Positions 1-32,475 of a DNA stretch of 32,475 bases are shown here, piece by piece (position 1 is the stretch's first letter; every line of letters starts with the position of its first letter). The stretch is from an uncultured Mycoplasmatota bacterium (GTDB lineage Bacteria; Bacillota_I; Bacilli_A; RF39; UBA660). The notes under the pieces are model-generated. The model was not told the origin of the DNA. It searched no databases and worked only from the letters and a program-made list of their open reading frames with translations. The stretch lies in the NCBI GenBank assembly GCA_948469065.1, contig CAOKKL010000004.1:1-32475 (forward strand), in the 5' to 3' direction. Made by a program: the position numbers and the translations under genes.

Positions 1-18
1 TAGTTAATATTTATTACT

Positions 19-50
19 CTCGAATAAAAAGTTCGAGTTTCCTATCAATC
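19..50 (-). terminator. tRNA-Arg 3' hairpin module
   Basis: A hairpin follows the tRNA-Arg CCA end on minus, with arms at 19-24 and 32-37 and a 7-base loop. The 32 bases after the CCA are nearly the same as those after tRNA-Leu at 2699-2731. It looks like a shared tRNA terminator, although the T-run after the stem is poor here. Confidence 0.45.
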
Positions 51-127
51 TGGTGTCCTAGGGCAGATTCGAACTGTCGACTTACGACTTAGGAGGTCGT
101 TACTCTATCCAACTGAGTTACTAGGAC
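51..127 (-). tRNA. tRNA-Arg (anticodon CCU)
   Basis: This is a complete cloverleaf on minus. The acceptor stem pairs 121-127 with 55-61, and CCA is encoded at 51-53. The anticodon stem is 96-100 with 84-88, and the loop reads CTCCTAA, giving anticodon CCU, which reads the AGG Arg codon. The variable loop has five bases. The T-loop reads TTCGAAT and its stem has one A-C mismatch. It lies downstream of the DUF975/CmpB membrane-protein gene on the same strand, about 70 bases away. Confidence 0.93.
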
Positions 128-196
128 AAATCACTTTCTTATTCATTATAAAAAAAGATGAAAAAAAAAGAAAGCACTTTTATAAAAAAATTTAGA

Positions 197-1717
197 TCAT
201 TTAGTTTCAATTTCTTTGGTAATATTTTCACCTGTATGTGGAAATTTTGAAGAATAAGAAAAGTCCCCAAGAAAAAATATCAATAAAATAATGCAAATCC
301 ATTTTTGAAAACTTGGTTTCCAAGTTTGAAAGAACTGATCTAATAATGGTGCTAATAAATAAATAAAAACAAGTCCACCTATTCCAAAAAATAATAAGCC
401 TTCTAAACAAATTCGTCCATGAAAATTCATAAAATATCCTGTATAATCCCACCATTTTAAATGCTTAAAAGTTTCTAAATAAAATGCTGTCCCATACTCT
501 ATAATTCCACAAATAATAATAGTGAATAGAAAGGTCAACCATGGTTTTTTTCGAACTTTTTGGAGTAAAAATAAAATCAATACTCCTCCACTCCCATAAA
601 TTGGCAACCAAGGACCATACAAAGCCCCACGATTTACAAAAATTCCTTCAGAGAATAAAAATAAAAATACTTCCCAAAGCCAACCAATAATGCTAAAACA
701 GAAAAACAAAAAAACATAAGAGAAAAAAGAATAGCGACGTTCATAGTCCAAACTTTGAAATAGATCACGACTTTTATGTTGTTGTAATGGATATTTCTCT
801 TCTGGATAATTTTTCAAATGTTTACGATTTTGAGTTAAATATAAATCATAGATAATTTCCTTCTTTACCTTTCCATAAAGTTTTCTAAGATAAATATAAA
901 ATTCTGACTGTGTTGCTTGATAATAAAGATTAGTATAAAAAAGATTAAATAAATTAAAAGAAAAAAGTCCCAATATAAAATATCCAAAAAAAGAGCAATC
1001 CAATAAAAATGCTTCCCATTTGTGTCGCCTCATCATTTGTTTTGATAGAAAAATAGCTTCTTTTCCAGTTAAATTTGGGTTTTCCGCTAATAAATAAGGA
1101 ACCATTTTATAAGAATATGTTTTTATAAAACCACCTATAATTGTTAAAAACCATAAAAATTGAGTAATATTTTTTCGAAACATTGCCATAGACACATGAA
1201 TACTTTTTCGAACTCGAAAAGGAAGTAAAGTTCGATTCATTTTCGTTTTTGAATATAAACGATTTTCTAAAAAAAATCGACATTGTCCCACTTTTAATAA
1301 TTGTGACACAAAAATCCAATAAATGATTCCAATCATAATTCCAATCACAATTATCAAACCAGAAACAATTTTATCTTGAAAAAGAAATTGATTTATTACA
1401 TTTAAAATTCCAAACAAAAAAGAACCAGATTTTGAAATACTATTAAAGACACTCCCTAAAAAACCATTTGCTTGATTCTCAACTAACTCTTCTTTATGAA
1501 TTCCTGTTAAAAATTCATTTACAATATCAGTATTTGTCTTTCCTTCAATTGGATGAAACGAAAGAACATTGGTTACGTCACTCTTTTTTGTTTCTTGTAC
1601 TACATTAATTAATGTACCACCAATGAGTAAAGTCACTAAAAAACAAACAACAAAACATCTTCCATAATTTACTTTGATTTGTTTTTTCGCATTTGCTTTC
1701 CAATATTTACGATTCAT
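197..1717 (-). CDS. DUF975 / CmpB-type fusion membrane protein
   Basis: This 506-residue multi-pass membrane protein has two parts. Residues 1-270 resemble DUF975 integral membrane proteins: a short basic N-terminus (MNRKYWKANAKKQIKVNYGR), then a membrane helix, an outer loop and further helices around 115-140, 185-210 and 240-265. After a charged linker (about 280-325), residues 326-480 resemble the ABC_trans_CmpB family (PF06541), with the RGALYGPWLPIYG motif and several helices. No ATPase is adjacent, so transport is not shown. A GGTGG Shine-Dalgarno lies just upstream of the ATG. A second CmpB-like protein, without the DUF975 part, is encoded at 28571-29116. The domain calls are from memory of these families; the function is unknown. 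Confidence 0.75.
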   Translation of the reverse strand: MNRKYWKANAKKQIKVNYGRCFVVCFLVTLLIGGTLINVVQETKKSDVTNVLSFHPIEGKTNTDIVNEFLTGIHKEELVENQANGFLGSVFNSISKSGSFLFGILNVINQFLFQDKIVSGLIIVIGIMIGIIYWIFVSQLLKVGQCRFFLENRLYSKTKMNRTLLPFRVRKSIHVSMAMFRKNITQFLWFLTIIGGFIKTYSYKMVPYLLAENPNLTGKEAIFLSKQMMRRHKWEAFLLDCSFFGYFILGLFSFNLFNLFYTNLYYQATQSEFYIYLRKLYGKVKKEIIYDLYLTQNRKHLKNYPEEKYPLQQHKSRDLFQSLDYERRYSFFSYVFLFFCFSIIGWLWEVFLFLFSEGIFVNRGALYGPWLPIYGSGGVLILFLLQKVRKKPWLTFLFTIIICGIIEYGTAFYLETFKHLKWWDYTGYFMNFHGRICLEGLLFFGIGGLVFIYLLAPLLDQFFQTWKPSFQKWICIILLIFFLGDFSYSSKFPHTGENITKEIETK

Positions 1718-1747
1718 ACTACCACCAATAATTACAATATTAATTTA

Positions 1748-1776
1748 TCATATCAAATTTTTCAAAAGAGAACAAA
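1748..1776 (-). promoter_or_regulatory. Candidate promoter for the DUF975/CmpB gene
   Basis: On minus, a -35 TTGTTC (1771-1776) and a -10 TATGAT (1748-1753) are separated by 17 bases, about 30 bases before the start codon. The match to the vegetative consensus is moderate. Confidence 0.4.
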
Positions 1777-1887
1777 AAAAAAGAGATAATCTTTCAAAAT
1801 TGTAATATTTAAAAAATATATTATATATTGGTCTTTAATTATTGAAAAAATATTTTTCTTTTTTCATAATCTTTCTTTTATTTGTCA

Positions 1888-1917
1888 TAAAAAAAAATAA
1901 GTAAAAGAAACTTATTT
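1888..1917 (-). terminator. Terminator of the HD-domain gene
   Basis: An 8-bp stem (1895-1902 with 1910-1917) with a 7-base loop is followed on minus by a long T-run. It overlaps the last codons and stop of the HD gene. Confidence 0.7.
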
Positions 1918-2409
1918 TTGCAATGTAATAACATTAAAGAAAAAAATTGTCCAAATTCCTAATACCAAACTTGCTTTAAATCGATACATTTCATAAATAG
2001 AAACAAACTTATCTACAAATGTAACAAGCCAACTTTCTTTATACTTTGGAAATACTTTACTTGAGGGAAACATATGGGAAAGTATAGCATTTTCTTGAAT
2101 TATATTAACAGAAAAATACTTTTTGGCATTTTCTAAAGCAATTTCAGGATGTTTATAAAATGTTGTAGCTGTATTATATTTTTTTAATTGTTTATCTAAA
2201 AAGAAATCATGAAGCAAGGCTGCTCTTGTAATATCTGTATAATTCCAATGCAATCTTTTTGAAATTTTATAAGCTGATTTTGCAACACGAAGCGAATGTT
2301 TATAACGACTAATTCCATGGTGTAATTCATAATCTAATGCTTGAAATTCTTTTTTTTCTAAAATATCTTGTACAATTTTTTCAAACTCTCGACATTTTTT
2401 TGAAGACAT
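1912..2409 (-). CDS. HD-domain protein (phosphohydrolase-like)
   Basis: This 165-residue protein has the HD-superfamily metal-binding pattern: H38 in the RYKHSLRVA segment, H67-D68 in AALLHDFFL, H87 and H112 as further ligands, and D133 in the last helix. This resembles short bacterial HD proteins that hydrolyse nucleotides or phosphate esters. The substrate cannot be told from the sequence. The C-terminus (about 147-160) is hydrophobic and could touch the membrane. The gene stands alone between its own candidate promoter and terminator. A GAGGTG Shine-Dalgarno precedes the ATG. Confidence 0.75.
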   Translation of the reverse strand: MSSKKCREFEKIVQDILEKKEFQALDYELHHGISRYKHSLRVAKSAYKISKRLHWNYTDITRAALLHDFFLDKQLKKYNTATTFYKHPEIALENAKKYFSVNIIQENAILSHMFPSSKVFPKYKESWLVTFVDKFVSIYEMYRFKASLVLGIWTIFFFNVITLQK

Positions 2410-2433
2410 GAAGTAATCACCTCGAACTATTTA

Positions 2434-2462
2434 AGTCTAACACAGGAAAGAAAAAAAGTCAA
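2434..2462 (-). promoter_or_regulatory. Candidate promoter of the HD gene
   Basis: On minus, a -35 TTGACT (2457-2462) and a -10 TAGACT (2434-2439) have 17-base spacing, about 25 bases upstream of the ATG. The -35 is good and the -10 weak. Confidence 0.45.
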
Positions 2463-2595
2463 AATAGTCTTTATTATAATATATGCAATAAATGATATCA
2501 TTTTTCCAAAAAATATACGAAAATTCTTATTTTATCTCCTATTCAATATAGCATAGAAAATAAAATGATAATACTAGAAATTCTTTTTTTTTTTT

Positions 2596-2603
2596 GCTAT
2601 AAT
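2596..2603 (+). promoter_or_regulatory. Extended -10 of tRNA-Leu
   Basis: TATAAT at 2598-2603 is preceded by G and C, giving a TGnTATAAT extended -10 eight bases before the tRNA. No good -35 is visible, as expected for an extended -10. Confidence 0.65.
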
Positions 2604-2611
2604 GTATTTAT

Positions 2612-2698
2612 GCCTGCGTGGTGGAATTGGTAGACGCGTTGGACTCAAAATCCAATGGTACTTGTACCATGTCGGTTCAAGTCCGACCGCAGGCACCA
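2612..2698 (+). tRNA. tRNA-Leu (anticodon CAA)
   Basis: An 87-base class II tRNA. The acceptor 2612-2618 pairs with 2688-2694; the discriminator A is at 2695 and encoded CCA at 2696-2698. The anticodon stem flanks the loop CTCAAAA, giving CAA, which reads the TTG Leu codon. A long variable arm and a T-loop with GGTTCAAGTCC are present. Confidence 0.96.
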
Positions 2699-2710
2699 GA
2701 TTGATACCAA

Positions 2711-2736
2711 ACTCGAACTTTTTGTTTCGAGTTTTA
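2711..2736 (+). terminator. Terminator after tRNA-Leu
   Basis: A 7-bp hairpin (2711-2717 with 2726-2732) is followed by a short T-run. The same sequence follows tRNA-Arg (1-50, minus), and a related hairpin occurs at 3514-3546. Confidence 0.7.
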
Positions 2737-2760
2737 ATATGCTTAAAATTATGCTATAAT
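2732..2760 (+). promoter_or_regulatory. Promoter of the papain-like cassette gene
   Basis: An extended -10 (TGCTATAAT, TATAAT at 2755-2760) lies 17 bases after a weak -35 TTTTAA (2732-2737). It predicts a leader of about 105 bases before the ATG at 2875. A related -10 occurs in the second module at 3564-3569. Confidence 0.55.
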
Positions 2761-2801
2761 AACTATCAATTTCTAAATTGAATTTTGTCAACTTAGAAAA
2801 A

Positions 2802-2836
2802 CACACTTGTATATTGACTTCATCAATGAACGTGTG
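2802..2836 (+). promoter_or_regulatory. Stem-loop in the leader of the cassette gene
   Basis: The outer arm CACAC (2802-2806) pairs with GTGTG (2832-2836). An inner arm ATTGA pairs with TCAAT around a 5-base loop. The element lies in the predicted 5' leader. Its left part recurs in diverged form near 3603-3620, where the pairing arm is not obvious. A regulatory role is inference. Confidence 0.4.
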
Positions 2837-2874
2837 ATTAATGATTATATATTTTTTAGTGGGGGGGTATTAGC

Positions 2875-3471
2875 ATGTTAAATTTTACTGATAGTGATAA
2901 GAAAGTTATTAACGATGTATATAAAATTATTTTACTTAATCTTAAAGATTATTTACAACAATATGATGTGAAAGGTGAACTAGAATATTCAAAGATAATT
3001 TTTTGCATGCTACATGGTGGTTTTTTTAGTATGAATAGGACAATTAGTTTTGATAATAACTACAACTATTTGGGATTGCCTATAGAAATAAGTCAAGGAG
3101 TTCAAGTTATGTACGGGATTTGTTGCTGTAGGCATGCTACAACATTTCTTTATAACTTATTGTGTACTTTAAAATTTAATCCGTCTTTAATATATGTTTG
3201 GATAGATAATGATACTGGTCTTTGGCGTAAAGTAAATCCCACAACCGAAAAAGCTAACCATATAGCAATTTTATTGAATAATAAATATATTATAGATCCA
3301 GCAAATAAATTTATTTTGCAAATGCAAAAAAATGGAGAATTAATATTGTTGGATTCGGAATACCCCAATCAATTAGGGACTTATCAAGAAGATAATATAG
3401 TCGTTATAGGAAAAGTTTTAAAGAAATATTATACTTATAGAAACTTAGGAATAAAAAATGTATATTCTTAA
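2875..3471 (+). CDS. Papain/transglutaminase-like cysteine protein
   Basis: This 198-residue protein has the signature of a transglutaminase/papain-like fold: a Cys cluster at 83-85 followed by Arg-His (GICCCRHATTFLYNLL), then Asn128-His129, and Asp141-Pro142 (YIIDPAN). This order of Cys, His and Asp is the usual catalytic triad. No signal peptide or membrane helix is seen, so it should act in the cytoplasm. Whether it is a peptidase, a transferase or a toxin-like effector cannot be decided. The ribosome-binding site is an unbroken run of seven G, 7 bases before the ATG. The gene is flanked by two tRNA-end modules, which suggests acquisition as a cassette. No specific family was recognised. 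Confidence 0.7.
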   Translation: MLNFTDSDKKVINDVYKIILLNLKDYLQQYDVKGELEYSKIIFCMLHGGFFSMNRTISFDNNYNYLGLPIEISQGVQVMYGICCCRHATTFLYNLLCTLKFNPSLIYVWIDNDTGLWRKVNPTTEKANHIAILLNNKYIIDPANKFILQMQKNGELILLDSEYPNQLGTYQEDNIVVIGKVLKKYYTYRNLGIKNVYS

Positions 3472-3794
3472 AAAGTTGTTGTACGTCCTTCCTTAGGGCA
3501 CCAGATAAATGTTACTCGAACTTTTAAAAATTATAAGAGTTCGAGTTTTAATATGTTTAGAAATATAATAGATAGTTATATAAACTAAATTGAGGATAAA
3601 AATACACCTGTACATTGACACAAATAATGGAAGCCAGTATTTAACAACCAAGAATATAAGAAAAAAAGATGGAAGATATTGTAATTGGTTTCATTCTTGG
3701 ATAACTTTCTATTATAACTACATAAAAATAGGAATCTTATCAGTTTCCCTTATCATGGATGGATTGATTTTACACAGAATTTTTTACACTCTCT
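3472..3794. other. Gene-free stretch with a second tRNA-end module
   Basis: This region contains a short copy of a tRNA 3' end (3496-3506, GGGCACCAGAT) with no tRNA body upstream. A hairpin (3514-3546), a TATAAT (3564-3569) and a leader-like stretch to about 3625 follow, all related to the sequences after tRNA-Leu. From 3620 to 3790 all frames are broken or lack a plausible start and a ribosome-binding site. It may hold the remains of a second cassette gene. Confidence 0.6.
3514..3550 (+). terminator. Hairpin of the second tRNA-end module
   Basis: An 8-bp stem (3514-3521 with 3539-3546) has a 17-base loop and TTTT after it. It shares its arms with the tRNA-Leu terminator. It also lies 42 bases after the stop of the papain-like gene and may end its transcript. 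Confidence 0.55.
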
Positions 3795-4364
3795 TTACTC
3801 TACCTCTTTATATATTGAGGTAAATAATTCACTTTTTTCATCTTCTTCTTTTGGTAATATAGAAGTAATATCTGGCAAATCTTCTTTTGTTGCTAAACCA
3901 AAATAATCCAAAAACTCACTTGTAACTTTATATAAATTAGGCCTTCCAGGTAATTCGCTTTTTCCACTTTCCTTAACAAGACCCTTGGCTATTAATTTTC
4001 GTAAAGTAAAAGATGAACTAATTCCACGCATTTCATCTATTTCAACTCTTGTGATGGGTTCATTATAAGCTATAATAGCTAACACTTCTAAAGCAGAAGA
4101 ACTTAAACCATTATGTTCTTGGTTGTTTATTAAAAACTTTTGATAGTAAGGTTTATGTTCTTCTTTCGTGGTTAATTTAAACGCATTTCCCAAATAACGA
4201 ATTCGAAGTCCCCTATCCTCTTTTTCATACGATTCTTTTAATTGTAATAATAGATTCTTCACTTCTTCTTTTGTAATATCCAAAATACGACTTATTTCCT
4301 CTAACGTTGTACCCTCATCTCCAACAACAAACAAAATTCCTTCTAATACACCTAATAAATTCAT
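3795..4364 (-). CDS. scpB: Segregation and condensation protein B
   Basis: ScpB is the winged-helix kleisin-associated subunit that binds ScpA and the SMC dimer in the bacterial condensin. The 189-residue length is normal. Visible family features are the N-terminal winged helix (EGILFVVGDEGTTLEEISRI) and the second one with ALEVLAIIAYNEPITRVEIDEMRG, then the GRPNLYKVT segment. Its ATG directly follows the scpA stop with no gap, as expected for coupled subunits. It ends the operon. Confidence 0.96.
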   Translation of the reverse strand: MNLLGVLEGILFVVGDEGTTLEEISRILDITKEEVKNLLLQLKESYEKEDRGLRIRYLGNAFKLTTKEEHKPYYQKFLINNQEHNGLSSSALEVLAIIAYNEPITRVEIDEMRGISSSFTLRKLIAKGLVKESGKSELPGRPNLYKVTSEFLDYFGLATKEDLPDITSILPKEEDEKSELFTSIYKEVE

Positions 4365-5093
4365 TTAAATAACCTGACTTTCAATCCAAATTTGTTCAAA
4401 ATTATTTTCTTGACGAACAATAATTTCTTGATTTTTTATCATATCCAAAAGAGCCAAAAATGTAACTACAATATAATCTTTTGTACGAATTTCAAATAAT
4501 TCATCGAATGTAACTTTTTTCTTTTCTTGTAAAATATTTCGAATTCGAATTCTTCTAGAATCAATACTAATTTCTTTTCGGGTAATTTTTGTATTCACTG
4601 GCTCATGAAAATGAATTCTTTCTTGTAAACCTAAAAATGCTTGTAACAAATCATCAATTGTTATTCCTTCATTTATCAAAGTAGGAGCTTCCATGTACTC
4701 TTTTAAGCTTTCTGGAACTTTTGTATAAATATTTCCACGTTTTTCTTCGAGTTCTTTAAAAGACTTCGTAACTTCTTTATATTTTTGATATTCCAACAGT
4801 CTTGTTTTTAAATCTTCCTCACTTTGAATTCCATATTCGCTTTCTTCTTTTTCCTCTTCTAATGTTTTACCAATTAACATTTTACTTTTTAAATGAATTA
4901 ATTCAGAAGCCATTACTAAAAATTCACTTGCAACTTCAATATTCAGATCCTGAAGATTATGAATATATTGTAAATACTCTTCAATAATCTTTTCTGTATT
5001 AATTTCATAAATATCCATTTTCATTTCTTTAACAAAATGTAAAAGTAAGTCCAATGGTCCTTCAAAATCGTTGATGGAAACTCGATAATTCAT
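4365..5093 (-). CDS. scpA: Segregation and condensation protein A (kleisin)
   Basis: ScpA is the kleisin that bridges the SMC heads. The 242-residue protein starts with the hallmark FEGPLDLLLHFVKEMKMDIYEI. It has the helical SMC-neck-binding part with FLVMASELIHLKSKMLI (about residues 59-75), a charged coiled middle and a C-terminal winged helix (FDELFEIRTKDYIVVTFLALLDM). It is followed by scpB without a gap and preceded by the HAD-like gene with a 16-base gap. A GGAG site lies just upstream of the ATG. Confidence 0.97.
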   Translation of the reverse strand: MNYRVSINDFEGPLDLLLHFVKEMKMDIYEINTEKIIEEYLQYIHNLQDLNIEVASEFLVMASELIHLKSKMLIGKTLEEEKEESEYGIQSEEDLKTRLLEYQKYKEVTKSFKELEEKRGNIYTKVPESLKEYMEAPTLINEGITIDDLLQAFLGLQERIHFHEPVNTKITRKEISIDSRRIRIRNILQEKKKVTFDELFEIRTKDYIVVTFLALLDMIKNQEIIVRQENNFEQIWIESQVI

Positions 5094-5109
5094 GTTTACT
5101 CCTCCAAAA

Positions 5110-5724
5110 TTATATCGTTAATTCCAATTTTTGTATTGTATCTAATTTTTCATAAAAATCATACCAAGAAAAAACACGATAAATATTTGCTCTTCGACAT
5201 AATTCATTATATTTTGCATGAAAGCAAACAACTGGAATATGAAATGAAATTTTACTCATACTATCTGGATTATGATCCAAGAATAGATTAATTTCATATT
5301 TTTTAATCAATTCATAGCTTATCATATCAGAAAATATTAAAAAATCAAAATAAATATGATGTTCTATTAACCATAATTTTGTTTCTTTCATTATTTTTTC
5401 TTTCGTTAAATAATCAGATAAATAAGTACGAGAACAAAACAAATAAATAAAATAACCTTGTTCATGTAAATTTTTTATAATTTCGGAGGCAAAAGGTCTT
5501 GGAACTTCTTTTAATATATAAAATTCAAAATAGCGGTCCCAAAAAGATGGCTTTATGGACTGTTTACCTCGATAATTTCCATGTTTATGAAAAATTTCAT
5601 TTACAGAACAACCTCGTGGATTTTTCAGTTCCATTTCTTGTTCAAAATAAAACTTACTCCCATAATTGAATTGAAACTGTTCTAAATTGGTAATGACCCC
5701 ATCAATTACAATTCCTATGTTCAT
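5110..5724 (-). CDS. HAD-like protein, 5'-nucleotidase type, nucleophile missing
   Basis: This 204-residue protein resembles the HAD-superfamily 5'(3')-deoxyribonucleotidase type. Motif I should read DxDG(T/V), with the first Asp as nucleophile. Here it is MNIGIVIDGVITN: position 6 is Val (codon GTA) and only D8, the general acid/base, remains. Motif II appears as Ser in YLFCSRTYLSDY, a Lys-bearing stretch follows, and motif IV appears as FLDHNPDSM. Without the nucleophile the classical phosphatase reaction should not work. It may have become a binding or regulatory protein, or the family may use a different residue. It lies in a minus operon between the anchored 319-residue protein and scpA. 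Confidence 0.6.
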   Translation of the reverse strand: MNIGIVIDGVITNLEQFQFNYGSKFYFEQEMELKNPRGCSVNEIFHKHGNYRGKQSIKPSFWDRYFEFYILKEVPRPFASEIIKNLHEQGYFIYLFCSRTYLSDYLTKEKIMKETKLWLIEHHIYFDFLIFSDMISYELIKKYEINLFLDHNPDSMSKISFHIPVVCFHAKYNELCRRANIYRVFSWYDFYEKLDTIQKLELTI

Positions 5725-5755
5725 AAGTTATCCCTCGCATTTCTTAAAACTTCAA

Positions 5756-6715
5756 CTACTTACTACATTTATAATTCATAGCGGAAAGTTCAAAAAACAC
5801 AACTTTTCCTTCTGTATCTTTCCCATAATAAGCTACATTGTTAAGCGTATTTTGAATCACCCGATCTTTAAAATCTACTTTAGATAAATCTATAGTGGTG
5901 GTTGAAGTAAACCCAGTTGCAACTTCTACAATATTAGAAGTAACTCCCTCTAACGCATTATATTTACTAGCCATTTGACGATAATCCGTTAAAAACTTAG
6001 AATAATCTGCTTTGGAAGAAGAATAATTAAAAACATCCGTTATTTTTTGCAATTTTTGTTCCTCATTAAATTGATAAGTTATCTTTTCTTCATTTTTAGT
6101 ACAAGTTAAAAGATAAGTATTATCATTTTCTTTTTCCAAATCAATCGCCGGATAGTCATTTTCCATTTTTTCTTCTAATCGAAATTGGACAATTTGGTCT
6201 TTAGCTATATTTAAATCAAAAGAATAATTTTGACTATTTCCTTTACTTAGATTCTCACTTGGTAATTTTATCCGTTGCAATAGCATTTTATCTTTATCGT
6301 ACAATTCTAAATATAATTTGTGAGTAACTAAATAATTTTTTGATTCGGAATTGTTAGTAACAATAAAATAAATTTGTTTTTCTTCTAATCGAAATTCTTG
6401 AAAAGAAATTCCTTCCACATTCACACTTTTTGTTTCTGAAAAATTATAAAATTGAATATCTTCTATTTCGTCATCTGTTGTTTGATTTGGTTTCTTTTCA
6501 TCACTCGTAATTTTTTCATTATTTTTATTTTCACCATTCAAATAATTTGTAATCGATGGAAGTCCTACAACAAAGCCTATGAAAAGAATAAATATTACAA
6601 TAAGAGGCCAATTACTTTTTTCTTTATCATCTATAATACCAATTACACTTGGAATCAATTCTTCCTTACTAAATTCCACTGGTGGAGTATTTTGTTTTTC
6701 TTTTTTCTTTGCCAT
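5756..6715 (-). CDS. Membrane-anchored protein of unknown function
   Basis: This 319-residue protein has a cytoplasmic charged N-terminus (1-34), one membrane helix (about 36-56), then a low-complexity charged linker (60-85). The large outer part probably forms one or two beta-rich domains (90-200 and 205-319). No catalytic motif was recognised. It is the first gene of the operon leading to scpA-scpB, with a 31-base gap to the HAD-like gene and a good GGGAG site before the ATG. The pairing with scpAB could be a lineage trait with no functional link. Confidence 0.6.
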   Translation of the reverse strand: MAKKKEKQNTPPVEFSKEELIPSVIGIIDDKEKSNWPLIVIFILFIGFVVGLPSITNYLNGENKNNEKITSDEKKPNQTTDDEIEDIQFYNFSETKSVNVEGISFQEFRLEEKQIYFIVTNNSESKNYLVTHKLYLELYDKDKMLLQRIKLPSENLSKGNSQNYSFDLNIAKDQIVQFRLEEKMENDYPAIDLEKENDNTYLLTCTKNEEKITYQFNEEQKLQKITDVFNYSSSKADYSKFLTDYRQMASKYNALEGVTSNIVEVATGFTSTTTIDLSKVDFKDRVIQNTLNNVAYYGKDTEGKVVFFELSAMNYKCSK

Positions 6716-6743
6716 AATTTACTCCCTTTCATTCTTATCATTA

Positions 6744-6772
6744 ATTATAGCAAAAAAAAAAAAGAGTTTAAA
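6744..6772 (-). promoter_or_regulatory. Promoter of the anchored protein-HAD-scpAB operon
   Basis: On minus there is an extended -10, TGCTATAAT (TATAAT at 6744-6749), with a weak -35 TTTAAA (6767-6772) and 17-base spacing. The spacer contains a run of 12 T. Length changes in that run would alter the spacing. Confidence 0.6.
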
Positions 6773-6785
6773 GCCCTTTCTCTTT
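6752..6785 (-). terminator. Terminator downstream of the short peptide ORF
   Basis: A stem (6761-6766 with 6780-6785) is followed on minus by 12 T. It shares its T-run with the spacer of the next promoter. Confidence 0.55.
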
Positions 6786-6804
6786 CGATCTATAATTTAT
6801 AAAT

Positions 6805-6911
6805 TTAAAGCGCTAGCACAATGCGAAAACCAATATTTACATTCACACTACCATAATTAGTAAAAATAGAATCCCAGTTAAAAGCCATACTTTCTTTTCT
6901 TTTTCTCTCAT
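6805..6911 (-). pseudogene. Short membrane-peptide ORF or internally deleted gene
   Basis: An ATG at 6911 with a strong GGTGGAG site opens a 22-codon frame (6911-6843). It encodes a charged start and one hydrophobic helix: MREKEKKVWLLTGILFLLI plus three residues. Overlapping it in another frame (6888-6805) is a 27-codon frame ending NVNIGFRIVLAL, which resembles the C-terminal ends of some secreted proteins. Two readings are possible: a real one-helix peptide, or a surface-protein gene whose 5' and 3' ends were joined by an out-of-frame deletion. A TATAAT lies upstream and a terminator downstream. I could not decide. Confidence 0.4.
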
Positions 6912-6946
6912 TTACTCCACCACTTTCGTTTTATCTTAATATATCT

Positions 6947-6967
6947 CTATCTATCTATCTAATTATA
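6947..6967 (-). promoter_or_regulatory. -10 box and CTAT repeat before the short ORF
   Basis: On minus, TATAAT is at 6962-6967, followed by nearly four tetranucleotide repeats (6947-6961) in the expected leader. No convincing -35 is seen. Confidence 0.35.
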
Positions 6968-7034
6968 GTTTACCATGTTTTTTATAAAATAAGTATTTTT
7001 TTACTTTTATTTTTAAATTTTTACAAGTAATATC

Positions 7035-7062
7035 AAAAAAAAAAGACTTTGTTTTAAAGTCT
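7035..7062 (-). terminator. Third terminator hairpin after spoVAE
   Basis: A 7-bp stem (7044-7050 with 7056-7062) with a 5-base loop is followed on minus by ten T. Confidence 0.6.
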
Positions 7063-7083
7063 AAATTATACCATTTATGCATT

Positions 7084-7135
7084 AAAAAAGTAAGAACTCA
7101 ATGACCAATTTTAGGTAATATAAGGTCGTTCTTAC
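7084..7135 (-). terminator. Second terminator hairpin after spoVAE
   Basis: An 8-bp outer stem (7090-7097 with 7128-7135) and a 4-bp inner stem (7103-7106 with 7124-7127) surround a 17-base loop. Six T follow on minus. The large structured loop is unusual for a simple terminator. Confidence 0.5.
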
Positions 7136-7162
7136 ATCTTTATTATAATACTTCTTTTTATT

Positions 7163-7200
7163 ATAAAAAGACTATTAACAAAATCTTTTGTCAACAGTCT
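7163..7200 (-). terminator. Terminator of the spoVA operon
   Basis: A 15-bp stem with two mismatches (7169-7183 with 7186-7200) and a 2-base loop is followed on minus by a T-run. It lies 53 bases past the spoVAE stop. It is the strongest hairpin in this gap. The rest of 6912-7252 shows no gene. Confidence 0.75.
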
Positions 7201-7252
7201 GACTCTTTTTGTCACAAAAGAGATTCTTTTTATAATTTTTCTTTGAAACTTT

Positions 7253-7603
7253 TTAATCTTTTGGTTTAAATATTAAAGTCAATACAAACGAAAAGATAAT
7301 TGCACTTACAATAGCAGCAGACGATTTTGTTAAAAGTCCTGAAAAAAATCCTAAAATACCGAATTCTTGAAAACCTGCAATTCCCGCTTGATATAATAAA
7401 TGTCCAAAATTTGAAATGACAACAGTTGCACCTGCTCCAGCCCATTTAATTAATTTTTCATAAATTCCTAAAAAAGATAAAATAGCACCCAAAACAGTAA
7501 ATATACTAGTGACATGACCAGGTGTTAATTTTGTATTATCTAGTATCATTTGACCAAACATACAAATCAATCCAGACAACAAAAATGCATTGAAAAAAAT
7601 CAT
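7253..7603 (-). CDS. spoVAE: Stage V sporulation protein AE
   Basis: This 116-residue membrane protein of the SpoVA channel takes part in dipicolinic acid uptake into the forespore and its release at germination. It is almost wholly hydrophobic with about four helices. The family features ICMFGQMILDNTKLTPGHVT and the glycine-rich AGAGATVVISNFGHLLY are clear. It corresponds to the short SpoVAEb form. Its start overlaps the spoVAD stop by 4 bases, so the two are probably translationally coupled. It ends the operon, ahead of a strong terminator. Confidence 0.93.
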   Translation of the reverse strand: MIFFNAFLLSGLICMFGQMILDNTKLTPGHVTSIFTVLGAILSFLGIYEKLIKWAGAGATVVISNFGHLLYQAGIAGFQEFGILGFFSGLLTKSSAAIVSAIIFSFVLTLIFKPKD

Positions 7604-8577
7604 TTTAAAACCTCCAAACTAATCGCGTGAGCAATGGCTGGTATGGTAATTTTTTGATTGACTAAAGTAGGACTATGTAAAGAACCTGTTCCAATTACCA
7701 AAATTTTACGAAACCGATTATTTTTTAATACTTTATTAAATAACACGAGAGGAAGTGCAATAGGTCCACTTGCACCTGCATAAACTTCTTGCGTTTCCAA
7801 ATAAATTTCGGTAGCAGCATCCATATGATTTTTAATAGCAATACCATGACTACGCTTTAAATATTCACGGAAAATATCGGTTCCAACACTCCCTAAATCT
7901 CCCGTTACAATAACATCATAATAATCCACGGTTCGATTAAAATCCGATAAATGTTGGATTAAAGTTTCGGCTGCGGCTGGAGCCATAACAGCTCCCATAT
8001 GTGTTGCATCTTTCATACCCTTATCAATAACGGTACCAACTGTAGCCCCTTCAATTTTTACTTTTGATTGGTCTTTTGAAATAATAGTCCCTACACTTCC
8101 TGTGGCTGTAAAAGTAGTTGTTTTTGGTTTTGGTGCTCCATATTCCACTGGAAAACGAAATTGTTTTTCTGCAGTTAAATTATGACTTGAAGCAAGAACT
8201 ATGGCTCTCCTAGCCGTTTTTCCATCTAAAAGTCTAGCTCCTAAAATTAAAGATTCTACAAAAGTAGCACAAGCACTATATACCCCAAAATAAGGAATTC
8301 GATAAGATTTAGCAGCATAATTACTGACTCCAATTTGATTGGATAAATCTCCAGAAAGTAAGTAATCAATGTCACTATCCAAATATTTATTACGAAGAAG
8401 TAAATTATCTATAACCACTCGTTGCATTTTAATCTCTGCTTGCTCAAAAGTTGGTTCATTATAATAATAATCATCCATAACTAAATTATAGTCTTTAATT
8501 TTACCTTCTTTTTCTAGGGGACCTGCAACTGTAAAAGAATCGTTTAAAAATACATTACTAAATTTAATACTATCCAT
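7600..8577 (-). CDS. spoVAD: Stage V sporulation protein AD
   Basis: SpoVAD is the soluble, thiolase-like subunit that binds dipicolinic acid on the SpoVA channel in the forespore inner membrane. The 325-residue length is normal. Visible are PYFGVYSACATFVESLILGA, corresponding to the ketoacyl-synthase-type cysteine region, AAAETLIQHL, TGDLGSVGTDIF and the C-terminal VIGTGSLHSPTL. It overlaps spoVAC by 8 bases and spoVAE by 4 bases, which makes a tightly coupled three-gene operon. Confidence 0.96.
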   Translation of the reverse strand: MDSIKFSNVFLNDSFTVAGPLEKEGKIKDYNLVMDDYYYNEPTFEQAEIKMQRVVIDNLLLRNKYLDSDIDYLLSGDLSNQIGVSNYAAKSYRIPYFGVYSACATFVESLILGARLLDGKTARRAIVLASSHNLTAEKQFRFPVEYGAPKPKTTTFTATGSVGTIISKDQSKVKIEGATVGTVIDKGMKDATHMGAVMAPAAAETLIQHLSDFNRTVDYYDVIVTGDLGSVGTDIFREYLKRSHGIAIKNHMDAATEIYLETQEVYAGASGPIALPLVLFNKVLKNNRFRKILVIGTGSLHSPTLVNQKITIPAIAHAISLEVLK

Positions 8578-9007
8578 AAATCATCACCCCTAATATTGAT
8601 AAAAAAAATGCGGCAATAATTCCATAAAGCAAAACACTACCAGCTAATTTAAAAAAGTTTGCTCCAAGACCAGTTATCATACCTTCTTTTTTATAATCCA
8701 AAGCAGCAGATGTTATCGAATGAGCAAAACCTGTGGTAGGAACAATTAACCCTGCTTTTGCTTTGGTAACCAAATTATCAAAAAATCCAAGTGCAGTACA
8801 AACGCTTCCAAATAAAATAATAAAAATACATAACCAAGTATAAGCTTCGACATTTTCCATTTCAAATGAAGTCATTAAAATAGTAACAATGACTTGGCCA
8901 ATAAAACCTATTAAGCCTCCAATGCAAAATGCAACAATAGCATTTTTAAGTTTATTTTCTTTTGGTGTAATTTCATCTACTAACTTTTTATATTCATCTT
9001 GATTCAT
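8570..9007 (-). CDS. spoVAC: Stage V sporulation protein AC
   Basis: This 145-residue membrane protein of the SpoVA complex acts in the forespore inner membrane; in Bacillus SpoVAC behaves as a mechanosensitive channel. The N-terminal segment YKKLVDEITPKENKLKNAI and the loop GLIVPTTGFAHSITSA are family hallmarks. There are four to five hydrophobic helices. It is the first gene of the spoVA set here; spoVAA and spoVAB are not in the window. GGAGG lies upstream of the ATG. Confidence 0.95.
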   Translation of the reverse strand: MNQDEYKKLVDEITPKENKLKNAIVAFCIGGLIGFIGQVIVTILMTSFEMENVEAYTWLCIFIILFGSVCTALGFFDNLVTKAKAGLIVPTTGFAHSITSAALDYKKEGMITGLGANFFKLAGSVLLYGIIAAFFLSILGVMIYG

Positions 9008-9023
9008 AAAATACCTCCACTCT

Positions 9024-9052
9024 TATTATTGGAAAAGTTAAAAAAAATATAC
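9024..9052 (-). promoter_or_regulatory. Candidate forespore (SigF/SigG-type) promoter of spoVA
   Basis: On minus, GTATA (9048-9052) is followed after 15 bases by CCAATAATA. This resembles the forespore GYATA plus -10 pattern known from Bacillus SigF and SigG. It lies between the sigF terminator and spoVAC, which is where an independent spoVA promoter would be expected. The assignment is by eye. Confidence 0.4.
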
Positions 9053-9079
9053 AAAAAAATGACACCCTAAGGTATCACT
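9052..9079 (-). terminator. Terminator at the end of sigF
   Basis: The stem GTGATACC pairs with GGGTGTCAT (one bulge) around TTA at 9059-9079 on minus, followed by seven T. It overlaps the sigF stop and separates sigF from the spoVA genes. Confidence 0.65.
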
Positions 9080-9723
9080 TGATAATATTGTTTTATTTTT
9101 TCAATTCCTTTTTTTTCATATCTAGAAACCATAACTTGAGTCATATTTAACTTTTCGGCAGTTTCAGTTTGTGTCATATCTTCAAAATAACGACAATTAA
9201 TAATTTTTTGTTCATTTTCATTTAAGGTTTTAATTCCTTCTTGTAATGTCAATGTATCATCCAATGAAACCTTTATAGGACTAGCAATCGTTTCATAATA
9301 ACTTCTTTCTTCTTCCGGATTTTCATCTAAACTCATCATAATCGAACTACCTGATAAAATAATTTGTTCTACCAATTGTAAATCCATTTCTAAAAATTCT
9401 GCAATTTCTTGATTATTTGGTATTTTATTTAATTTTTGTGCCAAAGCACTACGAGTCATCTCAATTCTTTGATAACTTCTCAAAATATCTTTACTAACTT
9501 TGATATTTCTATTTTTAAAAGCAACTTGATACATTTCTCCAAAAACATATTCATAAGCATAAGTAGAAAACTTTGTCATTCCATTTTTTTGATAATTTTG
9601 ATATGCTTTTACTATTCCAAGTGCACCTGCTTGATACAAATCCTCTTTATCTACATTATAAAATTTTTTAGCTACTGATTCGATCAACCATTCATTTTCC
9701 CTGATTATTTCTATATCTGTCAT
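9067..9723 (-). CDS. sigF: Forespore RNA polymerase sigma factor, SigF type
   Basis: This 218-residue sigma-70 family protein has region 2 (NEWLIESVAKKF, YQAGALGIVKAYQNYQ, TKFSTYAYEYVFGEM), region 3 (NIKVSKDILRSYQRIE...NQEIAEFLEM) and region 4 (TLNENEQKIINCRYFEDMTQTETAEKLNMTQVMVSRYEKKGIEKI). The KVSKD segment matches the VSRS segment of SigF and SigG. The position after spoIIAA and before spoVA favours SigF; SigG cannot be fully excluded. The key oddity is that no spoIIAB is present between spoIIAA and this gene, which are 8 bases apart. How this sigma factor is kept silent before septation is therefore unclear. A terminator-like hairpin overlaps its stop. Confidence 0.85.
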   Translation of the reverse strand: MTDIEIIRENEWLIESVAKKFYNVDKEDLYQAGALGIVKAYQNYQKNGMTKFSTYAYEYVFGEMYQVAFKNRNIKVSKDILRSYQRIEMTRSALAQKLNKIPNNQEIAEFLEMDLQLVEQIILSGSSIMMSLDENPEEERSYYETIASPIKVSLDDTLTLQEGIKTLNENEQKIINCRYFEDMTQTETAEKLNMTQVMVSRYEKKGIEKIKQYYQVIP

Positions 9724-9731
9724 AGTATCAC

Positions 9732-10064
9732 CTAAACTTGCAACGACTCAAAAACCATCCTTTCGCTTATCATTTGTTTTACTCTTAATCGTTTTACTTG
9801 ATTTTTTATGTGTTCTGGAACTTCGCACAAATAGACTGTTCCTTGATTTTTTTTAATCTCATATTTTGTTCTTAAAATTGCATCAATTCCTGATTCATCT
9901 ACCTTTGATACAGAAAGTAAATTATAAACCAGATATTTGATTTGATGTTTTTGGATTACTGGAGCGAGATAATTGTTAATTCTGGATGTATTTTTTTTTG
10001 TTAAACATCCATCAAGTCTTACAAACAATACTCCCCTACAATATTCCAAATCCATGTATAACAT
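9732..10064 (-). CDS. spoIIAA: SpoIIAA-like STAS protein with Glu at the phosphosite
   Basis: This 110-residue STAS-domain protein aligns without gaps to Bacillus SpoIIAA over the core (HQIKYLVYNL then SKVDESGIDAIL). In SpoIIAA the sequence is MDSSG, and the first Ser (Ser58) is phosphorylated by SpoIIAB to control release of SigF. Here this position is Glu57 (codon GAA), while Asp56 and Ser58 (equivalent to Bacillus Ser59) are kept. A Glu at this place could mimic the phosphorylated state or simply reflect loss of the kinase. The gene stands 8 bases before sigF with AAGGAG upstream of its ATG. It follows the LCP gene after a terminator, so it should have its own promoter, which I could not identify with confidence. 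Confidence 0.85.
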   Translation of the reverse strand: MLYMDLEYCRGVLFVRLDGCLTKKNTSRINNYLAPVIQKHQIKYLVYNLLSVSKVDESGIDAILRTKYEIKKNQGTVYLCEVPEHIKNQVKRLRVKQMISERMVFESLQV

Positions 10065-10167
10065 GAAAATTCTCCTTATCTATATATAGAATATAGAACA
10101 TGTTAGCAAAAGAAGATACAACTTCGACAAAACTAGAAGAAAAAAGCAAAGATTTTTAGAAATAACG

Positions 10168-10194
10168 ACAAAAAAAGACTTGTTTTAAAAGTCT
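10168..10194 (-). terminator. Terminator of the LCP gene
   Basis: A 6-bp stem (10176-10181 with 10189-10194) with a T-run on minus lies 36 bases past the LCP stop. It is of the same type as the hairpin at 7044-7062. Confidence 0.6.
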
Positions 10195-10229
10195 AATGTT
10201 AGATCAATCTAATGAAAAATGATTTCAAT

Positions 10230-11690
10230 CTATTCTTTTTTGTTTAAAACATTTTGAATCATTTCTTGGGCTTTTGTTACACTCTCTTCATCTGGTTTCA
10301 TAACATAAGTGCTTATTCCACTCATCGAATAAACGCGAGCATTATCATCACTACCTTCTAAAATATTAGTTGTAATTTCCCAAGAAGCATTTTTATCAAG
10401 TTGCTTTTGTAAAAAAGATAAAATTTCATCATAGGTAAAGTTTGTATCAAATCCCCCATTAACAGCATTTAATATTTTCGTATAATTTTTTAAAATACTT
10501 GGACTAGCTATTTTATCAATCAAAGCTGACAATACAAGTTGTTGATGAAGGACTCGTTCACGATCTCCAGAAAGAAAACTTTTTCGTTCTCTTGAAAATG
10601 CAAGAGCTTCTTTTCCATTTAAATGATTTAATCCTTCTACAAAATTATAAGTTACAAATGTTTTTAAAGGTTCATCATAATAATGAGCCTTAAAGGCTTG
10701 ATCACTTATTACATCAACTCCATCAACGGCATTCACTAAATTTACTAAAGAAGAAAAGTTAACTTTTACATAATAATCAATTTTCATCTGCAGTAAGCTT
10801 TCAAGTGCTTGAATCGATGTATCAATACCATATAAACTAGCATGTGTTAATTTATCTTTTGCACCATTTTTAGTTGTTAAAGTTATATAATAATCTCTTG
10901 GAATACTAGTCAATAAAATTTGATGTGTGATTGGATTTACAGTAGCAATGATATTGACATCACTTCTAGAAACTTGATTAATCATACCGTATTCATCATT
11001 TCCAGATAAATAAACACTAAACGCATTTTTTGTAATTTCTGAATCTCGATTTCGTCTTTTATTTTGAACAGTTATTGGAATTGTTTCTAATACCGTTATT
11101 TGGTTAGCAAACTCTTCATCCATTTCCACAAAAATATTTTTTTGAGCTTCTTCCATTACGATTGCACGAAAATTCTTTTGTAAAAGAGATTCTACTAATG
11201 TCGAATTATCACTTTCTTGAAATGTCAAAGAAGTTTTCTTCTTTAATTCCGTTTGCATAAGTTTTGCACCTTCTGAGTAATCTATAAAAGGAACTCCTAT
11301 TTTTCCCGTCTTAATTTCTTTTAAAGAACCATAATTACTTGATTTTAAAACAATTACTTGATAATTTTCTATTCTTTTCCGTGGTTGAAATGCAGAAGTA
11401 AAAAAATTGATGGTAGCTGTTTCATAATAGATACAAATTCCAACAAAAATACTTAATACAAAAGATAATAAACATCCAATCATTCTCTTATTCCATTTTT
11501 TACTTTTTGTCAAATAATAAATCATAAAATTAAAACCTAAAAATATGAAAAATAGAATTAAAAAATAATGAAAGGGTAAAATACCTAAATGAAAAATATT
11601 CCATAAAAAAACAATACTAACAAACATAAATAAAATAAAAAAAGCGCGAAATAACATTGTTTTTTTCAATTTTTTCTTTTTTTGCTTCAT
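10230..11690 (-). CDS. LytR-CpsA-Psr (LCP) family glycopolymer transferase
   Basis: LCP enzymes attach wall teichoic acid or other anionic polymers to peptidoglycan on the outer face of the membrane. The N-terminal 100 residues carry about three membrane helices. The outer LCP domain (about 230-430) has the landmarks RSDVNIIATVNP, LTSIPRDYYI (the Arg of the pyrophosphate pocket), FSSLVNLVNAVDGVDV, FVEGLNHLNGKEALAFSRERK and GDRERVLHQQ. The ATG at 11690 is chosen over an upstream GTG at 11702, because that GTG sits inside the AGGAAGGTG ribosome-binding site. The gene sits between dacF and spoIIAA, which are often neighbours in Bacillus. Confidence 0.92.
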   Translation of the reverse strand: MKQKKKKLKKTMLFRAFFILFMFVSIVFLWNIFHLGILPFHYFLILFFIFLGFNFMIYYLTKSKKWNKRMIGCLLSFVLSIFVGICIYYETATINFFTSAFQPRKRIENYQVIVLKSSNYGSLKEIKTGKIGVPFIDYSEGAKLMQTELKKKTSLTFQESDNSTLVESLLQKNFRAIVMEEAQKNIFVEMDEEFANQITVLETIPITVQNKRRNRDSEITKNAFSVYLSGNDEYGMINQVSRSDVNIIATVNPITHQILLTSIPRDYYITLTTKNGAKDKLTHASLYGIDTSIQALESLLQMKIDYYVKVNFSSLVNLVNAVDGVDVISDQAFKAHYYDEPLKTFVTYNFVEGLNHLNGKEALAFSRERKSFLSGDRERVLHQQLVLSALIDKIASPSILKNYTKILNAVNGGFDTNFTYDEILSFLQKQLDKNASWEITTNILEGSDDNARVYSMSGISTYVMKPDEESVTKAQEMIQNVLNKKE

Positions 11691-11780
11691 CACAAAAGTC
11701 ACCTTCCTATTTATTATACTAAAAAGAAACTTTTAGAAAAAGAAATCCTCCAAAACTTGACAAGAAAAGAGTAAAGAAAA

Positions 11781-11809
11781 ATGACAAAGTTAAAAAACAA
11801 TGTTATAAT
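11781..11809 (+). promoter_or_regulatory. Promoter of the tandem-repeat gene
   Basis: A -35 ATGACA (11781-11786) and a perfect -10 TATAAT (11804-11809) have 17-base spacing. AAGGAG follows before the ATG at 11832. Confidence 0.65.
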
Positions 11810-11831
11810 TTTAAAAAAGGAGAAATAAAAA

Positions 11832-12416
11832 ATGTCAGATATAAATAATCATGAAAATAAAAAAATAATGGAAGAATTAATCGTAAAATTAATTCATAAT
11901 GAACCACTAAAAACTATAGAATTAGCTTTATTAACATCTTATAGCTTGGAAGAAATGGCACAAGTTGCTATGCAAATTGAAAAACAGGAACTGCTAGCAA
12001 ATTTACCTGCCATTGCTATATTAAGTCAATTAAGTATCCCATTTGGGGGAATCAATGAAAACTTATCAAATTCTAGTAATATGTCTAATTTTCAAAAAAA
12101 TCTATTCATAATTGAACAAATAAGTTTGATTAAAAAATTAATTCACAATGAACCATTAACAAATGAAGAATTAGTTATATTAGCAAATTATAGTTTTGAA
12201 GAAATGGCACAAATTGCTATGCAAACTGAAAAACAGGAACTGCCAGCAAATTTACCTGCCATTGCTATATTAAGCCAATTAAGTATTCCATTTGGAGGAA
12301 TCAATGAAAAACTATAACATCCGAGTGAAATATCAAATTTTCAAGCAAATGTGTTGGCTATTCAACAATATCAAGCTATGAATCAACAAAAAAATCAAAA
12401 AGGAAATTCACGATAA
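11832..12416 (+). CDS. Tandem-repeat protein with an in-frame stop
   Basis: The open frame ends with TAA at 12315-12317 (161 residues). It has two 83-residue repeats, each with KLIHNEPL, EEMAQ(V/I)AMQ and LPAIAILSQLSIPFGGINE, and the DNA of the repeats is very similar. After the TAA the same frame continues for 32 codons to a second TAA at 12414-12416. That continuation still matches the repeat linker: SNFQ after the stop aligns with SNFQ after the first repeat. The protein was therefore probably longer and was cut by a point change. The repeats may be helical bundles. No function was recognised and no signal peptide is present. A 10-bp terminator hairpin begins just inside the extended frame, which supports the longer frame as the original gene. 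Confidence 0.65.
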
Positions 12417-12427
12417 TTTCCTTTTTT
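12399..12427 (+). terminator. Terminator between repeat gene and dacF
   Basis: A 10-bp perfect stem (12399-12408 with 12415-12424) with a T-run on plus. It may also serve dacF on minus, whose stop is at 12426. Confidence 0.75.
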
Positions 12428-13568
12428 AATTGGTAGCAGTAATAAATCTTAAATTTCGACAGAAGAAATCCCATATATTAGCTTTTTCCACATCTTCCAT
12501 AAGAACAACATCTTCTTGAAAAGATACCGAACCATTTTCGTCTTTTACAATCACTTTTCCAACAATATCTCCTTTTTTTAATGGTGCTTTTCCTTCTTGG
12601 AATTCAACTTCCCAAGAATAAGTTTTATTTTTATCATTAACAGAAGTAATTTCCGTGATATTCTTTTTTAAAGAAACTGGGACTTTTTCTTTCTTTCCAG
12701 CATTAATTGTAATTTCACCCAATACTTGATCTTGTTTTAAAATTTCTTTTATTTGATAAGAATTAAATCCATAATTTAGCATATTTATTGTATCATTACT
12801 TCGTTTATCACTAGTATCTGCTCCCATAACAACTGATAATAATCTCATATCATTTTTCTTTGCTGTTGTTGTAATACAATAACCAGCAGTTGAAGTAAAT
12901 CCAGTCTTTAAGCCATCAACTCCATTATAAAATCGAACTAATCGATTGGTATTCACAAGCCATGTACTACTCCCATCTGGCTTTTTCAAATAATCTTCAT
13001 AAATGCTAGTAAACTCTAATATTTTTTCATATTTTACTAATTCTTTACCCATTATGCTCATATCTCTTGCACTACTATAATGATCATTTGCATCCAAACC
13101 ATGTGGATTAACAAAATGTGTATTATTTAAACCCAGACTCTTTGCTTTTTCGTTCATCATATTAACAAAATTATCAACACTACCGCCAACTTTTTCCGCC
13201 ATAGCAACAACGGCATCATTTCCGCTAGCAATCGCGATTCCTTTTAACAGTTGCTCTACAGTATAAGTTTCTCCTTCTTGTAAAAATACTTGACTACCAC
13301 CCATCAATGCCGCATTTTTACTTATCATTACAGAATCTGTCAGAGATATTTTTCCACTATCAATTGCATCCATAATTAAAAGCATACTCATAATTTTTGT
13401 CATGGAAGCTGGTGCCAATTGTTCATCGCTATTTTTCTCAAATAAAATGCGTCCTGTACTCGCTTCAATTAAAATCGCACTTTTACTATTTGGTGCCAAA
13501 TCTTCATCCGCTTTTACAATTGGAATTAAAAATACTCCACCTCTAATAAACTTTATGTAAAGATGCAA
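12426..13568 (-). CDS. dacF: D-alanyl-D-alanine carboxypeptidase (DacF/PBP5 type)
   Basis: This is a serine-type DD-carboxypeptidase that trims peptidoglycan stem peptides outside the membrane. The peptidase S11 motifs are all present: SxxK in LAPASMTKIMS, SxN in IASGNDAVVA and KTG in DGLKTGFTSTAGYC, followed by a C-terminal beta domain. The mature start (ADEDLAPNSKSAILIEASTGR) is typical. The beginning is odd. The only in-frame ATG (13568) has no ribosome-binding site and gives a short, poor signal sequence. A strong GGTGGAG site at 13535-13541 lies inside the frame and is not followed by ATG, GTG or TTG in frame; an ATT at 13526 is the only well-placed candidate. A small deletion of the start and signal peptide would explain this. 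Confidence 0.88.
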   Translation of the reverse strand: MHLYIKFIRGGVFLIPIVKADEDLAPNSKSAILIEASTGRILFEKNSDEQLAPASMTKIMSMLLIMDAIDSGKISLTDSVMISKNAALMGGSQVFLQEGETYTVEQLLKGIAIASGNDAVVAMAEKVGGSVDNFVNMMNEKAKSLGLNNTHFVNPHGLDANDHYSSARDMSIMGKELVKYEKILEFTSIYEDYLKKPDGSSTWLVNTNRLVRFYNGVDGLKTGFTSTAGYCITTTAKKNDMRLLSVVMGADTSDKRSNDTINMLNYGFNSYQIKEILKQDQVLGEITINAGKKEKVPVSLKKNITEITSVNDKNKTYSWEVEFQEGKAPLKKGDIVGKVIVKDENGSVSFQEDVVLMEDVEKANIWDFFCRNLRFITATN

Positions 13569-13670
13569 AACTTATGAAAAAAATACGAAAAATAAAAAGA
13601 AATACAAAAATAAAAATGTATGATTTTGTAAAACAAAGAAGGAAAAGAAAAAAGAAACTTAGATTAATGA

Positions 13671-13676
13671 TATAAT
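13671..13676 (+). promoter_or_regulatory. -10 box of the VanY-like gene
   Basis: A perfect TATAAT lies 17 bases before the ATG at 13694, with AAAGGTG between them. No clear -35 is seen. Confidence 0.45.
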
Positions 13677-13693
13677 CTAGAAAAGGTGATTGT

Positions 13694-14803
13694 ATGAAAA
13701 AGAAAAAATTAAAAATAAAATACGTAAAAGTATTCAGTGCTAGTCTCGTGTTAATTTTAGGAGTATTATTTATTATAAAGCCTAAATGGACTAAAGAAAG
13801 TATAGATAGAATAGAATATTCTAATGAGGCGATAACCATTATGAAAGAAAAAAATATATTGGATGAAATAACCAAAAAAAAATATTCTAAGACCGTTGAA
13901 AAAATGTTAGAAAGTGGTAAATATGAAGAAAAGTATTTTGATGATTATACGAAAATAAATTGTCCAGAAAAAGAAAATTTTGAAGATTCCATTAACACTT
14001 TCTTAAATAAAAATTATACTCCAGAAGAAATCAATAATATTTTTGAATATTTAAATGATACCAATCAAAAGAAATTAAAAGAAATGGAACATGTTGATTT
14101 AAAAGACTACGTAAAAATTAGTAATTTAGAAGTAGATAAAATTGAGCGTTATGAAACTTATCGAATAGAGAAAAATACGAATATTCAAGATGCGGTAACA
14201 AAAGTAAATATTGGTTTAGATCTAGAATTTTATTCAGAAATTGAAACCATTCAAGACCCTGATTCTTACACCGTTTTATTAAATAAATATCGAGGACTTC
14301 CAGAAAATTATGTACCTCTTGATTTAACTCCTTTAAGCATTAATAAAAATTATAAATTACGCTCAAAAGCAGCTGAAGCATACGAACAATTACAAAGTGC
14401 TGCCCTACTTGATAATGTAAAATTTTTTCCATTTAGTGCATATCGTACGAAAGATTATCAGACAGGATTATATACAAAATATGTGGGACGTGATGGAAAA
14501 AATGCTGCCGATACCTATTCTGCAAGGCCAAGACACTCCGAACATGAACTTGGTCTTGCCGTTGATATAAGAAGTGATGGATTAAACGACAATTTAACAG
14601 AGGAACATTACAAATGGATGCTAGATAATTCTTATAAATATGGATTTATCGTACGTTATGCCAAAGGAACTACTCCAATTACTGGATACATTGAAGAACC
14701 ATGGCATTTAAGATATTTAGGGGTAGATGTTGCAACAGATGTTCATAACAAAGGAATAACGTTTGATGAATATTATGACTTATATTTAAAAAATGAAAAA
14801 TAA
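13694..14803 (+). CDS. VanY-like D,D-carboxypeptidase (peptidase M15B)
   Basis: This 369-residue zinc peptidase acts on the D-Ala end of peptidoglycan precursors outside the membrane. An N-terminal signal anchor (about 11-29) is followed by a helical, charged region (35-180). The catalytic M15 domain (about 190-355) has the SxHxxGxAxD motif, with H284 and D291 in SARPRHSEHELGLAVDI, and the ExWHxR motif with E335 and H338 in EEPWHLRYLG. The zinc ligands and catalytic Glu are therefore intact. It is transcribed away from dacF, so two wall carboxypeptidase genes are divergent neighbours. There is no van regulator nearby, so a link to glycopeptide resistance is not suggested. Confidence 0.92.
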   Translation: MKKKKLKIKYVKVFSASLVLILGVLFIIKPKWTKESIDRIEYSNEAITIMKEKNILDEITKKKYSKTVEKMLESGKYEEKYFDDYTKINCPEKENFEDSINTFLNKNYTPEEINNIFEYLNDTNQKKLKEMEHVDLKDYVKISNLEVDKIERYETYRIEKNTNIQDAVTKVNIGLDLEFYSEIETIQDPDSYTVLLNKYRGLPENYVPLDLTPLSINKNYKLRSKAAEAYEQLQSAALLDNVKFFPFSAYRTKDYQTGLYTKYVGRDGKNAADTYSARPRHSEHELGLAVDIRSDGLNDNLTEEHYKWMLDNSYKYGFIVRYAKGTTPITGYIEEPWHLRYLGVDVATDVHNKGITFDEYYDLYLKNEK

Positions 14804-14833
14804 AAAAAGGATACTATTTAGAATCCTCTTTTT
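14804..14833. terminator. Bidirectional terminator, VanY-like gene and pnp
   Basis: A 5-bp core stem (14808-14812 with 14823-14827) is flanked by A-rich and T-rich runs. It sits between the convergent ends of the VanY-like gene and pnp. Confidence 0.6.
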
Positions 14834-16964
14834 TTATTGGTTTTGGCAAAGCTTCTTTTCTAGAAAGATTTAATCTTCCTCGATTATCATAACCCATCGA
14901 TTTTACGATAATTTCATCACCAACTTTTACAATATCATTGGTTTTTTCTACACGTTTATGATCTAACTGGGAAACATGGACCAATCCTTCACATCCTGGC
15001 CACAATTCAACAAAGCAACCAAATTCTTCTACTTTTACAACGCGTCCTGTATAAATTGCTCCAAACTCTACTTCTCTTACAACATTTAAAATTCTTTCTT
15101 TTGTTGTAGCAATTACTGCTGGATCAGTATGATAGATAATAACTCTACCATCATCTTCTAAATCAACTTTTACCGCATCTTTATCATTCACTGTACTGAC
15201 ATGACTTGATTCTAAAATGATTTTCGTAATCATTTCTCCCCCACGACCAATGACATCTTTAATCTTCTCAGGATTAATTGTAAATGTTTCTATTTTTGGA
15301 GCATAAGGACTTAATTCAGTTCTAGGATTTTCAATGATAGTACTCATCATATCTAAAATTTCCAAACGAGCTTTTTTTGCTTGAGCAAGAGCCTCTTTTA
15401 AAATCTTTTCTGTTACTCCTTTGATTTTGATATCCATTTGAAGTGCAGTGATACCTTTTTTTGTACCTGCTACTTTAAAATCCATATCTCCCATATGATC
15501 TTCTAAACCTTGAATATCAGTTAAAATCGTATATTTTTTATTATCTGCACTAGTAATTAATCCCATTGCAATTCCTGCTACTGGTGCTTTAATTGGAACA
15601 CCTGCAGCCATCAAAGATAAACAACCTGCACAAATTGTTGCTTGACTACTACTTCCATTACTTTCTAAAATTTCGCTTACTACTCGAACCGTATAAGGAA
15701 ATTCTTCTTCACTTGGCATTACTTGTGCCAAAGCTCTTTCTCCTAAAGCTCCATGACCAATTTCTCTTCGACCAGGACTGCCATATCTTCCAGTTTCTCC
15801 AACAGAAAATGGTGGAAAATTATAATGTAACATAAATCGTTTGGAATCTTCGATTCCAAGTCCATCTAATATTTGATGTTCTCCGATGGCACCTAGCGTA
15901 GTTGTAGCCAGACTTTGGGTTTGTCCTCTTGTAAAAACTGCAGAACCATGTGTTCTTGGAAGTAAATCAATTCTTGCCGATAACGCTCTTATTTCATCCA
16001 TCTTTCTTCCATCGGGACGTATTTTTTTATCTGTTATTAAATATCTTACTTGAGCCCCTTCAATTTCTTCTAATAATTTACTAATTTGTTTTAATATTTC
16101 CTCTTTATTTTCGCTACTTTGATATAAATTTTCAAAATGTTCTAAAGTAGAAGCTTTAATTTCATCTATTTTACGATAACTTTCCAATTTATCTTGAATT
16201 TGAATGGCTTCTAAAATTGGAGTAGCAGCACATTCTTCTACTTCACGTTTTAAATCTTCATTCACTGTTGCAAGTGGAAGCATAACTTTTTCACAACCAC
16301 AATCTTTAATAATTTTTTCTTGAAATTTACAAAGCTTTCCAATGGCTTCTTCTCCAAACATAATAGCTTCTAACATTTCTTTTTCGCTTAATTCTTGAGC
16401 TCCTGCTTCTACCATACAAATAGCATCTTTTGTTCCGGCTACAGTTAAATTTAATGTACTTTGTTCTAATTCTTCGGCAGTTGGATTAATAATATATTTT
16501 TTATCAATTTTTCCAACTACTACTCCACTTACAGGTCCATCAAATGGAATATTACTTATTCCTAAACACAAAGAGGATCCAAATAATGCGGCCATAATTG
16601 GTGAATTATCTTGATCTACTGATAATACTGTATTGATTACTTGTATTTCTTGACGAAGTCTTTCATCAAACATCGGACGAATTGGTCGATCAATAATTCT
16701 TGCTGCAAGGGTTGCTTCATCGGTAGGTCTTCCCTCACGTTTAATAAATCCTCCAGGAATTTTTCCTACTGAATATAATTTTTCTTGATAATATACTTGA
16801 AGTGGAAAAAAGTCCTGTGTCACTGCTCCACCCATCACACATACACTTAATACAACAGTATCACCATAACGAGTTAAAACTGCACCATTCGTTTGTTTCG
16901 CTAGTTCTCCGATTTCTACTTCCAATTTTCTTCCTAAAAAATCTAATTCATAAACTTTCTTCAT
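14814..16964 (-). CDS. pnp: Polyribonucleotide nucleotidyltransferase (PNPase)
   Basis: PNPase degrades RNA 3' to 5' with phosphate. The 716 residues are full length. There are two RNase PH domains (about 1-215 and 310-540; the second has GRREIGHGALGERAL and ICAGCLSLMAAGVPI), joined by an all-helical domain. A KH domain (about 555-610, KIKDVIGRGGEMITKI) and an S1 domain (about 620-695, GAIYTGRVVKVEEFGCFVEL) follow. It lies after rpsO, the conserved bacterial order, with a hairpin between them. GGAGG lies upstream of the ATG. Confidence 0.98.
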   Translation of the reverse strand: MKKVYELDFLGRKLEVEIGELAKQTNGAVLTRYGDTVVLSVCVMGGAVTQDFFPLQVYYQEKLYSVGKIPGGFIKREGRPTDEATLAARIIDRPIRPMFDERLRQEIQVINTVLSVDQDNSPIMAALFGSSLCLGISNIPFDGPVSGVVVGKIDKKYIINPTAEELEQSTLNLTVAGTKDAICMVEAGAQELSEKEMLEAIMFGEEAIGKLCKFQEKIIKDCGCEKVMLPLATVNEDLKREVEECAATPILEAIQIQDKLESYRKIDEIKASTLEHFENLYQSSENKEEILKQISKLLEEIEGAQVRYLITDKKIRPDGRKMDEIRALSARIDLLPRTHGSAVFTRGQTQSLATTTLGAIGEHQILDGLGIEDSKRFMLHYNFPPFSVGETGRYGSPGRREIGHGALGERALAQVMPSEEEFPYTVRVVSEILESNGSSSQATICAGCLSLMAAGVPIKAPVAGIAMGLITSADNKKYTILTDIQGLEDHMGDMDFKVAGTKKGITALQMDIKIKGVTEKILKEALAQAKKARLEILDMMSTIIENPRTELSPYAPKIETFTINPEKIKDVIGRGGEMITKIILESSHVSTVNDKDAVKVDLEDDGRVIIYHTDPAVIATTKERILNVVREVEFGAIYTGRVVKVEEFGCFVELWPGCEGLVHVSQLDHKRVEKTNDIVKVGDEIIVKSMGYDNRGRLNLSRKEALPKPIKKEDSK

Positions 16965-16976
16965 ATATCCTCCACT

Positions 16977-17007
16977 TAAAAAAAGACACCTAAAAAATTA
17001 AGTGCCT
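16977..17007 (-). terminator. Hairpin between rpsO and pnp
   Basis: A 6-bp stem (16984-16989 with 17002-17007, one G-T pair) is followed on minus by a T-run. It may partly end rpsO transcription, or act as a processing site before pnp. Confidence 0.55.
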
Positions 17008-17270
17008 TATTTTCTAATATTTAATTTTTTAATAACTTCACGATATTTAACAACATCATTTTCTTTTAAATAATCTAGAAGTTTTCTTCTACGACCAACT
17101 TTCATTTGAAGTCCTCTTTTTGAATGAAAATCATGAATATGAATTTTTAAATGTTCTGTTAAATCATTAATTTCTTTTGTTAAAATTGCAATTTGTACTT
17201 CTGCACTACCACAATCTTTTTCATTCTTTTGGAATTCTTTGATTAGTTTTGTTTTTTCTTCTTTTGTCAT
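17007..17270 (-). CDS. rpsO: 30S ribosomal protein S15
   Basis: S15 binds the central domain of 16S rRNA early in 30S assembly. The 87 residues are of normal length, with the family segments GSAEVQIAILTKEINDLTEHL and the basic DFHSKRGLQMKVGRRRKLLDYL. It is the first gene of the rpsO-pnp unit and has a strong promoter and a structured leader, in which S15 autoregulation is plausible. GGAGG lies close to the ATG. Confidence 0.98.
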   Translation of the reverse strand: MTKEEKTKLIKEFQKNEKDCGSAEVQIAILTKEINDLTEHLKIHIHDFHSKRGLQMKVGRRRKLLDYLKENDVVKYREVIKKLNIRK

Positions 17271-17304
17271 ATTTTTTCCTCCTTTATTTTAAATCGGTTT
17301 AAAC

Positions 17305-17336
17305 TGGGTAATAGAAAAGAGGGTTCTCATTACCAA
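17305..17336 (-). promoter_or_regulatory. Stem-loop in the rpsO leader
   Basis: GGTAAT (17307-17312) pairs with ATTACC (17329-17334), and an inner GAG-CTC pairs around GGTT. It lies in the 80-base leader of rpsO, where S15 represses its own synthesis in several bacteria. No further assignment is possible by eye. Confidence 0.45.
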
Positions 17337-17356
17337 GAATAAACTTTTCACTATAA

Positions 17357-17385
17357 ATTATATTACGTATTCTTAATTTTTTCAA
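17357..17385 (-). promoter_or_regulatory. Promoter of rpsO-pnp
   Basis: On minus, a -35 TTGAAA (17380-17385) and a perfect -10 TATAAT (17357-17362) have 17-base spacing. This is one of the best vegetative promoters in the window. Confidence 0.75.
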
Positions 17386-17440
17386 CTAAAATTAAAAGAA
17401 ACTCCAATTTCTCGAATTTAATAAAAAAGGAAAGAATAGT

Positions 17441-17468
17441 TTGCTTTTTCTTTTTGGAATGCTAAAAT
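17441..17468 (+). promoter_or_regulatory. Promoter of the dCMP deaminase gene
   Basis: A -35 TTGCTT (17441-17446) and a -10 TAAAAT (17463-17468) have 16-base spacing, about 24 bases before the ATG. Confidence 0.5.
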
Positions 17469-17491
17469 AATGCTAAGAAAGGAAAAAAAAA

Positions 17492-18040
17492 ATGCCAGGA
17501 AAAAGAAAAAATTATTTATCTTGGGATGAATTTTTTATGGGTAGTGCTATTTTAATATCTGCAAGAAGTAAAGATCCTTCGAATCAAGTAGGAGCTTGTA
17601 TCGTCGATAAAAATCAGAGAATTTTATCTTTAGGATATAATGGACTTACCAAAGGAATGAATGATAATGATTTTTATTGGAATTCGATTGGAGAACAAAC
17701 AGGTGAACTGGATAAAATTAAAGATTATTATGTGGTTCATGCAGAACGAAATGCAATTTTAAATTATTGCGGTTCTCACAAAGATTTAAAAGATTCTACT
17801 CTTTATGTTACTTGGTTTCCATGTACAGAATGTACAAAAGAAATTATACAGACTGGAATCAAAAAAATTGTTTATTTGCGAATGTATTCAAAACCAGAAT
17901 TAGTTAATATTAGTAAAAAAATGTTAAAAAATGCTGGAATTGAAATAGAACCCTATTGCGTAAATAAAGACATTACAAAAGAAGAAATGAAAGAAACAAT
18001 GGAAAAGATTCAAACCATTTTAAAAAAACTTTCTATTTAA
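17492..18040 (+). CDS. dCMP/cytidine deaminase family (ComEB type)
   Basis: This 182-residue zinc deaminase probably converts dCMP to dUMP for thymidylate synthesis. The catalytic HAERNAI (zinc His and proton-shuttling Glu) and the zinc-binding PCTECTKEI (two Cys) are intact. The substrate-loop region VGACIVDKNQRILSLGYNG is typical. A longer insert between this and the HAE motif (GLTKGMNDNDFYWNS...) matches dCMP deaminases rather than cytidine deaminases. It is a single-gene unit, with a promoter before it and a 12-bp terminator after it. An AAAGGA site precedes the ATG. Confidence 0.88.
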   Translation: MPGKRKNYLSWDEFFMGSAILISARSKDPSNQVGACIVDKNQRILSLGYNGLTKGMNDNDFYWNSIGEQTGELDKIKDYYVVHAERNAILNYCGSHKDLKDSTLYVTWFPCTECTKEIIQTGIKKIVYLRMYSKPELVNISKKMLKNAGIEIEPYCVNKDITKEEMKETMEKIQTILKKLSI

Positions 18041-18042
18041 GC

Positions 18043-18073
18043 AAAAAGTTTTTCGTAACAGAAAAACTTTTTT
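18043..18073. terminator. Bidirectional terminator
   Basis: A perfect 12-bp stem (18043-18054 with 18061-18072) has A-rich and T-rich flanks. It serves both the deaminase gene (plus) and the deacetylase gene (minus). Confidence 0.8.
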
Positions 18074-19751
18074 ATGCAATATATTCTATAAATTGATGGA
18101 GAGAAGTTGTACTATAGATAGGATAACGTGGTATTTTATATTTATCATCACTCCGACTCGATTTTCTAGAACCACCTATAAATGCTAATTGAAAACCAGA
18201 TTCTTTTATACTTTCAATGGTAACTTCATTATAAGCATAAAAAGGAAAACAAAAGGCTGTATTGGTTTTTGTCATTTGAATCGATTTTTTTAAATCTTCC
18301 ATCACTTGCTCTTTCGAAGAACATAACATTTTTGCACCTCTATTTTGATTCGAACAAACACCTTCTGTGTGCATATCATAAGTATGACTTTCAATATCCA
18401 AATGACTGCTTTCATAATTACTTTTTGACCACCATCCAGATATTAAAAATAAAGTGGCATACATATCATATTCTTCTAAAAGAGGAATCAATTTATTGCC
18501 ATTATGTCGTCCTGTACCTTTCGCCCCATCATCAATCGTTATCAAAACACTTCTGGCTGGTAATTCTATTTCACCATACATCCATGCTCGATATTCTTCT
18601 ATCGTTAATGTTTTATATTGATTGTCTTTTAAAAAATTTAATTGTTCACGAAATTGACTTACTGGCATACAATTTCCACCACTACAATCTTCTCCTGGAG
18701 CATAAAAGAAATGATAATTTAAAACCGCTATATTGGTCGCTTTGGCATTCTTACTAGGAAGGGATTTTGAAGTACTAGAGACACTTGTTTTTGGTTTTTC
18801 AATGGACTCTCCCTTTACCATTTTTAAAAAATGTTCCTCACTAGTTTTACTAGATAAGAGATAACTTGGAAGAGAATCCAACTGATTCGAGACTTTAGAA
18901 ACTTCATTATTTCCTTCAAATTTCCAATTGCCCTTTTCATTAATTTTAAAATTCATTTCCTCAAAAAATGGTTTTAAAATTTCAGTATTATCGCTAACAA
19001 AAAAAATTGCTTTCTTTTTTAAATGAATCTGACCTTGAATCCAAAATTCGTAATCTTCTTTGGTAAGAGAATAAAATTCTTGCTCTTGAAATTTGGTTAA
19101 AAAAGATTTTAATTGATCTGTTTTAAGACACTGATCGGAATTACAATCATCTTTCATTTTAGGAAACTCAATAATACTAATTGCGGTAGCTTCTTCTATT
19201 TCTTCTTCTTGGATTTTTCCTTCTTCTTTTTTTATGTCATAAAAATCATTGAAAAAAAAGACGGTTTCATAACTATCAAACGAAAAATAAGAAGGAAAAG
19301 TAAAACCTTCATTGAAAGAAAAAAGTAAAACACCATCTCGGTAAAAATGAGTTACTTCATGGGTTGTAATTGATTTTTTGGGTAAATAATATTCTGGTAT
19401 AGTCTTAGAAAAAGATTTTTCTGTTGGTTGTACATCTTGATAATAAACATAATAATTTGAATTTAAAATAGGAAAATAAACATCATTACTATTAGCTATA
19501 TTAAAATCATCCAAAAAAGGATAAATTGTATTTTCGACATGTCCTATTACTTCATATTTTCCATCTTGTAAAATAAAAATATTACCTTTTTCCATTTGAA
19601 CCGTAGAAGAATAATGCGTTTTAATATCAGCGATTTTTTCTTTTTCCAATCTTTTTTCTTTTTGAACAATCAAATAAGTACCTATTAAAATAGAAATGCA
19701 TAATATGACACTAACAACTATATTTATTTTCTTTTTAAAAAAATATCTCAC
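18072..19751 (-). CDS. Membrane-anchored polysaccharide deacetylase
   Basis: This 559-residue cell-surface protein has an N-terminal signal anchor (about 9-30), a long outer region without recognised motifs (35-335) and a C-terminal NodB-type deacetylase domain (about 340-555). Catalytic motifs are visible: TIDDG with D407-D408, the metal-binding pair H456 and H461 in ESHTYDMH, and FPFYAYN as the third motif. It should remove acetyl groups from a wall glycan such as peptidoglycan or an exopolysaccharide. CSGGNCMP (about 356-363) may form a disulfide. The start is a GTG at 19751 with a weak ribosome-binding site; the MRYFFKKKIN start fits a signal anchor. Confidence 0.85.
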   Translation of the reverse strand: MRYFFKKKINIVVSVILCISILIGTYLIVQKEKRLEKEKIADIKTHYSSTVQMEKGNIFILQDGKYEVIGHVENTIYPFLDDFNIANSNDVYFPILNSNYYVYYQDVQPTEKSFSKTIPEYYLPKKSITTHEVTHFYRDGVLLFSFNEGFTFPSYFSFDSYETVFFFNDFYDIKKEEGKIQEEEIEEATAISIIEFPKMKDDCNSDQCLKTDQLKSFLTKFQEQEFYSLTKEDYEFWIQGQIHLKKKAIFFVSDNTEILKPFFEEMNFKINEKGNWKFEGNNEVSKVSNQLDSLPSYLLSSKTSEEHFLKMVKGESIEKPKTSVSSTSKSLPSKNAKATNIAVLNYHFFYAPGEDCSGGNCMPVSQFREQLNFLKDNQYKTLTIEEYRAWMYGEIELPARSVLITIDDGAKGTGRHNGNKLIPLLEEYDMYATLFLISGWWSKSNYESSHLDIESHTYDMHTEGVCSNQNRGAKMLCSSKEQVMEDLKKSIQMTKTNTAFCFPFYAYNEVTIESIKESGFQLAFIGGSRKSSRSDDKYKIPRYPIYSTTSLHQFIEYIA

Positions 19752-19789
19752 ACTCTCACATCTTTCTTATTTAATATAACAAAAAAAAG

Positions 19790-19816
19790 AAAAAAAAAGA
19801 AGATTATATTTCTTCT
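19790..19816 (-). terminator. Terminator of the unknown 145-residue gene
   Basis: A 6-bp stem (19798-19803 with 19811-19816), followed on minus by T-rich sequence, overlaps the stop of the gene. Confidence 0.5.
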
Positions 19817-20241
19817 AAATATTCTATTTGTGTATTTTCATATTGGATTAAATTTTGTCTTAACGTAAAATAATCCGATACCACCTTATCATCTTTTCGA
19901 AGTCCTACTAAAATTGCATTGTCTTTTTTATAATTTAAAAGACAAAAACGTTCAAATCCTGCTTGATACAATTCTTTTAATTCTTCTTGATCAAGATGAT
20001 ACTTTTCAATCACGTGTTCAGTTAGATACCGAAATGAAAATTCTTTTCCAACATAAATGGAAAATAAATTTTTTGATTGTTCTTTCTCATTTTGTTTTAA
20101 TGTTACGGAAGTAATAATTGGATAAGATAACTCTTCTTGTTTTTCTAAAGGAATCCAAAAAGAGGAATTATAAAAAGAATATTCTTTTGTTTTGGCACAA
20201 GCTCCAATTCCATAATAGCAACGAAAATCTCCCTGATTCAT
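19804..20241 (-). CDS. Unknown 145-residue protein
   Basis: I do not recognise this protein. It is soluble, with no signal peptide or membrane helix. Three Cys occur (C8, C15 and one near 97). A helical stretch around 73-95 (YLTEHVIEKYHLDQEELKEL) precedes a segment FCLLNYKKDNAILVGLRKDD. A clear GAGGTG ribosome-binding site supports it as a gene. It lies 41 bases after truB on minus, with a terminator at its own end, so it may be the last gene of the infB-truB operon. Confidence 0.6.
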   Translation of the reverse strand: MNQGDFRCYYGIGACAKTKEYSFYNSSFWIPLEKQEELSYPIITSVTLKQNEKEQSKNLFSIYVGKEFSFRYLTEHVIEKYHLDQEELKELYQAGFERFCLLNYKKDNAILVGLRKDDKVVSDYFTLRQNLIQYENTQIEYLEEI

Positions 20242-20282
20242 ATAGACACCTCTTTTTAAAGGGCTATTCTAACGAATTTTAT

Positions 20283-21125
20283 TCATTTTGTCAAATTTAA
20301 GATAGGTACATAACGATTTTCTTTTTTTTCATAAAGCGCTATTTCTTCTTTTTGATAAGTAAGTAAAAGATAAGGTGTTTGCAATTCAAAATACAATTCA
20401 TTTCCATGTTCTACTAAATATTTTTGATGTTCGGTTATTTCTTGTCTTTCATATTTTAAAAAAGCATGAAAAGTAAGCAATGAAATATTTTTGTTTTTAA
20501 TATCTTCTAAGAAAAAAGCCGAAGTTAACGAAAATTCACCCAATTTTGTTCTGGTAAGCTCTTCCATCGTTCCCAAAACGTTTAAAGAAGTACAAATATC
20601 ATGGATAAGACTTCTTATGTAAGTTCCTTTGGATACATGACAGCGAATAACTGCAAATTCTTTTTGAAAATCCATCAACTCAATAGAAAATATTTCAATT
20701 TCTTGTTCTGGTAATAGGACTTTTTCTCCACTTCTGGCATATTCATAAAGTTTTTTTCCATTTACTTTTTTAGCAGAATAAATTGGAACTGTTTGTTTTT
20801 GTCGTCCTAAAAAAGAAAAAAGAATGTTTTCAAATGATTCTTTTGTGGGATAAACCGAATTTTGCTTAATTATTTTCCCCGTAATATCAAGGGTATCCGT
20901 TTCCACTCCAAAGCGAATCTTTGCTACATACTCTTTCTCATGATTTGTAAGTTTTGAAACAAATTTCGTATAATTACCAACACATAAAACTAAAACCCCG
21001 GTCGCCAAAGGATCTAAAGTTCCAGTATGCCCTACTTTTTTTGTTTGTAATATTTTACTTACTACATTAACAACATCACGACTTGTATAGCCTTTTTCTT
21101 TATGAACCACTAAAATACCGTTCAT
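20283..21125 (-). CDS. truB: tRNA pseudouridine-55 synthase
   Basis: TruB makes pseudouridine at position 55 in the T-loop of tRNAs. The 280 residues include the N-terminal GILVVHKEKGYTSRDVVN, the catalytic Asp in KKVGHTGTLDPLATGVL, and KVNGKKLYEYARSGE and CHVSKGTYIRSLIHDI. The C-terminal part (about 215-280) is diverged but in the place of a PUA-like domain. It usually follows rbfA. Here the alpha-CTD-like gene sits between, 6 bases upstream, and no strong ribosome-binding site is seen. Confidence 0.96.
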   Translation of the reverse strand: MNGILVVHKEKGYTSRDVVNVVSKILQTKKVGHTGTLDPLATGVLVLCVGNYTKFVSKLTNHEKEYVAKIRFGVETDTLDITGKIIKQNSVYPTKESFENILFSFLGRQKQTVPIYSAKKVNGKKLYEYARSGEKVLLPEQEIEIFSIELMDFQKEFAVIRCHVSKGTYIRSLIHDICTSLNVLGTMEELTRTKLGEFSLTSAFFLEDIKNKNISLLTFHAFLKYERQEITEHQKYLVEHGNELYFELQTPYLLLTYQKEEIALYEKKENRYVPILNLTK

Positions 21126-21131
21126 TTTATT

Positions 21132-21656
21132 TTAATAACCTCGTCTCCAAGCCTCTAATTCTACTCTTTCTTTTCTTAGTTGTCGATTTTCTTGAAGCTT
21201 TTCAGTTAATTTACAACGATATTCCATTTCTTGTGCTTTAATTGCTTGATACATATTATATTTTTCAGGTTCCATGTCACTATTTTGACGAAGTTTATTC
21301 ATTATTCGAAAACATTGATTTCTTTTATTACTTAAAGTATCACACTCTACAAGTAAGTCATGTACTTCTTGTCCAGCATGAAAATCACTTATATCAATCA
21401 AGTCTCCATTTTGAAATGTCAGACCCTGTTTCTTTAAAGCACTATTAATATGAGCTAAATTCAAAAGATGTAAATTTTCTACTTGTAATAAATCAAACAA
21501 GTCTTTTTGACATAAGTCTCCTACACTTTCAATATTTATAGATTTTAAAGTTTTTTCTAAATCAGATACTAATCCTAAACAAGAAATATTCCAATTTAAT
21601 TTTGATTCTATATTTTCTGTTTCTAAAAACGAGTTATTATTTATTTGTTCTTTCAT
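21132..21656 (-). CDS. Alpha-CTD-like helix-hairpin-helix protein
   Basis: Residues about 24-81 of this 174-residue protein resemble the C-terminal domain of the RNA polymerase alpha subunit: ISCLGLVSDLEKTL, then INIESVGDLCQKDLFDLLQV, then NSALKKQGLTF. The DNA-contacting Arg of the alpha-CTD helix 1 is Asp here, and the NLGxKS motif reads NLHLLN, so UP-element binding is unlikely. Residues 105-174 are highly charged and probably coiled-coil, with a basic end. It is free-standing in the infB cluster between rbfA and truB. A role in binding polymerase or the ribosome is inference only. The gene itself is well supported by its AAGGATAG site and tight spacing. Confidence 0.6.
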   Translation of the reverse strand: MKEQINNNSFLETENIESKLNWNISCLGLVSDLEKTLKSINIESVGDLCQKDLFDLLQVENLHLLNLAHINSALKKQGLTFQNGDLIDISDFHAGQEVHDLLVECDTLSNKRNQCFRIMNKLRQNSDMEPEKYNMYQAIKAQEMEYRCKLTEKLQENRQLRKERVELEAWRRGY

Positions 21657-21698
21657 TTGTACTATCCTTTTTTAATATTATTTTTATGACAAAATAAA

Positions 21699-22043
21699 CT
21701 AGTCATTTTGATGAATATCATTTAATATCTTTTCAATTTTATTTCCATATTGAATGGATTTATCATAAACAAAACGTATTTTGGGTGTTTGTCTTAAATT
21801 CATTTTTTCTGCAACAAATCTTCTTACAAAATCACTTGCTTCATTCATTTCATGTTCTAAATCAGACTGTTCCATCTCTTTTAAACTAGTAAAATAAACT
21901 TTTGCAAACGATAAATCACTTGCAACTTCACTAGCGGTAATGGTTATTGATTTCATAAAATCATCGTTTGATTCTTCTAATAAAATCTCAGAAATAGTTT
22001 TAACTAATTCTGATTCGATTCTTTTTATCTTAATCCCTTTCAT
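21699..22043 (-). CDS. rbfA: 30S ribosome-binding factor A
   Basis: RbfA helps 30S maturation by binding near helix 1 of 16S rRNA, and also acts in cold adaptation. The 114 residues have the normal fold markers: RIESELVKTISEILLEE at the start, ITASEVASDLSFAKVYFTSL in the middle, and LRQTPKIRFVYDKSIQYGNKIEKIL at the end. The ATG overlaps the infB TGA (ATGA), which shows translational coupling. Confidence 0.97.
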   Translation of the reverse strand: MKGIKIKRIESELVKTISEILLEESNDDFMKSITITASEVASDLSFAKVYFTSLKEMEQSDLEHEMNEASDFVRRFVAEKMNLRQTPKIRFVYDKSIQYGNKIEKILNDIHQND

Positions 22044-24151
22044 AAGCGTTTTACCAAAACCATTTCATAAGCTTCTAATATATCTTTTTCTCGAATATCA
22101 CTATAAGATTCTAAAGTAATACCGCACTCAAAACCTTTTTTGACTTCTTTTACTGTATCTTTTTCTCGTTGAACTGAAGCAATTTTGCCATCATGAATAA
22201 TAATTCCATCTCGAATAACTCTAACATTCACGCCATTTTTCATGATACCATCTGTTACATAACATCCAGCAATTTTGCCAACTTTACTAAACGTAAATAT
22301 TTTTCGAATTTCAGCACTACCTACAATTTTTTCTTCATATTCTGGATCTAACATTCCCTTCATTGCAAGTTCCATTTCTTCTACTACTTTATAAATAATT
22401 GTATAAAGTCTTATATCAACGTTATATTCTTTTGCTACTTCTTTTGTAATAGAAGATGGACTAACATTAAATCCAATAATAAGAGCATTGGATGCATTTG
22501 CTAAAACAACATCACTTTCGGTAATTGTTCCAATTCCACTTCTTATGACACTTACTCTGACACCTTCAATTTCTATTTTTTCAAGTGCATTTCTTACAGC
22601 CTCTTCGCTACCACGAACATCAGCTTTTAAAATTACATTAATTTCTTTTTGACCAGCATTAATTTGGGCAAATAAATCATCTAATGAAACAACCGTTTTT
22701 TTACTGCTTAACTCTTTTTTGCTAACAAAACGTTTTTCAGCAATTTTTTTTGCCTCCGATTCTGTTTCAAAAGCCATAAATTTATCTCCTGCACTTGGAT
22801 TATCACTAATTCCTGTAATTTCTACTGGTGTGGATGGCCCTGCCTCTACAATGGATGCACCCAAGTCATTTTTCATAGTTCTTACTTTTCCAAAAAAAGT
22901 TCCAACAACAATAGGATCTCCCAAACGTAACGTTCCATTTTGAATTAATAATGAAGCAACTCCACCAATATTTTTATCTAATTTGCTTTCAATTACAGTT
23001 CCTACTGCATAACGATTTGGATTTGCTCGATAATTGTTTACTTCACTAATAGTATTTATTGTTTCTAAAAGTAAGTCGATTCCTTCTCCCGTTACAGCAC
23101 TAATTGGTACAAATGGATAATCTCCACCCCATACTTCTGGTGTTATTCCATTTTCACTCATTTCTTGCATAATTCTCTCAACATTTGCTTCAGGCTTATC
23201 AATTTTATTCACCGCCACAATAATTGGAACTTCTGCAGCTTTTGCATGATCAATCGCTTCTTTGGTTTGTGGCATAACTCCATCATCCGCTGCCACAATA
23301 ATAATAACGATATCTGTTACACTGGCACCTCTAGCACGCATTTCTGTAAATGCAGCATGTCCAGGAGTGTCAATAAATGTAATCTTAGTCTGATTATGTT
23401 CTACTTGATAAGCACCAATATGTTGGGTGATTCCTCCAAATTCAGTGTCAACCACTTTACTATTTCTAATATAATCCAAAAGAGTTGTTTTTCCATGATC
23501 AACATGTCCCATAATCGTCACGACAGAAGGTCTTAGTTCCAAATCTTCTTCATTATCTCGAATTTCAAACTCTTCAAAGTTAGCAACATTTTGTGTCTCT
23601 TCTCGTTTTAAGGTTTTTCCATAATCCATGGCTACTATTTCCGCATTTTCAAAATCAATGCTTTGATTTAAATTAACCATTAATCCAAGACTCATCAATT
23701 TTTTAATGATATCCGACCCACTAATTTTTAATTCTTCGGCTAATTTGGAAACTGTCATATCATCATGGTATAACACAATCGAATCATCTACTTCATTTTG
23801 TTTCAATTTTTCTTTATGCTTATACATTTCTTTACGACGATTAAAATATTCTTCTTTGTTTGATTGAATTTCACTTCTCTTTTTTAATTTTTGTTTTTTG
23901 GTATGATCCGTAATATGCTGTAAATTATTTGATTCCATGATATCTTCCACAATTTCATCGATTTCCTCTTCATCTTCTATGGTCGTATCATTGTCGGTAC
24001 TAATTAAATTAAGGGCGTAATCCAAATTAATTACATCATCATCAGTTAATTCGTCATTAGATGCTTTGATATCAATTCCTAAAATCTCACACTTTTTTAA
24101 TACTTCTGCTACCGATAAACTTACACTTTCTGCATATTCTTTAACTGTCAT
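22040..24151 (-). CDS. infB: Translation initiation factor IF-2
   Basis: IF-2 is the GTPase that brings initiator tRNA to the 30S subunit. The 703 residues include an IF2_N domain at the N-terminus ([20 protein letters not shown]), a second one near 130-180, and the G domain with [27 protein letters not shown] and SAVTGEG. Domains II-IV run to the C-terminus. It follows rnpM after 18 bases; the ylxQ gene often found between is absent. Confidence 0.98.
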
Positions 24152-24169
24152 AAACTACCTCGCTTTCTA

Positions 24170-24430
24170 TTAATTTAGTAAATTTTCTAAATTATCATAA
24201 ATTTCTTCTGGAATGGTTACTTCCAAAGCTCGATCCAAAGCTTTACTTTTTTTGGCTTTTTCAATCACTTCATGATCTAATTTTAAATAAGCACCTTTTC
24301 CATTTTGCTTTCCTGTTTCATCTACGATGATTTCACCCTCAGGTGTTCTTACGATTCGAATAAGCTCTTTTTTTTCAAATCTTTCATGTGTAACCACACA
24401 AGTTCTCATTGGAATTTTTCTCATTTTCAT
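24170..24430 (-). CDS. rnpM: RNase P modulator RnpM (YlxR family)
   Basis: This 86-residue YlxR-family protein is a small RNA-binding protein, described as an RNase P modulator. Family features are the start MKMRKIPMRTCVVTHERFEKKELIRIVR, then VDETGKQNGKGAYLKLD and the charged C-terminal end. I take the ATG at 24430 and not the GTG at 24439, because that GTG lies inside the AGAGGTG ribosome-binding site. It lies 16 bases after nusA. Confidence 0.93.
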   Translation of the reverse strand: MKMRKIPMRTCVVTHERFEKKELIRIVRTPEGEIIVDETGKQNGKGAYLKLDHEVIEKAKKSKALDRALEVTIPEEIYDNLENLLN

Positions 24431-24446
24431 GAGTATCACCTCTGAC

Positions 24447-25559
24447 TTATTTATTTCCTTCTTCCGTTACTTGTTGCAACGTTTTTACTTCAATTTTATA
24501 TTTTGTCAAACGACTTGCTAATTTAATATTGCTTCCTTTTTTACCAATGGCAAGTGATAATTGGTCTTCAGATACTATAGCTAATGCTTCTTTTTTCATC
24601 GGATCCAAAATGTTTACAATAACACCTTTGGCAGGAGATAAAGCTTCGGCAATAAATTCTGCTGGGTCATCATGATATAAAATCAAATCTACTTTTTCAC
24701 CATTTAAATCTTTCAATATACTTCCAATTCTCGATCCTCGCTCACCAATACAAGAACCTTTTGGATCTACTTTTTCATTGGTAGAATAAACGGCAACTTT
24801 ACTACGTATTCCAGCTTCTCTTGCCACTGCATATAACTCGATTGTACCATCTACAAGCTCTGGAATAGTTTGTTCAAAAAGACGTTTTACAAATCCATAA
24901 TGTTTTCTAGAACATAAAATAAATGGACCTTTGGTTGTTTCTTCTACTTTTGTAATATAAACTTTTATACTAGAACCCATAATAACGGTCTCACCAGGTA
25001 TCATTTCTGATTTTGGTAAAATACCTCTGGTTCTTCCTAGATCAACATAATAATTTCTAGCGTCTTCCATCGCCAGCATTCCAACCATCATTTCTCCCAT
25101 TTTATCTTGGAATTCTTCCATAATACTATTTCGTTCTGCTTCTCTTATCTTTTGAGTTAAAACCTGTTTTGCAGTACCTGCTGCAACTCTTCCAAAATCT
25201 TTTGGAGTTACTTCTTTTTCAATGGTTTCCCCAATTTCAATATCACTTACAATGTCTCTTGCATCATCTAAAGTAATCTGTGCATCCAAATTGATTTCTG
25301 GTGGAATTTTTACAATATTTCCTTCTTCATCTTCTTCTTCGTGTCCAAAATCAAGTTCTGAAACAACTACCAAATAAGAATAAACTTTTATTTCTCCAGA
25401 GTCTGGATTAATCACTACTTTGGCATTTGTTTTCGAATCAAAATTTTTCTTATAAGCAGTAAGTAAGGCTTGTTCCATCCCTTCTAATACAACTTCTTTA
25501 CTAATATTTTTTTCTTCCACAATATGATTAAGGGCTCTCATAAATTCTTTTGCATTCAT
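24447..25559 (-). CDS. nusA: Transcription termination/antitermination factor NusA
   Basis: NusA binds RNA polymerase and nascent RNA and modulates pausing and termination. The 370 residues show the N-terminal polymerase-binding domain (1-125), an S1 domain (about 135-200, LGRTRGILPKSEM) and two KH domains (about 210-350, VDPKGSCIGERGSRI and LSLAIGKKGSNIKLASRLT). It lacks the acidic C-terminal repeats, as usual in Gram-positives. Its ATG overlaps the rimP stop (4 bases), with GGAG before it. Confidence 0.98.
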   Translation of the reverse strand: MNAKEFMRALNHIVEEKNISKEVVLEGMEQALLTAYKKNFDSKTNAKVVINPDSGEIKVYSYLVVVSELDFGHEEEDEEGNIVKIPPEINLDAQITLDDARDIVSDIEIGETIEKEVTPKDFGRVAAGTAKQVLTQKIREAERNSIMEEFQDKMGEMMVGMLAMEDARNYYVDLGRTRGILPKSEMIPGETVIMGSSIKVYITKVEETTKGPFILCSRKHYGFVKRLFEQTIPELVDGTIELYAVAREAGIRSKVAVYSTNEKVDPKGSCIGERGSRIGSILKDLNGEKVDLILYHDDPAEFIAEALSPAKGVIVNILDPMKKEALAIVSEDQLSLAIGKKGSNIKLASRLTKYKIEVKTLQQVTEEGNK

Positions 25560-25810
25560 ACGTCTCTCTCCTTACTAAGTACATCTAAAATATAAGATTC
25601 TGAAATCAAATCTAAATCATCTAAAATTGGATTAATCAATTTGGTCGCCATTTCAATGGTATCCAAATCTATTCCATTTACTTGATCTAAAACAATTCTT
25701 AAAAAAGGATAATTGTTCTCTACAACATATTCAATTGAATCAATAAAAATTTCTTTTTCCTTAAGAACTGGCTCAATTGCTTCTCTTATTTTTTTTAACT
25801 TATTTTTCAT
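25556..25810 (-). CDS. rimP: RimP reduced to its N-terminal domain
   Basis: RimP assists 30S maturation. The family is usually about 150 residues with two domains. This protein is only 84 residues and ends where the N-terminal alpha/beta domain ends (SESYILDVLSKERDV), so the C-terminal SH3-like domain is missing. The stop overlaps the nusA ATG, so no unread remainder lies between them and a simple frameshift is excluded. The N-terminal half has the family pattern (IREAIEPVLKEKEIFIDSIE and RIVLDQVNGIDLDTIEMATK). The start has an AGGTG site about 14 bases away, longer than usual. Confidence 0.85.
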   Translation of the reverse strand: MKNKLKKIREAIEPVLKEKEIFIDSIEYVVENNYPFLRIVLDQVNGIDLDTIEMATKLINPILDDLDLISESYILDVLSKERDV

Positions 25811-25841
25811 AAATTTGTTTCATCACCTCTTACAAAAATAA

Positions 25842-25862
25842 AAGTGGGTTATCTGCCCACTT
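25842..25862 (-). promoter_or_regulatory. Hairpin in the rimP-nusA leader
   Basis: A 7-bp perfect stem (25842-25848 with 25856-25862) with a 7-base loop is followed on minus by TTATTTTT. It looks like an attenuator, which would fit NusA autoregulation. Its position between promoter and rimP supports this. Confidence 0.6.
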
Positions 25863-25876
25863 AAATCTGTAAAATT

Positions 25877-25906
25877 ATTATACCACGATTATTTTTAAAA
25901 TATCAA
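25877..25906 (-). promoter_or_regulatory. Promoter of the rimP-nusA-infB operon
   Basis: On minus, a -35 TTGATA (25901-25906) and an extended -10 TGGTATAAT (TATAAT 25877-25882) have 18-base spacing. Confidence 0.7.
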
Positions 25907-25954
25907 GATTTATTCTCTTTCAAAATAATTGTTGATAAAATTTTTCAAGGAATA

Positions 25955-27298
25955 CTATTTCTTACTTAAAATTAAATTTAGTTTATGTAATAAGAAATCC
26001 GATATAACTGGTTCACTATTTTTCAAATTAATTGGCTGTGAATGAGTTGCCAAATAATATTCTAATAGTTGATAACATGTCGAAGCTGTTTCTTCACGAT
26101 TAGGAAACAAATGATCACTTATGATTTCATCTTTTTCCAACAATTCTAATAAAGTTGGAAGATAGAATGATTCTCGATCAATATTATTATCTAATACTTG
26201 GGCATAAATATTATCATTTGATGTTGAATAAAGTGGTTTAATATAATATTTACCTTCATTTTCCATATACTTGATATCTTCAATTAAAACACATTGTTCT
26301 TTTATTTGCAAAACATAAATTTTATTCAAATTATAATATTTTAAATCTGCGTAATGATAAGAATCTAAGAATTGATAAGCCTCAGTTGTTTGTGATTTTG
26401 CTTTTTTTAATTGTGCAGCAGGATAGTTTAAAAATAAAGAATAATTTTTCTCAGTTTTTTCAAAAGGAGAACCTACGATTACAAGTCCAGCTTCTAAGAA
26501 TTGATAAGCTTCTTGACCACTTATAAAAGGTTCTTTTTTATCTTGAAAACCATTTAAATATTTTGCAAAACTTTGAATTTGATTACTAGTAATTAAATTT
26601 GTATTTTCAATTTCTTCATAATTTAATTCAAAATAAATTTTATTATCGCTTGGAGTATCAATAAGGTAAAACTTGCCATTTTCTTCCATACATAAAAATA
26701 AACTACCATTCTTATAAACGATAGACAACCTATTAATTGGATATCGATTTACTCCATTTATTGAATAACTCATTCCTATTTTTAATGGTTCTTCTATCAA
26801 TTCATAAGTTTGATCAGGGATATAATCTGGAAACAAAGAACCTATATTCTCACAGCTTTTAACCATAAGATTTGCTTCTACGATGCTATAATTATCTGGT
26901 TCTAATCCTAATTCATTTATAATGGATAAAAAACTTATCATATCATTTTCATGAATACAAAGTGGGGTCAATTCTTCCTTAACATCAATTAGTTTAAAAA
27001 AACGATTTTGCCCTATTATCTTTAAGTTTTCATCCGTAACATAAAAATTTTCACAATAGCGAACAACATATAAAGAAGTCGCATGGTATTTTGGATCTGA
27101 TTCGTCTTCTATAATAGTTATACTCGAGTATTCCTTAACAGTTTGTACTTGTTCTATAAGAAAACAAAATAACAAAAAAATTACAAGTCTTGCTAAATTA
27201 GAATGAAATGTTTTATTCTTTTCATTTTCTTCAATCTTTTTATTTTCTTCAATCTTTTTATTTTCTTCAATCTTTTTATTTTCTTCTTGATCTTTCAT
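25955..27298 (-). CDS. Anchored protein with N-terminal 6-residue repeats
   Basis: I do not recognise this 447-residue protein. It begins with a charged cytoplasmic segment containing three copies of KKIEEN (about 8-25), encoded by three 18-bp repeats. A membrane helix (about 36-50) follows, then a large outer part of about 400 residues with no recognised motif. Three Cys lie near 82, 113 and 149. A good promoter lies upstream (27323-27351) and AAGGAG precedes the ATG. Its upstream region is next to an IS fragment. Confidence 0.6.
   Translation of the reverse strand: MKDQEENKKIEENKKIEENKKIEENEKNKTFHSNLARLVIFLLFCFLIEQVQTVKEYSSITIIEDESDPKYHATSLYVVRYCENFYVTDENLKIIGQNRFFKLIDVKEELTPLCIHENDMISFLSIINELGLEPDNYSIVEANLMVKSCENIGSLFPDYIPDQTYELIEEPLKIGMSYSINGVNRYPINRLSIVYKNGSLFLCMEENGKFYLIDTPSDNKIYFELNYEEIENTNLITSNQIQSFAKYLNGFQDKKEPFISGQEAYQFLEAGLVIVGSPFEKTEKNYSLFLNYPAAQLKKAKSQTTEAYQFLDSYHYADLKYYNLNKIYVLQIKEQCVLIEDIKYMENEGKYYIKPLYSTSNDNIYAQVLDNNIDRESFYLPTLLELLEKDEIISDHLFPNREETASTCYQLLEYYLATHSQPINLKNSEPVISDFLLHKLNLILSKK
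27225..27278. repeat. Three 18-bp tandem repeats inside a gene
   Basis: Units 27225-27242, 27243-27260 and 27261-27278 are identical, and a partial fourth unit follows. Each encodes six residues (KKIEEN) on minus, so a gain or loss of units keeps the frame. Confidence 0.85.
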
Positions 27299-27322
27299 TC
27301 TTTCTGCTCCTTAAACTGTACA

Positions 27323-27351
27323 ATAGTAACATTAGAACAAAAAAAAGTCAA
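27323..27351 (-). promoter_or_regulatory. Promoter of the 447-residue anchored protein gene
   Basis: On minus, a -35 TTGACT (27346-27351) and a -10 TACTAT (27323-27328) have 17-base spacing, 25 bases before the ATG. Confidence 0.6.
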
Positions 27352-27388
27352 ATTCTCTTACCTATCCATTGTAATAGTTTTATGATAA

Positions 27389-27448
27389 TGTCAGTATAGT
27401 TAGTTTTTTGAAAATGTCAGTATAGTTAGTTTTTTGAAAATGTCAGTA
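27389..27448. repeat. 26-bp direct repeat at the IS end
   Basis: Two full units and the start of a third have a 26-bp period, beginning at 27389, 27415 and 27441. The first two are the same over at least 24 bases. They could be stacked transposase-binding sites or traces of repeated insertion. Confidence 0.8.
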
Positions 27449-27486
27449 AGTAAATATATAATACCTTTCCAGAAAGGAAAGATAAA

Positions 27487-27717
27487 ATGAAAGGAATAAT
27501 AAAATTGACAGAAGAAGAACAAAGATTAAATAACATTATTATAAAATTTATTGGCAAAGAAATTGATATCAAACAAGTTTGTAGATTAACAGGATTATCA
27601 GAAAGGCAAATCTATAGAAAAAAGAAAGCTTATCTAGAAAAAGGTGTTGAATCAATACCTCATGGTTTAAAGCTTAACCCTTCTAAAAAAGGATATCAAA
27701 TTTTCATAAAAATTTGA
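27487..27717 (+). pseudogene. Truncated transposase N-terminus (HTH)
   Basis: This 76-residue frame has LTEEEQRLNNIIIKFIGKEI followed by a helix-turn-helix, VCRLTGLSERQIYRKKKAYL. This is typical of the N-terminus of IS1202/ISNCY transposases. The homology ends after IPHGLK, and the catalytic DDE part is missing. AGAAAGGA lies upstream of the ATG, so a free HTH peptide could still be made. Such a peptide might bind the TGTCAGTA repeats, but this is inference. Confidence 0.65.
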
Positions 27718-27720
27718 CAA

Positions 27721-28245
27721 TTATCTGACATATCCATTTTTCACACTTTTGGTTTCACTTACAGCAATGAAGGCATCTTTGTCACAATTTCGAATAATAG
27801 TTTCTACTTTTTTTAACGTATTTCGATTTACTTGTAAATAAATCATCATTCGGGGATTTCCATCAAAATTATTTGTTAATTCAATAATAGATGCTAAATA
27901 CCCATTGGCTTTTAGTTCTTCTAACACTTTTTCATTGTTTTCATCGACAATCGCTTGAATCATAACAATCCCATGAATTAATTTAGAAGAAATAAAACTA
28001 CCAATTAATGTTCCAGTTGCAAATCCAAGTGAATAGGAAATTGGAATAAAAATACTTGAAATATCTATACGTAATGCTTCTCTTGCTATCATAAACCAAA
28101 TAAGTGTTTCTAAAAAAGCAAGTGCAGTTGCAATGAAAGTTTTTTCTTTTAACATCATATTAGAACGAATGGTTCCAATGGAAACATCTAAAATACGTGC
28201 AAAAAAGATTTTAATACAAATAAAAAACAAGTCCATATCATTCAC
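27721..28245 (-). CDS. UPF0316 / DUF2179 membrane protein
   Basis: This 174-residue protein has three membrane helices in the first 90 residues (a DUF5698-like part with ARILDVSIGTIRSNMM and SYSLGFATGTLIGSFI). A cytoplasmic DUF2179-type domain follows (about 95-165, with MIYLQVNRNTLKKVETIIRNCDKDAFI). The family (UPF0316, YebE type) has no firm function; the second domain also occurs in YitT proteins. The last codons overlap the right end of the IS remnant, so the native C-terminus may have been changed. Confidence 0.85.
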   Translation of the reverse strand: MNDMDLFFICIKIFFARILDVSIGTIRSNMMLKEKTFIATALAFLETLIWFMIAREALRIDISSIFIPISYSLGFATGTLIGSFISSKLIHGIVMIQAIVDENNEKVLEELKANGYLASIIELTNNFDGNPRMMIYLQVNRNTLKKVETIIRNCDKDAFIAVSETKSVKNGYVR

Positions 28246-28267
28246 CTGTTTTTAAATTAACCAATTT

Positions 28268-28546
28268 TTAGAAAAATATGAATAAAGTAACGAAAAATAA
28301 TATCATAATAAATCCACAAATTACTAAAATAATTAAGATATTTAAATTTCCTTGCCCCTCTTTTTTTTCATATTTAATTGGTGATATTCCATACTTTTCA
28401 CTAATTAATTTTGGTCTTAAATCTTTTGATTTTTCTTTTTTCATTTCGATAAATTCTTTTATTTGATCACTAGCAATAAAAACTCCACAAAATGGACATG
28501 TAGCTTGTTCATTTGATAAAGCTTTTCCACAATTTCGACATGTCAT
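28268..28546 (-). CDS. Zinc-ribbon membrane protein
   Basis: A 92-residue protein with an N-terminal zinc ribbon (C3, C6, C17 and C20 in the CxxC...CPFC pattern), a charged middle and one C-terminal helix (about 69-91). It is a tail-anchored protein with the ribbon in the cytoplasm. The function is unknown. It is 22 bases from UPF0316 in the same orientation and is divergent from the CmpB-like gene. Confidence 0.75.
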   Translation of the reverse strand: MTCRNCGKALSNEQATCPFCGVFIASDQIKEFIEMKKEKSKDLRPKLISEKYGISPIKYEKKEGQGNLNILIILVICGFIMILFFVTLFIFF

Positions 28547-28570
28547 ATAACCACCTATTTTAAGTATAAC

Positions 28571-29116
28571 ATGAATAACAAAAGAATACTACGCCATAAT
28601 AAAAATGTGATAATAATGTATTATAGTAATTTGTTTCTATTTTTTTCTATTTTTGGATATCTATATGAAATGCTTATTCGTATATTAAATAATTTTTCGA
28701 AAACAAATCTATTGTTAGGACCTTGGATGCCCATTTATGGAATTGGAATTGTTTTGGTGGAATTGATCAATCAATTTTTAAATCAATTGAAAATTCAAGG
28801 AAAAAAGAAAATGATTTTGTGTTTTTTCCTAAGTTTTTTTTCATTAACTATTTTGGAATGGGTTGGCGGATTACTTGTTGAAAAATTGTTTTTTAAATCT
28901 TTTTGGAATTATGAAAATATTCCGTTTCACATTGGAAAATATATTAATGTTTTAGTATCTTTACTATGGGGATTTTTGTCGATTTTTATCGAATATGTTC
29001 TGATTCCTATTTTAAGTCCCATGATAAAAAAAATCCCAAAAGGGATAACATGGTTGTTTTTAATACTTATCATGATGGATCATATTTATTTAATTATTAC
29101 GATGCTTCTTCAATAA
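28571..29116 (+). CDS. CmpB-like membrane protein
   Basis: This 181-residue membrane protein has about five helices and resembles the C-terminal part of the gene at 197-1717 (PF06541 type). The shared motif is GPWMPIYGIGIVLV, against RGALYGPWLPIYGSGGVLI there, and both have the I(I/L)E(Y/W) element with a W(D/N)Y segment after it. No ATPase is near. The start is not certain: the ATG at 28571 has no ribosome-binding site, and MYYSNLF at 28616 is an alternative. A TATAAC just before the ATG could even mean a leaderless message. The 3' end overlaps trmL by 20 bases, convergent. Confidence 0.7.
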   Translation: MNNKRILRHNKNVIIMYYSNLFLFFSIFGYLYEMLIRILNNFSKTNLLLGPWMPIYGIGIVLVELINQFLNQLKIQGKKKMILCFFLSFFSLTILEWVGGLLVEKLFFKSFWNYENIPFHIGKYINVLVSLLWGFLSIFIEYVLIPILSPMIKKIPKGITWLFLILIMMDHIYLIITMLLQ

Positions 29117-29609
29117 AATTCTTACTTTTATGAGGCTCTGAAAACTCTAAATCTAAATAATTTTGTTGCCTCAATGCTTCATAAACTACAATTGCTACGG
29201 TATTAGAAAGATTTAGGGCTCGTACATTTTTTGTCATAGGAATACGCATGCAATGATCCAGATGTGGTTTTAAAATTTCTCTTGGAATTCCTGTACTTTC
29301 TTTTCCAAAAATAAAATAAATATTTTCTGATTTATCATGAAAATCAAAATTAGTATGGGGCACATGTCCATAACGAGTCAAAAAATAATATGTACCTTGA
29401 TTTTTTGAAAAAAAGTCTTCTAAATTTTCATATACTGTATAATCACACTTTTCAATATAATTTACACCACTACGTTTAATGTATTTTTCATCTAAAGAAA
29501 AACCAAGTGGTTGAATTAAATGTAATTTCGTGTGCGTTGCGACACACGTGCGCATAATATTACCAGTATTTCCTGGAATTTCTGGTTCGAATAAAACAAC
29601 ATTAATCAT
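29097..29609 (-). CDS. trmL: tRNA (cytidine/uridine-34 2'-O)-methyltransferase
   Basis: This 170-residue SPOUT methyltransferase methylates the wobble nucleotide in leucine tRNAs. It has the start INVVLFEPEIPGNTGNIMRTC, then IFGKESTGIPREIL and CMRIPMTKNVRALNLSNTVAIVVYEALRQ, which form the trefoil knot that binds SAM. The length is typical. The leucine tRNA at 2612-2698 (anticodon CAA) is of the expected substrate type. Confidence 0.96.
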   Translation of the reverse strand: MINVVLFEPEIPGNTGNIMRTCVATHTKLHLIQPLGFSLDEKYIKRSGVNYIEKCDYTVYENLEDFFSKNQGTYYFLTRYGHVPHTNFDFHDKSENIYFIFGKESTGIPREILKPHLDHCMRIPMTKNVRALNLSNTVAIVVYEALRQQNYLDLEFSEPHKSKNFIEEAS

Positions 29610-29629
29610 AAATCAACTTCATCATCCTT

Positions 29630-30520
29630 TTATTTTTGAAATTCATAACTATCTAATAATTTTCCAAAATCAGATTCTTCTAATACCTTTTTATCTTCTC
29701 TTTGTGCTACATCAATTACTTTTTTGTCTTTTAAATAGACAATTGCAGGTAAATTTTTAATCGTTTCCTCACCAAATTTTTGATTGATTTTACAACGAAT
29801 ATCACAGTTTTCTGAATTTTTAACATTGGTAATATCTACATAGTAAAAATTATCTTCAAAATGATAATCTTGAATTATTTGTTCTAAATCTTTTTCAAGC
29901 TCATAATGTTCTTTTTCATAATGAAAATTAAATAAAATAAATATATTATTTTCCTTTGAATTTTTGATTACATTTTCTACTTCTTCCAATGTAATTTTCT
30001 TTATGTTTTCCTTTTGATTAAAATATCCTTCTTGATATAATGCTTCTAAATGGGTCTGATATAAATGAAAACCTAAGAAAGCAATAATAAATACCCAAAC
30101 AATTGCAATCATTGCAATAAAATAATTCATAACAGGAATTTCATGTTTTTGCATAGAGGTAGATGCTTCTATAGGGGAAATGTCATTCGAGTTCATTTCT
30201 ACTTCTTGAACAACGGTTTCAGAAATAACATATTTTTTTTCTTCAATGGAAGAATCATTTTGTTCAGATTTTACCTTTGGTGTAGCTACTTTTTTAGGTG
30301 TAGAATTTTTTTTCTTTGAAGTTATATTTGTAGAAGTTTTCTTTTTTCCATTTGTATTTGCTTTTTTGGCAGTATTAGATGTACTTTCTTTCACTACCGT
30401 TTTATTTTTACTCGTAGCACTTTTTTTCTTCGTCGTATTCGTTTTTTTAGAACTTACTGGTGTTTTCTTATTCACTTTAACCTCAGAATTCTTTTTTCCA
30501 TTTTTTTTCTTTTCTTCCAT
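29630..30520 (-). CDS. Thioredoxin-like membrane protein with a Lys-rich tail
   Basis: This 296-residue protein has a strongly basic low-complexity N-terminus (1-85, Lys, Ser, Thr and Asn), an acidic stretch (86-128) and one membrane helix (about 132-154). The outer domain (about 172-296) resembles a thioredoxin fold: NNIFILFNFHYEKEHYELEK, a strand FYYVDITNV and NLPAIVYLKDKKVID, with the cis-Pro at P258. There is no CxxC where it should be (about 200-207). The only outer Cys are C239 and C243. It could be a holdase or adaptor and not a redox enzyme. A triplet repeat lies between its promoter and ribosome-binding site. Confidence 0.6.
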   Translation of the reverse strand: MEEKKKNGKKNSEVKVNKKTPVSSKKTNTTKKKSATSKNKTVVKESTSNTAKKANTNGKKKTSTNITSKKKNSTPKKVATPKVKSEQNDSSIEEKKYVISETVVQEVEMNSNDISPIEASTSMQKHEIPVMNYFIAMIAIVWVFIIAFLGFHLYQTHLEALYQEGYFNQKENIKKITLEEVENVIKNSKENNIFILFNFHYEKEHYELEKDLEQIIQDYHFEDNFYYVDITNVKNSENCDIRCKINQKFGEETIKNLPAIVYLKDKKVIDVAQREDKKVLEESDFGKLLDSYEFQK

Positions 30521-30533
30521 ACTTATCCCTCTC

Positions 30534-30551
30534 TTATTATTATTATTATTA
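30534..30551. repeat. (TTA)6 microsatellite upstream of the Lys-rich gene
   Basis: Six perfect TTA units lie just downstream of the -10 on minus, in the beginning of the leader before AGAGAGGG. Confidence 0.9.
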
Positions 30552-30578
30552 TCTTAACATAAAAGATAAGGTTTGAAA
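30551..30578 (-). promoter_or_regulatory. Promoter of the Lys-rich gene
   Basis: On minus, a -35 TTTCAA (30573-30578) and a -10 TAAGAT (30551-30556) have 16-base spacing. The match is moderate. Confidence 0.4.
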
Positions 30579-30594
30579 AGAATCGAATCTATTT

Positions 30595-30897
30595 CTAATC
30601 ATAAATTTCTTGTTCACGAATTTCACGGATCCGACTTTGAATTAAAAAAATTAATTCCATCGAAACATTAATCTTTGGTAAAACGAAAAGACAATCTTGC
30701 AATTTATTTTTCAATGACTTTTTTTCAACTTCTTCTGCAAGTTTTTGATAATCATAAAGATTAGAATTTGAAGATACAAAATTTAAAATATACTGTTGTA
30801 AATCATAAAGAACATATTCTTTTAAATCGTAATTATCCATTTCCATCATGCCATAATAAGCCCCAATATAGGTACAAAAAGTATCTTTTAAATCCAT
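30595..30897 (-). CDS. Unknown 100-residue protein
   Basis: I do not recognise this protein. It is soluble and mostly helical by composition, with Tyr-rich stretches (YIGAYYGMMEMDNYD, YVLYDLQQY) and a charged end (IQSRIREIREQEIYD). AGAAAG lies upstream of the ATG. It sits between the Lys-rich gene and the divergent glycosyltransferase gene, on minus. The codon use is like its neighbours. Confidence 0.5.
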   Translation of the reverse strand: MDLKDTFCTYIGAYYGMMEMDNYDLKEYVLYDLQQYILNFVSSNSNLYDYQKLAEEVEKKSLKNKLQDCLFVLPKINVSMELIFLIQSRIREIREQEIYD

Positions 30898-30954
30898 AAA
30901 AACAACTTCTTTCTAAAACAGATTATATCACTTTAAAAAATTTTGTACACTAAC

Positions 30955-30982
30955 TTGACTTTTTTCATGAAAGCTTTATAAT
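30955..30982 (+). promoter_or_regulatory. Promoter of the glycosyltransferase gene
   Basis: A -35 TTGACT (30955-30960) and a perfect -10 TATAAT (30977-30982) have 16-base spacing, 25 bases before the ATG, with AAAGGAG between them. Confidence 0.75.
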
Positions 30983-31006
30983 ATTTTTTTCTAAAGGAGT
31001 TTTTAC

Positions 31007-32068
31007 ATGTCACAACTTATCAGTATTATCGTACCTTGTCACAATGTAGAAAAATATATTGATACATGCTTAAATAGTATTGTAAATCAAACTTTTTCTA
31101 ATATAGAAATTATTTGTATTGAAGATCATTCTGTCGATCAAACATTAGAAAAATTAAATAATTGGAAAAGCAAAGACCAACGAATTAAAGTTTATAGATT
31201 AAATCAATTATATGGTGCTGCTAATGCCAGAAATTTTGGATTAAAAATTGCCAAAGGAGATTATATCACTTTTATTGATAGTGATGATTTTGTTGCTATC
31301 AATTTTTTAGAAGATTTTTATCGTACTTCCGAAAAAACAAAAATACCAATCATAAGTGATATCCATCACCACATGAGAGCAAATCAATATAACAATATGG
31401 AACTTTTTTTGAGTGCAAAAGATAGTATTTATATCGCCAACTTTAAGCAAGATCCCAGTAATATTTTAAAATTTGCACCATTTATTACTGGAAAATTATA
31501 CAAAAGAGAAGCCATTCAAACAAAATTTCTTCCAAACCATATTTGGGAAGATTTACCCTTTTTCGTGGAAACATCTTTACATAATTCTACGACTATTTAT
31601 GTCAACTTTATCGATTCTAATAATTATTATTACTATTATCGTCAAAATAAATATTGGGTTTCACAAAGTTTATCCACACCAAGCGCTAAAAATTTAGATA
31701 TTATTGCTGCATTACAACATTTGTTAATCAAAACACAAAATTATTGTAAACAAAATGAAAGATGTAAAAAAGTAATAGATACTTTTATTGCCAATTTTTT
31801 ATTTGAAAGCTTAAAAATAATTTTTTATAGTTACGAATTATCTAGAGAAGAACAAGAATTCTATACGATATTATTGCGACGTATTTATCAATTTTATTTT
31901 CCAGATTTTATCAATCAAATTTCTAAAATTTCAAATTATGACAACTTTAAAATTTATGATTTTCTTTGCTCATCAATTTGTCCAAAAGTAAATGATATTA
32001 AAAAAGAAGAAAAAGATTTTATAAAGGCAGCCAAAAAAAGAAAAAAGAAGATCGAATCTTCTTATTAA
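31007..32068 (+). CDS. Family 2 glycosyltransferase
   Basis: This 353-residue GT2 (GT-A fold) enzyme transfers a sugar from a nucleotide sugar to a cell-surface acceptor. It has SIIVPCHNVEKYIDTCLNSI at the start, the nucleotide-binding strand IEIICIEDHSVDQTLE, YGAANARNFGLKIAKGDYITFI and the metal-binding SDD. The later HIWEDLPFFVETSL helps define the acceptor site. The last 30 residues are highly basic. The substrate is unknown. It is transcribed alone, with its own promoter, and converges with the catalase gene (4-base overlap of ends). Confidence 0.88.
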   Translation: MSQLISIIVPCHNVEKYIDTCLNSIVNQTFSNIEIICIEDHSVDQTLEKLNNWKSKDQRIKVYRLNQLYGAANARNFGLKIAKGDYITFIDSDDFVAINFLEDFYRTSEKTKIPIISDIHHHMRANQYNNMELFLSAKDSIYIANFKQDPSNILKFAPFITGKLYKREAIQTKFLPNHIWEDLPFFVETSLHNSTTIYVNFIDSNNYYYYYRQNKYWVSQSLSTPSAKNLDIIAALQHLLIKTQNYCKQNERCKKVIDTFIANFLFESLKIIFYSYELSREEQEFYTILLRRIYQFYFPDFINQISKISNYDNFKIYDFLCSSICPKVNDIKKEEKDFIKAAKKRKKKIESSY

Positions 32069-32475
32069 TAACCTTGTTTTTTATAATAGTTATATAATTC
32101 TTTAAATCGATTAAAATGTACCACTTCTCTTTGTCGTAACCATAAAAGTGGTCCTAGTAAATCTTCATCATCGGTTAAATCAATTAAATTTTCATAAATA
32201 GCTCTTGCTTTTTGTTCTGCAGCCATATCTTCGGATAAATCTGCTAAAACATCTCCTGTTACCGCAAAATAAGATACAGTAAATGGATTTCCAGAAGAAT
32301 CACTTGGATATACACCTTTGCCATGTTCAGTAAACATACTTCCAAGACCGCAAGCTTCTAATTCTTCTACTGTGGCATCTTTTGTAAGTTGATGAATCAT
32401 AGTGGCAATCATTTCACAATGTCCTAATTCATTTTTACGATTATGTTATCAGTCAAAGGGCAATAAAATAATATC
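32065..32475 (-). pseudogene. cotJC: CotJC-type manganese catalase, 5' part missing or shifted
   Basis: The frame 32065-32412 matches the C-terminal part of spore-coat manganese catalase CotJC: MIATMIHQLTKDATVEELEA, then a metal-site region and the WLRQREVVHFNRFKELYNYY end, with the last Glu-His metal ligand pair. Upstream, the frame reads NRKNELGHCEM (with the ExxH ligand pair) but is stopped by TAA about 33 bases before the ATG. Another frame reads CPLTDN, which resembles the expected upstream part. One or a few extra bases in the A-run at about 32435 would join them. This can be a real frameshift, or an error near the sequence end. The gene runs off the window. Confidence 0.65.

Follow-up and report, generated by a model that had tools for sequence, protein, structure and literature searches.

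The SpoIIAA-SpoIIAB-SpoIIE partner switch is the textbook route by which activation of a sigma factor is limited to a single compartment. Compared to the Bacillus system of spoIIAA-spoIIAB-sigF and SpoIIE, the locus described here and its relatives share the SpoIIAA fold, SigF, the gene order together with the spoVA genes, an upstream Spo0A box and SpoIIR, but SpoIIAB and SpoIIE are missing, and both the phosphosite and the docking face of SpoIIAA are eroded. SypA of Vibrio fischeri is similar in being a single-domain STAS protein thought to target a partner other than an anti-sigma factor; SypA keeps Ser56 and the kinase/phosphatase SypE, whereas the protein studied here has neither (PMC10120452). 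In the order RF39, a KEGG-orthologue survey found the same loss, with spoIIAB and spoIIE reduced or absent, and predicted altered spore regulation; its main text does not cover SpoIIAA, its retention, its phosphosite or selection (Microb Genom 2024; PMC10868615). The loss of spoIIAB and spoIIE in RF39 is already published, and the fate of SpoIIAA appears to be unreported so far.

We analyzed a window (the whole stretch of DNA, 32,475 nucleotides) from a genome of 1.06 Mb in 61 contigs that is 69% complete. The order on the minus strand is spoIIAA, sigF, and then spoVAC-AD-AE, with these features:

9732 to 10064, minus strand: spoIIAA-like gene for an orphan STAS protein (without kinase) of 110 aa, from Pfam STAS, spore_II_AA as best NCBIfam model, and the AF2 fold
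9894 to 9896, minus strand: codon of Glu57, aligned with Ser58 of B. subtilis SpoIIAA (MAFFT, with D57 and G60 as anchors)
9724 to 9731, minus strand: 8-bp gap between the spoIIAA stop and the sigF start, where spoIIAB cannot fit
9067 to 9723, minus strand: sigF, 218 aa, from SigF/SigG family models, synteny, and a 91% identical copy in CAOJNP010000019.1
9057 to 9080, minus strand: terminator-like stem overlapping the sigF end, from a pattern scan only
8570 to 9007, minus strand: spoVAC (Pfam SpoVAC_SpoVAEB, 1e-29; TIGR02838, 9e-42)
7600 to 8577, minus strand: spoVAD (Pfam SpoVAD, 1e-103)
7253 to 7603, minus strand: spoVAE (TIGR02839, 3e-35)

Since only 8 bases separate spoIIAA and sigF, no spoIIAB lies between them, and the orthology of the locus is supported by the spoVAC-AD-AE order downstream. 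Coordinates, strand and gap were as given in the original prediction, and MAFFT alignment confirmed its placement of Glu57 where Ser58 should be (STAS motif DESG, compared to DSSG in B. subtilis). An LCP-family gene and a gene for a DacF-like carboxypeptidase are found upstream of spoIIAA; dacF likewise precedes spoIIAA in B. subtilis.

The window SpoIIAA matched Pfam STAS (2e-13) and, as its top NCBIfam model, spore_II_AA (1.9e-13), although its score was under the equivalog cut-off of TIGR02886 (50.3 bits vs 114.75). Its AF2 model (pLDDT 95) was closest in the PDB to the SpoIIAA chains of 1thn, 1th8, 1til and 1tid (TM about 0.9), all of which come from SpoIIAA-SpoIIAB complexes. The protein has a STAS domain of the SpoIIAA fold by both Pfam and the AF2/PDB comparison, and its gene lies in operon with sigF, while Glu57 takes the place of the phosphorylatable Ser at position 58. 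The window SigF belongs to the SigB/F/G family and has spore_sigF as top-scoring equivalog (7e-37), under the cut-off of TIGR02885 (127.4 bits vs 321.45); its assignment is supported by synteny with spoIIAA and the spoVA genes and by the presence in the family of a SigG-like gene distinct from it.

Named relatives matched via the window SigF were uncultured gut MAGs, including Candidatus Coprosoma, which has been placed in order RF39 (PMC8035907). We call this group of small-genome Bacilli RF39-type because of that membership. The family sample comprised 145 RF39-type genomes, the window's genome counted in, and SpoIIAA was compared between 141 distinct orphans and 59 distinct SpoIIAB-linked homologues from Bacilli and Clostridia. 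The genomes compared were draft MAGs except for a few, the SigF tree was a quick build, and no RF39-type family member with observed spores was found.

A search with PF13581 found stand-alone SpoIIAB in 0 of the 145 family genomes, and with TIGR01925, scores above the cut-off came from 8/60 relatives and 40/198 members of the class, none of them in the window's family. The original prediction left room for a SpoIIAB hidden elsewhere in the genome, and this candidate was rejected on reading the short GHKL frames: the sole short PF13581 match above the cut-off belongs to a split histidine kinase, of which it is the 3' part, and the short frames left over from the TIGR01925 search, including one in the window's own genome, are histidine-kinase pieces. 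All SpoIIAB-like matches inspected in that genome were histidine kinases, whole or in fragments, and its incompleteness is covered by the same absence in the 144 other family genomes. SpoIIE gave no full-length match in any of the 145 genomes, compared to strong matches in the SpoIIAB-bearing relatives. Neither component of partner switching of the SpoIIA/Rsb type, the GHKL anti-sigma kinase (SpoIIAB/RsbW) or the PP2C phosphatase (SpoIIE), was thus detected in the family.

Despite these losses, sporulation is otherwise largely retained: SpoIIR was present in 126/145 family genomes, the window's own among them, and YlbJ (TIGR02871), a second sporulation marker, in 120/145. G064, G066, G071, G085, G087 and others were without SigF-level matches, SpoIIR or YlbJ, an apparent full loss of sporulation inside the same family. 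These gut Bacilli have most other spore genes, including SpoIIAA, SigF and the SigF-dependent signal SpoIIR, and have neither kinase, phosphatase nor phosphosite, which makes the family a natural test of the role that SpoIIAA has outside the switch and of the means by which SigF can be confined to the forespore without one. One study lists spoIIAB as universal among predicted spore-formers and gives RF39 0%; predictors that require spoIIAB may miscall the RF39-type group (PMC12536801).

Ser occupied the phosphosite column in 59/59 SpoIIAB-linked SpoIIAAs compared to 13/141 orphans, so its loss is not due to chance. The orphans carry a wide range of residues at this site (E24, N15, L14, S13, M12, K10, I10, D8, Q8, T6, A5 and others), and the entropy rises from 0 in the SpoIIAB-linked set to 3.7 bits, the top gain among 106 columns. 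The agreement between kinase loss and Ser loss that had been proposed for this single locus therefore extends family-wide: the change at Ser tracks the loss of spoIIAB, and no relative was found that combines SpoIIAB with Glu. A divergent SpoIIAA subclade (L273, L275, L296 and relatives) has a conserved IFLSCGKVV stretch, often Thr in the phosphosite column, and has lost the Gly of DxxG.

The release from constraint reaches beyond the phosphosite. While G20, N49, D57 and G76 are conserved in orphan SpoIIAAs, strong release was also seen at R67, F55, E21, G62, S59, G66, G95, S94, R89, D23 and M93. Kinase contacts in SpoIIAA, or their equivalents in RsbV and SypA, are E21, D23, F55, S58, S59, R89 and M93, and R67 contacts both kinase and phosphatase (PMC7340262, PMC10120452, PMC11418112). 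Eight of the 9 published kinase or phosphatase contact columns ranked 1 to 14 of 106 by entropy gain, and the entropy gain of contacts exceeded that of the remaining columns (Mann-Whitney p = 7e-5, using only columns conserved in SpoIIAB-bearing species). In SigF, the second most released column is the acidic residue at B. subtilis position 149; with numbering across species being approximate, this probably coincides with, or adjoins, the residue whose clash with SpoIIAA Glu21 on SpoIIAB has been reported (PMC7340262). With kinase and phosphatase lost and phosphosite and docking face eroded, early spore development must be controlled otherwise.

Two features upstream of spoIIAA bear on its timing:

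10123 to 10130, minus strand: canonical Spo0A box (TTGTCGAA), ahead of spoIIAA by about 60 bp; TGNCGAA in 120/140 family loci
10090 to 10095, minus strand: -10-like TATATT at a conserved spacing from the box (+34 to +39 relative to it across 121 aligned loci)

The 120/140 loci with TGNCGAA upstream of spoIIAA compare to 2.9 expected by shuffling, and in the controls the motif was found in 3/102 loci upstream of spoVAC and 0/99 upstream of spoVAD. It was also seen upstream of sigF in 17/28 loci without a called upstream STAS frame. From sequence, the box and TATATT upstream of spoIIAA-sigF look like a Spo0A-activated sigma-A promoter, and this control is probably ancestral, since 29/59 SpoIIAB-bearing relatives also have the box. 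A second, weaker box occurs about 25 bp further upstream across the family (L056-L175).

Together, these comparisons suggest, with somewhat better than even confidence, that the partner switch was taken apart in the family's ancestry and that SpoIIAA was kept as a phosphorylation-independent STAS protein co-translated with SigF. The kinase and anti-sigma factor SpoIIAB and the phosphatase SpoIIE would have been lost in that ancestry, and SpoIIAA would then have lost Ser58 and the face docking SpoIIAB and SpoIIE, yet been retained. Spo0A~P at the operon promoter would time SigF production, in line with the conserved box, and SpoIIAA may work by stoichiometric binding to another partner, the first candidate being SigF or its holoenzyme because the spoIIAA and sigF genes are coupled. 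The suggestions first made for this locus, that SpoIIAA may act on its own and that SigF may be under a different control, fit all of the observations.

A possible but less probable alternative is that the present partner of SpoIIAA is a different protein from SigF, such as a forespore septum or membrane protein, with adjacency to sigF giving timing only, which the Spo0A box would supply early in sporulation. The location of new constraint is consistent with this idea. Six positions that vary where SpoIIAB is present are near-invariant in orphans (E8, G12, I13, F15, R17 and E106, in B. subtilis numbering), and they map to the beta1-beta2 hairpin and to the final helix, off the old kinase face, the phosphosite being at the start of helix 2. 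Some of these positions may be structural rather than a new interface, with R17 and E106 simply touching each other; a covarying pair in SpoIIAA resembles an R16-E101 contact. The arrangement of the genes argues against a partner unrelated to SigF: spoIIAA and sigF overlap or lie within 12 bp in 128/141 family loci (48 of them overlapping) while the genes upstream of spoIIAA differ between loci. At L116 (G007:C28), a metK-like gene (S-adenosylmethionine synthetase) sits between spoIIAA and sigF.

From the same gene coupling, direct binding to SigF is the simplest guess for what SpoIIAA does now. In one version, which we regard as unlikely, orphan SpoIIAA would engage SigF via a new surface and regulate it independently of phosphorylation. 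If true, a former anti-anti-sigma factor would be a direct sigma regulator, and compartment-specific activation would proceed without a partner switch. Neither of two analyses pointed to SigF. MI-APC covariation over 98 loci gave 13 top pairs per 10,000 for SpoIIAA with SigF, compared to 7 and 3 for the SpoIIAA controls (SpoVAC and SpoVAD being the control genes) and 14 for SpoVAC with SpoVAD, and an AF2 model of a fusion of SpoIIAA and SigF that arises naturally by in-frame read-through, made from a shallow alignment, had a pTM of 0.39 and no confident placement.

Returning to SpoIIAA retained as a working STAS protein, selection speaks to whether it could instead be a decaying relic, a translated leader that only couples sigF translation. 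About 25/176 family loci (e.g., L156, L157, L158, L159 and L162) have no STAS gene near sigF, so SpoIIAA is dispensable for SigF there; SpoIIAB is also missing at these loci, and the losses apparently fall in several lineages. SpoIIAA also evolves fast (mean pairwise distance 0.69 vs 0.60 for SigF). However, 21 close SpoIIAA pairs from across the family gave dN/dS values of 0.05-0.29, and against L239, the closest named copy (92% identity), the ratio was 0.064 for SpoIIAA and 0.088 for SigF. These ratios, which point to strong purifying selection, together with the near-invariant G12, F15, R17 and E106, the confidently predicted intact fold and the mostly adjoining sigF, indicate that SpoIIAA is no relic, and we consider decay improbable.

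Even less probable is that the kinase role is still filled from another place in the genome, either by a SpoIIAB that has diverged or by a histidine kinase. Family genomes have several GHKL proteins, and the best two PF13581 matches in the family are frames of about 620 aa (L176, G127; L177, G150), the one in G127 reading as an RsbU-like protein with PP2C and full HATPase domains and the match in G150 looking similar. Against a surviving kinase, the inspected GHKL matches are sensor histidine kinases, SpoIIE is lost too, and the kinase-contact residues of SpoIIAA have eroded together.

The original prediction thus stood for the joint loss of kinase and Ser, to which SpoIIE is now added, and fell for the idea of a phospho-like lock: Glu57 as a phosphomimetic holding SpoIIAA in the phosphorylated state can practically be set aside, since Glu is one among many residues at the site, for although E or D is found in 6/7 species-level copies of the window's genus (five E, one D and one N), only 32/141 orphans are acidic family-wide, most others being N, L, M, K, I, S or Q, the kinase-contact neighbors are eroded too, and a phospho state would be meaningful solely towards SpoIIAB or SpoIIE, both missing.

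Elsewhere in the window, a 161-aa ORF at 11832-12317 is made up of two halves, each of about 65 residues, that are nearly identical, and an ORF at 32065-32412 resembles the spore-coat Mn-catalase CotJC, as judged by eye only.
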